Shown piece after piece: positions 1 to 64,000 of a stretch of DNA of 64,000 bases. How positions within the stretch are numbered: position 1 is the first letter of the stretch; every line of letters begins with the position of its first letter. The notes under the pieces are model-generated. The model did not search any database. It was not told the origin of the DNA and saw nothing but the letters and a program-made list of their open reading frames with translations. Made by a program: the position numbers and the translations under genes. The stretch covers positions 1 to 64,000 of the forward strand of contig DASUHB010000068.1 of assembly GCA_036273715.1 (NCBI GenBank). Direction: 5' to 3'. Source of the DNA: Gemmatimonadaceae bacterium. GTDB taxonomy: Bacteria > Gemmatimonadota > Gemmatimonadetes > Gemmatimonadales > Gemmatimonadaceae.

Positions 1-1
1 C

Positions 2-370
2 GCATCGTCGGCTTCGCCTGCGGCGGCGGGCGCTCCCGTCTCATCTACGACGACGGATCCGTTGGTTGAGGCCGAGCGGCAGCAGCTCGCGGAGGCGATC
101 AAGCACCCTGCGTGCGTTTCGATCCGCGGCATGATCGAGAGCGAGATCCCGACCATGAACGCGCTCAAGATCCACAGCCTGCTCACGCACGTCGGCGACA
201 TCATCCACGCGTGGAACGTGTCGCAAGGGAAGAAAGAGCAGGGGCGCAAGGGCATGGCCGCGCGGAAGGCAAACGAAGCGAAGCGCGCCGGCGCCGAGCC
301 CGAGGACGCGGGCGCCAGCGACGACGACCCGTTCAACGACGGGCTCGACGCGATGGGGAATCCGCGCTGA
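2..370 (+). CDS. 5'-truncated hypothetical protein of the integrated element
   Basis: The frame is open from base 2, so the gene starts before the window; the first internal Met/Val-type start is at 62. The visible part begins Ala/Ser/Pro/Thr-rich (low complexity), then has a helical middle (ERQQLAEAIKHP, SLLTHVGDIIHAWN) and a Lys/Arg-rich stretch. It ends in an acidic tail containing DDDPFNDGLD. The tail faintly recalls the acidic C-termini of phage ssDNA-binding or recombination proteins, but the final hydrophobic residues of an SSB tail are absent. The stop overlaps the next start (ATGA at 370), so the two are translationally coupled. I do not recognise a family. Confidence 0.5.
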   Translation, partial: ASSASPAAAGAPVSSTTTDPLVEAERQQLAEAIKHPACVSIRGMIESEIPTMNALKIHSLLTHVGDIIHAWNVSQGKKEQGRKGMAARKANEAKRAGAEPEDAGASDDDPFNDGLDAMGNPR

Positions 371-774
371 TGCCGTACGTAGAGTGGACGCCCGATATGG
401 GCGAGATCAGCGGATTCGGCGGCTCGTACGAAGCCGGGTGCCGCGCGATGGTGAAGGCTGGCGTCGAGTTCTGGGAAGCGCAGGACGCGGCGCATGCCCG
501 TGGTGAGCGCGAGAAGTTCGATCCGCATTACCAGGGATTCGAGGGCGTGTTCGGTCTCTTGACCGACGACAACGCGGACGCGAAAGCGCTCGATCGCGCA
601 ATGATGGACACGCCATTCGTGGACGATCGCACCGGCGAGACCACGACGATCGGGAAGTACGGTGCGACCGGCGCGATGCACCAAGCGGCAGTCGGTCACG
701 TGATGGCGTTCCGGCGGCTCGGCGCGGAGAAGTACTGCGCCACGCTCCGCGAGCGCGAGAAGGCCGAGGCCTAA
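370..774 (+). CDS. hypothetical protein of the integrated element
   Basis: A 134-residue protein starting at the ATG that overlaps the previous stop (ATGA). It starts MPYVEWTPDMGEISGFGG and is rich in Ala, Asp, Glu and Gly, with no signal peptide or membrane segment. It ends in a charged helix (ATLREREKAEA). The stop codon sits inside a copy of the GCCTAAC heptamer (769-775). It lies in a run of short co-directional genes with stop-start overlaps, typical of phage or integrative-element early operons. No function can be assigned. Confidence 0.5.
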   Translation: MPYVEWTPDMGEISGFGGSYEAGCRAMVKAGVEFWEAQDAAHARGEREKFDPHYQGFEGVFGLLTDDNADAKALDRAMMDTPFVDDRTGETTTIGKYGATGAMHQAAVGHVMAFRRLGAEKYCATLREREKAEA

Positions 775-776
775 CG

Positions 777-1001
777 ATGCGCGAGTGCCCCGATTGCGGA
801 CTCGCGTACAGCGGCGACGTGGACGATCACGTGTGCCCCGACGTCGACGACTTGCCGACGAGGATGACGATCTCGCCGAGGACACCGGCGAGAAAGAGTG
901 GAGCGGCCCCGAAGATGGGCCAGCGTACGAAATCGTGGACGACAACACAGAGTGGGACGACGAGGACGATGACGACTAACGCACGGGTGAACGCCGCATG
1001 A
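777..1001 (+). CDS. small putative zinc-ribbon protein, reading frame uncertain
   Basis: It starts two bases after the previous stop. The first 27 residues contain CPDCG and a later CPD (C4, C7, C21), suggesting half of a zinc ribbon or knuckle, followed by an acidic run. In this frame the rest becomes Thr/Arg/Ser-rich and ends at 1001 with an ATGA overlap onto the next gene, which favours the frame. However, the -1 frame from about 850 reads on as DEDDDLAEDTGEKEW and a very acidic tail to a TAA at 977-979, which matches the acidic character of the N-terminus better. Third-position GC is similar in both frames. It may be a frameshifted gene, a programmed -1 shift, or simply this frame. Confidence 0.4.
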   Translation: MRECPDCGLAYSGDVDDHVCPDVDDLPTRMTISPRTPARKSGAAPKMGQRTKSWTTTQSGTTRTMTTNARVNAA

Positions 1002-1654
1002 GCTTCGACTATCGCGTGGTGCCGCTGCCGGCGACGTGGCCCGGGAAGGCGACGCCCGCGTACGCGCGGCGACGCGCGCCGTTCAAGGGCACGCCCGGCA
1101 AGGCGCTCAAGCTGCTCGCGCGCGAGATTGGCATGCTCAACGGGAAGCACGTGCGCATCGCGATCGATGTGCGCGAAGATCAGATCCGCCTCGACGGCCA
1201 GCTCTACGCGAGCGCGCGCGCCCGCACGCCCGGTGTCATCGTGAGCTTCGAGGTCTCGGACGGCACGCTCCAGTTCCCGTGCGACACGTTCCTCTTTTGG
1301 GAGTCCAACGTGGACGCGATCGCGCGCGCGCTCGAAGCGCTGCGCATGGTCGATCGCTACGGCGTGCAGCAGGGCAAGCAGTACACGGGGTTCAAGGCGA
1401 TTCCAGCGACGACAGCGCCGGTTCAGAGCGCCGAGCAAGCAGCGGTGAACATCGCATCGCTTGTCGCGCCCATAGACGAAAACGTGACGGCCACAGTGCG
1501 GCGCATTCTGAGCGATCGCGAGTTCGCCGGCGCGTCTTGGCGCAAAGCGCGCGCGAAGGCGCACCCGGACGCCGGTGGCAACGACGGACTCTTTGTCGCA
1601 GTCCAACGCGACGCACAGATATTGGCTGCGCATCACGGAGTCGCATCGCTATGA
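998..1654 (+). CDS. J-domain-like protein of mobile elements
   Basis: A 218-residue cytoplasmic protein. Residues 1-135 form a domain with TWPGKATPAYARRRAPF, a helix (ALKLLAREIG), a strand-rich part (IAIDVREDQIRLDG, PGVIVSFEV), CDTFLFWESNVDAIARAL and VDRYGVQQGKQYTGF. This layout is familiar from actinobacterial and phage 'J domain-containing' proteins. The last 40 residues look like a J-domain helix pair: WRKARAKAHPDAGGNDGLFVAV, with HPD at 189-191 followed by a helix ending DAQIL. A canonical J-domain recruits Hsp70/DnaK through HPD. It overlaps both neighbours by four bases (ATGA). The partner and role are unknown; by context it belongs to the integrated element. Confidence 0.65.
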   Translation: MSFDYRVVPLPATWPGKATPAYARRRAPFKGTPGKALKLLAREIGMLNGKHVRIAIDVREDQIRLDGQLYASARARTPGVIVSFEVSDGTLQFPCDTFLFWESNVDAIARALEALRMVDRYGVQQGKQYTGFKAIPATTAPVQSAEQAAVNIASLVAPIDENVTATVRRILSDREFAGASWRKARAKAHPDAGGNDGLFVAVQRDAQILAAHHGVASL

Positions 1655-2067
1655 ACGAAAGCCTCATGAAGCTGGGTGAGGCGTTCGCCGAGGAGCGCCT
1701 GCGCATCAGCACGCACAAGCGGCCCGAGGAGATTCGGGACTGCGGCATCTGCGGCCCCGTTCTCGAAAGCACCGACGCGGCCTTCACTGCGGTCGGGCGC
1801 GAGATGGACGAGCTGCGGAAGGACGCTGATCGCTGGCGATACTTCCACCGTCGCTTCTACATGGACCGTCACAGCGACACGATGTTGGACGAGTCGGGAC
1901 GGCTTAGCGTGTCGATTCCTGTGATCGCGCTGCGGGGCTGCGAGCGTTGTTTGTCGCCCAGCGATGTGGACATCGTCGTCGACAATGCCATCGAATCCGA
2001 GAAGGCGGCTGCGCCTAACGCTGAACCGGCCGCATCACACGCAGGACAACCAACAACAGAGGAGTAG
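1651..2067 (+). CDS. hypothetical phage-type protein with Cys pairs
   Basis: A 138-residue protein starting at the ATG overlapping the J-like gene stop. The order is an N-terminal helix, CGICGP (possible metal-binding pair), an amphipathic helix VGREMDELRKDADRWRYFHR, then RRFYMDRHSD, and CERCL near residue 96 (second Cys pair). It ends in a disordered Ala/Glu/Pro tail. The 'DAxRWRxxxR' pattern is common in short proteins of phages and prophages, but its role is not known. The two CxxC pairs could form one zinc site. A GCCTAAC copy lies in the tail at 2013. Confidence 0.5.
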   Translation: MNESLMKLGEAFAEERLRISTHKRPEEIRDCGICGPVLESTDAAFTAVGREMDELRKDADRWRYFHRRFYMDRHSDTMLDESGRLSVSIPVIALRGCERCLSPSDVDIVVDNAIESEKAAAPNAEPAASHAGQPTTEE

Positions 2068-2073
2068 ACTACA

Positions 2074-2319
2074 ATGGCAGCCACGATGCGGGCGAAGTTC
2101 GTGATTCATTCCGTCACCCGAGTCAGTGACACGCAGGAGGACCTGCACTTCGGAGCGGTCACGTCCAAGCCCTTCGATGCGGACGGGATCAGCGAGGACA
2201 ACAAGTACTCGAAGTGGACGCCCAACGCGAGCCTAAGGATGAGCATCACGAACCCAGAACTCATGGGCCAATTCAAGCAGTTCGACAAGTTCTGCGTCGA
2301 TTTCACACCCGCCGAGTAA
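2074..2319 (+). CDS. conserved small phage-type protein
   Basis: An 81-residue protein preceded by a clear ribosome-binding site (GAGGAG at about 2059-2064). It starts MAATMRAKFVIHSVTRV, then has a strand-rich body with NKYSKWTPNASLRMSITNPE and ends FCVDFTPAE. The 'tyTPsGslxLsItNP...GxxyxvDFtPA' pattern is one I associate with small conserved proteins in Caudovirales prophages and island modules; no biochemical role is known to me. There are no membrane segments or Cys clusters. It lies in the early-gene train, followed by a small reading frame and the integrase pair. Confidence 0.55.
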   Translation: MAATMRAKFVIHSVTRVSDTQEDLHFGAVTSKPFDADGISEDNKYSKWTPNASLRMSITNPELMGQFKQFDKFCVDFTPAE

Positions 2320-2330
2320 TAAAGCACCCC

Positions 2331-2471
2331 ATGACAAGGCCGCCGTCGATCACGGTGAGCGGGAGACCGCCCGAACCGGGCACAAAGGCCCGGCGTGCAC
2401 CGCGCGTAGGCACTCGCGAGCGCGGCTCTCTGCCGACGGCCCCGGTGCCGTCGCCGGCGGCGCTGTCATGA
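2331..2471 (+). CDS. possible 46-residue coupled small protein
   Basis: A short frame from an ATG at 2331 whose TGA (2469-2471) overlaps the ATG of the next gene. This is the stop-start arrangement used by every other gene in this operon. The product is Pro/Arg/Ser/Thr-rich (MTRPPSITVSGRPPEPG...) with no recognisable fold and no clear ribosome-binding site. The overlap is the only positive evidence; it may just be untranslated spacer. Confidence 0.3.
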   Translation: MTRPPSITVSGRPPEPGTKARRAPRVGTRERGSLPTAPVPSPAALS

Positions 2472-2809
2472 CACCGACGCTAGAGTCCGTGCTTGCTGAC
2501 TGGCGGGAGCGCGCGAGCGCGGCGCGGCGGGCGCGAGCCACGCCGCAGGCGGATCTCATCGATGAGATTTGCGCGGACGTGGCGCGGGCGGCGGAGGACT
2601 ACCTGCGCTTTCTGTCCGAGCGCGACGCGCAGTTACGCTCAGCCAAGGGCGTCCGGTATCTGCGCTCGCGCTTCCCGGAATGGGAGGCGCAAGGCAACGC
2701 CCGGCGGAACGCCAAGGGCGATCGCGAGTACCGTGCGCTCGTCGTGCCGACGCGCGCGAACATCGTGGCGGCTCGCGAGCGCGGACGCCGTGGGGAGCAT
2801 GCCGCGTGA
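2468..2809 (+). CDS. integrase-linked small protein, possible excisionase-like DNA-binding protein
   Basis: A 113-residue basic protein directly upstream of the integrase and overlapping it by four bases (GTGA). It has an N-terminal helical region with many Arg/Ala, then VRYLRSRFPEWEAQGNARRN, AKGDREY and PTRANIVAARERGR. The middle section looks like a small winged-helix or excisionase-type helix-turn-helix ('RyLRsRFpeWeaqG'). Position just before a tyrosine recombinase is where recombination directionality factors are usually encoded. This assignment is an inference from position, size and charge. No catalytic motif is seen. Confidence 0.45.
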   Translation: MTPTLESVLADWRERASAARRARATPQADLIDEICADVARAAEDYLRFLSERDAQLRSAKGVRYLRSRFPEWEAQGNARRNAKGDREYRALVVPTRANIVAARERGRRGEHAA

Positions 2810-4221
2810 CCAAACCCGTCCGCCGCAAAACGATTCTCCGGTTAGGCCGGCGCGGCGCGCAGGTGCGCGTCCTCCTCGACCGGCGCCTGCAGCTCGTGCG
2901 CTGCCAGTGGAAGGAAAAGGGGAAGCTCCGCACTGAAAGCTGGCCGCTCACGCGAGAGGGCGAGGACGAGGCGTGTGCGTACGCGCACGGCGCCTACGAG
3001 CGGCTCACGCAACCGTCCACGCCAACGTTCCCGCCGATCACGCTCCGTGAGCTCTGGGACGCGTATTGGCTCGCCGTCGCGGACGACGTGCGCGCGCAGA
3101 CCACCGCCGTCGGATATCTGCAGCGCTGGCGGAAGTTCGAGACGTTCGCGGGCCGCAACAGGATCGCCACCGAGGTGACGCCCGCGCTGCTCGATGAGTA
3201 CCGGAAGGCGCTCGCGCAGTTAGGCCACGTGCCGAACCAGGTCCGGCTCCTGGTCGCCGCCGTGCGCCGGATCATCCGCTGGGGCGTCAACGCCGACAAG
3301 CTCCCGATGACCAAGGTGCTCGAGTACCGCGTCAAAAGCCCCAAGGGGAAGCGCGCGCTTCCGATGCACGAATACCGGCGCGAGGAAGCCGCGGCGATCC
3401 TGGCCCAGTTCGACCCGCGCACCTTCCACGGCTGGCGGCCGTACGTGCTCACCGTGCTGTGCGCGATGACGGGCCGTCGCGCGCGTTCGCTCCTGCATCT
3501 CGAGTGGCGGGACGTTGACCTGCGGGCAGGCACGATCCACTGGCGCGCGGAGACCGACAAGATGTGGCAGGATCAGACGCGGCCGCTCCCGGCACCGGCG
3601 ATCGAAGCGTTGTGGGTCGCGTACGGGTGGGCGACGGTGCGGGGATTCGGGAGCCTGTATGTTTTCCCGGCGCTACAGGCGCGGCGCGAAGGGAAGCCGT
3701 GGACCTATCAGGCGGCGTGCGAGGCGCTGCACCAAGCGGAAACGCGGGCTGAGGTCGAGCACATCAAATACCGCGCGTTCCACGGCTTTCGGCGCGGCGT
3801 CACCGGCGACTTGCTGGAAGCGACGGGCGGCAACTACAAGGTGGCGGCGGACTACATCGGGGACCGCGATCTCCGGGTGGTGCGCCAGTCGTACGACAAG
3901 GAGCGCACCGAGCAGCTCGAGGAGTCGGCGCGCATCCTGGAGACCATGCAGGCATCGGTTGAAAGTGGAACGAAAACGAAACGCGACGCCAATGAAGGCG
4001 CCGCGACGGTGGTTAATCCCACAACAGAGGCCGTAACGGAAAGCCAGCGCTCGGGATTGAACCGAGGACCGCTCGATTACGAATCGAGTGCTCTACCACT
4101 GAGCTACGCTGGCGGCATGCCCTGGCGCGGACTCGAACCGCGACGCCTTTCGGCACCACCCCCTCAAGATGGCGTGTCTACCAATTTCACCACCAGGGCA
4201 GCATGCGCGACACTTGCCTAA
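2806..4221 (+). CDS. tyrosine recombinase / integrase of the element
   Basis: A 471-residue protein starting at a GTG that overlaps the previous stop. It has an Arm/SAM-like N-terminal part (70-175, ITLRELWDAYW...) and a catalytic domain (185-370). Active-site candidates are R225 (MTGRRARSLL), K252, H326 and R329 (FHGFRRG) and nucleophile Y363 (RQSYDKE). The usual second His/Trp of the LGH motif is Asp (YIGDRD, D353), which is unusual. From about residue 413 the frame runs antisense through tRNA-Thr and then tRNA-Leu, ending past them. So the C-terminal ~59 residues are encoded by the chromosomal target. This is expected if the element sits at the 3' end of tRNA-Thr, and the C-terminus would change on excision. 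Confidence 0.88.
   Translation: MTKPVRRKTILRLGRRGAQVRVLLDRRLQLVRCQWKEKGKLRTESWPLTREGEDEACAYAHGAYERLTQPSTPTFPPITLRELWDAYWLAVADDVRAQTTAVGYLQRWRKFETFAGRNRIATEVTPALLDEYRKALAQLGHVPNQVRLLVAAVRRIIRWGVNADKLPMTKVLEYRVKSPKGKRALPMHEYRREEAAAILAQFDPRTFHGWRPYVLTVLCAMTGRRARSLLHLEWRDVDLRAGTIHWRAETDKMWQDQTRPLPAPAIEALWVAYGWATVRGFGSLYVFPALQARREGKPWTYQAACEALHQAETRAEVEHIKYRAFHGFRRGVTGDLLEATGGNYKVAADYIGDRDLRVVRQSYDKERTEQLEESARILETMQASVESGTKTKRDANEGAATVVNPTTEAVTESQRSGLNRGPLDYESSALPLSYAGGMPWRGLEPRRLSAPPPQDGVSTNFTTRAACATLA
4042..4113 (-). tRNA. tRNA-Thr (CGT)
   Basis: A complete cloverleaf on the minus strand. The acceptor is GCCAGCG/CGCTGGC with discriminator U, the T-arm carries GGTTCAATCC, and the anticodon loop is TTCGTAA, giving CGU, which reads ACG. 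CCA is not encoded. It is the last tRNA of the cluster, and its 3' end (4042) faces the integrase gene, so it is the likely attachment site of the element to the left. Confidence 0.93.
4042..4113. other. predicted attachment site (attL/attR) in tRNA-Thr
   Basis: The integrase gene abuts the 3' end of tRNA-Thr, the usual target of tyrosine recombinases. The element-proximal part (about 4042-4075, T-arm and acceptor) should be the core identity block that keeps the tRNA intact. No second copy of this tRNA end lies in bases 1-4041, so the other end of the element must lie outside the window to the left. The core boundaries are inferred. Confidence 0.5.
4118..4199 (-). tRNA. tRNA-Leu (GAG)
   Basis: An 82-nt class II tRNA with acceptor GCCCTGG/CCAGGGC and discriminator A. 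The D-arm has TTGGTAGACAC and the anticodon loop TTGAGGG gives GAG (reads CUC/CUU). A long variable arm with a GCCGAAAGGC-type hairpin fits leucine. It is four bases from tRNA-Thr. Confidence 0.93.
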
Positions 4222-4295
4222 CGGGGCTGACGGGGCTCGAACCCGCGACCTCCGGTGTGACAGACCGGCACTCTAACCAGCTGAGCTACAGCCCC
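4222..4295 (-). tRNA. tRNA-Asp (GTC)
   Basis: Acceptor GGGGCTG/CAGCCCC with discriminator G, which is the Asp identity base. The anticodon loop is CTGTCAC, giving GUC, and the T-loop is GGTTCGAGCC. It is part of the minus-strand tRNA cluster. Confidence 0.93.
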
Positions 4296-4330
4296 CGACT
4301 TCCATGCTCCTGCACCTGCACGGCCCCTCA

Positions 4331-4402
4331 TAGCCCCAAGGGGAGTCGAACCCCTCTCTGCACCTTGAAAGAGTGCCGTCCTAACCGATAGACGATGGGG
4401 CC
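4331..4402 (-). tRNA. tRNA-Glu (TTC)
   Basis: Acceptor GGCCCCA pairs with TGGGGCT (one G-U at the end), with discriminator A. The anticodon loop CTTTCAA gives UUC, and the T-loop is GGTTCGACTC. It is one of two glutamate isoacceptors side by side in this cluster. Confidence 0.92.
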
Positions 4403-4412
4403 GCATGGCCGA

Positions 4413-4485
4413 TAGCGGTAACGGGATTCGAACCCGTGTTTGAGCCTTGAGAGGGCTCCGTCCTGGTCCCCTAGACGATACCGCC
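4413..4485 (-). tRNA. tRNA-Glu (CTC)
   Basis: Acceptor GGCGGTA/TACCGCT (terminal G-U), with discriminator A. The anticodon stem is GAGCC/GGCTC with loop CTCTCAA, giving CUC. It reads the GAG codon favoured in this GC-rich genome and complements the neighbouring UUC isoacceptor. Confidence 0.92.
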
Positions 4486-4508
4486 GTCTGCTGTCGGCCA
4501 ATCTCCCA

Positions 4509-4581
4509 CAGGCCCGGAGGGACTTGAACCCCCAACCGCCGGTTTTGGAGACCGGTGCTCTACCAATTGAGCTACGGACCT
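4509..4581 (-). tRNA. tRNA-Trp (CCA)
   Basis: Acceptor AGGTCCG/CGGGCCT (one G-U), with discriminator G typical of tryptophan. The anticodon stem is CCGGT/ACCGG with loop CTCCAAA, giving CCA. The T-loop is GGTTCAAGTC. Confidence 0.93.
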
Positions 4582-4674
4582 AACGTGCACCGCCCGCGGT
4601 CCCTCTGCCTAACGCTCGGCGCACCCGGCACGCCGACCCGCGCTGGACCCCACACCCCATTGCCCATTCCCCAG

Positions 4675-4748
4675 GGTGACCGATGGGAATTGAACCCACA
4701 ACCCCCGGAGCCACAGTCCGGTGCTCTAACCAATTGAGCTACGGTCAC
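4675..4748 (-). tRNA. tRNA-His (GTG)
   Basis: Acceptor GTGACCG/CGGTCAC with C73. The template also supplies G-1 (base 4749), the special histidine extra base. The anticodon loop CTGTGGC gives GUG. It is the first tRNA of the minus-strand cluster, about 40 bases below the promoter at 4795-4823. Confidence 0.93.
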
Positions 4749-4794
4749 CATGACGCCGAACGCGCCCTCCACGGGCGACGCCGGCGAGATGCAA

Positions 4795-4823
4795 ATGTTA
4801 ACGGTGCACCATGGGTGAATCAA
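4795..4823 (-). promoter_or_regulatory. sigma70-like promoter of the tRNA cluster
   Basis: On the minus strand there is TTGATT (4818-4823), a 17-base spacer, then TAACAT (4795-4800). Each box matches the consensus at four of six positions, in an AT-richer patch just past the efp stop. It points at tRNA-His and would start transcription near 4788, reading all seven tRNAs. Confidence 0.6.
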
Positions 4824-4836
4824 CGCCTCGACACGC

Positions 4837-5400
4837 TCACTTCGCGCGGTCGATGTATTCGCCCGTATTCGGATTCACGCGAACGCGAATCCCCGACGGA
4901 ATGAACTCCGGAATGTTCACCGTCACACCGTTCTCGAGCTTCGCCTGCTTGAACGACGACGTCTTCGTCGCCGACCTCATCACCGGCGCCGTCTCGACGA
5001 TCTCGAGCTCCACGGAGTTGGGCAGCTCGATTCCGATCGGCTTTCCCTCATAGTACTCGGCGACGATCTTCATGCCCGGCTGCATCCACTGCGCCGCGTC
5101 GCCCAGCATCTCGTCATCCATCTCGAGCTGGTCGTAGTTCTCGGTGTTCATGAAGTGATACGTCGTGCCGCCCTGGTACAGGAACTCCAGATCGTGCGTC
5201 TCGAGCGATGCCTTTTCGATGGTGTCGGCGGCCCGAAAGCGATGCTCGAAATTCGAGCCCGTGCGCAGATTCTTCATCTTCGTCTGCACCATCGCCCGCA
5301 AGTTCCCCGGCGTATGGTGGCGGAAGTCCATGATGCGACAGGGCTCGCCTTCGAAGACGATGACCATCCCTCGGCGGATCTGCGTTGCCGGCATTGCCAT
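4837..5400 (-). CDS. efp: translation elongation factor P
   Basis: A 187-residue EF-P that relieves ribosomes stalled at polyproline stretches by binding near the E site. All three beta-barrel domains are present: KOW-like (1-65), OB (66-130, ending VELEIVET) and C-terminal OB (131-187, ending SGIRVRVNPNTGEYIDRAK). The tip of domain I reads HHTPGNLRAM, so the position of the lysine modified in E. coli (K34, PGKG) is Asn33. This 'TPGNLRA' loop is, from memory, also found in other bacterial groups (for example Acidobacteria, myxobacteria) and suggests no beta-lysylation. AGGTC lies upstream of the ATG at 5400. Its own promoter may be at 5520-5548. Confidence 0.95.
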   Translation of the reverse strand: MAMPATQIRRGMVIVFEGEPCRIMDFRHHTPGNLRAMVQTKMKNLRTGSNFEHRFRAADTIEKASLETHDLEFLYQGGTTYHFMNTENYDQLEMDDEMLGDAAQWMQPGMKIVAEYYEGKPIGIELPNSVELEIVETAPVMRSATKTSSFKQAKLENGVTVNIPEFIPSGIRVRVNPNTGEYIDRAK

Positions 5401-5519
5401 AAGTACGTGACCTGAGAATCGTGGTGACAGAAACCGGTCGGAGGCTGGCGCGCTGGCGCCCGCGTCCGGCCTGCGACCCCGCGCGTGGCGAGAAATCGCG
5501 TAAAGGTAGCTAGCCTTTA

Positions 5520-5548
5520 AGCTTAGCTGACCAGATAAGCACGGTCAA
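5520..5548 (-). promoter_or_regulatory. possible efp promoter
   Basis: Minus strand: TTGACC (5543-5548), 17 bases, then TAAGCT (5520-5525), in an unusually AT-rich island next to an inverted AAAGG...CCTTT around TAGCTA (about 5501-5518). The -35 box overlaps the tesA stop. It would give a leader of about 110 bases before efp. The inverted repeat could be an operator or a tesA terminator. Confidence 0.4.
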
Positions 5549-6282
5549 GCCGCCGGTTTCACAGACCATTTCGCGCCCAACAGCGGCTCGATCGTTCGCC
5601 AGACCGTCTCCGCCACTATTCGCTCGCCCCGCACGTTGGGATGAATCCCATCCGCTTGGTTGAGCGAGTCGACGCCGCCCACTCCGGCGAGTAAAAACGG
5701 AAGCAGCACCGCATCGTTTTTCCTGGCGATCTCCGGATAGACCTGCCGAAACGCCGACGTGTAGCGCGCGCCGAGGTTGGGCGGCGCCTGCATGCCGACG
5801 ACCACGATGCGGGCCTGGGGGTGCGTGGCACGCACCGTGTCGATGATCTGCTGAAGGTTCGAGCGCAGCGAATCGACGTTGAGCGCGCGCAATCCGTCGT
5901 TCGCGCCGACCTCGAGGACCACGATGTCCGCCGGTTGGCGCATCACCCATCCGATGCGACGGAGTGCGCCGGCCGACGTCTCGCCGCTGACGCCGGCGTT
6001 GACCACGTCATAGCTTAGACCGAGGGAGTCGATGCGCCGCTGGATGAGCGACGTGAAGCTCGAGTCGGGGTCCAGGCCGTACCCGGCGGTGAGGCTCGTT
6101 CCCACGAAGACGATCGTGTGCTTGTCCGCGCGGGGCGCGGAGACTGCGGCCCGGTCACGGGCCGCGGTATCCGGCGCCGCGCCATGGCTCGCGTTGCGCT
6201 CTTGGGCCGGGCGGCCGCCGCATCCTGCGGCGGCCGCGAGGCCCAAGAGCGCAACCAGTCTCCACCACACACCCGCTCTCAT
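5545..6282 (-). CDS. tesA: TesA-like GDSL esterase / lysophospholipase, predicted lipoprotein
   Basis: A 245-residue SGNH hydrolase acting on thioesters, esters or lysophospholipids in the periplasm. A signal peptide ends in the lipobox LAAAAGC (Cys21), so it is probably membrane-anchored, whereas E. coli TesA is soluble. Blocks: I FVGTSLTAGYG (Ser63; the usual GDS Asp is Thr), II NAGVSGETSAG, III GAND (Asn128), V DGIHPN (Asp211, His214). It is divergent from ybbA-ybbP, the same order as in E. coli, which supports the assignment. The start ATG shares a CATG with the ybbA start. There is no strong ribosome-binding site. Confidence 0.9.
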   Translation of the reverse strand: MRAGVWWRLVALLGLAAAAGCGGRPAQERNASHGAAPDTAARDRAAVSAPRADKHTIVFVGTSLTAGYGLDPDSSFTSLIQRRIDSLGLSYDVVNAGVSGETSAGALRRIGWVMRQPADIVVLEVGANDGLRALNVDSLRSNLQQIIDTVRATHPQARIVVVGMQAPPNLGARYTSAFRQVYPEIARKNDAVLLPFLLAGVGGVDSLNQADGIHPNVRGERIVAETVWRTIEPLLGAKWSVKPAA

Positions 6283-6958
6283 GCTCGTCGTTAGGCACCT
6301 GACCAAATCGTATCCCAGCGGCGGCCGCACCCTCACGGTGCTCCGCGACGTCTCGTTCACCATTCCCGACGGCGCCTTCGTCGCAATCGTCGGTCCATCC
6401 GGCAGCGGCAAGACCACGCTGCTCGGCTTGCTCGCCGGCCTCGACACGCCGACGTCCGGCTCCGTCCTCCTCGATGGCGCCGAGCTCGGCACCCTGACCG
6501 AAGATGCGCGGGCCAAACTCCGTGGAGAGAAAGTTGGATTCGTGTTCCAGAGCTTTCAACTGATTCCGACACTCACCGCGGCCGAGAACATCGCCGTGCC
6601 GCTCGAGCTGCGCGGCGAACGCAACGCGAGTGACCGAGCGCGCACCCTCCTCGATCGCATCGGACTCGCCGATCGCGCGGGACACCTCCCCGCGCAGCTG
6701 TCCGGCGGCGAGCAACAGCGCGTCGCCCTCGCGCGCGCCTTCGCCAACGCGCCGCGCGTCCTCTTTGCCGATGAGCCCACGGGCAACCTCGACTCGTCGA
6801 CCGGCGATCGCATCATCCAGCTGCTCGAGGAGCTCAATCGCGAATCGGGCACGACAATCATTTTGGTCACGCACGACACGGCGCTGGCGTCGCGGGCCAA
6901 GCGCATCATCCGGTTGAGCGACGGCGCCGTCGTCGGCGACCAGGAGCTCGCGGCGTGA
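6281..6958 (+). CDS. ybbA: ABC transporter ATP-binding protein YbbA-like
   Basis: A 225-residue ATPase of the LolD/MacB type. Walker A is GPSGSGKTT (38-46), the Q-loop VFQSF, signature LSGGEQQR (140-147), Walker B LFADEP (161-166) and switch His in LVTHD. The segment DARAKLRGEKVGFVFQSFQL is close to E. coli YbbA. It works with the permease immediately downstream (4-base GTGA overlap). The partner family moves or releases lipid or lipoprotein substrates at the inner membrane; the exact substrate is not established. The start ATG overlaps the divergent tesA start, leaving no intergenic promoter, so the promoter must lie inside tesA. Confidence 0.92.
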   Translation: MLVVRHLTKSYPSGGRTLTVLRDVSFTIPDGAFVAIVGPSGSGKTTLLGLLAGLDTPTSGSVLLDGAELGTLTEDARAKLRGEKVGFVFQSFQLIPTLTAAENIAVPLELRGERNASDRARTLLDRIGLADRAGHLPAQLSGGEQQRVALARAFANAPRVLFADEPTGNLDSSTGDRIIQLLEELNRESGTTIILVTHDTALASRAKRIIRLSDGAVVGDQELAA

Positions 6959-9507
6959 GCGCACGCTGGCGCGATCTCGCGCGGCTCGCCTGGCGCGACA
7001 GCCGCACGGCACGCAGCCGGCTCCTGCTCTACATGTCGGCTATCTCGCTCGGCGTGGCGGCCCTCGTCGCCATCGACTCCTATTCGGCCGACGTCGTTCG
7101 CTCGATTCGCGCGCAGTCGCGGGAACTGTTAGGCGGAGACCTGTCGCTCTCGTCGCGGACGGCGTTCCCCGCCTCGATGGACTCGCTGCTCGACACGCTG
7201 TCGCGGGACGGCATCGCGGTGGGGCGCACGACGACGTTCACGTCGATGGCCCTCGTGCCGCGGGCGACGGCGCCGCGGCTCGTCCAGGTGAACGCGGTCG
7301 GCCCCGGCGTCCCGTTCTACGGCGCCATCCAGACCGATCCGCCGGGCCGCTATGCGGGACTCCAGCAGTCGCACACCGTGCTGGTGGACGGCTCGCTCCT
7401 CGTCGAGCTCGGCGCTCGGTTAGGCGACAGCCTCTCGTTAGGCTCGGCCCGGTTCCGGATTGCGGGGACGCTGCAGAACGTCCCCGGCGACATCGGCATC
7501 GCATCATCCCTCGGCCCGCGCGTCTACATCGCCGAGAAGTGGGTACCGGAAACGAAACTGCTGGTGTTCGGCAGCCGCGCCGAGTACGCGGCCCTGCTCA
7601 AGCTGCCGCCGGGCGCGGACCCGAACGCGGTGGCCGATGCCCACCGCGCCACCCTCGACGCCGCACACGTACGGACGCGCACCGTGCAGGACACGGAGCG
7701 CTCACTCACCTACGACATGCAGCAGCTCAACCGGTTCCTCGGCGTCGTAGCGCTGGTCGCGCTGCTGTTAGGCGGCGTCGGCGTCGCCAGCGCGATCCGC
7801 GCGTACATCGAGGAGAAGCGCGACCCGATTGCCATGCTCCGCGTGTTGGGCGCCACGTCGCGCCAGGTGCTGACCGTCTATCTGCTCGAAACCGGCGTCC
7901 TCGGTCTCGCCGGCGCGGTGGCGGGCGCCATTCTCGGCGTGGTCGCGCAGATGGCGCTGCCCCGAGTGCTGGGCAGCGCCGTACCGGTCACGGTCGTCCC
8001 ACAGCTCGAGCCGCGCGCGATCGGCGCCGGCATCGCCATCGGCGTCTGGGTGGCCGTCATCTTCGCCCTCCTGCCGATCCTCGGCGTGCGGCGGATTTCG
8101 CCGCTCGAAGCGATCCGGCGGGACGCCGCCGGCGTGGCCCCGATGCGCCGGGTGTTGTCCGACTGGCCGCGGCTGCTCGCGCTCGTCGCGCTGGCCGCGA
8201 GCGTCGTGCTGATTGCGATCGGCCGCGCGGGCACGGTGCGCCGGGGCGTCTGGATGAGCGCGGGCGTCGGCACCGCACTCGTGCTGCTCGCACTCGCCGC
8301 CGCGATCGTTTCGCGCGTCACCCGGCGCGTGCTCAAGGACCATTGGCCGTTCGTCGTGCGCCAGGGACTCGCGAACCTCTATCGCCCGGCGAACCAGACG
8401 CGCGCGGTGATGCTCGCGCTGGGATTCGGCGCGTTTCTCGTGAGCACGCTGTACCTGGTCCAGAGCAATCTCCTCGCGCGCCTGGCGGCAAGCTCGGTCG
8501 AGACGCGCGCCAACCTCGCCTTCTTCGACGTGCAGTCCGATCAGGTGAAGAGCGTCGATTCGCTGATTCGCGCCGCGCACGCGCCGGTACTGCAGCGCGT
8601 CCCGATCGTGCCCATGCGCATCGCGGCCATCGACGGCCGCAGCGTCTCCGATGCCCAACGCGATCCGCGCCGCGCCTCGTGGGCGCTGCGCCGGGAGTAC
8701 CGGTCCAGCTATCGCGACACGCTGATCGCGTCCGAGAAACTGGTGGCGGGCACCTGGTTCGCCGCCGCGGACACGGCGCGCCACACGGGGCCGTGGCCGA
8801 TCTCGATCGACGCCGGCCTGGCCTCGGACCTCGGCGTCGCGTTAGGCGATACGATCACCTGGGACGTGCAGGGCGTTCGCGTGCCGAGCATCGTCACGAG
8901 CCTGCGCCAGGTGACGTGGGCCCGGTTCGAGCCGAACTTCTTCGTCATCTTCGCGCCCGGGGCGTTGACCAACGCCCCGCAGACCACCGTGTTCCTGACG
9001 CGCGTCGAGCAATCGACCGCCCGCGCCGAGCTGCAGCGGGCGGTGGTCGTACACGATCCAAACGTGTCGACCATCGACCTGGCGCTCATTCAACAGGCCA
9101 TCGACGGCATCGTCGACAAGGTGTCGATCGCGATCCGCTTCATGGCGCTGTTCAGCGTCGCGACGGGCATTCTCGTGCTGCTCAGCGCCGTGGCCGCGGC
9201 GCGGCGCCAACGGCTGCGCGAAGGCGTGCTCCTCAAGACCCTCGGCGCAACGCGCGCGCAGATCGGCCGCATCATGCTCAGCGAGTACACGGTGTTGGGC
9301 CTGCTCTCGGCCGCGACGGGCCTCGTACTTTCGTTAGGCGGCGCCTGGGCGCTGATGCACTTTCTGTTCGACTCGCCGTTTGCGCCGGCCGGAGCGCCGC
9401 TGCTCGTGCTCGCGCTGATCATCGTCGCGCTGACCGCCGTGGTCGGCCTCTCGAGCAGCCGCGATGTGTTTGCGGAAACACCCATGGCGGCCCTGCGCGA
9501 GCAATAG
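6955..9507 (+). CDS. ybbP: FtsX-family ABC permease YbbP-like
   Basis: An 850-residue integral membrane protein with the duplicated FtsX layout of YbbP. It has an N-terminal TM (about 25-45) and a periplasmic domain (50-255). A three-helix FtsX block (about 260-385) is followed by two extra helices (about 405-465) and a second periplasmic domain (490-720). A second FtsX block (about 725-840) ends the protein. The N-terminus WRDLARLAWRDSRTARSRLL and 'GGDLSLSSR' resemble E. coli YbbP. It starts at a GTG overlapping the ybbA stop, so the two make one complex. Several TTA-GGC Leu-Gly codons occur here in otherwise GC-rich codon use. Confidence 0.9.
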   Translation: MSARWRDLARLAWRDSRTARSRLLLYMSAISLGVAALVAIDSYSADVVRSIRAQSRELLGGDLSLSSRTAFPASMDSLLDTLSRDGIAVGRTTTFTSMALVPRATAPRLVQVNAVGPGVPFYGAIQTDPPGRYAGLQQSHTVLVDGSLLVELGARLGDSLSLGSARFRIAGTLQNVPGDIGIASSLGPRVYIAEKWVPETKLLVFGSRAEYAALLKLPPGADPNAVADAHRATLDAAHVRTRTVQDTERSLTYDMQQLNRFLGVVALVALLLGGVGVASAIRAYIEEKRDPIAMLRVLGATSRQVLTVYLLETGVLGLAGAVAGAILGVVAQMALPRVLGSAVPVTVVPQLEPRAIGAGIAIGVWVAVIFALLPILGVRRISPLEAIRRDAAGVAPMRRVLSDWPRLLALVALAASVVLIAIGRAGTVRRGVWMSAGVGTALVLLALAAAIVSRVTRRVLKDHWPFVVRQGLANLYRPANQTRAVMLALGFGAFLVSTLYLVQSNLLARLAASSVETRANLAFFDVQSDQVKSVDSLIRAAHAPVLQRVPIVPMRIAAIDGRSVSDAQRDPRRASWALRREYRSSYRDTLIASEKLVAGTWFAAADTARHTGPWPISIDAGLASDLGVALGDTITWDVQGVRVPSIVTSLRQVTWARFEPNFFVIFAPGALTNAPQTTVFLTRVEQSTARAELQRAVVVHDPNVSTIDLALIQQAIDGIVDKVSIAIRFMALFSVATGILVLLSAVAAARRQRLREGVLLKTLGATRAQIGRIMLSEYTVLGLLSAATGLVLSLGGAWALMHFLFDSPFAPAGAPLLVLALIIVALTAVVGLSSSRDVFAETPMAALREQ

Positions 9508-9573
9508 CCCGGTTGCCAAACGCGACCGCAGGGTCGAAGTTCCGCGAACGCGTTCACGCACACCCGAGGTCAG

Positions 9574-10203
9574 ATGGTTCTCGCTCTCGCCGCCCAGCAT
9601 TCCTTCCTCAGCCGACTGTCGCAGGTGTGGGCGTACGTCACGCTCGGGGCGACGAGCATCTTCACCGAGGAAGCGGCGCCGGTGGTTGCGGGATTTGCCG
9701 CGCACCAGGGACACCTGCACGTCGTGCGCGCCGCCATGGCGTGCGCGGTGGGAAGTTGGGCCGCGGACGTCGCGCTCTACATGCTCGGCCGGTGGCGCGC
9801 CCTGGCGGTTGCCGCACGCTGGCCCCGTCTGCAGAAACCGATGACGCGCCTGTTGGGCGCCGTGCAGCGGCATCCATGGCGCGCGTCGCTGGTCGTCCGC
9901 TTTGCCTACGGAGCGCGGCTGCTGCTCCCGATCACCTGTGGCGCTGCGCGTGTGTCGTTCGCCGGCTTCGTGATCGGAAGCGGTGTGAGCGCCTGGCTGT
10001 GGAGCGGAATATTCACTGCCGTCGGATGGATTTTCGGCTCGACCGCGGTCGTGATGATCGGCCACGTCCGCCGTCACGAAGACCGCTTCGCGGTCGCACT
10101 CATTATTATCGTCGCGATCGTCGTCTGGATCGTCACGCGGCGCAACGAGAGCCACGTGCCGGAGGAGATCGACGACCCGGGATTCGGGAGAATGCTGGAG
10201 TAG
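9574..10203 (+). CDS. DedA / VTT-domain membrane protein
   Basis: A 209-residue inner-membrane protein of the DedA family, which in other bacteria supports polyprenyl-phosphate or phospholipid flipping and proton-motive-force maintenance. Features are an acidic re-entrant motif TEEAAPVVAGFAA (28-40), a GSWAADVALYMLGR helix, the VVRFAYGARLLLPITCG motif (conserved Arg pair and Pro) and C-terminal TM segments ending IIIVAIVVWIV. GAGGT sits before the ATG. A hairpin terminator follows at 10210-10230. Confidence 0.85.
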   Translation: MVLALAAQHSFLSRLSQVWAYVTLGATSIFTEEAAPVVAGFAAHQGHLHVVRAAMACAVGSWAADVALYMLGRWRALAVAARWPRLQKPMTRLLGAVQRHPWRASLVVRFAYGARLLLPITCGAARVSFAGFVIGSGVSAWLWSGIFTAVGWIFGSTAVVMIGHVRRHEDRFAVALIIIVAIVVWIVTRRNESHVPEEIDDPGFGRMLE

Positions 10204-10209
10204 GGGAAC

Positions 10210-10230
10210 CGGCGCCCGCGCCGTTGTTTG
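10210..10230 (+). terminator. hairpin terminator after the DedA gene
   Basis: CGGCG-CCCG-CGCCG (10210-10223) followed by TTGTTT, seven bases past the DedA stop. It lies between two convergent genes. Confidence 0.5.
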
Positions 10231-10231
10231 C

Positions 10232-13200
10232 CTAACGAGCGACGGCGCGCGCTTCCCGCAACCGCGCATCTTCTTCGCGCGCCACGGTTGCCTTCCGCTC
10301 CAGCTTGCCCCAGCCCACCACGCGTCCCCTGAGCGCGGCGACGAACGAGCGCACCACCACCCAGTACATCACCTGCCGGTAGGCAAAGCGTTGCAGAAAC
10401 ACGAGCCAGGTGAGCGAGCGGTCTTCGCCCGGTTCGAGGAAGAAGCCGACCACAGTCGCGATCCAGTCGACGAGCAGGAACACGGCGTAGTACGTGAGCA
10501 CCTGCTCAAGGCTCGTGAGCGCGTACGTCGCGCCGTGTTGCGCGCGCACCAGCCACACGGAGATCAAGCTCCACACGAACATCAGGTCGGCGATCGGCGA
10601 TACGAACGGGAAGAACAACTGGAAGATGAGGACGTTCGGCATCGCGACCAAGCCTAACGAACCGTACCGCGGGTCGAGGAACACGCGCTTGTGCTTCCAC
10701 AGGCACTGCAGCGTGCCGAATGACCAGCGGAAGCGCTGCTTGGCCAGCGCGCGGAGCGAATCGGGCGCTTCGGTATAGCCGATGGCTTCGTCGGCGTAGG
10801 CAATCGAGTGTCCGTGCCGGCGAATCGAGAGCGTGAGGTCCTGGTCTTCGGCCAGCGTGTCTTCGCTGAATCCACCGACCTCGTCGATCAAGGATTTGCG
10901 CCACGCGCCGACGGCGCCCGGCACGACGGTGATGCAGTTGAGCAGCGAGAACGCGCGGCGATCGAGGTTCTGGCTGGTGACGTATTCGACGGCCTGCCAT
11001 CGTGTCACGAGATTCACGCGGTTTCCGACCTTTGCGTTGCCGGCCACGGCGCCGACGCTCGGATCGTGCAACGGCTCCACGAGCTCGGCGACGGTGTTGG
11101 GCGCGAAGATGGTGTCCGCGTCGAGGCAGATGACGATCTCGCCGCGCGCGCGCTGGAGGCCGAAGTTGAGCGCGCTGGCCTTTCCTCCGTTAGGCTTGTG
11201 GAGCAGCGTCACGCGCGGATGGTGGCCGAACGCCGCCTGCGCTACCTCCGTCGTGCGGTCGGGCGAGCCGTCGTCCACCATCACGACCTCGAGCTCGCCG
11301 GGATATTCCTGCGTCACGAGGCTGCGAATCGTGTTGACGATCACTTTCTCTTCGTTGTACGCCGGCACGATCACGCTCACCGTCGGCGCGTACGTCACCG
11401 GCGCGTCGGGGTTCTGGTGGCGTTTGATGCGCTGGATGATCGCGAGCGTCGTGATGAACAGCAGTCGGGCGAAGCCGAGGACGACGGCGATGGTGAACAG
11501 CCAGTACAGCAGCCACTCGGCGACGCCGACGCCGCCGAAGGCGAGCAGCTCGCCGAAGCGGCCGAACCGGCCCTCGGGAGGCAGCGGCGGCATGGCGACG
11601 TCGCGCGGAATGCCGACCAGCTCCGAGAGCGGCACCAGCGTGTCGCCGCGGGCGCGGATCGAATCGATGAGCGTGCCTAACGCGGCGACCGTCTGCGTGC
11701 GGTTGCCGCCGCCGTCGTGGAGCAGCACGACGTTCCCGCCCTTGGGCAGCTGATGCAGCACCGTGTCGATGATCGTTGTGACGCCGGGCGACTGCCAGTC
11801 CTCGGCGTCGATGCGCAGGCCGACGCTGATGTAGCCGCGGTCGGTGGCCACGGCAATCGGCTCGAGCTCGTCCGGCGTCGTCGGCTCGGCGTCCCCGAAA
11901 TACGGCGGCCGGAAGAACGCCGTGCGCCTGCCTAACGCTGCCTCGAGCAGCCGCTCGGTGGCGTCCAGCTGCAGCTTGGTCACCCGGTCGCTGGCGAAGG
12001 CGAGATTCGGATGGGTGAACGTGTGGTTGCCGATCTCGTGGCCCTCGGCGTATTCGCGGCGCAGCAGCGGGATGTGCGCCTCCGCGTTCTGTCCGATGAC
12101 GAAAAACGTGGCCGGCGCGTGCCGCGACTTGAGCGTGTCGAGAATCGCGCTCGTGTACCGGCCGTCGGGCCCGTCGTCGAACGTCAGCGCGATCTTGTGC
12201 GGCGATCCGCTGCCGAACCGCCGGACGATCCACGGCGTCGCGTATCGGGTGACGTCCTCGTCCACGACGAGCCGCGTCACGGGATCGACCTTGATCTCGC
12301 GGGTGCCGTCCGTCGGGCGCGCGCGCAGCTCCAGCAGCTCGCCCGTACCGGCCTTGGGCTGGAACTCGGGATCGTAGCCCGACGGGATCACGCGCAGGCT
12401 CTCCGCGGGCGCATCGATGCCGCGCCTGCCGATCACCGACCAGATTGCCGGATCTTCGGAACCGAGCCGCCATACGGCCACGCCGGCCGCGCCTAACGCA
12501 TCCCCGGCGATGATCTCGTTGTACGCGGTGACGCCGTCGAGGTACCAATCCACGTGGTCCGTCGAATCCGGGTCGCGCCACGTCGCATACGGATTGAGCG
12601 CCGCCGTGTCGAAGTGAATGGCCGCCGGCTGCCCGTCCACCGCCGCGTCGCGAACCGCGCTCATGACATCCTGGAACGTCATGGCCGAGGCCGAATCCTC
12701 GGAGTCGTTCCAGTCGTAGCCGTACGCGCCCAACGCAAGAATCGCCTTGTTGGGCGGAATGAACCGCATCATGTGGCGCGCCGTGCGCACGAACCACTCC
12801 TGGCTCGCCACCGGCCCCGGGTCGCCGCCGCCGTAGTGCTCGTCGTAGAGCATGAAGAACAGCTTGTCGGCCACGGCTCCGTACTTCGCCAGCTGCGCGT
12901 CGGTGTCGTTGAACGACACGGCCTGCGTCACCAGCCGCCCCTTCGGCGCGAGGTTCGCCTTGAGCTTCTTCTCGAACTGCACGATCGCGTCCGTCAGGCT
13001 CGGCGGCACCTCCTCGAAGTCGAGCGTCACCCCGCCTAACCCGTAGCGCATCACCGTGTCGGTGAGCTGCGTGATCGCCCGGTCGCGCGACGCCTTGTCG
13101 GTGAGCAGGTGCCGCAGCGACGGCGTGTCCCACTTGCCCCGCGTCGAGTCGAAGTTCGAGATCATCGCGAACACCCACGGACGCTGCCGCTCGTCCGGGA

Positions 13201-13741
13201 TTTTTTGCGCGATGGTGTACGGCACGCGGCGGTCGATGTTCATCCGCAGCGAGTCGCCGCCGGGCATGAGGAAGCCCCACTCGCAGATCACCCAATCCAT
13301 ATCGACGACGTGCGCGGCGAGCGACGCGAGCGAATTATCGTCCCAGTTGACGTAGAACCCGGCAACGATCGGCTGACCGGGCTGGGGCGCCTTACCGACG
13401 ACGGTCCGCGCCTGGATCGGCAGCCGGTTGGCGTGCACAGCCGGAGGCGCGCGGTGGCGGCGCAGCTCGAACCACAATTGCAGGCGCTTGTCCAACCGAC
13501 GGCGCTGCGTCTTGGTCATGACCAGGTGCGAGTGCGAGGGCGGCGTCGCCGACATCGCCAGCGCCGGACCCGCCGGCGGCACGAGCAGGCTGAAGACCAC
13601 CACCGCCGCGACTAACGAACTTACGACACCGGCGCCGAGTGCTAACAAACGCAGCAGCCGCCACCGCCGCCCTGTCTCGTCGAGGAAGACGGGCTTGTCG
13701 CGCGCGGGAGGCCGGCGAAGGCTGCTCGGAAAAGGTGTCAT
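10232..13741 (-). CDS. three-domain exopolysaccharide enzyme: GH18-like + NodB deacetylase + GT2 synthase
   Basis: A 1169-residue protein. An N-terminal TM helix (about 30-58) is followed by a GH18-like barrel (120-440, VAGFYVNW; GGVTLDFEEVP at 236-246 as the DxxDxE-type site). A NodB/CE4 polysaccharide deacetylase comes next (515-710, TFDDGPD 520-526, HTFTHP 573-578, RPPY). TM helices (about 740-770) lead to a processive GT2 domain (785-1030, VPAYNEE, LDADT 873-877, EDQDL 965-969, QRFRW 1002-1006) and C-terminal TM helices. It merges PgaB-type deacetylation/hydrolysis with PgaC-type synthesis of a beta-linked N-acetylhexosamine polymer, presumably for biofilm; the polymer is inferred. A TATATT sits 10 bases before the ATG. 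Confidence 0.88.
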   Translation of the reverse strand: MTPFPSSLRRPPARDKPVFLDETGRRWRLLRLLALGAGVVSSLVAAVVVFSLLVPPAGPALAMSATPPSHSHLVMTKTQRRRLDKRLQLWFELRRHRAPPAVHANRLPIQARTVVGKAPQPGQPIVAGFYVNWDDNSLASLAAHVVDMDWVICEWGFLMPGGDSLRMNIDRRVPYTIAQKIPDERQRPWVFAMISNFDSTRGKWDTPSLRHLLTDKASRDRAITQLTDTVMRYGLGGVTLDFEEVPPSLTDAIVQFEKKLKANLAPKGRLVTQAVSFNDTDAQLAKYGAVADKLFFMLYDEHYGGGDPGPVASQEWFVRTARHMMRFIPPNKAILALGAYGYDWNDSEDSASAMTFQDVMSAVRDAAVDGQPAAIHFDTAALNPYATWRDPDSTDHVDWYLDGVTAYNEIIAGDALGAAGVAVWRLGSEDPAIWSVIGRRGIDAPAESLRVIPSGYDPEFQPKAGTGELLELRARPTDGTREIKVDPVTRLVVDEDVTRYATPWIVRRFGSGSPHKIALTFDDGPDGRYTSAILDTLKSRHAPATFFVIGQNAEAHIPLLRREYAEGHEIGNHTFTHPNLAFASDRVTKLQLDATERLLEAALGRRTAFFRPPYFGDAEPTTPDELEPIAVATDRGYISVGLRIDAEDWQSPGVTTIIDTVLHQLPKGGNVVLLHDGGGNRTQTVAALGTLIDSIRARGDTLVPLSELVGIPRDVAMPPLPPEGRFGRFGELLAFGGVGVAEWLLYWLFTIAVVLGFARLLFITTLAIIQRIKRHQNPDAPVTYAPTVSVIVPAYNEEKVIVNTIRSLVTQEYPGELEVVMVDDGSPDRTTEVAQAAFGHHPRVTLLHKPNGGKASALNFGLQRARGEIVICLDADTIFAPNTVAELVEPLHDPSVGAVAGNAKVGNRVNLVTRWQAVEYVTSQNLDRRAFSLLNCITVVPGAVGAWRKSLIDEVGGFSEDTLAEDQDLTLSIRRHGHSIAYADEAIGYTEAPDSLRALAKQRFRWSFGTLQCLWKHKRVFLDPRYGSLGLVAMPNVLIFQLFFPFVSPIADLMFVWSLISVWLVRAQHGATYALTSLEQVLTYYAVFLLVDWIATVVGFFLEPGEDRSLTWLVFLQRFAYRQVMYWVVVRSFVAALRGRVVGWGKLERKATVAREEDARLREARAVAR

Positions 13742-13953
13742 GCCGGCAAAAATATACCCCGGATCGGTCCCGTCCGCCCGAGCCAGAGAGCGATAACTCC
13801 ATCACCGGCCACCGCCACGGACCGCGCGAGACATGAGCCGCCTTTAATTGCTCGCGATCTCAAGGCACTCCTACGGCTCACGATACTCCTCGATGTCAGC
13901 ACAGACACCAATGCATACGAAGTCCCATTGAACTTTACGAGGAGTCCACGTCC

Positions 13954-14883
13954 ATGTCCCGCCCGAACTCTCCACTCGTTGGTCCTGCGCCCCGCGCATT
14001 CGCCGTCGGCTGCATGGCGCTGTTGGCCGGCGCGTGCTCGAGTTCCTCGAGCCCCGTGGCGCCCGATCAGCAGCGCGCGCCCAAAGCCCCGGCCGTCGCC
14101 GATTTCGTCTACGCCTCCGATGCGTCCGGCACCCCGCAGATCTATTGGAACCACGACGGCACGAACACGCGCCTCACGTTCGACAATTCCACGGACAACA
14201 ATCCGAAGAGCGCGGCGGGCAAGCTCGTGTTCACGTCCTACCGCGACAACGATGCCGAAATCTACATCTCGGGCCTGGATGGTTCTGCCCAAACGCGCCT
14301 GACGAACAGCGCGGGCCTCGATGATGAAGCGGCGATCGATCCCTCGGGCACGCGCATCGTCTTCACCAGCGCCCGCGGCGGCGTGATCCGCATCTTCACC
14401 ATGGATATCACGGGCGCGAACCAGACGGCGCTCACCACGGGCTCGGAGTCGTGGGTCCCGGAGCGTGCTCCGGTGTGGAGTCCCGATGGTTCGCAGATCG
14501 CCTTCGTCTCGACGCGTTCGAACCTGCCGCAAGTGTACGTCGTGCCGGCTGCGGGCGGACAGGCAGTGCAGCTCACGCATGAGGCGGGCGGCGCGGTGGA
14601 TCCCGCGTGGTCGGCCGACGGTTCACAGATCGTGTTCGTGTCCGCGACCGGTACACCGTACCTCCGCGAGGTGACGCTGGCAACGGGTTCGACCATGGAC
14701 TTCGCCTCGGCAGACGCCGCGCTCGGACAGCCGTCGTGCAACGCGTCGATGTGCCTGGCAGTGAATGGCGCGTACGGCGGCAAGGGCAGCCTCGTCTCGA
14801 TGGGCACGATGGGCGGTTCGCTCTCGCCTGTGTCCACCGGTAAGAAGGGCAGCGTGACCAGCCCGTCCTTCGTCCTGCCCTGA
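13954..14883 (+). CDS. TolB-like beta-propeller lipoprotein
   Basis: A 309-residue exported protein with lipobox LLAGAC and a Ser-rich linker. Repeated TolB/PD40 blades follow: DGTNTRLTFD, YRDNDAEIYISGLDG, SGTRIVFTSARGG, WSPDGSQIAFVSTRS, WSADGSQIVFVS. Such propellers are generally periplasmic scaffolds for protein or peptidoglycan binding; no enzyme site is visible. GAGGAG lies before the ATG. Only two bases separate its stop from the HD-GYP regulator gene, so they probably share a transcript, linking a cell-envelope sensor-like protein with a signalling protein. Confidence 0.8.
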   Translation: MSRPNSPLVGPAPRAFAVGCMALLAGACSSSSSPVAPDQQRAPKAPAVADFVYASDASGTPQIYWNHDGTNTRLTFDNSTDNNPKSAAGKLVFTSYRDNDAEIYISGLDGSAQTRLTNSAGLDDEAAIDPSGTRIVFTSARGGVIRIFTMDITGANQTALTTGSESWVPERAPVWSPDGSQIAFVSTRSNLPQVYVVPAAGGQAVQLTHEAGGAVDPAWSADGSQIVFVSATGTPYLREVTLATGSTMDFASADAALGQPSCNASMCLAVNGAYGGKGSLVSMGTMGGSLSPVSTGKKGSVTSPSFVLP

Positions 14884-14885
14884 CG

Positions 14886-16028
14886 ATGAGCGCAGCACTG
14901 GCTCCGGCACTTCGGATCTCCGGCCCGGTTCGGCGTGTGGATTCCGGAGTGCCATTGCGAGAGGACGAGCGCCGCGCCACGCGCGTGCTGATCGTCGATG
15001 ATGAAGAAGCGATCTGCAACGCGCTCCGCCGGTTCCTCACGATCCGCGGATTTCAGGTCGAGACGGCGACGTCGGCAGCCGCCGCGCTCGATCAGTTAGG
15101 CAGACAGCCGTTCACCATCATGCTGAGCGACATTCGCATGCCCGGCATGTCGGGGTTGGAGCTGGTGCCGCACGCGCTGCAGGCGTGTCCCGACTTGGCG
15201 ATCGTGATGCTCACCGCGGTCAGCGACGCGGCCACGGCAACCGACGCGCTCGGAAGCGGCGCGATGGATTACCTCACCAAGCCGGTCGATTTGCCGGACC
15301 TGGAGCACGCTATCGAGAAGGTGCGCCGCAAGCGCGAGCTGATGCTGCATCAGCGCCAGGTGGACCAGCTGGTGCGCGACGAGGTCGCGAGCCGCACGGC
15401 TGAGCTCGAGCGCGAACAGGAAGCGCTGCGCACGCTCACGGTGACGGTGACGGAAACGTTGATCAACGCCATGGAAGCGAAAGACCGCTATCTGCGTGGT
15501 CGCTCGCACCGCGTGGGCGAGCTCGCCGCGTCGATCGCCGACGAGATGGGTCTCTCGGAGGACACCATCGAGGCAGTGCGGTTGGCGGGACGGCTGATGG
15601 ACATCGGACGGATCGGCATCCGCGAAGAAGTGCTGTCCAAGCCGGGGAAATTGACGCCCGATGAATACACGCACGTCCGCGCTCACGTCCGCGTGAGCAT
15701 GGAAATTCTGGCGCCGCTCAAGCACCTGGGCGTGGTGCTCGACTACATCCACGACCACCACGAGCACTACGACGGCGCGGGGTATCCGCGCGGGTTGAAG
15801 GGCGAGGCGATATCGTTAGGCGGGCGGATCCTCTGCGCCGCGGACGCCTTCGATGCCGTGACGGTGGGACGCGCGCATCAGAAGCCGCTGTCGCCGGATC
15901 ACGCGATCGCCTACCTCAAGCAGCACGTGCGGACGCTGCTCGATCCGTTCGTGTACGAGGCGTTGCGCGCCGTCGTCAGCCGCGGCAAGTCGCTTCGATT
16001 CATTCCGCCCGCGGCGGTCGGACGCTAG
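14886..16028 (+). CDS. response regulator with degenerate HD-GYP domain
   Basis: A 380-residue protein. The receiver domain (about 32-150) keeps the acidic pocket VDDEE, phospho-acceptor Asp82 (LSDIRMPG), Thr110 and Lys132 (TKP). A coiled linker (145-190) leads to an HD-GYP domain (195-370). HD-GYP enzymes hydrolyse cyclic-di-GMP. Here the HD pair itself reads Met238-Asp239 (RLMDIGRIG instead of LHDIGKIG), while His208, HHEHYDGAGYPRGL and the GYP remain. Loss of this metal-ligand His suggests weak or no phosphodiesterase activity and a binding or sensor role. Its 3' end overlaps the convergent MFS gene by 29 bases. Confidence 0.9.
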   Translation: MSAALAPALRISGPVRRVDSGVPLREDERRATRVLIVDDEEAICNALRRFLTIRGFQVETATSAAAALDQLGRQPFTIMLSDIRMPGMSGLELVPHALQACPDLAIVMLTAVSDAATATDALGSGAMDYLTKPVDLPDLEHAIEKVRRKRELMLHQRQVDQLVRDEVASRTAELEREQEALRTLTVTVTETLINAMEAKDRYLRGRSHRVGELAASIADEMGLSEDTIEAVRLAGRLMDIGRIGIREEVLSKPGKLTPDEYTHVRAHVRVSMEILAPLKHLGVVLDYIHDHHEHYDGAGYPRGLKGEAISLGGRILCAADAFDAVTVGRAHQKPLSPDHAIAYLKQHVRTLLDPFVYEALRAVVSRGKSLRFIPPAAVGR

Positions 16029-17262
16029 CCGCGTAGATCCACCATACGCCGGCCACGAGCACGGCGGCGGGCACCAGTAGTACCGCATGCGCCAGTCCGA
16101 CGCGGCTGGAAAGCGAGCCGATGAGGTACGGCGAGGGCACGTCGCCGAGAATGTGAATCGTGAAGATCGACGCCGCCATCGCCGATGCGCGCATCGCCGC
16201 CGGCACGGCGTCGACGATCGCGGAGTTGATGGGCCCCGTCGACATGAAGATGAGCACCTCGGCGGCGGCCAGCGCCGGCCAGTACACCGCATGGTCGGCC
16301 GACGACAGCGCCACGTACGCCAGGGGCGCCGCGAGCAGCGTCGTGACGCCCGACACCATCAGATTTGCGTTAGGCATCCGGCGGTGCAGCGCGTCGGCCA
16401 GCCAGCCGCCCGCGAACGTTCCGGCGAAGCCCGTCGCCACGAGCACCGCGCCGAGCGTCACCGACGCGCTCTGGCTGCTCAGATGGCGTTCGCGCACCAG
16501 AAACGTCGGCATCCACGCCGCGATGCCGCCCGTGGCGAACGTGTACGCGGCGTAGCCGAACACCGTGTGCCGGTATTCGCGGATGCGCGCGACGTCGAGA
16601 TACGCCGCGAATCCGCGAGACCGTGTGGCAGCGCCAAAAGCACCCACATGGTCCTGCGCGCCGCGCGGCGGATCGAGAAGGCCGAGCGCGATCAGCGCGA
16701 GCAGCAGTCCTGGTGCGCCGGCGACGAAAAACGCGGAGCGCCAACCAAAGTGTGCGTCCATCGCGCCGCCCACCACGTAGCCGAGCGCCGAGCCGACGGG
16801 AATGGCCATGTACATCACGGCGAACACGCGCGAGCGCTGGTGATCGGGGAAGTAGTCGGCGAGCAGCGCCGGCGCGATGCTCCCGTACGCCGCCTCGCCG
16901 ATGCCCACCGCGGCGCGAGCCCCGAGCAGCCACCCGTAGCTGGATGCCAGGCCGCCGAGCATGGTCGCGACGCTCCACAGCCCGACGCCTAACGCAATCA
17001 GCCGCGGACGCGGGCCCCGGTCGCCTAACACGCCGAACGCCGGCGCCGTCGCCATGTAAACCAGGATGAAAGCGCTGGCCAGTGCGCCGAACTGTGGATC
17101 GGTGACGTGCAGCGTCGAGGTCCTTAGACTCTCGCCCAGCGGCGGGACGACGTTCCGGTCCAGATAATTGAGCAGATTGATGCACGTGAGCACCGCCAGG
17201 CCGAACCACGCCGCGCGGCGCGTGACGGCACTGGACCTCGAAGACTCGACGGCGAGTGTCAC
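16000..17262 (-). CDS. MFS transporter, Spinster-like
   Basis: A 420-residue major-facilitator protein with 12 predicted TM helices. Family marks are NYLDRNVVPP at the end of TM1, the loop-2/3 motif GVLGDRGPRPR, and RAAVGIGEAAYGSIAPALLADYFP in TM4-5. This set is typical of the Spinster (Spns) branch, often annotated as exporters of lipids or small organic molecules; the substrate is not predictable here. It starts at a GTG. Its last 29 bases overlap the tail of the HD-GYP gene on the other strand. Confidence 0.85.
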   Translation of the reverse strand: MTLAVESSRSSAVTRRAAWFGLAVLTCINLLNYLDRNVVPPLGESLRTSTLHVTDPQFGALASAFILVYMATAPAFGVLGDRGPRPRLIALGVGLWSVATMLGGLASSYGWLLGARAAVGIGEAAYGSIAPALLADYFPDHQRSRVFAVMYMAIPVGSALGYVVGGAMDAHFGWRSAFFVAGAPGLLLALIALGLLDPPRGAQDHVGAFGAATRSRGFAAYLDVARIREYRHTVFGYAAYTFATGGIAAWMPTFLVRERHLSSQSASVTLGAVLVATGFAGTFAGGWLADALHRRMPNANLMVSGVTTLLAAPLAYVALSSADHAVYWPALAAAEVLIFMSTGPINSAIVDAVPAAMRASAMAASIFTIHILGDVPSPYLIGSLSSRVGLAHAVLLVPAAVLVAGVWWIYAASVRPPRAE

Positions 17263-17400
17263 GATCGATGCAGTGCGGGAGCGCGTGAGGACGGGGTGTC
17301 GCGCCCACCGGCGCGGCGCGCGCTAAGCTAAACGCCTCGGCCTTGACGCGCGAGGCTCGCGCCATCGACCTTTGCGTTCCCGGTTCGCGGAGCGAGTGCA

Positions 17401-18990
17401 GTGGGCGCGATGTACGACGTGATCATCATTGGCGCGGGACACAACGGTCTCGTCACAGCGGCGTATCTGGCGCGCGCGGGACGGCGTGTGCTCGTGCTCG
17501 AGCGGCGCGACATCGTGGGCGGCGCGTGCGTGACCGAAGAAGTATGGCCCGGCTACAAAGTCTCGACCGCCGCCTACGTGAACAGCCTGTTGCGTCCCGA
17601 GATCATTCGCGACCTGCGCCTCGCCGACTACGGCTTTGCGATGCTGCCCCGCGATCCATCGTCGTTCACGCCGTTTCCCGATGGACGCTCGCTGCTCCTC
17701 GGACCCGACCGCGCGATGACGCAGCGCGAGATCGCGAAATTCTCCGAGCACGATGCCGAGGCCTATCCCGCGTACGAAGCGATGCTCGAGCGCGTGGCGG
17801 ATCTCATCGAGCCCACGCTCATGCAACCGCCGCCGGCGCCGTGGTCCGACCGCCCGCGCGATCTCCTCGCCCTGGTCAAGCTCGCATGGAATTTTCGCGG
17901 GCTCGGCGCGGATGCGTCGCGCGCGATAGAGATTCTCACGGCGGACGCCCGGACGGTGCTGGACCGCTGGTTCGAGTCCGAGCAGCTCAAGGCAACGCTG
18001 GCCACAGATGCGATCATCGGCGCATTTGCGTCGCCATCGATGGCGGGCACCGCCTACGTGCTGTTCCACCACGTCATGGGCGAGTGCAACGGCGTGCGCG
18101 GCGTGTGGGGCTACGTGCGCGGCGGCATGGGCGGCATCACGCAAGCGCTCGCGAGCTCGGCTCGTGCGTTAGGCGCGGAGATCCGGCTCGATTCGCCGGT
18201 GTCGCGCATCGTGGTGCGCGACGGACGCGCGCGCTCGGTGGTGCTCGAGGACGGAAGGGAATTCCTCGCCCACCAGATCGCATCGAACGCCGATCCGAAC
18301 GTCACGTTTCTCAGGCTGATGGATCCGCGCGATCTGCCCGAGGACTTTCTGCGGGCCGTGGGCCAGATCGATTACCGCAGCGCGTCGCTCAAGATCAACG
18401 TCGCGCTGTCGGAGCTGCCGGACTTCACGGCGCTTCCCTCGAGCGGCGCGGCCGCAGGCCCGCAGCACCGCGGCACCATCCACATCTCGCCGACGCTCGA
18501 GTACATGGAGCGCGCGTACGACGACGCAAAGTACGCTCGCCCGTCCGCGTCGCCCATCCTCGAGTGTACCATCCCGTCCGCCGTCGACCCGAGCGTTGCG
18601 CCGGCGGGCAAGCACCTGATGACGATGTTCATTCAGTACGCACCGTACGCGCTGCGCGACGGCACCTGGGACGATCGCAAGGAGCAGTTCGCCGACCGCT
18701 GCTTCGACATCCTCAACGAGTACGCGCCCAACTTCAAGCGCTCGGTCATCGCGCGGCAAGTGCTCACGCCGTTGGATCTCGAGCGCCGCTTCGCGCTCAC
18801 CGGCGGCAACATCTTCCAGGGCGCGATGACGTTCCCGCAGCTTTTCTTCCTGCGCCCGCTCGCCGGCTACGCCGACTACCGGACGCCGGTGGAGAATCTG
18901 TATCTCTGCGGCGCCGCGACGCACCCCGGCGGCGGGGTCATGGGCGCGTGCGGCTACAACGCCGCGCGCGAGATGCTGCGCGACGCCTAA
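17401..18990 (+). CDS. FAD-dependent oxidoreductase, PYROXD2 / phytoene-dehydrogenase-like
   Basis: A 529-residue flavoprotein with an N-terminal dinucleotide-binding fold (YDVIIIGAGHNGL, ARAGRRVLVLERRDIVGGACVTEE) and a C-terminal FAD-closing motif (NLYLCGAATHPGGGVMGACGYNAA). Length and the HHVMGECNGVRGVWGYVRGGMG segment match the PYROXD2-like group rather than true carotenoid desaturases, so the substrate is unknown. The start may be GTG 17401 (GGAG nine bases upstream) or ATG 17410. It is convergent with the Rieske oxygenase gene, six bases apart. No carotenoid genes are nearby. Confidence 0.85.
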   Translation: MGAMYDVIIIGAGHNGLVTAAYLARAGRRVLVLERRDIVGGACVTEEVWPGYKVSTAAYVNSLLRPEIIRDLRLADYGFAMLPRDPSSFTPFPDGRSLLLGPDRAMTQREIAKFSEHDAEAYPAYEAMLERVADLIEPTLMQPPPAPWSDRPRDLLALVKLAWNFRGLGADASRAIEILTADARTVLDRWFESEQLKATLATDAIIGAFASPSMAGTAYVLFHHVMGECNGVRGVWGYVRGGMGGITQALASSARALGAEIRLDSPVSRIVVRDGRARSVVLEDGREFLAHQIASNADPNVTFLRLMDPRDLPEDFLRAVGQIDYRSASLKINVALSELPDFTALPSSGAAAGPQHRGTIHISPTLEYMERAYDDAKYARPSASPILECTIPSAVDPSVAPAGKHLMTMFIQYAPYALRDGTWDDRKEQFADRCFDILNEYAPNFKRSVIARQVLTPLDLERRFALTGGNIFQGAMTFPQLFFLRPLAGYADYRTPVENLYLCGAATHPGGGVMGACGYNAAREMLRDA

Positions 18991-18996
18991 CGGAAC

Positions 18997-20115
18997 TCAG
19001 CCGGCGAGGCTCCGGCGGACCTCGGCGTCGAACGCGGCCGAGAGGCTCTCGCGCGCCGAATACGGCCCCGGCGTGTACGCCGACGACGATACGCCTAACT
19101 GACTCAACTCGCACACGCGCCAGTCCTGCGCGTTGGTCATGTCCCAGAAGGCGACGGCATCGTCGGCATCGAACGACGGATCGCCGAACGACGCCGGATT
19201 GAACAACCACTCGCACGTGATGTGCGTCAGGTCGGCCGCCCGCGGCCACATCGTGTGCGCCATCGCGTAGTCCGGGTGCAGGCTGAGCAGCATGTTCGGG
19301 AAAATCGAGTAGTAATACACGCGCTGCAGGTCGTCGCCCGGCAGATCGCCCACCGGCACACCACACGCGCGTCCGCTCATGCTCATGCTGCCGCCCGGCT
19401 GCGTGATCACCATGAAGCCGCCGAGGAACGGTCCATCGTAGAGATCGTTCTCGCCGCTGTTCGCCGGCGTAAGGCGGACGAGCGCGGGATGTACCGGCGA
19501 ACAGTGATAGCACTCGGAATAGTTCTGGTGGATGAGCTTCCAGTTCGCGCGCACGTCGTACTCGATGCGGCGCGCCGGCTCGAGCGTCGGGAGACGAAAG
19601 CGCTCGAACCGCGAGATCAGCGGTGCGAATGCACTGGCGAACGGTTCCGGGTCGCGGTCGAGATTGATGAACACCCAGCCTTCCCACTCCGCCGCCGCAA
19701 CGGCGTGCAACGGCCAGTCGCGACGGTCGAACCCCTCGGTGCCGCTCATGTGCGGCGCGCCGGTCAACGTGCCGTCCAGCGCGTACGTCCACGCGTGATA
19801 CGGGCACTGGATGCCCGACGCGAAGTGTCCCTTCGTGTCCGCGCACAGGCGCGTCCCGCGATGCCGGCACACGTTGTGGAATGCCCGCACGGCGCCCTCA
19901 CTGTCGCGCGTGATGATCACGCTCTCAGTGCCAATCGTGCGCACCACATAGTCGCCCGGGTTGATGACGTCGGATGCCCGACACGCCGAGAGCCACCGCT
20001 TGTGGAAAATGCGATCCAGCTCCAGCGCGTAGGTGACAGGCGACGTGTACCATGACGCGGGCGGTGTCCGTGCGCCCTGCGTCGGAATCTCGGTCGCTCG
20101 CAAGAACGTGCTCAC
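18997..20115 (-). CDS. Rieske non-heme iron oxygenase, alpha subunit type
   Basis: A 372-residue enzyme. The Rieske [2Fe-2S] domain has CRHRG (Cys83, His85) and CPYHAW (Cys104, His107). The catalytic domain has the mononuclear iron motif NYSECYHCSPVHP (His204, His209) after NWKLIHQN. Layout and size resemble choline/carnitine/stachydrine-type demethylating or hydroxylating oxygenases; the substrate is unknown and no reductase gene is adjacent. A GTG start has a strong GGAGG upstream. A betaine-type substrate would fit the osmoprotectant transporter at 32.7-35 kb, but that is only a suggestion. Confidence 0.88.
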   Translation of the reverse strand: MSTFLRATEIPTQGARTPPASWYTSPVTYALELDRIFHKRWLSACRASDVINPGDYVVRTIGTESVIITRDSEGAVRAFHNVCRHRGTRLCADTKGHFASGIQCPYHAWTYALDGTLTGAPHMSGTEGFDRRDWPLHAVAAAEWEGWVFINLDRDPEPFASAFAPLISRFERFRLPTLEPARRIEYDVRANWKLIHQNYSECYHCSPVHPALVRLTPANSGENDLYDGPFLGGFMVITQPGGSMSMSGRACGVPVGDLPGDDLQRVYYYSIFPNMLLSLHPDYAMAHTMWPRAADLTHITCEWLFNPASFGDPSFDADDAVAFWDMTNAQDWRVCELSQLGVSSSAYTPGPYSARESLSAAFDAEVRRSLAG

Positions 20116-20252
20116 CTGCGTCCTCCTTCACCGACGGGTCACGCTCCAATGTGGGGCGTCCTCCGTCGCCGCGGCAACCGGTAGTGCGCGACAGTCGCAC
20201 GCGCTAGACTATGGCTTGCCTACCCTGCCCTTGTTCCGCGCACCACGCACAC

Positions 20253-21089
20253 ATGCCCGTTACGGACATCACGATTCTCCTTTTTCTGGGGGCGCTCGCC
20301 GCCGGATTGTTGGGCGCGCTCACAGGACTCGGCGGCGGCGCGATCATCGTTCCGCTGCTCACGATTCTCTTCCATGTCGACATTCGCTACGCCATCGGCA
20401 CGTCGCTCGTGTCGGTGATTGCCACGTCGTCAGGCGCGGCGGCGGCGTACGTCAAAGAAGGATACAGCAACATTCGCGTCGGCATGCTGCTCGAGATCGC
20501 GACGACCATTGGCGCCGTGACCGGAGCCTACATCGCCGGCCTCGTGTCGCCGACTGCCGTCGCCGTGATTTTCGGCGTCGTGCTCCTCCACACCGCATGG
20601 ACATCGACGCGCCCGCGGGTCGATCACATCGCTGGTGGTCCGTCGGATCCGATCGCACTGCGCTTCCGACTCGACTCGACGTATCCGACGCCGGAGGGCC
20701 CGCAGCATTATCAAGTGCAGCGCGTGCCGCTCGGGTTCGGCCTCATGTACATCGCCGGCGTGCTCTCGGGATTGTTGGGCATCGGCTCGGGCGTCGTGAA
20801 AGTGTTGGCCATGGATCGCGCGATGCACCTGCCCTTCAAGGTGTCCACGACGACGAGCAACTTCATGATCGGCGTGACGGCAGCGGCGAGCGCGGGCATT
20901 TACCTGCACCGCGGGTACATCGTGCCCGGCCTGGCGTTCCCGGTCATGCTTGGCGTCCTCGCCGGGGCGTTAGTCGGCGCACGCATGTTACCGCACCTGC
21001 ACACACAAAAATTGCGCGTCGTGTTCAGCGTGCTCGTGGCCGCGCTTGCCGTCGAGCTGCTGCTCAACGCGTTCACGGGAAAGATCTGA
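20253..21089 (+). CDS. TauE/SafE-family anion exporter
   Basis: A 278-residue membrane protein with about eight TM helices in two repeats. Each carries a Gly-rich signature (ALTGLGGGAIIVPLL near residue 25 and GLLGIGSGVVKVLAM in the second half). The family exports sulfite, sulfoacetate or related organic anions. An earlier in-frame ATG at 20211 gives an odd Cys-rich N-terminus, so I prefer 20253. One base separates it from the DUF1634 gene, the usual partner. Confidence 0.85.
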   Translation: MPVTDITILLFLGALAAGLLGALTGLGGGAIIVPLLTILFHVDIRYAIGTSLVSVIATSSGAAAAYVKEGYSNIRVGMLLEIATTIGAVTGAYIAGLVSPTAVAVIFGVVLLHTAWTSTRPRVDHIAGGPSDPIALRFRLDSTYPTPEGPQHYQVQRVPLGFGLMYIAGVLSGLLGIGSGVVKVLAMDRAMHLPFKVSTTTSNFMIGVTAAASAGIYLHRGYIVPGLAFPVMLGVLAGALVGARMLPHLHTQKLRVVFSVLVAALAVELLLNAFTGKI

Positions 21090-21090
21090 G

Positions 21091-21489
21091 ATGAGCGTCC
21101 CGCATACCGTCGTCACCGGGCACACGCAGGCCGACGACCGTACCGAGCAGATCGTGGGCACCGTTTTGCGGTTCGGCGTACTCATCGCAGCGGCGGTGAC
21201 GCTCGTCGGCGGCGTGCTGTACCTCATGCAGGCCGGCGGGACGCATCCCGATTATCACACGTTCCGCGGACAGGTGTCGCCGCTCCGATCGCTGGCGGCC
21301 GTGGCGCACGGCGTTGCCGCCGGCAGCGCCGAGGCGATCGTGCAGGCGGGGGTCGTGCTGCTGATTGCGACGCCGATCGCGCGGGTCGCGCTCACGCTGG
21401 TGGCATTCGCGATGCGCAAGGACCGGTTGTACGCGGTGATCAGCGCAATCGTGCTGGCGCTGCTCGCGTATGGATTGTTAGGCGGCTGA
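21091..21489 (+). CDS. DUF1634 membrane protein, TauE/SafE partner
   Basis: A 132-residue protein with three TM helices (about 28-48, 80-100, 112-130) and a short soluble N-terminus DDRTEQIVGTVLRFGVLIA. DUF1634 proteins are regularly encoded next to TauE/SafE-type exporters and may form a small accessory subunit; biochemistry is lacking. The start ATG is one base after the exporter stop. The gene ends within a GTTAGGC copy. Confidence 0.8.
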   Translation: MSVPHTVVTGHTQADDRTEQIVGTVLRFGVLIAAAVTLVGGVLYLMQAGGTHPDYHTFRGQVSPLRSLAAVAHGVAAGSAEAIVQAGVVLLIATPIARVALTLVAFAMRKDRLYAVISAIVLALLAYGLLGG

Positions 21490-21574
21490 TCGGACGGCGT
21501 GGGAGGGTTCGCCGGCCGGCGACGTGTGACGGCCGCGGCCGGCGCAGGGTCGGGCGGACTCGCCGTGGCTTGAG

Positions 21575-21597
21575 CGATGGCCGTGCGTGCGCCATCG
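21575..21597 (+). terminator. possible hairpin after the TauE/DUF1634 operon
   Basis: CGATGGC (21575-21581) pairs with GCCATCG (21591-21597) around a 9-base loop and is followed by TTG, 86 bases past the DUF1634 stop. The T-run is weak. Confidence 0.3.
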
Positions 21598-21732
21598 TTG
21601 TGGACCGCGCGGCCCGGGTGGCGGCATCCTGGTCAGAGTCGGGCGCGCCCGGCCGTACAGCGATAGCTTTCCTGGTGTGCTCGTCTCTCCGCAGTCGAGG
21701 CTCGAGGGATTGAACCGATACGTGCGACGATC

Positions 21733-22791
21733 GTGATCGCGTCCCGCCCTGGGTTCGCGAAGCCGAAGAGCCGGCCGCTCGTGCGGCGCAGGTTGACAAT
21801 GGTCGCGCAGATGACGGCGACCGCCGTGATCGCCGCCGCGTCCGGCTGTCTGCCGCTGATCGGCGCGCGACCACTGGTCCCGGGTGCGCTCAAGCCCGGC
21901 GACTCGTATCACACGATCACCGTCGGCGCGGCCGCGCGGACGTACCTGCTCCACCTGCCTCCCGACTATGGGCGCAAGGGCGACCGGCCGCTGCCCATCG
22001 TGATCGTGCTACACGGCAGCGGGACCAATGGCAGTTGGCTGGCGCAGCAATCCGAATTGAACGACGCTGCCGACGATCATCACTACGCCGTGGCGTATCC
22101 GGACGGCAGCGGGACGCTGGGCGTCGAGTTTCTCGACTGGCCCACGGGCGACACGACGGCCGACGGGCGCGCCACGGTGTTGGGCAACGTCCATTTCATT
22201 TCGGCGTTGATCAAATCGCTGGCGCGAGTGCCGGCGCTCGACCCGACGCACGTGTATCTGGCGGGCGTGTCCAACGGCGGGATCATGACGTACACGCTCG
22301 CGTGCGACATCGCCGACAAGCTTTCCGGCTTCGCGGTGATCGCCGGTGAGATGCCCGACTCGGCGTGCGCAACGACGAGGCCGTTGCCGGTGATGGTCGT
22401 CCACGGCACGGCCGATGATGTGATTCCGTACGACAACCATGGCGAGCGCGTGCCCGGTGCGCCGGTGTCGTACTTGTCGGCGCCGGAGGCCGTGGCGTTC
22501 TGGGCGCATCACGATGGATGCTCGGCGCCGGTCAAGCGGTCGAAGAGCGGGCACGTGATCAAGGAAGTGTACGCCGAATGCACCAATGGCACGGTTGTGG
22601 TGTTCTATACGGTAGTCGGCGGGGAGCACGAGTGGCCTGGCGGCAGGCGGAGCTGGCTGTTCGGACACCTGCCGACGCGCGAGCTGTACGCATCGCCGAC
22701 GATGCTCGATTTCTTCTCGCGGTACGGTGTGGCCGCGGAGCGAGGTGTCGTCAATGAGGGCAGCGAAGGGCGGGGACGGCGGTATCGTTAG
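21733..22791 (+). CDS. LpqC / PHB-depolymerase-like secreted esterase
   Basis: An alpha/beta-hydrolase of the polyhydroxybutyrate depolymerase / feruloyl esterase (LpqC) type. It has a signal sequence with basic VRRRLT and lipobox AAASGC, then the oxyanion strand IVIVLHGSG and nucleophile elbow AGVSNGG. Asp lies in VVHGTADDVIPYDN and His in GGEHEWPGG. Members cleave ester bonds of phenolic sugars or polyesters outside the cell. The GTG at 21733 gives the longest product, but 21781 (GTG) or 21799 (ATG) would also give a full lipoprotein signal. The next gene starts inside its 3' end. Confidence 0.82.
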   Translation: MIASRPGFAKPKSRPLVRRRLTMVAQMTATAVIAAASGCLPLIGARPLVPGALKPGDSYHTITVGAAARTYLLHLPPDYGRKGDRPLPIVIVLHGSGTNGSWLAQQSELNDAADDHHYAVAYPDGSGTLGVEFLDWPTGDTTADGRATVLGNVHFISALIKSLARVPALDPTHVYLAGVSNGGIMTYTLACDIADKLSGFAVIAGEMPDSACATTRPLPVMVVHGTADDVIPYDNHGERVPGAPVSYLSAPEAVAFWAHHDGCSAPVKRSKSGHVIKEVYAECTNGTVVVFYTVVGGEHEWPGGRRSWLFGHLPTRELYASPTMLDFFSRYGVAAERGVVNEGSEGRGRRYR

Positions 22792-23272
22792 GCGGAACCC
22801 GCGCCGCCGGCTGCGGCGGCTGATGGCGTGCGCCACGGCGATGGCGCTGATTCCCCTCGCTGCCGGCGCCGGTCCGCAGGGAGCGACGATCACGTCGGTG
22901 TCGGTCCTCACGTCCACCTGGATGAAGATGACCGTGGCCATCACCTACTCCGAGCCGGCGTCGACGGACACGTTGCGGCTCGATCTCGAGTGGCGGCGTC
23001 TCAACGGACGCGTGCTGCGATTCACGGCGGCGAGCGCGCGTATGGCGCCGGGGAGCGGCCAGATCGAGCTCGAGACGACGTATCACGGCGTGCTGCCGCC
23101 GCCGACGCCGATGGTGATGCACCTGGCCGTCGCCGCGCCCAACGGAACCGTCCTCATGCAACGCGATTGCGAGATGACGCTGGTGACGGCGCAGGGCAAA
23201 GACGCGTGGGCGGGCGATCTGGTGACGAAGAACGCGAACGCGTTGGCCTGGCGCGTACGTTCGTGCAAGTGA
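22754..23272 (+). CDS. hypothetical secreted protein
   Basis: A 172-residue protein with a long basic n-region (RRNPRRRLRRL) and hydrophobic core (MACATAMALIPLAAGAG) typical of a signal peptide. The mature part is beta-rich: TSVSVLTSTWMKMTVAITYS, TLRLDLEWRRLNGRVLRF, then QIELETTYHGVLPPP, and Cys158/Cys171 near the C-terminus that could form a disulfide. I do not recognise the family. It begins inside the esterase gene and ends overlapping the PAP2 gene (GTGA), so the three form one operon. Confidence 0.6.
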   Translation: MRAAKGGDGGIVRRNPRRRLRRLMACATAMALIPLAAGAGPQGATITSVSVLTSTWMKMTVAITYSEPASTDTLRLDLEWRRLNGRVLRFTAASARMAPGSGQIELETTYHGVLPPPTPMVMHLAVAAPNGTVLMQRDCEMTLVTAQGKDAWAGDLVTKNANALAWRVRSCK

Positions 23273-24102
23273 CCGCGGCCGGCGCGGCGCTGGCCGTCTC
23301 GTTAGGCATCGGATGCGCCGCGGCGCCGCTGGCGGCGCAGGCCCGGGACACGGCGCGCGCGCCGGCGCGGCCGATGTTCACCCGGCACGACGCGGCCATC
23401 GCATCGGCGCTCGTCGCCGGGGCGGTGGCGCTCATGCCGGCGGACGACTGGCTGCGCGGCCGCGTCGAGCAGCGCGGCGTTCAATCGAGCGCATCGGCCC
23501 ACGCCATCGCGAACGACTTCTCCCTGTTAGGCGATCCCGGCACCGTGCTGCTGACCGTCGGCACGTATGCCGTCGGGCGCATCGCCGGCAATCACACCGT
23601 CACCGACGTCGGCCTCCATGCCGCGGAGGCGCTGGTCTCGAGCGCGATCGCAACGGAGCTCGTCAAGGGCGTGGCCGGTCGCAACCGGCCGTACCTGCGC
23701 CGGGCCGATGGCGATGACTTTTTGGTCTTCGGCGGGTTCACCGGCGGCGGCTTCACCTCGTTCCCATCGGGCCACACGAGCGCGGCCTTTTCGCTCGCCG
23801 CCGTGGTCGACGAGGAAGGCGCGGTACACTGGCCGCACGCCGCGCGCTTCGTGACTCCGGCGACGTACGGCCTCGCGACGCTGGTTGGCTTGTCGCGCAT
23901 TTACAAGGACCGCCACTGGGTGAGCGACGTCGCGGTGGGTGCGCTCCTCGGCGAGTACAGCGGCCTCATCGTGGAGCGGTACAACCGGCGTCATCCGCAC
24001 AATGCGCTCGAACGGTGGCTCGTGCCGTCAGCGCTGGTGCCCGAGCACGACACGGGCGCGCACGGCGGGACCGGGCTCATGGTCGAGTGGTCGTTCCGAT
24101 AG
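23269..24102 (+). CDS. PAP2-family phosphatase, periplasmic
   Basis: A 277-residue protein from a GTG overlapping the previous stop. It has a signal-like N-terminus ending AAAPLAAQ. The three PAP2 motifs are in order: KGVAGRNRPY (KX6RP), SFPSGHTSAAFS (PSGH) and SRIYKDRHWVSDVAVG (SRX5HX3D). PAP2 enzymes remove phosphate from lipid phosphates such as undecaprenyl pyrophosphate or phosphatidic acid. The arrangement with a signal peptide and few strong TM helices suggests a periplasmic or outer-membrane-associated phosphatase. Confidence 0.88.
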   Translation: MTAAGAALAVSLGIGCAAAPLAAQARDTARAPARPMFTRHDAAIASALVAGAVALMPADDWLRGRVEQRGVQSSASAHAIANDFSLLGDPGTVLLTVGTYAVGRIAGNHTVTDVGLHAAEALVSSAIATELVKGVAGRNRPYLRRADGDDFLVFGGFTGGGFTSFPSGHTSAAFSLAAVVDEEGAVHWPHAARFVTPATYGLATLVGLSRIYKDRHWVSDVAVGALLGEYSGLIVERYNRRHPHNALERWLVPSALVPEHDTGAHGGTGLMVEWSFR

Positions 24103-24248
24103 CGCCGACGCGGCTAACGCGAGAACCGGCGAGCGGGACGGCGGCAAGAGAATTGCTTCGGCAGGTGGGCGCTCGGGGTCCGGCACGGCAGCGTGGGGCT
24201 CCTTCGCCGGCGAGTGATGCACATCGGATCACGTCTTGGAGGAACGCC

Positions 24249-24614
24249 ATGCGTAGCAATGCGATCGCCGTCCTTGCCAGTGCGGGAGCTCTCGTCGCGC
24301 TGGCAGCGTGCGGAAGCAGCTCGAGCACCGGTAACAACCAGAATCCTCACCCGGTCAATCACAACGTCACCATCTCCAACAGCGGCTTCACGCCCGACAC
24401 GGTGACCAGCGCAGTTGGCGATACCGTGACGTGGACCGCCACCGACGCGGTGCACGCGATCAGCTTCATCGCCTCGCTGTCACCCGATTCCTTGCAGGGG
24501 AGCGGTCCGATCGGCGTTGGTCAGTCGAAGTTCACCGTGTTTCTCAAGAACGGGACATATACGTATCTTGACGACTCGGTGAAGGCCGACACGGGCGTCG
24601 TCATCGTGCAGTAA
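24249..24614 (+). CDS. cupredoxin-fold lipoprotein lacking copper ligands
   Basis: A 121-residue protein with a strong GGAGG before the ATG, a signal peptide and lipobox LAAC (Cys21), a Ser/Asn linker, then a plastocyanin-like domain. It reads HNVTISNSGFTPDTVTSAVG (N-terminal strand), GDTVTWTATDAVHAISF (His69 in the first ligand position), and NGTYTYLDDSVKADTGVVIV. In blue-copper proteins the last stretch is YHCSVHPGM-like. Here His, Cys, His and Met are Leu107, Asp108, Val111 and Asp114. It cannot bind copper in the type 1 way, so it is probably structural or binds something else. Confidence 0.8.
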   Translation: MRSNAIAVLASAGALVALAACGSSSSTGNNQNPHPVNHNVTISNSGFTPDTVTSAVGDTVTWTATDAVHAISFIASLSPDSLQGSGPIGVGQSKFTVFLKNGTYTYLDDSVKADTGVVIVQ

Positions 24615-24622
24615 GGTGTCGC

Positions 24623-24649
24623 GCCGGCGCTGCGTTGGGCGGTGCCGGC
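24623..24649. terminator. bidirectional hairpin between convergent genes
   Basis: GCCGGCGC (24623-24630) pairs with GTGCCGGC (24642-24649) with one G-U. It fills the gap between the cupredoxin stop and the convergent transferase stop and is followed on the plus strand by TTACTTG. Confidence 0.4.
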
Positions 24650-26533
24650 TTACTTGTCGAGATAGGCCTGAAACGAGAGCCGGAGCAGCGACAGTCCCGC
24701 GCGCTGCTCCGGCTCTCCGGCATCGCCGTAGCGCTCGGTGACGCGCCGGGCGAGCGCGTCGTACACGAGACTGCCGCGCGCATCGGCGACGCCGAAACCA
24801 TCGAGGAAGGAATAGTAGGCAAACGACGTTGCGCCGGGCGCGAGGACGTCGTGGCCGAAGTGATACTGCACGTGACCGAGGCCCAGTTGGGCGAGCAGCG
24901 TGGGCGCGAGATCCGTTTGTGCGCCGAAGCGCGTGATGACGGTATCGCGGCGCGTGAGCGCGCCGCCCAGCCAGAGCATCGGAATGCGCTGCCGCGAGTC
25001 GGCCTGCGTCCCGTTGGGCAGGAGGAGGTGCGGCAGCGGATGCCCGTGGTCGGCGACGATCACGACCAACGTGCTGTCCCACCACGGCTGGGCGCGCGCG
25101 GCGCGAACGAAGGCGCCGACGCTGCGATCCGCGTACACCTGTGAGTTGAGGAACTTCGCGCGCTGGTCGTGGCCCGGGAACACGGGCGCCATCGGCACCT
25201 CGAACGGCTCGTGGCTGCTCAGTGTGAACAGCGCCGAGAAGAACGGGCGCCGCATCGACGGCACGTCGCGCAGCAACCGGCCTAACACATACTGGTCGTG
25301 CGCGCCCCATTTCGAGTTGCGTTCGTCGCGCGGGAACGCGCGCTCGCCCACCAATGTATCGAAGCGTCCGTTGAGCAGATACGACTTGATGTTCGCAAAC
25401 GCGAGCTCGCCGCCGTAGTAGAACGATGTCGCGTACCCCGCATCGCCCAGATCCCGGCTCAACATGGGAAGTTTGGCGGCGCGATTCGGCGTATTCATCA
25501 CCTGGACGTGCGGCAGGGGCGGAAAGCCGCTCAGGATGGCGACGAGCCCCTTGGCGCTTCGGTCTCCCGAGGCGTAGAAGTGGTCGAAGAAGACGCCGTC
25601 GCGGACGAGCGAGTCCAGGTTCGGCGTGACGCCGGGCACGCCGCCTAACGGAGCCACGACCTTGGCCGTGAGACTCTCCCAGATGATGAGAATGATGTTG
25701 GGCCGGCGGATCCGGAGCAGCGCGGGCGGCGTGGCCGCCGGATCCGCGAGCAGGCTGTCCACGACGCGGCGCGCGGTGGCCGCGTCGATGGTCGTGTACG
25801 GATTCGCGCGGCCCAACGCATTCTCGGTGGTCAGCGAGTGCGCGACGTTCCACGGCACGTTGAGCGCGGCCTGGTTCGCGAATTCGTTGCTCGAGAAGTA
25901 CACGCTGCTCTGATTGAGCGGCGTCCACTGCACGCCGCCGCGAATCGGCACGATGAGGAGAGCCCCGAGCACGAGGGCTGCGGCCGCGGCTCCGGTCGTG
26001 GTCGGGCGCGCGTCCAATCGGCGCGCGACGAGCCGGCGATACGCGACGATGCAAAGCGCGCCGAAGACGAGCGCGACTATGGCGCAGAGGACCACCGGGC
26101 CGGACTCTGCCGACGCATACGCTTCCACCGGGGTCCGCAAGTAGGTGAGAGGCGTTGCGTCCAGCCGCACGCCCCACGCATCGTAAATACCGAGGTCGGC
26201 CGCCGTGAACAGCGTGACCACGACGACCAGGGCATAGGTATATGTGGTGAGTGCCGCCCGAACCACACTCGGCCGCACGACGCGGCCAAGGATGATGAGC
26301 AGTGATGGCACTATCGTCGCGTACGCAGCAGCAGAAAGGTCCATGCGCGCGCCGTTGAGGAACACCCGGCCGATGGTGCCGATGCCCAACTGCGCGGCAG
26401 CGTGATGTTCGTAGACGATGAAGATGCCCCGCGCGACGAGGAACGCGGCCGTCCAGAACAGCAGATAGGAAACGAGAAACAGCACGCGATCGGCGACGAC
26501 GGATCGCGCGGCCGGCTGGGGATGGAAGTGCAC
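24650..26533 (-). CDS. LtaS-type sulfatase-fold phosphotransferase, membrane anchored
   Basis: About 627 residues from a GTG at 26533 (the frame is open further; the start is uncertain). Five TM helices come first (from VLFLVSYLLFWTAAFLVARG on), then an alkaline-phosphatase/sulfatase fold. Its marks are RPNIILIIWESLT (metal Glu), YASGDRSAKGLVAILSGFPP (nucleophile loop), FYYGGELAFANIKSY and VIVADHGHPLP (metal Asp/His). LtaS relatives in Gram-negatives transfer glycerol-phosphate or phosphoethanolamine to glucans or lipids in the periplasm. The donor and acceptor cannot be told from sequence. It is convergent with the cupredoxin gene. Confidence 0.82.
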   Translation of the reverse strand: MHFHPQPAARSVVADRVLFLVSYLLFWTAAFLVARGIFIVYEHHAAAQLGIGTIGRVFLNGARMDLSAAAYATIVPSLLIILGRVVRPSVVRAALTTYTYALVVVVTLFTAADLGIYDAWGVRLDATPLTYLRTPVEAYASAESGPVVLCAIVALVFGALCIVAYRRLVARRLDARPTTTGAAAAALVLGALLIVPIRGGVQWTPLNQSSVYFSSNEFANQAALNVPWNVAHSLTTENALGRANPYTTIDAATARRVVDSLLADPAATPPALLRIRRPNIILIIWESLTAKVVAPLGGVPGVTPNLDSLVRDGVFFDHFYASGDRSAKGLVAILSGFPPLPHVQVMNTPNRAAKLPMLSRDLGDAGYATSFYYGGELAFANIKSYLLNGRFDTLVGERAFPRDERNSKWGAHDQYVLGRLLRDVPSMRRPFFSALFTLSSHEPFEVPMAPVFPGHDQRAKFLNSQVYADRSVGAFVRAARAQPWWDSTLVVIVADHGHPLPHLLLPNGTQADSRQRIPMLWLGGALTRRDTVITRFGAQTDLAPTLLAQLGLGHVQYHFGHDVLAPGATSFAYYSFLDGFGVADARGSLVYDALARRVTERYGDAGEPEQRAGLSLLRLSFQAYLDK

Positions 26534-26816
26534 GCCGAACGATAGAAGAGCATCGCGGCGGCGGCCAGGGCGATCGCGTTCGGCGTCCTCGACGGGGGAC
26601 GCACGCTGTGTCGGAATGCGGTCACTCGCTGCGGCGATGCACGCGGGACATCGGCAGACAACACCATCTTCCGGTGAGGCTGACCTGTAGTATCGTACGT
26701 GCGCCATATGCAAATCGTCTCGCGCGAACCGCGAAGACGGGGCGTGTATTGGTACAACGATTGCGCGATGCATTCGCCCGTCGAGTCGCGCGCTCAACCC
26801 CCTACGAGAGGCTAAC

Positions 26817-29800
26817 GTGCCGAGCGTACGCATAGCAGGGAGTAAGGCTCTCACGATCGCGGCGACGCTCGCGATGGGATTCGCCTCTAGCCTGCCGTCC
26901 ACTGCCGCGGCGCAGTACTTCGGCCGCAACAAAGTCCAATACCAGACGTTCCACTTCAAGCGCCTCAAGACGCCGCACTTCGACATCTACTACTATCCCG
27001 CGGAGTCGCTCGCGGCAGTCGACGCCGCGCGCATGGCGGAGCGGTGGTACGCGCGGCACAGCAAGACGTTGACCGACGAATTCGATCGGCGCTCGATCAT
27101 CCTCTACGCCAACCACGCCGATTTCGAGCAGACCAACGTCATCGGCGGATTCATCGACCAGAGCACCGGCGGCGTCACCGAGGGGCTGCGGAGCCGCGTC
27201 GTCTTGCCGTTCACCGGCGTGTACGCCGACGACGACCACGTGATCGGCCATGAGCTGACGCACGTATTCCAGTACGACATCGCCGGAAAGATGAAGGGCG
27301 GCGGCATGATCGCACTCGACCGCCTCCCGCTCTGGCTCATCGAAGGCATGGCTGAATATCTCTCGTTAGGCAGGAACGACCCGAACACCGCGATGTGGCT
27401 GCGCGACGCGGCGCTGCGCAACGACATTCCGACGATCAAGAAGCTGAGCACGGACCCGCGCTATTTCCCGTACCGCTACGGCGAGGCGCTGTGGGCGTAC
27501 ATTGGCGGGCGCTGGGGCGACGACGTCGTCCAGCAGCTCTACCGCGCGTCCCTGCAGAGCGGATTCGAGTTGGGCATCCGCCGCACCCTCGGCATGAGCA
27601 GCGACACGCTGTCGGCGCAGTGGCTGCAGGCAATCCGCGACGCGTACCTCCCGCTCATGCAGGGCCGCCAGGTGCCCGATTCGTTAGGCAAGCGCCTCCT
27701 CCGGCCCGGCAGCAAGTACGGCGACATGGACGTCTCGCCGGCGCTGAGCCCCGACGGGAAGTACCTCGCGTTCCTGACGACGCGCGGCCTGCTGAACATC
27801 GACCTGTACGTCGCCGACGCGCAGACGGGACGGATCGTCAAGAAGCTCACGGGGCCGAACAGCGACCAGCACTTCGACGCGATCAGCTTCATCAACTCGT
27901 CGGGCTCGTGGTCGCCGAACGGCAAGGACTTCGCGTTCATCGTGTACGCCGACGGCAAGAACGAGATCGACGTGTTCAACGTCGACAGGAAGGACATCAT
28001 CCGGCGCATCAAACCCAAACAGGGCGTGAGCGCGATCACCGACGTCTCGTGGGGGCCTAACGATCAGATGGTGTTCTCCGGCATGGTCGGCGGCATCAGC
28101 GATCTGTTCCTCTACGACCTCAAGACGGGCAACCAGGAACGCCTCACGCACGATCGCTACGCGCAGATCCAGCCGGCGTGGTCGCCCGACGGCAAGACGG
28201 TCGCGTTCGTCACGGATTCCGGCCCGCTCACCAATCTCGATACGCTCAAGTACGGGCCGATGCACCTCGCCCTCATGGACATGGACACGCGCAAGATCTC
28301 GCTCGTGCCCGTGTTCCCGAACGCGAAGTCGATCAACCCGCAGTATTCGCCGGACGGCAAGAGCATTTACTTCGTCTCCGACCGCGGCGGATACGATGAC
28401 ATCTATCGCATTAACCTGCAGACGAACGAAGTGTACGAGGTGACGAAGTCGGCGACGGGCGTGAGCGGCATCGAAGCGCTCTCCCCCGCCCTGTCGGTCG
28501 CCAAGGACGAAGGGCGGCTCGCGTTCTCGTTGTTCGAGCGCGGCGGGTACTCGCTGCACACGATGCAGCCCGACGAAGCCGGCGGCACGCTGCTCGGGCC
28601 TAACGTGGACACGACGTCGATCGCCGGCAACATGCCGCCGCTCAAACCGGTGGAAGTCGGCGAGATCACGCAGCGCGTGCATGATCCGGTCACCGGCTTG
28701 CCGCCGGCCGAGCAGTATGCGTCGCTCCCCTACAACCCGAAGATCTCGCTCGAGTACCTGGGCTCGCCCGGTGTGGGCGTGGGCGTCGGGCCGTACGGAA
28801 CGATCGCCGGCGGCGGCGTCACCGCGTACTTCGCCGACCAGTTGAGCAACAACGTCATCGGTGTTGAGTTAGGCGGCGCGGGCGACATCCAGGACTTCGG
28901 CGGATCGGTCTTCTACGCCAACCTCGCCCACCGATGGAACTGGCAGGTGGGTCTCTCGCACACCGTCTATCCCCTGATCGGCGCCGATGCATTCGACACG
29001 ACGCTGACCGACAACAGCGGCAACCAGGTTCCGACGACGGTGTTCGAGCAGCGGCTCATTCGCCAGTACTACGACCAGGTGAACGCGGCCACGCAGTACC
29101 CGCTCGATCTCACGAAACGCTTCGAGTTCGGCATTTCGGCGACGCACCTGAGTTACGGCACGCAGCTCTTCCGGCTGTTCATCGACCCGACCACCGGCAT
29201 TCCGTTCGGCGAAACGCAGCAGAACGTGTCGTCGGGATTGCCGACCTGGAACTACGTGTCGCTGACGGCGGCGTTCGTGGGCGACTACTCGTACTACGGA
29301 TTCACGTCGCCGATCGCCGGCGGCCGCTATCGCTTCGAGGTCGACCCATCGTTCGGATCGCTGCGCATGGAGAACGTACTGGCCGACTACCGGCGCTATT
29401 TCTTCATGCGTCCGATCACGTTCGCCTTCCGGGCCATTCACATCGGCCGGTACGGGCCGGACGCGGACAACCCGGAGTTGTTCCCGCTGTACGTCGGCGA
29501 TCCGCAGCTCGTGCGCGGCTACGACGTGAACTCGATCAACGCAAACGAGTGCGTCGCGTCCGCGACCAGCAGCTGCCCGGTGTTCGACCGATTGATCGGC
29601 AGCAAGATGGCGGTGGCCAACGTGGAGTTGCGCATTCCAGTGTTAGGCACCGACCAGTTCGGGCTGATCAACTTCCCGTACCTGGCCACCGAGCTCTCGC
29701 CGTTCGTGGACGCCGGCGTCGCCTGGACATCGGCCGACCAGCCGAACATCGAGTTCTCGACTACGTCGCAGGGCCGCGTGCCGATTTTCAGCGCCGGCGT

Positions 29801-29915
29801 GAGCATGCGCGTGAACGTGTTGAGCTATCTCGTGGCGGAAGTCTGGTACGCGCACCCGTTCCAGCGTCCGAACGCGAAGAACCAGTGGGGATTCCAGCTC
29901 ACGCCGGGATGGTAA
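26817..29915 (+). CDS. gluzincin peptidase - beta-propeller - outer-membrane barrel fusion
   Basis: A 1032-residue exported protein (signal peptide to about residue 33). Residues 40-300 form a peptidase-MA-like gluzincin domain with HELTH (145-149) and EGMAEYLS (Glu176), a complete zinc site. Residues about 305-660 are TolB/PD40 blades (LSPDGKYLAFLT, WSPDGKTVAFVTD, YSPDGKSIYFVSDRGG). From about 690 a 16-strand-type Omp85/BamA-like barrel follows, ending QWGFQLTPGW with a C-terminal aromatic residue as in outer-membrane proteins. A periplasm-facing protease is thus tethered to the outer membrane. Substrate unknown. GTG start with AGAGG upstream. Confidence 0.85.
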   Translation: MPSVRIAGSKALTIAATLAMGFASSLPSTAAAQYFGRNKVQYQTFHFKRLKTPHFDIYYYPAESLAAVDAARMAERWYARHSKTLTDEFDRRSIILYANHADFEQTNVIGGFIDQSTGGVTEGLRSRVVLPFTGVYADDDHVIGHELTHVFQYDIAGKMKGGGMIALDRLPLWLIEGMAEYLSLGRNDPNTAMWLRDAALRNDIPTIKKLSTDPRYFPYRYGEALWAYIGGRWGDDVVQQLYRASLQSGFELGIRRTLGMSSDTLSAQWLQAIRDAYLPLMQGRQVPDSLGKRLLRPGSKYGDMDVSPALSPDGKYLAFLTTRGLLNIDLYVADAQTGRIVKKLTGPNSDQHFDAISFINSSGSWSPNGKDFAFIVYADGKNEIDVFNVDRKDIIRRIKPKQGVSAITDVSWGPNDQMVFSGMVGGISDLFLYDLKTGNQERLTHDRYAQIQPAWSPDGKTVAFVTDSGPLTNLDTLKYGPMHLALMDMDTRKISLVPVFPNAKSINPQYSPDGKSIYFVSDRGGYDDIYRINLQTNEVYEVTKSATGVSGIEALSPALSVAKDEGRLAFSLFERGGYSLHTMQPDEAGGTLLGPNVDTTSIAGNMPPLKPVEVGEITQRVHDPVTGLPPAEQYASLPYNPKISLEYLGSPGVGVGVGPYGTIAGGGVTAYFADQLSNNVIGVELGGAGDIQDFGGSVFYANLAHRWNWQVGLSHTVYPLIGADAFDTTLTDNSGNQVPTTVFEQRLIRQYYDQVNAATQYPLDLTKRFEFGISATHLSYGTQLFRLFIDPTTGIPFGETQQNVSSGLPTWNYVSLTAAFVGDYSYYGFTSPIAGGRYRFEVDPSFGSLRMENVLADYRRYFFMRPITFAFRAIHIGRYGPDADNPELFPLYVGDPQLVRGYDVNSINANECVASATSSCPVFDRLIGSKMAVANVELRIPVLGTDQFGLINFPYLATELSPFVDAGVAWTSADQPNIEFSTTSQGRVPIFSAGVSMRVNVLSYLVAEVWYAHPFQRPNAKNQWGFQLTPGW

Positions 29916-29921
29916 CGGACG

Positions 29922-29953
29922 GAGGGAAGCGCGCAGTACCGCGCGCTTCCCTC
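29922..29953. terminator. bidirectional terminator hairpin
   Basis: A perfect 13-base-pair stem (29922-29934 with 29941-29953, GAGGGAAGCGCGC and its complement) and a 6-base loop AGTACC. It lies exactly between two convergent stops. Confidence 0.65.
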
Positions 29954-29958
29954 ACCCG

Positions 29959-31155
29959 TCACGGCTCGAACTTGGGCGTTCCGTTGTCGGCGCCGTTGCT
30001 GGTGACGCGCGTCTGATTGGTGCCATCGGCGTTCATGATCCACACGTCCGAGTGGCCGCTGCGGCTGCTTTCGAACACGATCTTCTTGCCATCGGACGAC
30101 CACGCCGGCGTGCCGTCGAATCCGGGGCTCGTCGTGAGCCGCGTCTGATTCGTCCCGTCGGACTTCATCACGTAGACCTCGACCTCGGACGTATCACCGG
30201 CGGTGCGATCCCGGTCCGACTGGAACACGATCATGCCGGTGGTCGACCAGGAGGGCGAGGCGTCATTGGACTGATCGTTGGTCAGCTGGTGCGGGTTGCT
30301 GCCGTCCGCGTTCACCACCCAGATCTGCGTTGGGCCGGAGGCGTCGGACTGATACGCGATCTGCGATCCGTCGGGCGACCAGGCGGGCGCGTTGGCCAGC
30401 GCGTCATCGTGTGTGAGCTGCACCGGGTTGCTGCCGTCGGCGTTCATCACCCAGATTTCAGCGTGCCCAACGGTCGTGTCCGTGCGCGTGGACGCGAACG
30501 CGATCTTGCTCCCATCGGGCGACCACGCCGGCAGGCCGTTCTCGCCGGTCGCTGTCGTTAGGCGCTTGAGCCCCGTGTTGCTTGGCGTCACCACCCAGAT
30601 GTCGAAGCCGTGGCCGGTGTGCTGGCGGCTCGACGAGAACGAGATGAGCTGCCGGTTAGGCGCCCACGACGGCAGCCCGTCGAAGCTCGGCGACGAGGCC
30701 AGCTGGTGCGCGTTGGTGCCGTCGTCGGCGATCGTGAAGATGTCGCCGCTGTCGGACGGAAACGACGCGAACACGATCTGCCGCAGCGCGCACGTCACCT
30801 GGAACGACACCGACGCGGCCGAGCCGCTCGTCACCGTGACCGTCTGCGTGTCACTCGGCGAGACCACACAGTTCGACCCGACCGACGCCAGCACCACCTG
30901 ATGGCTGCCCGACCCGACCCCGGATACCGTAACCGAATCGGTGATGCCGATGGAGTGTCCATTGCCGTTGTCGATCACGACGCTGTAGCCGCTCGAATCG
31001 ACATCGGCGCCCGTGGTGGCGGCCGACACGTTGACGGACCCGGTGTTGACACCGGTGCCGTTGTCGCTTCCGCACCCAGCAAGCGTTGCAGCCGAGGCGA
31101 GCGCAGCCAGAGCGAGCGCGAATCGGCTGACACGTCGCGACGCAAAATGGCGCAT
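29959..31155 (-). CDS. TolB-like six-blade beta-propeller lipoprotein
   Basis: A 398-residue protein with a signal peptide, lipobox TLAGC and a Ser/Thr/Gly-rich linker. An Ig-like N-terminal strand domain (about 45-125, with a Cys pair at NCVVS and VTCALR) precedes six PD40 blades, such as APNRQLISFSSSRQ, WSPDGSKIAFASTRTD, WSPDGSQIAYQSD and WSSDGKKIVFESSRSG. Each is followed by an IWVMNADGSNP-type strand. A scaffold or binding function in the periplasm is likely; there is no catalytic site. GGAGGAAGG lies upstream of the ATG. It is convergent with the large peptidase-propeller-barrel gene, whose propeller uses the same repeat type. Confidence 0.82.
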   Translation of the reverse strand: MRHFASRRVSRFALALAALASAATLAGCGSDNGTGVNTGSVNVSAATTGADVDSSGYSVVIDNGNGHSIGITDSVTVSGVGSGSHQVVLASVGSNCVVSPSDTQTVTVTSGSAASVSFQVTCALRQIVFASFPSDSGDIFTIADDGTNAHQLASSPSFDGLPSWAPNRQLISFSSSRQHTGHGFDIWVVTPSNTGLKRLTTATGENGLPAWSPDGSKIAFASTRTDTTVGHAEIWVMNADGSNPVQLTHDDALANAPAWSPDGSQIAYQSDASGPTQIWVVNADGSNPHQLTNDQSNDASPSWSTTGMIVFQSDRDRTAGDTSEVEVYVMKSDGTNQTRLTTSPGFDGTPAWSSDGKKIVFESSRSGHSDVWIMNADGTNQTRVTSNGADNGTPKFEP

Positions 31156-31425
31156 TGAGCCTTCCTCCGTACGATTTGACTTGAGGATGCGGTCGCAACG
31201 ACGTCATGAGCGCCGCAAATCGGGGTGACGTGGGTTCTTCGGGCAAAGGCGATGCCATCCGGTCGGCTATGGCTGCGCCCGCTACAATTCCCGCCCGGAG
31301 GAAGGCACAGTTCGTTCCATAGTCGAGCGCGCATCGAAGTTGGTGCTCTCGCGCGTCGATTTTGGCCCCGCTGACCGGTCTGACGGGTCGACGGCGATGG
31401 AATCCGGCTTGCACTCGAGCCGGCC

Positions 31426-31857
31426 ATGCATTCTCACCATGAGTCGACCGGCCCCCGTCTCTCTCGCCTCGCGCTCCTTGTCGCCGCGGGCTTCGCCGCG
31501 CTCACCTGCGCCTCGCCATCGGCACCGATCGCCCCGGCGGCACTGGTGAACGCCGCACCGCTCACGGCGCCCTCCTGGTACGCCGCAGCGTACGCGGGCA
31601 TGGAGCGATGCTCGGGGCTCGTTGGTGACTACGCACGCATCCGGTGGTATCACGTGCCCGGGTCGATGGTGCATGCTCCAGACGCGGGCGGGTACGCGGC
31701 CGCCGTCACCTATCCGAGCTTGCACACCATCGTGATCGCGGACTTCTACGCGAGCGATACGCTCGTGGTGCGTCATGAGGTGATGCACGACCTGGCCGAC
31801 GTCACGTCGCATCCGACAGTGTGGTTCGATGGGACGTGCGGGGATCTGATGCCTTAA
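31426..31857 (+). CDS. small exported protein with HExxH motif
   Basis: A 143-residue protein. A His-rich start MHSHHEST is followed by a hydrophobic signal core (RLALLVAAGFAALTCAS, possibly a lipobox with a poor -1 residue). The short mature domain has TIVIADFYASDTLVVRHEVMHDLADV (His117-Glu118, His121) and two further Cys (62 and 138) that may pair. HEVMH is a minimal zincin motif placed at the end of a helix after a beta strand, as in small zinc peptidases, but a third ligand is not obvious. Hydrolase function is an inference. Period-10 repeats follow the stop. Confidence 0.6.
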   Translation: MHSHHESTGPRLSRLALLVAAGFAALTCASPSAPIAPAALVNAAPLTAPSWYAAAYAGMERCSGLVGDYARIRWYHVPGSMVHAPDAGGYAAAVTYPSLHTIVIADFYASDTLVVRHEVMHDLADVTSHPTVWFDGTCGDLMP

Positions 31858-31858
31858 G

Positions 31859-31912
31859 GCGGACAAGGGCGCGGACACGGCCGGACAAGGCCGGACAAGG
31901 CCGGACAAGCCG
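31859..31912. repeat. period-10 tandem repeat (CCGGACAAGG)
   Basis: Three nearly perfect copies of CCGGACAAGG at 31881-31910 with two degenerate units before them, starting right after the stop codon at 31857. A related degenerate array lies at 45145-45195, also just after a stop. Confidence 0.7.
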
Positions 31913-31947
31913 AAACGCGCCGGTTTTCGGCTCAGTTACTTTTCTTC

Positions 31948-32355
31948 ATGTCCGAAACTGATCTTTCCCGTCAACGCTTGGGCGCGTTGCGACGGGCGCT
32001 GCTGGGGTTGCACAAGACGCTCGTGTATTCGGAGCGAAGGACGTTCGAGCGGGTCGTGGGGCGTGTGTCGACGAGCGGCGAGCTGCTGCAGCTGGTGATT
32101 CACGATCCGTGGTTCGTGTGGCTCAGGCCGATCTCGGCCCTCGTGGTCGAGATCGACGAGCGACTCGACTCGGATGAGCCGCCGACGATGGCGGACGTGC
32201 ACGGGCTCATGAGTACGGCGCGCAGCCTGCTCACGCCTGTCGAAGAGGGAGTAGGTTTCGGAACGCACTATTACGAGGCGCTGCAGCGCGACCCGGATGT
32301 CGTGCTGGCGCATGCCGCAGTTTCCAAAGTGCTCGCGACGGATACCGAGAAATGA
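31948..32355 (+). CDS. hypothetical protein
   Basis: A 135-residue, all-helical, cytoplasmic-looking protein. It has a basic N-terminal helix RQRLGALRRALLGLHKTLVYSE, a segment VIHDPWFVWLRPISALVVEIDERLD, then STARSLLTPVEEGVGFGTHYYEAL. The segment 'hDPwFxWLRPlSxLvvxiDe' is distinctive and looks conserved-protein-like, but I cannot name the family. Its stop overlaps the DUF4342 gene start (ATGA), so the two are translationally coupled. There is no clear ribosome-binding site. Confidence 0.6.
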   Translation: MSETDLSRQRLGALRRALLGLHKTLVYSERRTFERVVGRVSTSGELLQLVIHDPWFVWLRPISALVVEIDERLDSDEPPTMADVHGLMSTARSLLTPVEEGVGFGTHYYEALQRDPDVVLAHAAVSKVLATDTEK

Positions 32356-32666
32356 CCGAGCAGAACTCATCCAAGGGGTACGCGATGACGCCCACCACAC
32401 CGCCTCCATCGTCCGAGGAAAAGGTCCATACCGAGGAGCACAAGGTGAGCGGCGAGCGCCTGCTGTCGCGCGTGAAGGAGCTCGTCCACCAGGGCAACAT
32501 CCGCCGCATCACGATCAAGAACGAGCAGGGGCACACGCTGATGGAAGTGCCGCTGACGGTCGGCGTGGTGGGGGCGGTGCTGCTGCCGATCTGGGTGGCG
32601 ATCGGCGCACTGGCGGCGCTGGCGGCCAACTACACGCTCGTCGTGGAGAAAGTCGACAAAGCCTGA
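32352..32666 (+). CDS. DUF4342 small membrane protein
   Basis: A 104-residue protein (or 93 from the second Met). A charged N-terminal half has VSGERLLSRVKELVHQGNIRR, the signature ITIKNEQGHTLMEVPLTVGVVGA and one or two TM helices (about 68-98, VGAVLLPIWVAIGALAALAA). DUF4342 proteins have no assigned role; the N-terminal part resembles a UBA-like helical unit. It is coupled to the preceding hypothetical gene (ATGA) and convergent with the osmoprotectant transporter operon. Confidence 0.78.
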   Translation: MTEQNSSKGYAMTPTTPPPSSEEKVHTEEHKVSGERLLSRVKELVHQGNIRRITIKNEQGHTLMEVPLTVGVVGAVLLPIWVAIGALAALAANYTLVVEKVDKA

Positions 32667-32676
32667 CGTTAGGCGG

Positions 32677-34272
32677 CTAGCGGTCGCGTGATCGTTCGCG
32701 GGCCGCGGCGCGGAGCGGCTCGGGCGTCGTGGACCATTCGACGGCGGCGAGCAGGGCATCGACGATCAGCGCGAGCACCGCGGCGGGAATCGCGCCCGAG
32801 AGAATGAGACGGGTATCGTTGAGGGCGAGGCCGGTGGCGATCGGTTCGCCCAAGCCGCCGGCGCCGATGAACGCCGCCAGCGTCGCCGTGCCCACGTCGA
32901 TCACGGCCGCGGTGCGAATGCCGGCCATGATGCCGGGCGCGGCCAGCGGTGTCCGTATCCAGCGCAGCACCTGCGCCGGCGTCATGCCTAACGCTCGCCC
33001 TGCGGCCACGGCCGACGGATCGGCGTCGCGCACCGCCGTGAACGTGCCGCGCACGATCGGATAGAGCGAGTACAGCCACAGCGCGACCAGCGCCGGCCAC
33101 ACGCCAACGCCCAACAGCGGGATCATGATCGCGAGCAAGGCGATGCTCGGAATCGTCTGGAGCACGCCTACCGCGCGAATCACGGGCTCCGCCGCGCGGC
33201 GCCGGCGCTCGAGCCACAGGGCCAGCGGCACTCCGGCGATGATGCCGGCGACCAGCGGCACGGCGACGAGCAGCAAATGGCGCAGCGTCTCGTTCCACAA
33301 CGTCGCGCGGCGCTGCCAGAGATAAGCCGTGAACGACGGCTTCGTCGTCTGCGGCGCCGCCGCGACCGCCCTGGGTGCTTGCGTTAGGCCGAGCGATGCG
33401 AGCGCGGCCGTGGCGACGGCGGCGACCGACTCGCCGCCGATTTCGACGCGCTGGTTGAGCGCCCGCATGACCGGCGCGCTCAGCCGCCCGCTCAGTTCCG
33501 TTAACACCGTGACCGCGGCCGGGTCGTCGCGCTGCAATCGGGCGCCGACGAGCGCCGCGGCCTGATACGGCGGGACGAAGTGGCGGTCGTCGCCTAACAC
33601 CACGAGGCCGTAGCGCGCAATCGACCCGTCGGTGGAATATCCGTCCACGACGTCGACCTTCCCCGACGCCAACGCGCGATACTTGAGCGCCTGATCGAGC
33701 GGCCGCACGGCCGCGAAGTGGAGGCCATAGACGTGGGCCAGGCCCGGCAGGCCGTCGGCGCGGCCGATGAAGTCGGGCGTGAACCCCGCCGTGAGCCTGG
33801 GAGCGACGCGCGCCAGATCGCTCAGCGTCCGGAGCCCGTACCGGCTCGCGGTTCCGGCGCGGACGGCGATCGCGTAGGTGTTCTCGAAGCCTAACGGAGG
33901 CAGCCAGCGGATGCCCCACCGCTGCTCGAACGCTCGCTGCACCGTGTCGAACACCGCGCCGGCGTCGTGCATCGGCGCCGCGTGCAGGATGGCGAGCAAT
34001 CCGGTGCCGGTATACTCGGGGTAGACGTCGATCGCGCCCGATCGCAGCGCCGCGAACGCGACCTGCGTGGCGCCGAGCCCGGCGCGGCGCTCCACGGGAA
34101 TGCCGCGCGATTCCAGCAGTTGGGCGAACATTTCGGCCAGCAGATACGATTCGCCGAACGGCTTGGACGCGACGACCACCGGCCGCGCGCCGGCCTGGCG
34201 CAGCCCCGCCGCTGCTCCGTTAGGCACGAGCAGCGCCGCGCAGAGCGCCGCGGCGGCGAGCCGAAGCATCAC
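32677..34272 (-). CDS. osmoprotectant ABC transporter, fused binding protein and permease (OpuC/ProW type)
   Basis: A 531-residue protein. A signal peptide and type-2 solute-binding domain of the OpuBC/OpuCC kind come first (about 25-300, VVVASKPFGESYLLAEMFAQ, VYPEYTGTGLLA, VVDGYSTDGSIARYGL). A binding-protein-dependent permease follows (about 325-515) with the EAA-like loop AAGRALGMTPAQVLRWIRTPLAAPG and IGAGGLGEPI. Glycine betaine, choline or carnitine is the likely class of substrate. In many fused homologues the permease comes first; here the binding part is N-terminal. It starts at GTG 34272 or ATG 34269, overlapping the ATPase stop, so both form one importer. Confidence 0.87.
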   Translation of the reverse strand: MMLRLAAAALCAALLVPNGAAAGLRQAGARPVVVASKPFGESYLLAEMFAQLLESRGIPVERRAGLGATQVAFAALRSGAIDVYPEYTGTGLLAILHAAPMHDAGAVFDTVQRAFEQRWGIRWLPPLGFENTYAIAVRAGTASRYGLRTLSDLARVAPRLTAGFTPDFIGRADGLPGLAHVYGLHFAAVRPLDQALKYRALASGKVDVVDGYSTDGSIARYGLVVLGDDRHFVPPYQAAALVGARLQRDDPAAVTVLTELSGRLSAPVMRALNQRVEIGGESVAAVATAALASLGLTQAPRAVAAAPQTTKPSFTAYLWQRRATLWNETLRHLLLVAVPLVAGIIAGVPLALWLERRRRAAEPVIRAVGVLQTIPSIALLAIMIPLLGVGVWPALVALWLYSLYPIVRGTFTAVRDADPSAVAAGRALGMTPAQVLRWIRTPLAAPGIMAGIRTAAVIDVGTATLAAFIGAGGLGEPIATGLALNDTRLILSGAIPAAVLALIVDALLAAVEWSTTPEPLRAAARERSRDR

Positions 34273-35003
34273 GGCTCGACGCCGGCGCGCGCCAGGAGCG
34301 CGGCCACGTACGGCGTCGCCGGCGCATTCCGGATGTCGGCCGGCGGCGCGTGCTGCTCGACGCGGCCGGCGCGCATCACCACCACCGCGGTCGCCAGGCG
34401 GAACGCCTCCGTGAGATCGTGCGTGACCAGCACGAGCGTGAGCGATGACTGCTCGCGCAGCGCGATCATCATCGCTTGCAGATCCGAGCGCGCGATCGCA
34501 TCGAGGGCGCCGAACGGCTCATCGAGCAGGACCAACGACTGCCCGCCCGCCACGGCGCGCGCCACCGCCGCGCGCTGCTGCTGTCCTCCCGATAATTCGT
34601 GCGGCCATCGCTCGGCCATCCCCGGCTCGAGCCCGACCGCCGCCATCGCGCGTTCGGCGCGCGGCGATGCATCCGGCGCGCCGTCCAACCACGGAACGAG
34701 CGCGACGTTGCGACGCACCCGCCAGTGCGGCAGCAGGCCGCCGTCTTGCGGCACGTAGCCGATGGCGCGCCGCAGCGCTACCGGATCGCTTTCGAGCACA
34801 TTGCTGCCGAACACCGTGATCTGGCCGGCGTCGAACGCGACCAACCGGTTGATGCACCGCAGCAGCGTCGTCTTTCCCGAGCCGCTTTCACCGACCAGCG
34901 CCACGCATGCGCCCCGGGGAACGTCGACCGAGACGTCGATCAACGCACGAACGTGGCCGTAGGACTTCGAGACCCGCTCGATGCGGACTGCCGGTCCAGT
35001 CAC
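34269..35003 (-). CDS. osmoprotectant ABC transporter ATPase (OpuCA-like, no CBS domains)
   Basis: A 244-residue ATPase with Walker A GESGSGKTT (38-46), Q-loop VPQDGGLLPHWRV, signature LSGGQQQR and Walker B LVLLDEPFGALD. The switch His lies in LVTHDLTEA. 'INRLV' and 'FGALD' motifs place it with ProV/OpuA-type importers. It lacks the C-terminal CBS pair that senses ionic strength in OpuAA, so gating must differ. It starts at a GTG that overlaps the upstream peptidase stop (GTGA), giving an operon peptidase - ATPase - binding/permease. Confidence 0.87.
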   Translation of the reverse strand: MTGPAVRIERVSKSYGHVRALIDVSVDVPRGACVALVGESGSGKTTLLRCINRLVAFDAGQITVFGSNVLESDPVALRRAIGYVPQDGGLLPHWRVRRNVALVPWLDGAPDASPRAERAMAAVGLEPGMAERWPHELSGGQQQRAAVARAVAGGQSLVLLDEPFGALDAIARSDLQAMMIALREQSSLTLVLVTHDLTEAFRLATAVVVMRAGRVEQHAPPADIRNAPATPYVAALLARAGVEP

Positions 35004-37270
35004 GTCCCGCCTAACGCTGCGGCGGCCGAGTCGACCAGGGCCGCTTCGTCCGTCAGGGCCTGCGCCACCACCGGGATTTCGCGGCCGGCCTCGGTGAAGT
35101 TGCGCTGCTCGATCGCTTCGCGCACCGCCGGAATCGTCTTGACGCCGTAGCCGGTGTAGAAGCCGGGCGCGTACAGCTCGTGGACGTACCACGGGCGCCG
35201 CGGCAAGCCCTGGGCGTTCGTCAGGCGCCGCTCGCTCTGCATCACGAGCGCGTCGACGCGCGCCAGCACCGCCTCGTTAGACATCCCCTTTGCGTGCGCG
35301 GCAGCCGCGGCGCGCGCGTAGCGATCCGCGCTCCGCGTGAGCGAGTCGATGGCGTTGTCCAGCGGCGAAAAATCCAGGTGCGGCGGCACGGCCTCGGCCG
35401 GCGGCGGGTTCGTCGGCGACCAGGGATCCGAGGTCGCCGCGAACACGCCCTCGCCGAGCTCGCGGTTCCGCTCCAGCGCGCTGTCCCGTTCTGCGTCGAG
35501 CAGTTTCTCCAGCTCGCCGACGTAGCCATGCACCGTGCGCGCGAGGTCGCTGAAATCGAACGGCAGGAGATCCGCATCGGCCAGGCGCATTACCATGGTG
35601 CCGCCCGTCTGCGCGAGCGCGCGGCCGTACACGAACGATGTGTCGCCGAAGTGCGTGTACCAGTAGAAGTCGTCGTACACCGAGTGATACACGCCGGCGC
35701 TGCTCACCTCGCCGCCGTAGCCGATGTTGAGCGACGCGATACCCAGATGCTGGAGGAAGGGCGTGTAGTCCGAGCCCGAGCCGAGTGCGTTGATCGGGAG
35801 CTCGCCGTTCGGACTGCGCAGCTCGCTGCGTTCTGCGGCCGACCGCGCGCGTTCGATGCGCACGAGCTGCGAGCGCTTCCACACCGTGAGGTGCGTTTCG
35901 GGATCCTGGATGCTGCGCGCGACGTCGTTCACGAAGCGCTCGAGCGTGTGCGATCCGCCCACGTTGAGGTATCCCCGATCGTTGCCGTCGCTGTTGATGT
36001 ACGCCACCGCCTTGCCGCGGAGCTCATCGGCGTGCGTCTCGACCCACTCGGTGCTGCCTAACAGACCGGGCTCTTCCCCGTCCCAGGCCGCGTAGACGAT
36101 GGTCCGGCGCGGATGCCAGCCCTGGCGCACCAGCTCGCCTAACCCGCGGGCCTCCTCGAGCAGCGCCGATTGCCCCGACAGCGGATCGCCGGCCCCGTTC
36201 ACCCATCCGTCGTGGTGATTGCCGCGAATCACCCACTCGTCGGGGCTCGTCGACCCCTTGAGCATCGCGATCACGTCGTAGATCGGCTTGGTGGACCAGT
36301 CCGATTTCACACGCAGGTGCACGCGCGCGGCGCCCGGTCCCAGGTGATACGTCACCGGCAGCGCGCCGCGCCATGCGGGCGGCGCCACCGGACCGGTCAT
36401 CGCCGCCAGGAGCGGCTCCGCGTCGCCATACGAAATCGGCAGCACTGGAATCCGGGTGAGCGTCTTCGCTTCGGCTAGCGTTAGGCGCTTGGCTCCCGGC
36501 ACCGCGCCCACCCCGGGCGTGAGCGGGTCGCCCGAGTAGAGCGGCATGTCGGCCACGCTGCCCCGCTGCACGCCGTCGCGCGGACGGAACGGCCCCTTCG
36601 GGAACACGTCGCCCTGCGCGTAGCCGTCGTCGCGCGGGTCGGAGTAAATGAGACAACCCACCGCGCCATGCTCCGCGGCAACCTTCGGCTTGATGCCGCG
36701 CCACGACCCGCCGTAGCGCGCGATCACGATCGCACCCTTCACCGAGATGCCGTGTCGCGCGAGCTCGTCGTAGTCCGACGGGATGCCGTAGTTCACGTAC
36801 ACGAGCGGTCCGGTCACGTCGCCGTCGGCCGAGTATGCGTTGTACGGCGGAAGCTGTTCGTCGTGCTGCGACGATGTAGGGTCGCCGGCGACGGCCGGCT
36901 CCTCGAGCTTCGCCCTGAAATGCGTCGGCGCCACCAGCTCGACGACTCGCTCGCGCGGCGTCGGGAAGAGGACGTCGAATTGCTCGATGTGCGCATCCCA
37001 GCCGAACGACTTGAAGCGCGCCAGCAGCCACTGCGCATTGTCGTGATCGTACGGCGACCCGACGTGGTGCGGCCGCGCCGACAACCGGCGCATGTTGGCG
37101 CGGATGGTGTCGGGGGATGGAATGGCGTCGAACTTCGATTCCCAATCGAGCTCGAGCCGAGCCGACTGCGCGGAGAATCCAGGCAGCGTGTCGGTTGACG
37201 GAAGCGTCGTGATCGGCAGGAACGCGATCGCGGCAACGGAAGAGGCGGCAAGGAAACCGATACGTCGCAT
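35000..37270 (-). CDS. GCPII-like M28 metallopeptidase, exported
   Basis: About 756 residues from the ATG at 37270 (an upstream start at 37303 is possible). It has a signal peptide (MRRIGFLAASSVAAIAFLP), a PA-type inserted domain (about 150-330), then an M28 catalytic domain. The two-zinc ligands are visible: NHHDGW (His, Asp), GAGDPLSG (Asp), WDGEEPGLLGS (Glu-Glu), INSDG and YHSVYDDFYWY (His). The C-terminal helical dimerisation domain of the glutamate carboxypeptidase II / transferrin-receptor family is present. It removes C-terminal residues from peptides in the periplasm. The stop overlaps the OpuCA-like ATPase start, suggesting that cleavage and uptake are linked. Confidence 0.88.
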   Translation of the reverse strand: MRRIGFLAASSVAAIAFLPITTLPSTDTLPGFSAQSARLELDWESKFDAIPSPDTIRANMRRLSARPHHVGSPYDHDNAQWLLARFKSFGWDAHIEQFDVLFPTPRERVVELVAPTHFRAKLEEPAVAGDPTSSQHDEQLPPYNAYSADGDVTGPLVYVNYGIPSDYDELARHGISVKGAIVIARYGGSWRGIKPKVAAEHGAVGCLIYSDPRDDGYAQGDVFPKGPFRPRDGVQRGSVADMPLYSGDPLTPGVGAVPGAKRLTLAEAKTLTRIPVLPISYGDAEPLLAAMTGPVAPPAWRGALPVTYHLGPGAARVHLRVKSDWSTKPIYDVIAMLKGSTSPDEWVIRGNHHDGWVNGAGDPLSGQSALLEEARGLGELVRQGWHPRRTIVYAAWDGEEPGLLGSTEWVETHADELRGKAVAYINSDGNDRGYLNVGGSHTLERFVNDVARSIQDPETHLTVWKRSQLVRIERARSAAERSELRSPNGELPINALGSGSDYTPFLQHLGIASLNIGYGGEVSSAGVYHSVYDDFYWYTHFGDTSFVYGRALAQTGGTMVMRLADADLLPFDFSDLARTVHGYVGELEKLLDAERDSALERNRELGEGVFAATSDPWSPTNPPPAEAVPPHLDFSPLDNAIDSLTRSADRYARAAAAAHAKGMSNEAVLARVDALVMQSERRLTNAQGLPRRPWYVHELYAPGFYTGYGVKTIPAVREAIEQRNFTEAGREIPVVAQALTDEAALVDSAAAALGGT

Positions 37271-37408
37271 TGCGAGGCTCGAATGAGGTGAGGACGCGAG
37301 CAATATGCGGCAACGAAACAGAGATGCGCCACGTGGAAGAACGGGGTCGTTCGGCGCTCACATCGCCGGGCGCGATGGCTGGCCGCGCCGGGCGACACGG
37401 CGATTAGT

Positions 37409-38599
37409 TTGCAGCCTCGGGCGCTGCGCGGGGGCGTCGGACTTGCATGCGCCGGCCGCCACGACGCAACATGGCGTGCGCACGAAGCTCACGGTGCATC
37501 CAGTCCTCTCGCTCGGAGACCATCGATTCTGACCTCGACAATCAGTCGCGCGCTCGGCGTCCTCGCGCTCGGCGGCGCCGTCGCCGCCGGCGCGGCCGCG
37601 GTGACGCATCCACGCCGAGCCGACATCCGGCTCGTTGCCCAACGGAGCGGAACGGCGGCGCTGCTGCAGGACGTGAGCGCCGTTGATTCCAACGTCGTGT
37701 GGGTGGGCGGGCATTCGGCGACCTGGGCCGTGAGCACCGACGGCGGCGAGCACTGGCGAAGCGCCGTGATGCCCAACGCCGACTCGCTGGAGTTCCGCGA
37801 CGTGCACGCCGTGGATGCGCGCACCGCGTACCTGTTGTCGAGCGGGTTAGGCGAACATTCCCGCATCTACAAGACCACCGACGGCGGTGCGTCCTGGGCC
37901 CTCGAGTTCACCGCCCGCAACTCCAGGGCGTTCTACGACTGCTTTGCCTTCTGGGACGGCATGCACGGCGTCGCGATGAGCGACGCCGTGGACGGGCGCT
38001 TTCTCGTGATCACGACCAGCGACGGCGCGCACTGGTCGCCCGTTCCGGCTCGCGCGCTGCCGGCGGCGCTGCCCAACGAAGGCGCGTTCGCGGCCAGCGG
38101 CACGTGCGCGATGGCCCTGCCGCCCGGCGACGCGTGGATCGGCACCGGCAATGCGCGCACCGCGCGCATCCTCCGCACCGGCGACCGCGGCGCGACGTGG
38201 GATGTCGCGAACACGCCGCTCGCCGCCGACACATCGGCCGGCATCACGAGCCTCGCGATCCGCGACGCGCGCCACATCGTTGCGTTAGGCGGAAACATCG
38301 CGCGCCTGCGCGCGTTCCAGCACGACGTCGCGATCACCGATGATGGCGGCCGAACCTGGACCATGGGCGGCGCGCTGCCCTTCCCCGGGCCGGTGTTCGG
38401 CGCCGCGTACTCGCGCTCGACGGCGCCCTGGTTGGTTGCCGTGGGCCCCGGCGGCGCCGCAGCGTCCACCGATGACGGCCGCACCTGGACGCTCATCGAC
38501 TCGGCGGCGTACTGGAGCGTCGGCTTCGGATCGGATCGGATTGGATGGGCCGTCGGCCCAAATGGCCGCATCACCCGGATTGAGTTGCCAGCGCGGTGA
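37409..38599 (+). CDS. Ycf48/BNR-repeat-like exported protein
   Basis: A beta-propeller of the Ycf48/sialidase-repeat type with DGG-x-W turns: VSTDGGEHWRSA, KTTDGGASWALEF, TTSDGAHWSP, RTGDRGATWDVA, ITDDGGRTWTMG and STDDGRTWTLI. It begins with a hydrophobic segment (ALGVLALGGAVAAGAAAV), so it is exported. Outside photosynthetic bacteria such proteins have no fixed role. No ATG is available before the signal segment; only TTG 37409 or TTG 37442 are in frame, and the true start is uncertain. It lies alone between divergent and tandem genes. Confidence 0.75.
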   Translation: MQPRALRGGVGLACAGRHDATWRAHEAHGASSPLARRPSILTSTISRALGVLALGGAVAAGAAAVTHPRRADIRLVAQRSGTAALLQDVSAVDSNVVWVGGHSATWAVSTDGGEHWRSAVMPNADSLEFRDVHAVDARTAYLLSSGLGEHSRIYKTTDGGASWALEFTARNSRAFYDCFAFWDGMHGVAMSDAVDGRFLVITTSDGAHWSPVPARALPAALPNEGAFAASGTCAMALPPGDAWIGTGNARTARILRTGDRGATWDVANTPLAADTSAGITSLAIRDARHIVALGGNIARLRAFQHDVAITDDGGRTWTMGGALPFPGPVFGAAYSRSTAPWLVAVGPGGAAASTDDGRTWTLIDSAAYWSVGFGSDRIGWAVGPNGRITRIELPAR

Positions 38600-38761
38600 C
38601 GCGGCTTACCGGCCGGTCAGTCGCCGGATGATAAACGTAGAGTTCGGTGAATAGGCGCGGCGCGCCGGCCGCGTTACCTTGGATGGAATCATCGGGCCCG
38701 CCGCCGCACGCGACGGGTTTTGTATTCGCCGCCCCCCGCACCGCTGGACACGAGGGACGCT

Positions 38762-40960
38762 ATGGGTTCTGCGACGGTGCCGCCGATTTCGGGGCACGAC
38801 TTACAGATCCTGCTGCTGCAGATCGCCGGCTTGATGTTCCTCTGCCGGCTGCTCGCGGAAGTGATGCGGCGACTCGGCCAGCCGGCGGTGATCGGCGAGC
38901 TGTTGGCCGGCATCGTCCTCGGCCCGTCGGTGCTCGGGCACTATGCGCCCGATCTCTTCACCGCGATTTTCCCGCAGCGGTCGTCGCAGTTCCATCTGCT
39001 CGAGGTGATCTCGAGCCTCGGCATGATCTTCCTGCTGCTGCTCACCGGCATCGAGACCGATGTCCGCGTGATGCGGCGGTTGGGCCGGCCGGCGCTCATG
39101 GCGTCGGTGTTCGGCATCACGGTTCCGTTCGCCCTCGGCCTTGCGTTAGGCCTGTGGATGCCGGACCGCTACCTGGCGCAGACCAGCCAACGTGCGATCT
39201 TCGCCGCGTTCATCGCGACGGCGATGGCGATCTCGGCGATGCCCGTGATCGCGAAGATTCTCATCGATCTCAACTTGATGAAGCGCAACCTCGGCGTCGT
39301 GATTCTTTCAGCCGGGGTCGTGGACGATACGGTCGGCTGGCTCGTGCTGTCGGTGATCGCCGGGATCGCGACCGCCGGATCGTTCTCCGCCGGGTCGCTC
39401 GCGTTCACGGCGATCGCGCTCGTCGTGTTCCTCGGCGTGATGCGCTGGATCGTGTATCCGGGATTCACGCGCGTCATCGGCTGGGTCAATCGCAGCGTGC
39501 CGCTGATCGGCGCGGACCTCACCCTCATTTTGGTCGCCACGCTGTTGTGCTCCGCCATCACGGAAGCGATCGGCGTGCACGCGGTGTTCGGCGCGTTCGT
39601 GTTCGGGCTGCTCGTGCGGCAGATCCCGCGTGTGCGCGCGGCGACGCTGCAGACGATCGAGACGTTCGTGCTCGCCTCGCTGTCGCCGATCTTCTTTGCG
39701 TTCGTCGGACTGAAGGTCGACCTGTGGTCGCTCTCGGGGTGGCAGCTGCCGGCGATCGTGCTGGGCATCGCGGTGGCGGGCAAGCTGGGAGGCTGCTACG
39801 TGGGCGGCCGCCTCGGGTCGCTCAACCGCTGGGAGTCGCTTGCGTTAGGCGTCGGGATGAACGCCCGCGGCGCGATGGAGCTGATCGTCGCGCTGATCGG
39901 ATTGTCGCTCGGTCTGTTGACGAACGAGATGTACTCGATCGTCGTGATGATCGCGGTGATCACATCGTTCCTGGCGCCGATGTTCCTGCGCGTCGTCATG
40001 AAGCACGTGCCGGTGACGGACGAAGAGCGGCGGCGCCTCGAGCCCGGCGACCGCACGCTGCTGCCGTCCACCGGCGCGGTGCGCGTGCTCGTGCCGACGG
40101 CGGGCGGGCCTAACGCAATGGCGGCGTTCGCCCTGGCCGCGCCGATCGTCCGCGCGCACGAGGGCACGCTGACCGCGATGTACGTCGACTCCGAGCGCGC
40201 GCATCAGCGGTGGCCCCGGCTGCGCGGCGAACGCACCTCGTCGCTGGCCGGCTTCGGACTGGACGGCCACCTCGAGAGCGCCGCCGAGCTGTTGACCGAC
40301 CAACAGAAGCGATTCGTCGTGCGCCGCGTGCGATCGGCGACGCCGACCACCGCCATTCTCGACGAAGCCGCCCGCGACTACGATCTGGTGTTCATCGGCG
40401 CCGCGCCGCGCCACCTGGTGAGCCGCTCGGCCGTGGGCGACGTGGTGAGCCGGCTCCGCATGCCGGTCGTCATCGTCCGCGGCGCAGACGGCACGGCGCC
40501 GACCATTTACGAGCGCGTGGTCGTGCCGCTCGATGGCAGCGTCTTCTCGCGCGCCGCCGCCGAGTTCGCGTTTCTGTACGCGGCATCCGCGGGCGCGCAG
40601 GTGACGCTGCTGCACGTGATCAACGAAGCGCGCGTGACGACGGGCGCGCTCGCCGTGCCCGAGCTGCGGGCATCGCACGCGGTGGCGGAATTTGAGGCGG
40701 AGACGCTGGAGAATCGCATCCGCGGAGATCTGGCGAAATTGGCCGCCTCGGCGGGTATCGATCCGCGCGTCCGCATCCTGGCCAGCGGCGACCCGGCGGC
40801 GACGATCATCGAGCAATCGCACGCCGGCCACTACGACCTGCTCGTGTTAGGCGCGGAGAACAAGCTGCTCGCGCAGCCGCTGTTCTTCGGTCAGGGCACG
40901 GCGTCGATCGTCGAGCGCGCGGGGTGCACGACGGCGGTCGTCGTTCCGCACCTCGCCTGA
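38762..40960 (+). CDS. CPA2 cation/proton antiporter with C-terminal UspA-like domains
   Basis: A 732-residue protein. A CPA2/KefB-type transport domain (about 15-400, 12 or so TM helices) includes AVIGELLAGIVLGPSVLG, LLLLTGIETD, GVVDDTVGWLVL (Asp-Asp ion-binding motif) and the GVGMNARGAMELIVA helix. A cytoplasmic part with two universal-stress-protein-like modules (about 440-590 and 605-732) follows; the second has VVVPLDGSVFSRAA and a nucleotide-loop-like DLLVLGAENKLL. It exchanges Na+ or K+ for protons, with likely nucleotide-dependent control by the Usp modules. The ATG at 38762 has GAGG upstream; a TTG at 38720 is less likely. Confidence 0.88.
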   Translation: MGSATVPPISGHDLQILLLQIAGLMFLCRLLAEVMRRLGQPAVIGELLAGIVLGPSVLGHYAPDLFTAIFPQRSSQFHLLEVISSLGMIFLLLLTGIETDVRVMRRLGRPALMASVFGITVPFALGLALGLWMPDRYLAQTSQRAIFAAFIATAMAISAMPVIAKILIDLNLMKRNLGVVILSAGVVDDTVGWLVLSVIAGIATAGSFSAGSLAFTAIALVVFLGVMRWIVYPGFTRVIGWVNRSVPLIGADLTLILVATLLCSAITEAIGVHAVFGAFVFGLLVRQIPRVRAATLQTIETFVLASLSPIFFAFVGLKVDLWSLSGWQLPAIVLGIAVAGKLGGCYVGGRLGSLNRWESLALGVGMNARGAMELIVALIGLSLGLLTNEMYSIVVMIAVITSFLAPMFLRVVMKHVPVTDEERRRLEPGDRTLLPSTGAVRVLVPTAGGPNAMAAFALAAPIVRAHEGTLTAMYVDSERAHQRWPRLRGERTSSLAGFGLDGHLESAAELLTDQQKRFVVRRVRSATPTTAILDEAARDYDLVFIGAAPRHLVSRSAVGDVVSRLRMPVVIVRGADGTAPTIYERVVVPLDGSVFSRAAAEFAFLYAASAGAQVTLLHVINEARVTTGALAVPELRASHAVAEFEAETLENRIRGDLAKLAASAGIDPRVRILASGDPAATIIEQSHAGHYDLLVLGAENKLLAQPLFFGQGTASIVERAGCTTAVVVPHLA

Positions 40961-40976
40961 CCGCGGCGCTATTGCG

Positions 40977-43346
40977 TTAGGCGGACCAGCGCCACCGCTG
41001 GATCTCGGGCATGTCCTCGCCGTTCTCCACAATGTACCGCCCGTGCTCGGCCAGCTTTCCCTCGAGCTGGTCGATGCCGTCCGTGCGCGCGCAGCGGCGC
41101 AGCGCCTCGATCGCCAGCTGAAAACGGCTCATGCCGTTGAGGACGAGCATGTTGAACGGCGTGGTCGTCGTGCCCTCCTCGACGTACCCGCGCACGTGGA
41201 AGCGCTGTGGATGCGGCCGGTGGTGGATGATCTCATGCACGGCGCTCGGATATCCGTGAAACGCCATCACGACGGGCATGGTCGCACCGAACAACGCATC
41301 GAATCGTTGGGCATCGATGCCGTGCGGGTTGTCGTCCGGCGACTCGAGCGCCAACAAGTCGATGATGTTGACGACGCGGACGCGCAGATCGGGCGCCACG
41401 CGCCTCAGCCACCAGGCGGCCGCCACGGATTCCCGCGCCGGCACGTCGCCGGCCGCCGCGAGCACGATGTCGGCATGCGATGGGTCGGTGCCCGCCCACG
41501 CCCAGTGCGATGCGCCGGCGGAGCACTGCGCATCCGCTTCCTCCACGTCGAGCCACTGCGGCATCGGCTTCTTCGACGCGACGATGAGGTTGATGTCGCC
41601 ACGGCTCTCGAGACAGCGGCGAGTCACGGCGAGCAGCGAGTTCGCATCGGGCGGCAAGAACACGCGTGTCGTCGCCGCCTTCTTGGTGAGCAGCAGGTTC
41701 ATCAATGACGGACCCTGATGGCTGTAGCCGTTGTGATCCTGCTCCCACACGTGGCTGGTCACGAGCAGGTTCAGCGACGCGGTCGGCACCCGCCACTTCA
41801 CCTCGGCTGCCATCTTCTGCCACTTGGCAAACTGCTGGACCATCGAGTCGACGATGGTGAGAAACGCCTCGTAGCACGCGAAGATTCCGTGGCGGCCCGA
41901 CAGCACGTACCCCTCGAGCCAGCCCTCGCAGCAGTGTTCGCTCAGGATTTCCAGCACCCGGCCCGTCATCGAGAGGTATTCATCCGTCGGCACGAGCGGG
42001 AGCATCCAGGCGCGGAGGGTCGACTCGAACACGTTCTGCAAGCGGTTGGACGACGTCTCGTCGGGGCAGAAGAGCCGGAAGTTGGCCGCGTCCTCGTTGG
42101 CGTTGAAGACTTCGCGCAGGTAGCTGCCTAACACCTTGGTGTTCTCGATGATCGTTTCGCCGGGCGCGGCCGCGTCCACCGACACAGGAGTCGGATCCGG
42201 GCACACGAGCGGCACGAGCAGCGCGCCGCCGTTTGCCGCCGGGCACGCGCCTAACCGCATGTCACCAACCGGGTACATCGCCGTCACGTCCGGCGCGGGG
42301 CGGCCGTCGGCGTCGAACAGCTCTTCCGGGTGATAGCTGCGCAGCCAGCGCTCCAGCGCGCGCAGGTGGTCCGGGTTGGTGGCCGGGTCTTCGATCGGAA
42401 TCTGGTGCGCGTGGAACGTGTTCTCGATAGCCTGGCCGTCGAGACTCTTGGGTCCGGTCCAGCCCTTTGGCGTACGCAGCACGATGAGCGGCCACGGCTG
42501 CTGGCTCGCGCCGCCGTCGCGCGCCGCATTGCGGTGTTCGCCTAACCGATCGGACGCCCAGTCGAGTGCGTCCCACATCGCGCGGTGTACGAGCGCGCGC
42601 TCGTCGCCCGCGACTTCCCGCGCCTCGTAGCCCATTCCCGCGAAATATTCGGCAAGTTCGTCGGCGCTGAACCGCGCCAGCAGCGATGGTCCCGAGAGCT
42701 TGTAACCGTTGAGATGCAGGATCGGCAGCACGACGCCATCGCGGACCGGATTCATGAACCGATGCCAGTGCCACGAGCCGGCAAGCGGACCGGTCTCGGC
42801 CTCGCCGTCGCCGATGAGACACGCGACCAACAGCGCGCGATTGTCCATCGCCGCGCCGGCCGCGTGCACGAGCGAGTATCCGAGCTCACCACCCTCGTGC
42901 AGCGTGCCCGGCGTGAGCGCCGTGAGGTGGCTCGGGAATCCGCCGGGCCACGAAAACGCGCGCACCATCGCCTGCACGCCGGCCGCGTCGCGCGAGTATT
43001 CGGGATACCGCTCGCCTAACGTTCCCTCGAGGAACGTATTCGCCAGCACGCCGGGTGCGCCGTGGCCGGTCCCAACGACAAGCAGGACGCGCTGCCCGCG
43101 GTCGCGTATGAGCCGTCCCAGGTGCGCGTACAACAAATTGATGCCGGGGACGGTGCCCCAGTGCCCGAGCAATCGGGCCTTGATGTGTCGCGGCGCGAGC
43201 GGTTCGCGCAGCAACACGTTGTCTTTGAGGTAGAGCTCCGCGGCGGACAGATAGTTCGCGGCGAGGAATGTCCGATCCAGCAGCTCAATGCTGCTCTTCA
43301 TCTGCTCACGGCCGGACGTCGCGAGCGCGCGCAGAGGAGCACTCAT
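40977..43346 (-). CDS. xfp: phosphoketolase (xylulose-5-P / fructose-6-P)
   Basis: A 789-residue thiamine-diphosphate enzyme. With phosphate it splits xylulose-5-P to acetyl-P and glyceraldehyde-3-P (or fructose-6-P to acetyl-P and erythrose-4-P). Landmarks are GHWGTVPGINLLYAHL, GTGHGAPG, HEGGELGYSLVHA, the ThDP/Mg motif GDGEAETGPLAGSWHWH, the RTPKGWTGP loop and the second-domain HHRPHPQRFHVRGY. The length fits the family (about 790-820). No acetate kinase or phosphotransacetylase gene is adjacent. An inner ATG at 43301 (MKSSIELLDR) is the alternative start. It is convergent with the antiporter gene. Confidence 0.95.
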   Translation of the reverse strand: MSAPLRALATSGREQMKSSIELLDRTFLAANYLSAAELYLKDNVLLREPLAPRHIKARLLGHWGTVPGINLLYAHLGRLIRDRGQRVLLVVGTGHGAPGVLANTFLEGTLGERYPEYSRDAAGVQAMVRAFSWPGGFPSHLTALTPGTLHEGGELGYSLVHAAGAAMDNRALLVACLIGDGEAETGPLAGSWHWHRFMNPVRDGVVLPILHLNGYKLSGPSLLARFSADELAEYFAGMGYEAREVAGDERALVHRAMWDALDWASDRLGEHRNAARDGGASQQPWPLIVLRTPKGWTGPKSLDGQAIENTFHAHQIPIEDPATNPDHLRALERWLRSYHPEELFDADGRPAPDVTAMYPVGDMRLGACPAANGGALLVPLVCPDPTPVSVDAAAPGETIIENTKVLGSYLREVFNANEDAANFRLFCPDETSSNRLQNVFESTLRAWMLPLVPTDEYLSMTGRVLEILSEHCCEGWLEGYVLSGRHGIFACYEAFLTIVDSMVQQFAKWQKMAAEVKWRVPTASLNLLVTSHVWEQDHNGYSHQGPSLMNLLLTKKAATTRVFLPPDANSLLAVTRRCLESRGDINLIVASKKPMPQWLDVEEADAQCSAGASHWAWAGTDPSHADIVLAAAGDVPARESVAAAWWLRRVAPDLRVRVVNIIDLLALESPDDNPHGIDAQRFDALFGATMPVVMAFHGYPSAVHEIIHHRPHPQRFHVRGYVEEGTTTTPFNMLVLNGMSRFQLAIEALRRCARTDGIDQLEGKLAEHGRYIVENGEDMPEIQRWRWSA

Positions 43347-43539
43347 GTGCGCAACATACCGAGTGCCCGAACGACAGCCAACCGCGCCCTACGGCCGGGT
43401 ACGCTCGGTGCGATGGCAGGATTCTGACATCACAGGCCGCTGACGCGCCATTGACGCTACAGCCTGGCGTGCGCACCGTTCTAGCCTGGGGCATTCGGGT
43501 TCATACGGCCCGCACCCTGTGGTTTAGCCGAGGAGAGCC

Positions 43540-45144
43540 ATGTCCGGATTCCGGCAGATGCGGACTGTCGTGGTGGCTGCGGCGCTCGCGGCCGCCGCCG
43601 GCGTGGCCATCGTGGTCGGCATGGCGGCCAGCCGCCAGAGCAAGCGGGACGAGCGGGGCGCCCGGCTGTTCGACGAAGTGCGCCGGCTGGTGGCGACGCG
43701 CGGCGTCGACTCGATCTCCGACGACTCGCTGTTCGTGAAGGCGGCGAACGGCATGGTGAGCGCGATCGGTGATCCGTACGCGAGCCTGTTCTCGCGCACC
43801 GCCATGGCGGGCTTCCTCCGCAACGACATCGGCAACGCGTACGGTGGGTTAGGCATGTCGCTCGAGCGGCAGCCGGGCGGCATCGCGGTGACCGGCGTGT
43901 TCCAGCACTCGCCGGCTGCGTTAGGCGGCGTGATGACCGGCGACGAGATCGTCGCCATCAACGGCACGCCCGTGGCCAAGCTCCCCCGCGATCGCGTCTC
44001 GCAGCTGCTCGTCGGTGAGCCCGGCTCCGGCGTCGACCTCACGTTCCTCCGCGCCGGCATCACGACGCCCATCCGCACCCACTTCGTGCGCGCCATCGTC
44101 CGGCCGCAGGCCGTGCCGTTCGCGATGGTGATCGGCGACCACACCGGCTACATCCCGCTGCAGCGCTTCAACGAGACCGCGGACAGCGAGATGGCCAGCG
44201 CGGTCGCCGGACTCAAACAACGCGGTGCACGCTCGTTCGTGATCGACCTGCGCGGCAACCCCGGCGGCGATGTGGCGCAGGCGCTGGCGGTGAGCAACCT
44301 GTTCCTCCGCGCCGGGCAGGAAATCGCCGAGCTCAGACAACGCGGCGAACCGGCACAGAGCTATCGCGCGCGCATCCCGCCCCTGGTGCGATCGGAGCCC
44401 GTCGTGCTGCTCGTCGATCACTACACGGCGTCGGCATCCGAGATCGTCGCCGGCGCGCTGCAAGATCACGATCGCGCCGTGATCGTCGGCGAGACGTCGT
44501 TCGGCAAAGGCGTCGTGCAATCGCTGTTCAACCTCGACGGCGGCTACGCGCTCAAGCTGACCACCGGACGCTGGTACACGCCGAGTGGGCGTAGCATCCA
44601 GCGCGCGCACACGTTCGATGGCGCGCCGGACACGTCGGTCAATCCACTGGCCGATACCGCGCCGCCTGCGCACCGGCCGCGCTACAAGAGCGACGGCGGA
44701 CGCACGGTCCTCGGCGGGGGCGGCATCACGCCCGATGTGACGGTCGCGTCGGACACACTCACGAGCGCCGAGCAGCATCTCGCGCGCGAATTCGCGCCCA
44801 AGGCCGCGCAAACGCGCACGGCTCTGTTCGACGTTGCGCGCGGACTTCGCACCACGGTGCGCGGCGATTTCATCGTGCTGCCGGAGTGGCGCGAAGCGTT
44901 CTACCGAGAGCTGCGCGCATCAGGGGTGAACGTCGACCGCGCGACGTTCGAAGCCGCGGAGCCGTGGGTTGACCGGCTCCTCGAGCAGCAGATTGCAACC
45001 ATCGCGTTCGGTGACTCGAGCGCGTTCCGTCGCTCGGCGCCGAGCGATGCACCGCTGCAGCGCGCGCTCACGATGCTCGAGCACGCATCGACACAGACGC
45101 AGCTCTGGTCTCTGGCGCAGCGAGGGGTGGCGAACGGCCTCTAA
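43540..45144 (+). CDS. ctpA: carboxyl-terminal processing protease (S41, PDZ)
   Basis: A 534-residue protein with a signal anchor (9-30), a PDZ domain (about 100-180, GGLGMSLE, ITGDEIVAINGTPV-like core) and an S41 catalytic domain. The Ser-Lys pair is Ser298 (YTASASE) and Lys323 (SFGKGVVQ), with Asp309 at the Tsp Asp441 position and IDLRGNPGGDV. It cleaves proteins in the periplasm from near their C-termini. A C-terminal extension (about 430-534) contains LREAFYREL-type helices. GAGGAG precedes the ATG. It is convergent with the alpha-galactosidase gene; a degenerate repeat array lies in between. Confidence 0.9.
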   Translation: MSGFRQMRTVVVAAALAAAAGVAIVVGMAASRQSKRDERGARLFDEVRRLVATRGVDSISDDSLFVKAANGMVSAIGDPYASLFSRTAMAGFLRNDIGNAYGGLGMSLERQPGGIAVTGVFQHSPAALGGVMTGDEIVAINGTPVAKLPRDRVSQLLVGEPGSGVDLTFLRAGITTPIRTHFVRAIVRPQAVPFAMVIGDHTGYIPLQRFNETADSEMASAVAGLKQRGARSFVIDLRGNPGGDVAQALAVSNLFLRAGQEIAELRQRGEPAQSYRARIPPLVRSEPVVLLVDHYTASASEIVAGALQDHDRAVIVGETSFGKGVVQSLFNLDGGYALKLTTGRWYTPSGRSIQRAHTFDGAPDTSVNPLADTAPPAHRPRYKSDGGRTVLGGGGITPDVTVASDTLTSAEQHLAREFAPKAAQTRTALFDVARGLRTTVRGDFIVLPEWREAFYRELRASGVNVDRATFEAAEPWVDRLLEQQIATIAFGDSSAFRRSAPSDAPLQRALTMLEHASTQTQLWSLAQRGVANGL

Positions 45145-45195
45145 GGCGGACACTGAGCGGACAAAGCCGGACGGGCGCGGAGAAGCCGGATAAGG
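45145..45195. repeat. degenerate period-10 repeat related to the array at 31859
   Basis: Units GCGGACACTG, GCGGACAAA, GCCGGACGG, GCGCGGAGAA and GCCGGATAAGG follow the ctpA stop. They share the CGGACAA core with the array at 31859-31912, which also begins with TAAGGCGGACA. Confidence 0.5.
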
Positions 45196-45198
45196 TCG

Positions 45199-46380
45199 TT
45201 AGCGAACGGGTGTCGCGCGGAGCAGCATGGCGGCGTGCGGCGGGACGACGCTCTCGAACTGACGGGCGAACGTGCCGAGATTTTTGTGCTGCCAGAGGTC
45301 ACGGATTTGCGCCGAGTCGGTGCGCAGGCCGGCGCGCGCGAAGGAGGCGGTGATCTTCGCCGGCGCGGACGAGCGGTTGAGTAAGGCGATCGCGCGCGAG
45401 CCGTCGCCCAAGGGCTTGGCCCAGACCTGGAGCTCGGGCGGCCGTTCCCACACCAGAATGCCCTGCGCGCCTAACGAATCCTGATCCACCGCAATCACCT
45501 CGCGGTTGGTGAGCGTCTGCACGGTTTCCGGCGACATGTGGCGCAGGTCGTTGCCGGCGATGAGCGGCGCAGCCATGATCGCCCACAAACTGAAGTGCGC
45601 GCGATATTCGTCGGCGGTCATGCCGCCGTTGCCCACCTCGAGCATGTCGGGATCGTTCCACGCGCCCGGACTCGCGGCGGCCGCATGTTGGCCCGACTGG
45701 TCGAGATTGTCCAGCATCGAGCTCCACGTGTCTTCGATGTCATCCGTGGTTCGCCACAGGTTGCCGACGCGGGGCGCCCACTCCCACGGCTGATTCGATC
45801 CCCATTCGCAGATGCTGAATACGATCGGGCGTCCGGTGCGCGCGAGCGCATCGCGGAACTTTGCGTACTGCGTGGGCGCATCGAGCTTCGCGGCGTGACA
45901 CCAATCTTCCTTCACGTAGTCGACGCCCCAGTCGGCGAACGTGCGCGCATCCAGGTCTTCGTGGCCGAGGGTCCCAGGGCGACCCTGACACGTGTTGGTT
46001 CCGGCGTCGGTATAGATGCCGAACAACAATCCCTTCGCGTGGACGTAATCGGCGAGCGACTTGATGCCGTGCGGAAACCGCGTCGAATCGGCGACGAGTA
46101 CGCCGTTGGCATCGCGCGCGACTTGCCAACAATCATCGATCACCACATAGCGATAACCGGCGTCGCGCATGCCGCTCGATACCATTGCGTCCGCGGTCTC
46201 GCGGATCATCTGCTCATTGACGCCGCAGTGAAAGTGGTTCCAGCTGTTCCACCCCAGCGGCGGCGTGAGCGCGAGGCCGTTGCCAGGCGCCAATGTCGGC
46301 AGCGGCGCATGGAATGGCGGCGTCGGCGCGAGTGAGCCCATGACCAACGCAACGACGAACAATCCGACGCGAGCGGACAC
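45199..46380 (-). CDS. alpha-galactosidase (GH27), exported
   Basis: A 393-residue enzyme that releases terminal alpha-D-galactose (or related alpha-N-acetylgalactosamine). It has a signal peptide, then the GH27 barrel: LTPPLGWNSWNHFHCGV, YVVIDDCWQ, GIYTDAGTNTCQG (Cys pair), VDYVKEDWCH with nucleophile Asp, ICEWGSNQPWEW, and acid/base Asp in WNDPDMLEVGNGGMT. A C-terminal beta domain follows (from about 300). A GTG start has GGAGG nine bases upstream. Only 33 bases separate it from the earliest divergent start on the other strand, so regulatory elements probably overlap the two 5' ends. Confidence 0.92.
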   Translation of the reverse strand: MSARVGLFVVALVMGSLAPTPPFHAPLPTLAPGNGLALTPPLGWNSWNHFHCGVNEQMIRETADAMVSSGMRDAGYRYVVIDDCWQVARDANGVLVADSTRFPHGIKSLADYVHAKGLLFGIYTDAGTNTCQGRPGTLGHEDLDARTFADWGVDYVKEDWCHAAKLDAPTQYAKFRDALARTGRPIVFSICEWGSNQPWEWAPRVGNLWRTTDDIEDTWSSMLDNLDQSGQHAAAASPGAWNDPDMLEVGNGGMTADEYRAHFSLWAIMAAPLIAGNDLRHMSPETVQTLTNREVIAVDQDSLGAQGILVWERPPELQVWAKPLGDGSRAIALLNRSSAPAKITASFARAGLRTDSAQIRDLWQHKNLGTFARQFESVVPPHAAMLLRATPVR

Positions 46381-46413
46381 GGTCCAGCCTCCGGGCGATC
46401 GAAGCGTTGGCCG

Positions 46414-47199
46414 ATGATGCTGGCGCGCACGACGCGAGGCAAGCGCCAGGCGTTGGGCATGTCACTGGACAGCGTGCCCGTCCATGGCGCATCATGTGTC
46501 GTGCGGAGCTCAGGATCGTGCGCGGAAGCCATCGCCTTCGCGGTGGTGTGCGTCGCAGCCGCGGGATGCCATCGGTCGCAGAGCGCTTCGTTCAACGCGG
46601 CGGCTCCGGCGCGCACGGTGCTGCGCGATCCGTCGAACGCGTTCTGGCAAACGCGCGCGCCCGATCGCTTCTTCGTCCGCTTCGAGACGACCAAAGGCGC
46701 GTTCGTGGTCGGCGCAGTCCGCGCGTGGGCGCCTCGCGGCGTCGACCGGTTCTACCAGCTCGTGCGCTCCGGATATTTCGATGACTCGCGGTTCTCGCGT
46801 GTGCGCGCCGGATACATCGTGCAATTCGGCATCGCGGGCGATCCCGCAATCGCACAGCGATGGCGCGACCAGCGCATCGGCGACGACAGCGTTCGTCACA
46901 CGAACGCGCGCGGAACCTGCGCGTTCGCGATGACCGGACCCGACACGCGCACGACGCAGATCTACATCAACCTGCGTGACAACCCGCAGCTGGATGCGCA
47001 GGGCTTCGCGCCGCTCGGCTCCGTCGTTCGCGGCATGGACGTGGTGGATCGATTGAATTCGGAGTACGGCGAGACGGCGGGCGGCGGCATGCGCGGCGGT
47101 AAGCAGGGACCGGTGTTCGAGGGCGGCAACGATTACCTCGATCGCAATTATCCCCGGCTCGATCATCTCATCAGCGCGACGATCGTGCGCGCGCCATGA
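46414..47199 (+). CDS. cyclophilin-type peptidyl-prolyl isomerase, predicted lipoprotein
   Basis: Up to 261 residues; the start is uncertain (46414, 46459 or GTG 46501). The last gives a neat signal peptide FAVVCVAAAGC with a lipobox. The cyclophilin domain is complete in outline: FETTKGAFVV, RGVDRFYQLVRSGYFDDSRFSRVRAGYIVQFG, GTCAFAMTGPDTRTTQIYINLRDNPQLD and FAPLGSVVRGMDVVDRL. Some catalytic residues are changed from PpiA (FxxF/R region reads SRFSRVR). It speeds cis-trans proline isomerisation in the periplasm. The stop overlaps the permease start (ATGA). Confidence 0.82.
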   Translation: MMLARTTRGKRQALGMSLDSVPVHGASCVVRSSGSCAEAIAFAVVCVAAAGCHRSQSASFNAAAPARTVLRDPSNAFWQTRAPDRFFVRFETTKGAFVVGAVRAWAPRGVDRFYQLVRSGYFDDSRFSRVRAGYIVQFGIAGDPAIAQRWRDQRIGDDSVRHTNARGTCAFAMTGPDTRTTQIYINLRDNPQLDAQGFAPLGSVVRGMDVVDRLNSEYGETAGGGMRGGKQGPVFEGGNDYLDRNYPRLDHLISATIVRAP

Positions 47200-48689
47200 T
47201 GGCGTCGCCGTCCGCGGCCGCCGGCCTGCGCCGGAGCGGCGACGGGGCGAGCGGCGGACGGCTGGTGCGCCGGCTGTCGCTGCTCGATTCCATTTCGTTA
47301 GTCGTCGGGACCATCGTCGGCACCGGCGTGCTGCTCAAAGCCGCGGTGATGACGCAGCAGTTAGGCAGCCCGTGGGCCGTGCTGGCGGCGTGGCTGGCGG
47401 CCGGCGTGCTCACGCTGTTCGGCGCCCTGGCGTACGCCGAGCTGGGGGCGATGATGCCGGAGGCCGGCGGCGAGTACGTGTTTCTGCGCGCGGCGTACGG
47501 CGACGCGGTCGCCTTCCTCTATGGCTGGGTGCGCTTCACCGCCGGCAGCGGCTCGCTGGCCGCCCTCGGCGTGTCGTTCTCGACCTTCCTGTCGCCGCTG
47601 GTTTCGTTAGGCGGCCCCTGGGTGCGGGTCGCCGGAACCGTGTGGGGCGTGCATGTGCACTGGTCGTTCGGCGCGCCGCAAGCCGTGGCCATCGTGCCGA
47701 TTCTGATGCTGGCCGTCATCAACTGCGCCGGCGTTCGCGCAGGCGGACGCGTGCAGGTGGCGCTGGCGACGATCAAAGTGTTGGCGGTGATCGGCATCGT
47801 GGCCGGCGCGCTCGCCGCGGCGCGCGGCGGATCCTGGGCGCACTTTGCGCAGCCAGCGCCGGGCGGCGCGGTGAGCGTGTCGGCATTCGGTGCTGCGCTG
47901 GTGGGCGCGGTGTGGGCGTACAGCGGATGGTCGTATCTGCCGATGGCCGCGGGCGAAATCCGGAATCCGGGTCGCAACGTGCCGCGCGCGCTCATCGGAG
48001 GCACGTTCATCGTGATCGTGCTGTACCTCGCGATCGACGCCGCGTACTTCTATGCGCTGCCCGCGTCCACCGTCGCGTCGGCGAATTCGACGCTGCATCC
48101 CGGCGCGCCGGCGGTTGCCGCACTCGCCGTCGGCAGCTTTCTCGCCAGCGACACGACCAAGCTGGCGGCACTCGTGTTCATCATCGCGACGCTCGGTACG
48201 ATGAACGGCGGACTCCTGTCCAACTCACGCGTGTTGTTCGCGATGGCGCGGACGCGTCAATTCTTTCCCGTATTCGGCCGCGTCACGCGGCGATCGCACG
48301 TGCCCGGATGGGCCATTGCGGCGTTCGCCGCTTGGGCGTCGGTGCTCGCAACGTCGGGCACGTACGACCAGCTGAGCGATCTCGCCGTGTTTGCCTTCAT
48401 GATTTTCTTCGCGCTCACGGTGACCGCGGTGTTCCGGTTGCGCGCAACGCAGCCCGACCGTCCGCGCCCGTACCGGGTGACGGGATACCCAATCGTGCCG
48501 GCGATCTACGTCGTCGGCACGGTCTGGATGATCGGGAACGCGGTGACGACCGCGCCGGCGCAGGCCATCGCCGCGCTCGCGTTTCTCGTGTTGGGCGTTC
48601 CGGTGTACGCGTGGTTCCGCGCGCGCCGCTCGCGCGATGACGCCGCCCGGCCGCCCGGCCCGGCTCCCGCCGCGCCGACCCTCCGTTAG
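47196..48689 (+). CDS. APC-family amino acid permease
   Basis: A 497-residue protein with 12-14 TM helices. The N-terminal signature SLLDSISLVVGTIVGTGVLLKAA is followed by AYAELGAMMPEAGGEYVFLRAAYGD, a GWSYLPMAAGEIRNPGRNVPRALIGG loop and SNSRVLFAMARTRQFF. This pattern is that of the LAT/AdiC-like branch of APC carriers (amino acid/polyamine exchange or proton symport); the substrate is open. The start ATG overlaps the cyclophilin stop. The stop overlaps the end of the convergent NmrA gene by four bases. Confidence 0.87.
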   Translation: MMASPSAAAGLRRSGDGASGGRLVRRLSLLDSISLVVGTIVGTGVLLKAAVMTQQLGSPWAVLAAWLAAGVLTLFGALAYAELGAMMPEAGGEYVFLRAAYGDAVAFLYGWVRFTAGSGSLAALGVSFSTFLSPLVSLGGPWVRVAGTVWGVHVHWSFGAPQAVAIVPILMLAVINCAGVRAGGRVQVALATIKVLAVIGIVAGALAAARGGSWAHFAQPAPGGAVSVSAFGAALVGAVWAYSGWSYLPMAAGEIRNPGRNVPRALIGGTFIVIVLYLAIDAAYFYALPASTVASANSTLHPGAPAVAALAVGSFLASDTTKLAALVFIIATLGTMNGGLLSNSRVLFAMARTRQFFPVFGRVTRRSHVPGWAIAAFAAWASVLATSGTYDQLSDLAVFAFMIFFALTVTAVFRLRATQPDRPRPYRVTGYPIVPAIYVVGTVWMIGNAVTTAPAQAIAALAFLVLGVPVYAWFRARRSRDDAARPPGPAPAAPTLR

Positions 48690-49840
48690 GACGTCGGGAT
48701 CTCCTTCCGGTGCGCCTTCGCCCAGTCGTCGAACGACTGGAGCGCCGGGTTGAGCGCCCTGGCCTCGCGAATGTCGCGCGCCGCCATGAACCGATCCTGA
48801 AACTCGGCATCGATCTGGAACATGTTCCCCAGTTCATCCGCCCCCGGGAAGCCGAGGTGGCGATAGACGTCCGGCGGCACGGCCACGTAGCGCACGGGCC
48901 TGCCTAACGCCTTGCCGAGCGACGCCGCCATCTCCGCGCCGGACACGTGGCCGCCGGCGATTCCGACGCGGCGCCCGATGTACGGCGCCCCGCGCTTGAA
49001 GATGCCGTACGCACACTTGCCGATGTCTTCGGCGGCGATGCCGGAGAGTTTCGCGCTGCCCATCGGCAGCGCGATCTCGAGCACGCCGTCGGCGCCCGGT
49101 TTCGGGTTCATGCCGAAGTGGATGAAGTTGTCCCAGTAGAACGACGTCACCAGGTACGTGGTCGGCACGCCGAGTGTCGCGAAGTACGCGTCGGCCTCGG
49201 CCTTGGCGTCGAAGTGCGGCACCTTGTAGTGGCCCATGAGCGTCGGGATGCGCGTCTCGCCTAACGGAACGAACTGGCGCGTGTCCTCGAGCGTCGACCA
49301 GATGGCGTGCTCCACGCCGGCGCGCTTGGCCGCCTGGGCCTGGGCCATCGCCTCGGCCTTCTCCCGCTCGGGCGACATGTGCGCCCAGAAGAAGGTGACG
49401 CAGTAGGCACCGTAGGCGCCGGCGAACGCGCGCTCGAGGCTCGACCGGTCCTCGGCGTCGCCGGCCACCACCTCCGCGCCTAACCGAGCCAGCTCGCGCG
49501 CCGCCGGCGCGCCGGGGTTGCGCGTGATCGCGCGCACGGTGAAGCCGCTCGACGGGTCGCTCAGGATCGCGCGCGCCAGGCCCCCGCCCTGCGACCCGGT
49601 CGCGCCCATGACCGCGATGATGCGTTTCGGCGCAGGGCGCGCTCGCGACGCTCGACTCGTCTTCGCCTTGGCTGTGCTCTTGCCTTTCGTCGATCCACGG
49701 CGCGGCGTCGTTGCTGCCCCGCGCTTCTTTTTCGCCGGCACACCGCGCTTGGTCGTGGTCTTGGCGCTGCGCCGCTTCGTGGCCGTCGGTTTCCGCTTGC
49801 GCGTCGCTTTCCGAGCCGTCTTGCGCTTCTTCGCCGCCAT
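48686..49840 (-). CDS. NmrA-like NAD(P)-binding protein with histone-like basic tail
   Basis: A 384-residue protein. Residues 1-73 are an unstructured Lys/Arg/Ala/Thr tail (about 31 Lys/Arg, no acidic residue; KKRKTARKATRKRKP, RPAPKR) like bacterial histone H1-like or AlgP-type tails. Residues 74-384 are an NmrA/HSCARG-type Rossmann domain: IAVMGATGSQGGGLARA, VRAITRNPGAPAA, VAGDAEDRSSLERAF, and STLEDTRQF in place of a YxxxK catalytic pair. NmrA proteins sense NAD(P) redox state and bind regulators. The tail suggests DNA or RNA attachment. A very strong GGGAGGGG precedes the ATG. Confidence 0.85.
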   Translation of the reverse strand: MAAKKRKTARKATRKRKPTATKRRSAKTTTKRGVPAKKKRGAATTPRRGSTKGKSTAKAKTSRASRARPAPKRIIAVMGATGSQGGGLARAILSDPSSGFTVRAITRNPGAPAARELARLGAEVVAGDAEDRSSLERAFAGAYGAYCVTFFWAHMSPEREKAEAMAQAQAAKRAGVEHAIWSTLEDTRQFVPLGETRIPTLMGHYKVPHFDAKAEADAYFATLGVPTTYLVTSFYWDNFIHFGMNPKPGADGVLEIALPMGSAKLSGIAAEDIGKCAYGIFKRGAPYIGRRVGIAGGHVSGAEMAASLGKALGRPVRYVAVPPDVYRHLGFPGADELGNMFQIDAEFQDRFMAARDIREARALNPALQSFDDWAKAHRKEIPTS

Positions 49841-50105
49841 GACCCCTCCCTGTCGACTGCGTGAGTTTCGCAGCGCTTTGCCACCAGCACCAACCCTGCG
49901 CAGAGAATGCACCAACCCGTCGACGCGGTCAACGTGCTGTTCGATTTCGCACACGCGATGCTGAAAGCGGACACCCGGACTGTCTCACGCCACCGATGTC
50001 ACGGCATAACGTGCACGGCACCAACGGGTTGCCCTTCCCCGTTCGTGGCATGTGTTTTCCATTGGCGCAGGCGGTCGGCGTTCCCATCCTTCGGCCTTTG
50101 GTGTC

Positions 50106-52556
50106 ATGGCCTTGCTCTCGAACGATATTCGATTTGCGGCGCGGCAGCTCGCGCGCTCGCCGGGATTCACCGTGGTCGCCACGGTCACGCTGGCGCTGGC
50201 CATCGGCGCCATCACCGCCGTGTTCTCGGTGGTCGACGGCGTGCTGCTCAAGCCGCTTCCGTTAGGCGCGCCGGACCGGATCATGAAGGTGGCGAGCGCC
50301 GGCCGCGACCGCAAGCTGTCCGCGACGTCGCCGCTCGACTACGAGGACATGCGCCGCCAGCTCACGTCGTTCTCGTCGCTCGCCGCGTACTCCACCGCGT
50401 CGGCCAACCTGACCGGCGATGGCGAACCGCAACGCGTCGACGACGCCGGCGTCGGCGCCGACTTCTGGCGCGTGATCGGGCTCTCGCCCGCGCTCGGCCG
50501 CGGCTTCGCGCCTAACGAGGACCAGCCGCAGGCGGCCCGCGTGGTCATCCTCAGCGACAGGCTCTGGCGCAGCAGGTACGGCGGCGATCCGCACGTGATC
50601 GGCCGCACGATGATGCTCGACGGCACGCCGCGCACCATCATCGGCGTGGCCCCGCCGTCGCTCACCTTTCCCGAACATCCCGACCTCTGGACGCCGCTCG
50701 TCTTCAGCAAGGATGACCTCAGCCCGGACCAGCGCGGGGCGCATTGGTTGGATGTGGTCGGACGTCTCGCTCCGGGCGCCACGGTCGCGCAGGCGAACCG
50801 GGAGATCGTCGCGCTGACGCGGCGCCTCGAGCAGCAATACCCACAGTCGAACACCGGCATCAGCGGCGCGGTGAAGCCGCTGCAGGACTTCGTCGTTGGC
50901 AACGTGCGACCCGCACTGCTGACGCTCTTCGCCGCCGTCGCGTTCGTGCTGCTCATTGCGTGCGCGAACGTGGCCAATCTGCAGTTGGTGCGCGCGTCGA
51001 CGCGCGAAACGGAGATCGCGGTGCGCACCGCCCTCGGCGCGGGGCGGTGGCGGATCATGCGGCAACTGCTCACCGAGAGTCTGCTCATCTCGATCGTGGG
51101 CGGAGTGGCCGGGGTGCTGCTGGCGCTCTGGGGCGTCGCGCTGCTGGTCCGCTTCGGACCGCACGACCTGCCCCGTCTGGACGAGGTGCACCTGGATGGC
51201 GCCGTGCTCGCCTTCACCGCCCTGATCACGTTAGGCACCGGCGTGCTGTTCGGCATCGTGCCGGCATTCGGCGCGACGCGTGCCCGCCTCACCGCGATGC
51301 TCAAGGAGAGCGCACGCGGCTCGAGCGGCTCGCGCACGACCCGGCGCGTTCGCGGCGCGCTGGTGGTGGGCGAGCTGGCGCTCGCCATGCTGCTGCTCGT
51401 GGGCGCCGGCCTCCTCGTGCGGAGCTTCACGCACCTGATGGCGGTGAATCCCGGGTTCCACCCCGACCGCGTCCTCACCTTCGACGTCTCGGCGCCGGAA
51501 ACCAAATACGCCGATCGGCACGCGCTCCGCACACTCACTACCGACATTCTATCGCACGTGCGCGCCATACCAGGGGTCCAGTCCGCGGCCGTCGTCGGTG
51601 GGCTCCCGTTAGGCGACTTCAGCTTGCGCACGAGCGTGCACATCGTCGGCACGCCCAAAGAACGGCCGGCCGAGCGCAAACGGACGTACGTCACGCTGGT
51701 GAGTCCGGATTATTTCCGCACGATGGGCATCCCGCTCATCGCGGGGCGGGACTTCACCGCGCACGATGGGGGCGGGGCGCCGATCGTCTCCGTGATCGAC
51801 GAGTCGCTGGCGAAACGATATTTCGCCGGCCGCAGCCCCATCGGGAGCCGCATCGAGATCGGCTGGACGACGGATACCGCCTCGGCCAAAGGCGGCGACA
51901 CGACGACGGTGACGTTAGGCGGCGACGTCATCGGCGTCGTCGGCGACGTGCGTCGCTTCAGTCTGGCGACACCGGCCGACGCCGAGACGTACATCGCCAT
52001 CGACCAGCCGACGCTCAGCACGTTTTCCGTCGTCATGCGGACGAGCGGGCCGCCGACCGCGGTGGAAGATCAAGTGCGCGGCGCGATAGGCGCCGTGGAC
52101 CCGGACCTGCCCATCGCCCAACTGCGCCAGCTGCGCGAGCTGGTCAGCGAGTCCGTCTCGCAGCCGCGGTTCTACATGGCGCTCATCGCGTCGTTCGCCG
52201 GCATCGCGCTCGTGCTCGCGGCCGTCGGAATTTATGGCGTGATCTCGTACGCCGTGAGCCAGCGGTCCCGCGAGTTAGGCATTCGCATCGCGCTCGGCGC
52301 GTCGCGGGCGGACGTGATGGCGCACGTGCTGCGGCCCGGCGCCGCGCTGGCGGGCGCGGGCGTCGCCATCGGCATCGTGGCATCGTTGCTCCTCACGCGG
52401 CTCATCGCGAGCCTGCTGTTTGGCGTCGCGCCGGCGGACCCCGTCACCTACGTCGCGGTCGCCGTCGTGCTCCTCGGCGTTGCCGTCGCGGCGTGCGTCG
52501 TCCCGGCGCGGCGCGCATCGCGCGTCGACCCGCTCGTCGCCATGCGCAGCGAATAG
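50106..52556 (+). CDS. ADOP-type MacB/FtsX ABC permease
   Basis: An 834-residue permease with the duplicated MacB layout of the 'acidobacterial duplicated orphan permease' group. The order is the N-terminal motif NDIRFAARQLARSPGFTVVA with TM1, periplasmic domain (about 55-260), FtsX block (about 275-405, RETEIAVRTALGAGRWRI), second TM anchor (about 430-450), second periplasmic domain (455-695) and second FtsX block (about 700-825, RSRELGIRIALGASRADV). These proteins are often encoded without an ATPase; none is adjacent here. Transport of peptides, lipoproteins or drugs is a family-level guess. It is divergent from the NmrA gene. Confidence 0.88.
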   Translation: MALLSNDIRFAARQLARSPGFTVVATVTLALAIGAITAVFSVVDGVLLKPLPLGAPDRIMKVASAGRDRKLSATSPLDYEDMRRQLTSFSSLAAYSTASANLTGDGEPQRVDDAGVGADFWRVIGLSPALGRGFAPNEDQPQAARVVILSDRLWRSRYGGDPHVIGRTMMLDGTPRTIIGVAPPSLTFPEHPDLWTPLVFSKDDLSPDQRGAHWLDVVGRLAPGATVAQANREIVALTRRLEQQYPQSNTGISGAVKPLQDFVVGNVRPALLTLFAAVAFVLLIACANVANLQLVRASTRETEIAVRTALGAGRWRIMRQLLTESLLISIVGGVAGVLLALWGVALLVRFGPHDLPRLDEVHLDGAVLAFTALITLGTGVLFGIVPAFGATRARLTAMLKESARGSSGSRTTRRVRGALVVGELALAMLLLVGAGLLVRSFTHLMAVNPGFHPDRVLTFDVSAPETKYADRHALRTLTTDILSHVRAIPGVQSAAVVGGLPLGDFSLRTSVHIVGTPKERPAERKRTYVTLVSPDYFRTMGIPLIAGRDFTAHDGGGAPIVSVIDESLAKRYFAGRSPIGSRIEIGWTTDTASAKGGDTTTVTLGGDVIGVVGDVRRFSLATPADAETYIAIDQPTLSTFSVVMRTSGPPTAVEDQVRGAIGAVDPDLPIAQLRQLRELVSESVSQPRFYMALIASFAGIALVLAAVGIYGVISYAVSQRSRELGIRIALGASRADVMAHVLRPGAALAGAGVAIGIVASLLLTRLIASLLFGVAPADPVTYVAVAVVLLGVAVAACVVPARRASRVDPLVAMRSE

Positions 52557-52740
52557 AGCGTCGGCGCACCGCGGTCCCGCTCGACGGGAACCAGGCGACC
52601 CGCCCAACAGTTGTCTGGTGTGCGCTGGCGTCATCGTCGCGTGACGAGCTCAGGCGACCCTTGCGCGCGAGACGCGCGCCGTGAATCCATTCGCCAGACG
52701 GCGCGCCCCGCGTCGCCATGACCGACATGAGAGCAGCCTC

Positions 52741-53124
52741 ATGCGATATCGGACCCTGTTGTCGATTGCAGCGATGGGCGCCGCCCTTGCCGGCGCCGCG
52801 TGCAACTCGGGCGCGCTCTCACCCAATAGCGTGTGCGGCGGCAAGATCTTTCTCGTCATCGCGAACGGCAAATCGTCCACGCTCACGGTAGGCCAGGACG
52901 TGACCCTCATTGCGCAGCAGGGCGTGCTCGGACCGGGCGTCGGCAGCACGGGCTGCATGATCCAGAACATCCCCGCCGCCAGCGTGACATGGGGGACGAC
53001 CGACTCGACGATCGTCAGCGTCGCCGCCGACGGAACCGCGCACGCGCTTGCCCCGGGAACAGCAGATGTGTCGGCAGCGAAAGGCGGACTCTCGGCGACG
53101 CTGTCGCTGACCGTGATTCAATGA
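52741..53124 (+). CDS. small lipoprotein with bacterial Ig-like (BIG2) domain
   Basis: A 127-residue protein with a signal peptide, lipobox LAGAAC and a short linker. The beta domain ends with the BIG2 pattern: ASVTWGTTDSTIVSVAADGTAHALAPGTADVSAAKGG and a final strand LSLTVIQ. Two Cys (32 and 72) may pair. Such domains are adhesion or spacer modules on the cell surface. It stands alone between the ADOP permease and DoxX genes. Confidence 0.72.
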   Translation: MRYRTLLSIAAMGAALAGAACNSGALSPNSVCGGKIFLVIANGKSSTLTVGQDVTLIAQQGVLGPGVGSTGCMIQNIPAASVTWGTTDSTIVSVAADGTAHALAPGTADVSAAKGGLSATLSLTVIQ

Positions 53125-53210
53125 GACTGGCCTCGAGCCGTCCCCATCCGTATATCCGTAGCATCGCCGGCACGGCAGCCTCCGACTAACGCTCGACCAC
53201 GAGGTGCACG

Positions 53211-53636
53211 ATGACTGACTTTACGGACCGCGCTGTGGGCTGGGGCATCCTTCCCATTCGTCTCGTGATCGGACTCGTGTTCGCGATGCACGGCGGACAG
53301 AAACTCTTCCACTATGGCGCCGGCGGGACGGCGATGGCGATGGCGCACATGGGGATTCCGTTGCCGGTGGTAGCGGCGTGGGTGGCGATCATCGTCGAAT
53401 TCATCGGCGGTCTGGCGATTTTCTTCGGCGTGTGGGCGCGGTGGCCGGCCTGCCTGCTGGCGATCGAAATGCTGATCGTGATTCTGTTCGTAAAGCTGCA
53501 CGGCGGATTCTTCTCGCCGCGGGGCATCGAGCTCGAGCTGACGCTGCTCGCGGGCGCACTGAGCATCGCGATGTTGGGCACGGGACCGGCGTCGCTCGCG
53601 CCGGGGAAGCGCGCCGCGGTCTCCATGGAGCCGTAG
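53211..53636 (+). CDS. DoxX-family membrane protein
   Basis: A 141-residue protein with four TM helices. Marks are LPIRLVIGLVFAMHGGQKLF (TM1 with the HGxQKLF motif), AWVAIIVEFIGGLAIFFGVWARWPA and VKLHGGFFSP followed by ELELTLLAGALSIAMLGTG. DoxX relatives are linked to quinone-dependent oxidoreductase or thiol/oxidative-stress modules; the precise activity is undefined. GAGGTG lies before the ATG. It is convergent with the carbonic anhydrase gene. Confidence 0.87.
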   Translation: MTDFTDRAVGWGILPIRLVIGLVFAMHGGQKLFHYGAGGTAMAMAHMGIPLPVVAAWVAIIVEFIGGLAIFFGVWARWPACLLAIEMLIVILFVKLHGGFFSPRGIELELTLLAGALSIAMLGTGPASLAPGKRAAVSMEP

Positions 53637-53649
53637 CGACCCTGCCGGC

Positions 53650-53667
53650 CTGACGCGAAGCGGTCAG
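53650..53667. terminator. short hairpin between convergent genes
   Basis: CTGAC (53650-53654) pairs with GTCAG (53663-53667) around GCGAAGCG, lying between the DoxX and carbonic anhydrase stops and touching the latter. Confidence 0.3.
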
Positions 53668-54329
53668 CGCTGCCGACGCAATTCGCTCGGCGGCGGCGTC
53701 TCGGGTGCGGATCGCAGACGCGGCAACTCGTCGTCCGCGGCGATGCACAGGCCCAGGTCGCGCAGCAGGCCGTCTTTGAGCCCGTACACCCAGCCGTGCA
53801 CCCACAGCGGCTGCCCGCGCCCCCACGCATCACGCACCACCGTGGTTTGCGCGGCGTTCACCACCTGCTCCATCACGTTCAGCTCGCACAGCCGGCGGCG
53901 CCGCTCCTCATCGTTAGGCAATGCAGCCAGCTCGGCGTGGTGCTTCCACCGCACGTCCTGCACGTGGCGCAGCCAGTTGTCCACCACGCCTAACTTGTCC
54001 TCGCGCAGCGCGGCCGCCACGCCGCCGCACCCGTAGTGGCCGCAGACGATGATGTGCTGGACGTGGAGATACTCCACCGCGAACTGCATCACCGACAGGC
54101 AGTTGAGATCCGAGTGCACCACGACGTTGGCGATGTTGCGATGCACGAACATCTCGCCGGGCGGCAGCCCGACGATCTGATTGGCCGGCACGCGGCTGTC
54201 GGAGCAGCCGATCCACAGGTACTGCGGCGCCTGCTGGCCCGAGAGCCGGCTGAAAAACGCCGGATCCTGTCGCGTCATCTCGGCCGCCCAGGCGCGATTG
54301 TTCTCGAACAGATGGCTCAGACTGCGCAT
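53664..54329 (-). CDS. can: beta-class carbonic anhydrase
   Basis: A 221-residue enzyme interconverting CO2 and bicarbonate in the cytoplasm. The zinc set is complete: Cys-Asp in WIGCSDSRVPA (Cys, and Asp/Arg dyad), and HxxC in CGHYGCGGV. The protein follows E. coli Can almost segment by segment (SHLFENNRAWAAEMTRQDP, NLWLHHVQDV-type helix NWLRHVQDV, CELNVMEQV, VHGWVYGLKDGLLRDL). I chose the ATG at 54329 on this basis; the frame is open to 54392. A Pro/Arg tail ends the protein. Confidence 0.95.
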   Translation of the reverse strand: MRSLSHLFENNRAWAAEMTRQDPAFFSRLSGQQAPQYLWIGCSDSRVPANQIVGLPPGEMFVHRNIANVVVHSDLNCLSVMQFAVEYLHVQHIIVCGHYGCGGVAAALREDKLGVVDNWLRHVQDVRWKHHAELAALPNDEERRRRLCELNVMEQVVNAAQTTVVRDAWGRGQPLWVHGWVYGLKDGLLRDLGLCIAADDELPRLRSAPETPPPSELRRQR

Positions 54330-54443
54330 GACGGGAGAGATGATGGAATCGATCGCGGCGACGAAATGAACGGCGCGGCCGGGTGGCGCCATGCAATGAT
54401 AGACCGGCGCCGAACGCGATGAAAGGTTCCGAACCCACCGCGT

Positions 54444-55673
54444 TCACGGCGCGAGATGCGCGCCCGCCAGCGTCGCCACCGCGCCCAACGTCGTCTGCGC
54501 CGCATTCAAGCCCAACCGGAAATCGTCATCGCTGTACGTCGAAAATACATCGGTGGGCTGGTGCCACTGCGGGTCCCATCCCGCGCCGATCTGCATGCCG
54601 CGCTCGTTCTCGCGGACGCTGATGGCCGGCACCAGATCCTGGAACGGCGCCGAGTCGGTGTTCGTCATGTGCGGGCCGACGGCCGCCGGATAGTCCGTCG
54701 CGTACTTCTCGTTCGCATCGCGGAACGCCCACGCCAGCCGCTCGGCGCCCTCGGCAAACTTCGACTTGGCTTGGAACTCGATGTTCACATCGGCCTCGGG
54801 GCGCTGCGTCTTGCCCACCTGCCCCTGTGCGTTAGGCATCCCGTGGTCGAACATCTCCATGTCGTGCTGGATCATGCCGAGCCACCTGGGCTCCGGATAC
54901 TTTCCCGACCCCGGCGGATCTTCCTTGCCCTGCAGCGCTGCGCGCTGCGCGACGTACGCGCGCGATCCGTTGAGCCCCGTCTCCTCGTTGTTCCACAGGA
55001 TGAACCGGATCGAGATATCCGTGCGCACGTCCGGCGCGCTGAGCACGCGCGCGAGCTCCATGACTAACGCAGTGCCCGAGCCGTCGTCGTTGGCCGCCTG
55101 GCCCCAGCCGATCCCGTCCATGTGGCCGCCGACGATGTACATCTCGTCGGGATGCACGGTGCCCACCTTCGTGCAGTACACCTCCTGCCGCTGCCCCGGA
55201 GTGCTCGGCTGTGAGTCGAGCGCGCGAATCGCCGGATCCGGCTGTTTCAGTGAATCGGTGTTCACGCCCACCGGGCCGCGGTTCCCGCGGATGCGCGACC
55301 CGCCCTGCCCTTCGCCACGCGCGCGCGCTTTCTGAAAGGCCGCGATCTGCTCCGGCGTCGGTCGCACGCGCGGCGGCGGCGGTTGATAGTCGTACGTGAT
55401 CCGCTGCGTGGGCGTGCACCCGTAGCTCGTGAGCTGCGCCTCGATCCAGTCCACGGCCGCACGATTGCGGTCCGTGCCCTGACGGCGGTCGCCGAACTGC
55501 GTCAACCCTTTCACCGTCGCCTTGTAGCGGTCCAGCGTTAGGCGGGACACCAGCTGCGTGATCTGGGGATCCGCCGTGTCGCGCGGGGGCTGCGGGGACT
55601 GCGCGCCGGCGGCCGCGGCGCCGGCCGACACGAGGAACGCGGCTCGAGCGAGATGCGTGGACAGAGTGGCCAT
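54444..55673 (-). CDS. M28-family aminopeptidase, exported
   Basis: A 409-residue protein with a signal peptide (MATLSTHLARAAFLVSAGAAAAGA). A Gly/Arg-rich insert (about 105-150) precedes a compact M28 domain whose zinc ligands are all visible: GGHMDGIGWG (His, Asp), NDDGSGTAL (Asp), WNNEETGLNGS (Glu-Glu), IQHDMEMF (Asp) and WHQPTDVF (His). Bacterial relatives are secreted or periplasmic aminopeptidases. It lacks the PA and dimerisation domains of the larger M28 protein at 35000-37270. Its promoter would lie in the 278-base divergent gap shared with the YCII gene. Confidence 0.88.
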   Translation of the reverse strand: MATLSTHLARAAFLVSAGAAAAGAQSPQPPRDTADPQITQLVSRLTLDRYKATVKGLTQFGDRRQGTDRNRAAVDWIEAQLTSYGCTPTQRITYDYQPPPPRVRPTPEQIAAFQKARARGEGQGGSRIRGNRGPVGVNTDSLKQPDPAIRALDSQPSTPGQRQEVYCTKVGTVHPDEMYIVGGHMDGIGWGQAANDDGSGTALVMELARVLSAPDVRTDISIRFILWNNEETGLNGSRAYVAQRAALQGKEDPPGSGKYPEPRWLGMIQHDMEMFDHGMPNAQGQVGKTQRPEADVNIEFQAKSKFAEGAERLAWAFRDANEKYATDYPAAVGPHMTNTDSAPFQDLVPAISVRENERGMQIGAGWDPQWHQPTDVFSTYSDDDFRLGLNAAQTTLGAVATLAGAHLAP

Positions 55674-55951
55674 GAAATACCGAACCCGGGTCGAATGGGT
55701 TGCGCCGATCGACGGCGCGCCGTACAGCGGCTCCGCAAAGATTACGGTCGAACACCGGGCTGCGCTGCATGCCGGGCGCGCCGCCGCGGACCCGAGGCGC
55801 GCCGACTCTCCACCCCGACCCGGCTGCGAACGATATTGCACAGCGGAATGAAAATGTCCGGCGGGGGCGAGCCCGAACGTCGATCCAATGTCGAATGACG
55901 CGGCGCCAGTCGGGTCGCCGGCCGATGGTCACTTGCACGAGAGGCACACAC

Positions 55952-56308
55952 ATGAGCGACTACATCTACCTGTTCCGCACCACGCCCGACGCCCGGCGCG
56001 CGGCGATGGGAAGCCCGGAGCTTGCCCAACAGAGCATGCAGCGCTGGCTCGCGTGGCTGCGCGATCTCGAAACCAGAGGACATGTCAAGGACAGAGGACA
56101 GCCGCTCGAGAACGAAGGCAAGGTGGTGCGCGGCTCCAAGAAGGTCATCACCGATGGTCCCTTCCCCGAGGTGAAAGATCTCGTCGCCGGTTTCATGATC
56201 GTCCAGGCACGCGACATCGCGCAGGCCGCCGAGCTCGCCAAGGGATGTCCCATCCTCGAGGGCGATGGCGCCGTCGAAGTGCGTCCCGTGATGCAAATGA
56301 ATTTCTGA
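55952..56308 (+). CDS. YCII / DGPF-domain protein
   Basis: A 118-residue cytoplasmic protein of the YCII (ferredoxin-like dimeric barrel) family: MSDYIYLFRT, a helix with LAQQSMQRWLAWLRDLETRG, the namesake DGPFPEVKDLVAGFMIVQA and a final strand VEVRPVMQMNF. It is encoded 57 bases before an ECF sigma factor with a C-terminal TPR-like extension, the arrangement known for ECF42. These DGPF proteins are thought to be tied to that sigma factor, as targets or partners. GAGAGG precedes the ATG. Confidence 0.88.
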   Translation: MSDYIYLFRTTPDARRAAMGSPELAQQSMQRWLAWLRDLETRGHVKDRGQPLENEGKVVRGSKKVITDGPFPEVKDLVAGFMIVQARDIAQAAELAKGCPILEGDGAVEVRPVMQMNF

Positions 56309-56365
56309 CGACCGGCAGCGCCGCGCCCGGCCCAACGTGGCCGGCGCGTCGCATGGCCCCGCGCG

Positions 56366-57616
56366 ATGCAGCTCGACGAGCATCTCTTCCGTCGCGAATC
56401 GGCGCGCATGGTCGCCGCCCTCACCCGCATCTTCGGCGTGCACAACTTGTCGCTCGCCGAGGATGTGGTGCAGGACGCGTTCTGTCGTGCGCTCGAGGTC
56501 TGGAAAGTGCGCGGCGTACCGGACAATCCGTCGGCGTGGCTCATGGCCACCGCCAAGAATCGCGCACTCGATGTGATTCGTCGCGAGCGCACGGCCACCA
56601 CGTTCGCGCCGGAATTGTCCCGCATGTTCGACAGCGAGTGGACGCTGGCGCCGGTCGTCGACGAAGCGTTCGCCTCCGAAGTCATCCACGACGAACAGCT
56701 CCGCATGATGTTTTCCTGCTGCGATCCGCGCCTCAAGGAAGCAGTGCAGATCGCGCTCGTGCTCAACATTCTTTGCGGGTTCGGCGCGCAGGAAATCGCC
56801 GCCGCGTTTCTCGCCGGCCGCGCCGCCGTCGAAAAGCGCATCGCGCGCGGCAAGCAGTCGCTCGCGACGTCGCAGCGCCTGTTCGATCTCACCGACGACG
56901 ATGTGGCGGACCGTCTGCCCGTCGTGCAGCGCGCGCTCTACCTGCTGTTCAACGAAGGTTACCACAGCGCGTCGGCCGACACCGTCGTGCGCACGGAGAT
57001 GTGCCGCGAAGCCATCCGCCTAACGGAGTTGCTCGCCGCCGATGCGCGGACCGGCACGCCGGCCACGTGCGCGCTCGCCGCGCTCATGTGCCTGCACGCG
57101 GCGCGCCTGCCGGCACGCATCACCGGCGCCGGCGAGCTGAGCGCGCTCTCCGACCAGGATCGCTCGACGTGGGATGCGTCGCTCATTGCCCACGGACTGG
57201 CGCTGCTCGACCGGTCGGCGCGCGGCGCCGACGTCAGCGTGTACCACCTCGAGGCCGCGATCGCCGCCGCGCACGTGCAGGCGCCGAGCGTCGAGGGCAC
57301 CGATTGGCACACGGTCGTCGAGCTGTACGATCGCCTGCTGGCCCTCGCGCCCTCGCCTGTCGTCGCGCTCAACCGCGCGGTCGCCGTGGCCCAACGAGAC
57401 GGCGAGGACTCCGGCATCGCCGAGCTCGAGGCCATCGGCGACGCCGAGCGGCTGGCCGCGTACCCGTTCTATCGCGCCGCGTTCGCCGAGTTGGAGCTCC
57501 GCCGCGGCCGAACCGCCGAAGCACGCGAGCACTTCGAGGCCGCCATGCGCCTCGCGCGCAACGCGGCCGAACGTCGGTTCTTCCAAAAACGCTTGGGGTG
57601 CTGCGGCTCGGCGTAA
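56366..57616 (+). CDS. ECF42-type RNA polymerase sigma factor with C-terminal TPR-like domain
   Basis: A 416-residue sigma factor. The sigma2 region (about 8-75) has LAEDVVQDAFCRALEVW and PSAWLMATAKNRALDVIRRER. The sigma4 region (about 115-165) has LKEAVQIALVLNILCGFGAQEIAAAFL and AAVEKRIARGKQ. A long helical C-terminal extension (about 170-416, LFNEGYHS, AALMCLHAARLPAR, SPVVALNRAVAVA, YPFYRAAFAELELRRGR) takes the place of an anti-sigma factor in this group. It is likely to control the YCII gene upstream and perhaps itself. No promoter-binding tests can be inferred from the sequence alone. Confidence 0.9.
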   Translation: MQLDEHLFRRESARMVAALTRIFGVHNLSLAEDVVQDAFCRALEVWKVRGVPDNPSAWLMATAKNRALDVIRRERTATTFAPELSRMFDSEWTLAPVVDEAFASEVIHDEQLRMMFSCCDPRLKEAVQIALVLNILCGFGAQEIAAAFLAGRAAVEKRIARGKQSLATSQRLFDLTDDDVADRLPVVQRALYLLFNEGYHSASADTVVRTEMCREAIRLTELLAADARTGTPATCALAALMCLHAARLPARITGAGELSALSDQDRSTWDASLIAHGLALLDRSARGADVSVYHLEAAIAAAHVQAPSVEGTDWHTVVELYDRLLALAPSPVVALNRAVAVAQRDGEDSGIAELEAIGDAERLAAYPFYRAAFAELELRRGRTAEAREHFEAAMRLARNAAERRFFQKRLGCCGSA

Positions 57617-57632
57617 TGACAACCGGATGGTG

Positions 57633-57652
57633 GCACGCGCCGTGCTTAATTA
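57633..57652 (+). terminator. hairpin terminator after the ECF sigma gene
   Basis: GCACG-CGC-CGTGC (57633-57645) followed by TTAATTA, 17 bases past the sigma stop and just before tamB. Confidence 0.45.
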
Positions 57653-57661
57653 GGCGGCGAA

Positions 57662-60600
57662 GTGGAACACCCATCCCACACGCCCGCACAACCGGATCGA
57701 CGCGTCATGCGCCGGAGTCATCTGCTGCGCCGGATCGCGATCGCCGTGCTCGTCGCGGTTGTCGTTCTCGTCGCCGTCGTGCCGACCGCGGCGCTGCTTG
57801 CTCTGCAGAACGGCGTGGTCGCCCGGTGGGCGGCCACGCGAGTGCTCGCGCTCGTCAATCCCTACAAGGGACGAGTGATCGCCGTTCACTCGGTGACGGG
57901 CGACTGGTGGAGCGGACTCACGCTGACCGGCGTGCGGCTGTTGCCGGCGGACCGGTCGCCGGCCCTCTCGATCGACACGGTCGAAGCGCGGTATGCGTCG
58001 TTGATCGACGTCGTGCGCGCGCGCTCGCTCTCGTCGCTCGCCATCGCGGGTCTCTCGGCGAGCGCGACGCAGTCGCGCGCCGGCATCTGGGATCTGTTGA
58101 CGCCGTTCGCGCGCCCGCCGGCGCCGCCGCGCGCGCCTAACGCAAAAGCGCCGGCCACCTTCAGCGTCGGCCGCCTCACCATCCGGCGCGCCGCGCTCGT
58201 CGCGGCGCCGCGAGCGGACACGGCCACGGGCCGCCGCCACGCGCCGTACCGCCTGGACGACCTCCTGGTGTCGGCCCGCAACGTTCGGTTAGGCGCGGCC
58301 ACCGCCGTGCGCCTGGACACCCTGCACGCGCGCATCGATCCGGCGACCCCCGGCCTGCCGCCCCTCGCCATCGACGCCGCCGGCACGCTGGCCGGCGGCC
58401 GCCTCGAGCTCGCGCGCATCACCGCGCGCGGCGGCGGCACGTTCGTCAGCGCACGTGGATCGCTGACGCTGCCCGACAGCGCGCATCCGCACCTCCGCAA
58501 CGTCGACGTCGCGATCGATGCGCAACCGGTGCGATTCGCCGACCTCTCGATCCTCGTGGCGGGACTCGCACCGCACGAGTCGGCCACCGTCCATCTCGAG
58601 GCGCGCGGCGCCCTCGACACGCTGCGCGTGGCCGGCGTGGCGGAGATCGAACGCGGCGGACGCGCCACGATCGGCGGCGTCGTCACCACCAGCGCGACCA
58701 ACGTGCTCGACTCGCTCGACGTGCGACTCGAGGATGTGAAACCCAAAGCCATACTGGCCAGCGCCACCGACACCGGCAGCGTGAGCGGCACGCTCGCCGT
58801 GCGCCTGCGCGGCCGGTCGCTCCGCACGGCCGACGGCGACGCCCAACTCGATCTCGCGCCCACGGTGCGCTACGGATCCTACACCGTGCGCGATCTCGCG
58901 GCGCGCGCGGTGATGACGCGCGGTGTCGTGCGCGCCACGCTGCATGGAACGCTGCGCCCGTGGAAGGTCGCGGCGACGGCCACGCTGTCTCCGTTCGACA
59001 CCACGCGGGCGCACGACATCCGCGCGCACGTGGTCACGGTGGGCGCGCACCCCGCCGGCATCGATTCGGCCGACGTGCACGCCATGCTGCACGCGCGGAC
59101 CGTCGCGTTTTCGCTCCGCGCCGCGGTGGCCGGCGGAACGGCGGCGGCCACCGGCGCCGCGACGCTCGGGACGCCGCTCGAATGGCGCGTGACTAACGGA
59201 ACACTGTCGCGCGTCAACATCGCGCGCCTGACCGGTGACACCAGCGCCAGCGCGCTCACCGGCCGGTTCACGGCCGCCGGCCGCGGCACCTCGCTCGCGT
59301 CGGCGGTGGCGCAGACCCGCATCCACCTCGACCGGTCGACGTATCGCGCGATCCGCATCCGCCGCGCCGATGCCTCGGTCGCGGTGCGCGGCGGCGTCGC
59401 CACGCTTGCCGCGACGGCGTCACTCGACACGGGCACGGTGTCCCTCGACGCATCGGTCACGCCCGGCGGCGCGCACCCCGGCATCGTCGTGCGACGCCTC
59501 GCGTTCGCGCACGTGGATGCCGGCCCGCTCGCCGGCGACACCGCGCTCTCCACGGACCTCACCGGGTCGCTGGCCGGCCGCGCGGCGTGGCGGCCGGGCG
59601 CCGCTGCGGCAACCACCATCGCCGGCGCCGCCCGCCTAACGCTAGCGCCGTCGCGGGCCGGCACGCAACGCATCGATTCGGCGTCGGCCACCGTCGCCAT
59701 CGGCCGCGGGACAGCGCGCTGGCACGCCGCCGCGTCTGGCCCGCACGCATCGCTCACGTTAGGCGGCACCGCGCGTCCGTTCGACCGGCAGCCGGTCTTC
59801 ACCGTGGACACCGGCGCCATCCGCGGGCTCGATCTCGCCGGCTTCACCGGCCGCGCCGACCTCCACACCTCGATCGACGCCGCGCTCAGCGCGCGCGTGG
59901 CCGGCCTCGATCCGGGCGTCGCCCGATGGAACGCCAAGCTGAGCGTCGCGGCGTCCGTGGTCCGCGGCGTGAGCATCGACAGCATCAAGGTTGGCGTCGC
60001 CCTCGACAGCGGCACGCTCGCGGTCACCGCGGGAGTCGCGGCGCCGGACGGGCGCGGCAACGCCGCGATCCAGGGCCGACTCGTCACACCGGGGCCCAAG
60101 CGCCCGATCTCCCTCGATCGCATCCTGGCCGAGGCCGATCTCCAGCTCCACGCCCGCGGCTGGTGGCGACTCGCCGAAGCAGCGCCCGATACCGCGATCA
60201 TGCTCGCCAGCGTCGACACGGTCACCCTCCCGCTCGACTCCGGCGTCGCGGCGCTCCGCCTAACGAACGGCCGCGTGGCGATCGACACCCTCGACGTGCG
60301 CAGCGTCCTCGGCACGCTCACCGGATCGGGACAGGCCGCCGTCGCGCGCCGCGCCGGCGCTCAACCGTCGAACCTCGAGCTGGTGGCCGACACCCGAGAC
60401 CTCACGCCCATCGCGCAGGTCCTCGGATTGAACGTCCTCGGCGCCGACAGTGCGCGGCTCTCGCTCGCCCTCTCCGGCACCGCCGACACCCCACAGGTCC
60501 GCGTCCTCGCGCGCGCCCGCGGGATCGCATACAACAGCAATCGCGTCGACGCGCTCGAGGCGGACGTCAGAGCGGCGCTTCCCGGATTGCGTCGACTCTC

Positions 60601-62686
60601 CGGGACCAACGGAACCGTGCGCGCGACAGATGTCGCGTTTGCGGGCATCGCCGCTCGGGAGTTGAACGTGACGCTCGGGTACGCCGACCGCTCAGCCCGC
60701 GTGTCGGTCGCCGGCACGCTCGACGACGGAACCACCGCGTCGCTCGTCGCCGACGCGGTGCCGGATTCCATCCGCAGCGCGCTGCGGCTCGATTCCCTCG
60801 CCATCGATCACACCAAGTATCACTGGCGCCTCACGCATCCCGTGCCCGTTTCGTACGGCGCACGCTACGCGGTCAAGGACTTCGAGCTCACGTCCAACAC
60901 CGGCCGCCGCATCGCGATCGATGGCTCCGTTGGTCGGACGGGCGCCGAGCACCTGACGGTGCGCGCCGATTCGGTATCGCTGGCGCCGCTGGCGCGTGCG
61001 TTAGGCTACCATGCCCTCGCCGGCGCGAAACTCGTCGGCCAGGCGACGCTCGATGGAACCGCCGCCGCGCCGCGGCTGCACGCCGACGCGACTGTCGTGC
61101 TGCCCAAGGCGCACGCCGACTCGGGCACCGTCCACGCGGTGATCGACTGGACGGCGAAACAACTCGCCCTAAATGGCGCGATGACGCCCGTGGACGGCCA
61201 CCCGCTCCAGGTGCACGGGAACTTGCCGCTGCAGTTGTCCTTCGCCGCCGGCGGCGCGCCGATCTCGGTCGTCGAGAATGGGCCGGTCGATCTCCGCATC
61301 GCTGCGGCAGGCTTCGATCTCAAGACCATCGAACCGTTCCTCGACCCGCGCACGATCGACCAGGCGGGCGGCGCGCTGGCCATCGACGCGCACGTGAGCG
61401 GCGTGGCCGATGCGCCGCAGCTGAGCGGCACGCTCGGGCTGCACGGCCTGCTCCTCCGGCTGCCATCGTTGGGCGTGACATACGAGAAAGGCACCGTCGT
61501 CGCGCACATGGCGAACGACCGTCTCTCGATCGACACCGCGCAGCTGCGCTCGGAGGACGGCGCGGCTCGCCTAACTGGCAGCGTCATCCTTCGCCAGCTC
61601 ACGCTCGGCCAGTTCGATCTACACGCATCGATGCACAAGTTCCGCGCGGTGTGGACCTCCGCGTACCAGGTGGTGGCATCGGGCGACGTCGCCTTCCAGG
61701 GCACCACCAAAGCGCCCGCGTTCTCCGGCGCGCTTCGAATCAACAACGGCACGCTCGATCTGTCGGCGACCGGATCGGGCGGCAGCGCCAAACCCGTGAA
61801 CCTCACCGAAGCCGAGCTGCGCTCGATCGCAGCGCGCTTCGGTCAGGAAGTCGTGGTCCCCGGCGGCAAGCAGGCCACGCCGTTCTTCGACAAGCTCGCC
61901 CTCAACCTCAAGGTCACGACGGATCGCGATGCATGGGTACGCCGCCGCGCCAACCCGCAGTTGCAAATAGAGCTCAGCGGCACCGTGACGGCGCGCAAAG
62001 ATCCGCGCGGGCCGCTACGGTTGTACGGCACGCTCGAGCCGATCGAGGGCCGCAGCTACGTGGCCGAATTCGGACGGCGCTTCACGGTGAGCGAAGGAAC
62101 GCTGACGTTCAACGGGGCGCCGCAGCAGCTGCGCATGAACATCAAGACGCAGTACGTCGTCCCGTCCACCGGCGATCCTAACGCAGCCGAGGTCACGATC
62201 AATCTCGACGTGACTGGTACGCCGCAGCGCATCCGGCTGGAGCTCAGCTCGGATCCGCAGATGAGCAATTCGGACATCATTTCGTACATCGCCACCGGCC
62301 ATCCCGAAGCCGCCGGCCTCGGCCTCGGCGGCAACAGCACCGGGTCGTCCAACCTCGCGCTCCAGGCGGGAACGTCGGTGGCCGTGAGCCAGCTGCAGGG
62401 CGTGATCGAAGGTGTGGGACAGGATCAGCTCCAGCTCGACGTGATCGAGATCCGGCAGGATGCCGTGCGCGGCGCCACGCTCGTGGCCGGCCGCTACGTC
62501 TCGCCGCGCGTCTACCTCGGCTTCGCCCAACCGTTAGGCTTCGGCCAGGCCGCCACCGATCAGGGGAACCAGAACCTGTATCCCGAAGCGCAGGTGGAGT
62601 ACAACGCGTTCAAGTGGCTGGTCATGCGCCTCGAGGGAGGCGTGTCCGACATGCGGTTCCTCCTGCGCTCCCGCCACTCGTACTAA
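57662..62686 (+). CDS. tamB: TamB-like envelope transport/assembly protein (DUF490)
   Basis: A 1674-residue protein from GTG 57662 (ATG 57707 is also possible). An N-terminal signal anchor (about 20-47, IAIAVLVAVVVLVAVVPTAALLAL) is followed by a very long repetitive beta region of a periplasm-spanning TamB/AsmA-type groove. The conserved C-terminal DUF490 domain (about 1340-1674) contains LYGTLEPIEGRSYVAEFGR, FTVSEGTLTFNG, VTINLDVTGTPQRIRLELSSDPQMSN, DIISYIATG and PRVYLGFAQPLG. TamB helps insert or supply outer-membrane components, now mainly phospholipids. Two bases separate its stop from the Omp85-type partner gene, so the order is tamB-tamA. Confidence 0.92.
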   Translation: MEHPSHTPAQPDRRVMRRSHLLRRIAIAVLVAVVVLVAVVPTAALLALQNGVVARWAATRVLALVNPYKGRVIAVHSVTGDWWSGLTLTGVRLLPADRSPALSIDTVEARYASLIDVVRARSLSSLAIAGLSASATQSRAGIWDLLTPFARPPAPPRAPNAKAPATFSVGRLTIRRAALVAAPRADTATGRRHAPYRLDDLLVSARNVRLGAATAVRLDTLHARIDPATPGLPPLAIDAAGTLAGGRLELARITARGGGTFVSARGSLTLPDSAHPHLRNVDVAIDAQPVRFADLSILVAGLAPHESATVHLEARGALDTLRVAGVAEIERGGRATIGGVVTTSATNVLDSLDVRLEDVKPKAILASATDTGSVSGTLAVRLRGRSLRTADGDAQLDLAPTVRYGSYTVRDLAARAVMTRGVVRATLHGTLRPWKVAATATLSPFDTTRAHDIRAHVVTVGAHPAGIDSADVHAMLHARTVAFSLRAAVAGGTAAATGAATLGTPLEWRVTNGTLSRVNIARLTGDTSASALTGRFTAAGRGTSLASAVAQTRIHLDRSTYRAIRIRRADASVAVRGGVATLAATASLDTGTVSLDASVTPGGAHPGIVVRRLAFAHVDAGPLAGDTALSTDLTGSLAGRAAWRPGAAAATTIAGAARLTLAPSRAGTQRIDSASATVAIGRGTARWHAAASGPHASLTLGGTARPFDRQPVFTVDTGAIRGLDLAGFTGRADLHTSIDAALSARVAGLDPGVARWNAKLSVAASVVRGVSIDSIKVGVALDSGTLAVTAGVAAPDGRGNAAIQGRLVTPGPKRPISLDRILAEADLQLHARGWWRLAEAAPDTAIMLASVDTVTLPLDSGVAALRLTNGRVAIDTLDVRSVLGTLTGSGQAAVARRAGAQPSNLELVADTRDLTPIAQVLGLNVLGADSARLSLALSGTADTPQVRVLARARGIAYNSNRVDALEADVRAALPGLRRLSGTNGTVRATDVAFAGIAARELNVTLGYADRSARVSVAGTLDDGTTASLVADAVPDSIRSALRLDSLAIDHTKYHWRLTHPVPVSYGARYAVKDFELTSNTGRRIAIDGSVGRTGAEHLTVRADSVSLAPLARALGYHALAGAKLVGQATLDGTAAAPRLHADATVVLPKAHADSGTVHAVIDWTAKQLALNGAMTPVDGHPLQVHGNLPLQLSFAAGGAPISVVENGPVDLRIAAAGFDLKTIEPFLDPRTIDQAGGALAIDAHVSGVADAPQLSGTLGLHGLLLRLPSLGVTYEKGTVVAHMANDRLSIDTAQLRSEDGAARLTGSVILRQLTLGQFDLHASMHKFRAVWTSAYQVVASGDVAFQGTTKAPAFSGALRINNGTLDLSATGSGGSAKPVNLTEAELRSIAARFGQEVVVPGGKQATPFFDKLALNLKVTTDRDAWVRRRANPQLQIELSGTVTARKDPRGPLRLYGTLEPIEGRSYVAEFGRRFTVSEGTLTFNGAPQQLRMNIKTQYVVPSTGDPNAAEVTINLDVTGTPQRIRLELSSDPQMSNSDIISYIATGHPEAAGLGLGGNSTGSSNLALQAGTSVAVSQLQGVIEGVGQDQLQLDVIEIRQDAVRGATLVAGRYVSPRVYLGFAQPLGFGQAATDQGNQNLYPEAQVEYNAFKWLVMRLEGGVSDMRFLLRSRHSY

Positions 62687-62688
62687 CG

Positions 62689-64000
62689 GTGACGAGTCGC
62701 GCACGGTGGATCGCGTGCATTGCCGCGGCGGCGCTCTCCGCCGCGGCGCCGCCTGCCGCTGCGCAGCAAACGCCGATGGCGCTGCCCCCCGGCACCCGCG
62801 TGCGCTCGATCGACTTTCGATGGCTCCACGACCGCACCATCGACGCCGAGGACCTTCGCCAACACATCGCAACCGTGGCGCCCGAACCCGAAGGCATCTT
62901 CGGCAGAGTGCTCGACTTCCTCTTCCGCCGCGAAAAGCCGCCGATGCCCGCATTCGACCCGCTCGAGCTCGAGCGCGACGCCGTGCGCATCCGCGATTAT
63001 TACCGGACCAACGGCATCCTGCACGCCAACGTCGGCTTCGAGGTCAAACCCGATACCAGCGACCGGCGCGTCGACGTCGTGTTCGTAATCGACGAAGGGA
63101 AGCCCACGCTGCTGCGCGCCGTGCGCATCGAGCCCGGCGACAGCTCCGGTGTCGACAGCGCGACGACGCTGCCTCCCGACATCATCCGGGCGGCGCGCCA
63201 CGCCGTGGCGCCCGCGCGCAATCACCGCTTCGGCAGCGTCGAGGCATCCACAGCACAGCGCCGCACGCGCGTCGCGATGCGCAACCTCGGATACGCATTC
63301 GCCACCGTGTGGTCGCGTTCGCTCGTGGACACCACGGCCGACACGGCCACCCTCGAGCTGCGATTGCGAACGGGGCCGCGCGCCAAAATCGCGCGGATCG
63401 ATGTCACCGGCAACGACCTGTTGAGCGATCACGTCATCAAGCGCGAGCTGCCGTTCCACGTCGGCAACTATTACACAGCCTCGGAAATGTCCAAAGGGCG
63501 GCGCTCGATTCAAGGGTTGGACATCATACGAGAGGCGCGTGTGGAGCTCGCGCCCGGGCAGAAGCCCGACAGCCAGGTCGCTATCAGAGTCACCGTCGCC
63601 GAGCAGCCGGTGCACGTCATCACCGGCGAAAGCGGCTACTCGTCGGAGAACGGCGCCACGGCGCAGCTGGTGTGGACGCACCGCAACTTCACGAACGATG
63701 CGCGCACGCTCACGACATCGTTAGGCACGTCCACGGCGTGGCTCGCTGTGGATCAGAACCCCGAGCGGTTCGTGCGCGGCGTGGCGACGCTCAAGCAACC
63801 GTACGTGTACACGCCCCCGCTCTCGGCGCTGCTCAGCCCCTTCGCCGAATACCGCGACGACTTCCGGGACCGATCGTGGGCCATCGGCTCCGATGCCACG
63901 CTGCTCTATCGGTTAGGCCCGGTGTTCTTGATGTCGCTCAAATACAGCATCAGCTCGCGCCGCGTGCTGCGGTACCGGAACGGCGACTTCTCGTCGGGAC
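62689..64000 (+). CDS. Omp85-family outer-membrane protein (TamA/BamA-like), 3'-truncated
   Basis: The frame opens at a GTG two bases after tamB and stays open to the end of the window (437 codons seen). It encodes a signal peptide (IACIAAAALSAAAPPAAAQ) and POTRA-like repeats (VRSIDFRWLHDRTIDAEDL; YYRTNGILHANVGFEV; AKIARIDVTGNDLLSDHVIKRELPF). The beginning of a 16-strand barrel follows (GESGYSSENGATAQLVWTHRNF, VATLKQPYVY). Omp85 proteins fold or insert outer-membrane proteins. Adjacency to tamB points to a TamA role, although TamA normally precedes TamB. The C-terminal barrel is cut off by the window. Confidence 0.9.
   Translation, partial: MTSRARWIACIAAAALSAAAPPAAAQQTPMALPPGTRVRSIDFRWLHDRTIDAEDLRQHIATVAPEPEGIFGRVLDFLFRREKPPMPAFDPLELERDAVRIRDYYRTNGILHANVGFEVKPDTSDRRVDVVFVIDEGKPTLLRAVRIEPGDSSGVDSATTLPPDIIRAARHAVAPARNHRFGSVEASTAQRRTRVAMRNLGYAFATVWSRSLVDTTADTATLELRLRTGPRAKIARIDVTGNDLLSDHVIKRELPFHVGNYYTASEMSKGRRSIQGLDIIREARVELAPGQKPDSQVAIRVTVAEQPVHVITGESGYSSENGATAQLVWTHRNFTNDARTLTTSLGTSTAWLAVDQNPERFVRGVATLKQPYVYTPPLSALLSPFAEYRDDFRDRSWAIGSDATLLYRLGPVFLMSLKYSISSRRVLRYRNGDFSSG

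Follow-up and report, generated by a model that had tools for sequence, protein, structure and literature searches.

An integrase reading frame extending antisense through its tRNA-Thr attachment site in a Gemmatimonadaceae genome

The integrase gene and the tRNA genes it crosses

The window, that is the whole stretch of 64,000 nucleotides analysed, comes from a draft assembly of a Gemmatimonadaceae bacterium (GCA_036273715.1, here G000) and begins at base 1 of contig C68 (DASUHB010000068.1). Close to this end lies the gene of a tyrosine integrase (int), with small genes upstream and a tRNA cluster downstream (Table 1). The GTG start of int overlaps the stop codon of the preceding gene, and in the integrated state the frame encodes 471 amino acids, ending at the TAA at 4219–4221. 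Residue 413 begins exactly at the 3′ end of tRNA-Thr(CGT), which is encoded on the opposite strand; beyond this point the frame is antisense to tRNA-Thr and then to tRNA-Leu(GAG), the first two members of a seven-tRNA cluster (Thr, Leu, Asp, Glu, Glu, Trp and His). This course of the frame, described in the initial annotation, is borne out, and a check for a shorter true end of the integrase found no in-frame stop codon before 4219. As int and the seven-tRNA operon are convergent, the int message might be stopped or destroyed on meeting the strongly transcribed opposing operon, so that Int would end earlier and long tails would be scarce. This is very unlikely: with no in-frame stop before 4219, a full-length message would give the tail.

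Table 1. Features of the integrase–tRNA junction (window positions unless a contig is named)
Feature	Position	Strand	Evidence or remark
Right part of prophage, small genes upstream of int	1..2805	+	phrog_9210 at 998–1654; phrog_6978 at 2074–2319
int, tyrosine integrase	2806..4221	+	ORF; PF00589, phrog_1; lambda-Int-like fold; catalytic Y363
Candidate P-arm Int-binding site GGAACGAAAACGAAAC, inside int	3967..3982	+	14/16 direct repeat, shuffle p 0.005
Partner of this site, candidate P′ copy GTAACGAAAACGGAAC	G000:C4:56859-56874		+109 after core end
Terminator-like hairpin with T-rich tail, element-borne	3982..4005	-	consensus scan only; 2 sites found vs 0.8 expected
attR core, 31 bp	4042..4072	.	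exact match to attL G000:C4:56720-56750; divergence from 4073
tRNA-Thr(CGT), target gene, restored by element	4042..4113	-	ARAGORN; Rfam 70.2 bits
Host-only part of int frame, 49 codons antisense to tRNA-Thr and tRNA-Leu	4073..4221	+	also open in G100 empty site
tRNA-Leu(GAG), second gene crossed by int frame, host side	4117..4200	-	tRNA calls

Int is a tyrosine recombinase with its catalytic residues, as indicated by family matches (PF00589, E 1e-10; phrog_1, E 2e-31), by an alignment with 16 relatives, in which H326, R329, R330 and Y363 are invariant and R225 is nearly invariant, and by lambda Int as the top fold match. AlphaFold, run on a 16-sequence alignment, gives a confident lambda-Int-like protein up to about residue 387, and the best PDB structure matches are lambda integrase on core DNA (1z1b, E 2.3e-11); a sequence search of the PDB with Int retrieved no relative at E 0.01. 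Throughout residues 388–471 the pLDDT is <50, and this segment, which includes the tail that is swapped on integration, is predicted to be disordered. The catalytic Y363 sits 50 residues ahead of the attachment core, leaving the catalytic domain intact on the element side.

Upstream of int, positions 1277–1393 and 2467–2805 share synteny and 70–73% DNA identity with a viral contig, G455. The element part of the window contains, besides int, two phrog families of unknown function. The sister contig G455 encodes RecT and a tape-measure protein; used as queries for the prophage body, these two found no match in the G000 assembly. The assembly may lack the body, or the gene content may differ.

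Attachment sites and the empty site

The initial annotation held that an element had integrated into the 3′ end of tRNA-Thr and that its other att end lay outside the window. Both statements hold. A perfect 31-bp copy of the tRNA-Thr 3′ end, AGCCAGCGCTCGGGATTGAACCGAGGACCGC, is found on contig C4 of the same genome, 372 bp ahead of the end of that contig, and the C4 and window sequences diverge immediately past it. An intact tRNA at one end and a displaced tRNA 3′ fragment at the other are the hallmark of tRNA-targeted elements. The core spans the discriminator base, the 3′ strand of the acceptor stem, the T arm, the variable loop and the start of the anticodon stem (3′ strand). The T arm within it (CTCGG-GATTGAA-CCGAG) forms an inverted repeat around a 7-bp loop, and strand exchange would probably take place in this part of the core.

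Comparison with relatives provides the empty site. The left flank on C4, taken as far as the core, was joined to the window sequence that starts with the core. The product matches contig C236 of a same-genus genome, G100, without a break, at 94.7% over 1,807 bp, and on the tRNA side near the junction the two agree at every position from the core outward. The complete tRNA cluster directly follows the same left flank in both G100 and G097. In G099, the match extends over the tRNA side and the final bases of the flank, and there too tRNA-Thr stands beside the same host side. To the left of the unoccupied tRNA-Thr in G100 lie genes of the host instead of the window's phage genes, and therefore the empty site supports integration.

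At 68% G+C, an open frame of this length may in itself arise by chance. Random frames within the window are open over 30 codons 63–66% of the time and over 59 codons 40–49% of the time. Among 13 distinct tRNA-Thr(CGT) genes of the family, two of the three antisense frames usually continue beyond the T arm without a stop, and the G100 empty site keeps the antisense frame open for 59 codons. Because the frame is open in tRNA-Thr genes and in the empty site, the sequence of the tail is set by the tRNA genes and not by the integrase. An unremarkable frame, together with the location of attL and attR on different contigs of a draft assembly, would fit a case in which an unrelated recombinase gene overlaps a tRNA cluster by chance, without any integration here. 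This reading is extremely improbable. The 31-bp duplication beside a contig end and the exact empty site of G100, a genome of the same genus, led to its rejection; the related integrases that occupy this tRNA-Thr in G013, G021, G068, G086 and G090 also argue against it.

Two C-terminal tails and the layout of attP

The attP site and the circular form were deduced by joining two contigs of the draft assembly. In this junction, the attP core lies inside the int reading frame (codons 413–422), which is open on both sides. Residues 1–422 are thus common to the integrated form and the deduced circular form, including residues 413–422 (SQRSGLNRGP), which are encoded in the core and identical in both states. 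Beyond them, attP would read GP|RDSVRTPDDN*, with int reading through the core into the C4 side, as against GP|LDYESS...CATLA* in the integrated state. The deduced circular Int has 432 amino acids, of which the last 10 are RDSVRTPDDN, and the integrated Int has 471, ending in 49 host-encoded residues. The initial annotation had foreseen a host-encoded tail of up to about 59 residues and a different tail in the circle. A host-encoded tail is confirmed, with its length corrected to 49 residues (423–471), as the ten core residues do not change; a different circular tail follows from the joined contigs. The att pair, the empty site and, given that junction, both deduced tails are observed in assembled ends.

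In five att sites, the 150 bp preceding the core were compared with the 170 bp following it for a 16-bp match. The best match was in direct orientation in all five, and four are individually significant. Distances from the core start and after the core end are −75/+109 in G000 (shuffle p 0.005), −76/+123 in G013 (p <0.001), −85/+102 in G219 (p 0.002), −88/+101 in G416 (p 0.002) and −100/+113 in G068 (p 0.067). Because the sequence of the repeat varies from element to element, simple DNA homology does not account for the shared spacing. On the simplest reading, the repeats would be arm-type binding sites flanking the core in the manner of a lambda-type attP. The left copy lies inside int in G000, G013 and G219; therefore, codons from about 387 onward are also attP DNA, which suggests that the end of the int gene is packed into attP.

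The terminator-like hairpin lies 36 bp past the tRNA-Thr 3′ end and its T tract overlaps the candidate P-arm site, so the left repeat of G000 may act as a terminator T tract as well or instead. Placed just past the 3′ end of the tRNA operon, the hairpin could be a case of a prophage supplying a terminator to the operon it has entered.

Read-through in related elements and the role of the tail

The following explanation is probable. A temperate phage with a lambda-type tyrosine integrase has integrated in tRNA-Thr(CGT), with int pointing at the tRNA and its 3′ end overlapping attP DNA, so that the candidate P-arm site and the entire 31-bp core are read as int codons. Integration joins int to host DNA, and the first host stop (471 residues) replaces the deduced phage stop (432 residues). 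Residues 388 onward would be a disordered and tolerated by-product of a gene end packed into attP, and the tail swap would have no regulatory role. Several points count against this by-product reading or qualify it. At least five family members (G000, G013, G219, G224 and G263) have an int frame that reads across the core, a pattern that could also come from selection. G000 and G013 share a short circular tail and a long integrated one as deduced from sequence, the circular tail of G013 having only a few residues (PPGN). A similar swap in phage Mx8 changes activity and specificity, showing that a swap of this sort can matter. Finally, both repeat copies of G000 could be terminator T tracts instead.

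The rival explanation is a switch set by integration, in which gain of the 49-residue host tail or loss of RDSVRTPDDN would lower the activity or stability of Int or shift its site preference. Its precedent is Mx8, where attP lies inside int and integration gives the gene a new 3′ end with changed specificity and activity (PMC6070905, PMC4701971); the C-terminus is cut from 112 residues to 13 and activity drops (PMC4701971), the integrated IntP being the less active form. That the circular and integrated tails of the window Int truly differ in sequence and length also speaks for a switch. The comparative and structural evidence points the other way. The tail is predicted to be disordered, its sequence is fixed by tRNA genes, and the empty site has the same open frame. 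The closest relative with this core, the integrase locus L010 on the viral contig G455, does not conserve the tail: it has 64% identity and the same 31-bp core, and its int stops 18 nt before this core. The change in length is reversed in G219, where the integrated Int has a single residue beyond the core and the circular form runs on for ~50 residues. The G000 and G013 tails, ending in CATLA and TTRAH, respectively, share no C-terminal tag. A switch is thus unlikely, and the suggestion in the initial annotation that integration state could set the activity or stability of the enzyme is unsupported.

The distribution of read-through among relatives also weighs against such a switch, since it comes and goes on the domain tree, where the states need four changes. 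The frame stops before the same tRNA-Thr in G086 (L012), G090 (L019) and G021 (L028), reads through tRNA-Thr in G013 (L018) and G263 (L068), and reads into tRNA-Asn in G219 (L064) and G224 (L066). Two well-supported sister pairs, the window integrase with L010 and L012 with L018, each differ in state. The left att ends of the G224 and G263 elements were sought and not found, and one scan of genome contigs and a phage collection found no relatives.

Two general rules were also considered. That the integrated tail is always the longer was rejected on the opposite length change in G219, and a conserved degradation tag was dropped, given the two unlike tail ends. It is quite unlikely that the family uses antisense tRNA as a state-dependent C-terminal tag, with the prophage Int471 less active or less stable than the circular Int432. 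If this were true, the tag would be a built-in lock on excision, and the lock would evolve fast, since a tail can come from any frame that crosses the 3′ end of a tRNA.

By anatomy, the window case is of the kind of the Mx8 and Mx9 integrases IntP and IntX, with attP in the int coding sequence, a new 3′ end on integration and the catalytic domain on the element side. The differences are that here 10 residues become 49, that the swapped part is predicted to be disordered and that it is not kept in the closest relative; from sequences and models, the comparative evidence leans against a functional consequence like that in Mx8. Other known systems share parts of this arrangement. The tRNA-targeted islands and prophages of the Islander catalogue, which makes an explicit exception for integrase frames crossing attP (PMC4383910), likewise have a restored tRNA, a displaced 3′ fragment and a tyrosine integrase beside the tRNA, with no basic difference. 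Mycobacteriophages BPs and Brujita carry attP in the repressor gene, and their switch works by removing a degradation tag (PMC4557955). There too attP is inside a coding frame and a C-terminus depends on integration, but the gene concerned is a repressor with a tag, whereas here it is an integrase in which no tag was recognised; a repressor gene is absent at either att side examined, and the core falls in int. Archaeal suicidal (SSV-type) integrases also have the recombination site within int, but integration splits and inactivates their gene (PMC8371274), whereas the catalytic domain of the window Int is untouched. Peptides read antisense from tRNA genes are a known type of spurious entry in protein databases, covered by AntiFam (PMC9710616, PMC5897793), and residues from 413 on are just such an antisense translation of tRNA genes; here, however, a genuine gene leads into the antisense frame, so that real translation of the tail is possible.

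Among bacteria other than myxobacteria, the locus is a clean and readily checked example of an integrase whose frame spans attP, and it explains why antisense-tRNA peptides form the C-terminus of many integrases in databases. A reason for the overlap between attP and the end of the gene is suggested by the shared repeat layout, in which arm-type sites would sit in the last int codons. The empty site, both deduced tails and the relatives that do or do not read through form a natural set that could test whether tail swaps ever matter.

Some att sites of the family have features of their own. The viral contig with L010 (IMGVR_UViG_3300005458_000074) terminates exactly at the end of the 31-bp core, which resembles the assembler break expected if the att sites had multiple contexts in the sample. 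In G086 (L076/L083), a tRNA-Thr 3′ fragment at C5:212492 lies ~45 kb from the tRNA-Thr at C5:257338, which has a related integrase (L012) beside it; this candidate att pair has no matching core, and the fragment and tRNA-Thr differ at many positions of the acceptor and T arm. The tRNA has possibly been replaced, or the element may be old or composite. In G068 (L082/L089), two tRNA-Thr core copies 2.5 kb apart (C21:15976 and 18499) flank a related integrase frame broken by TAG, probably the remnant of a larger element. In G416 (L086), a core at C16:2326-2347 stands beside a related integrase on a 4.1-kb contig, with no tRNA after it; int stops ~100 bp before this core, which looks like attP of a circular form or a displaced end. 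The G219 element (L097/L096, C91:78007-85253) occupies tRNA-Asn and is compact, at 7.3 kb; a single contig includes both att ends, and three copies of the repeat CGAAACCGTCACG surround the core.
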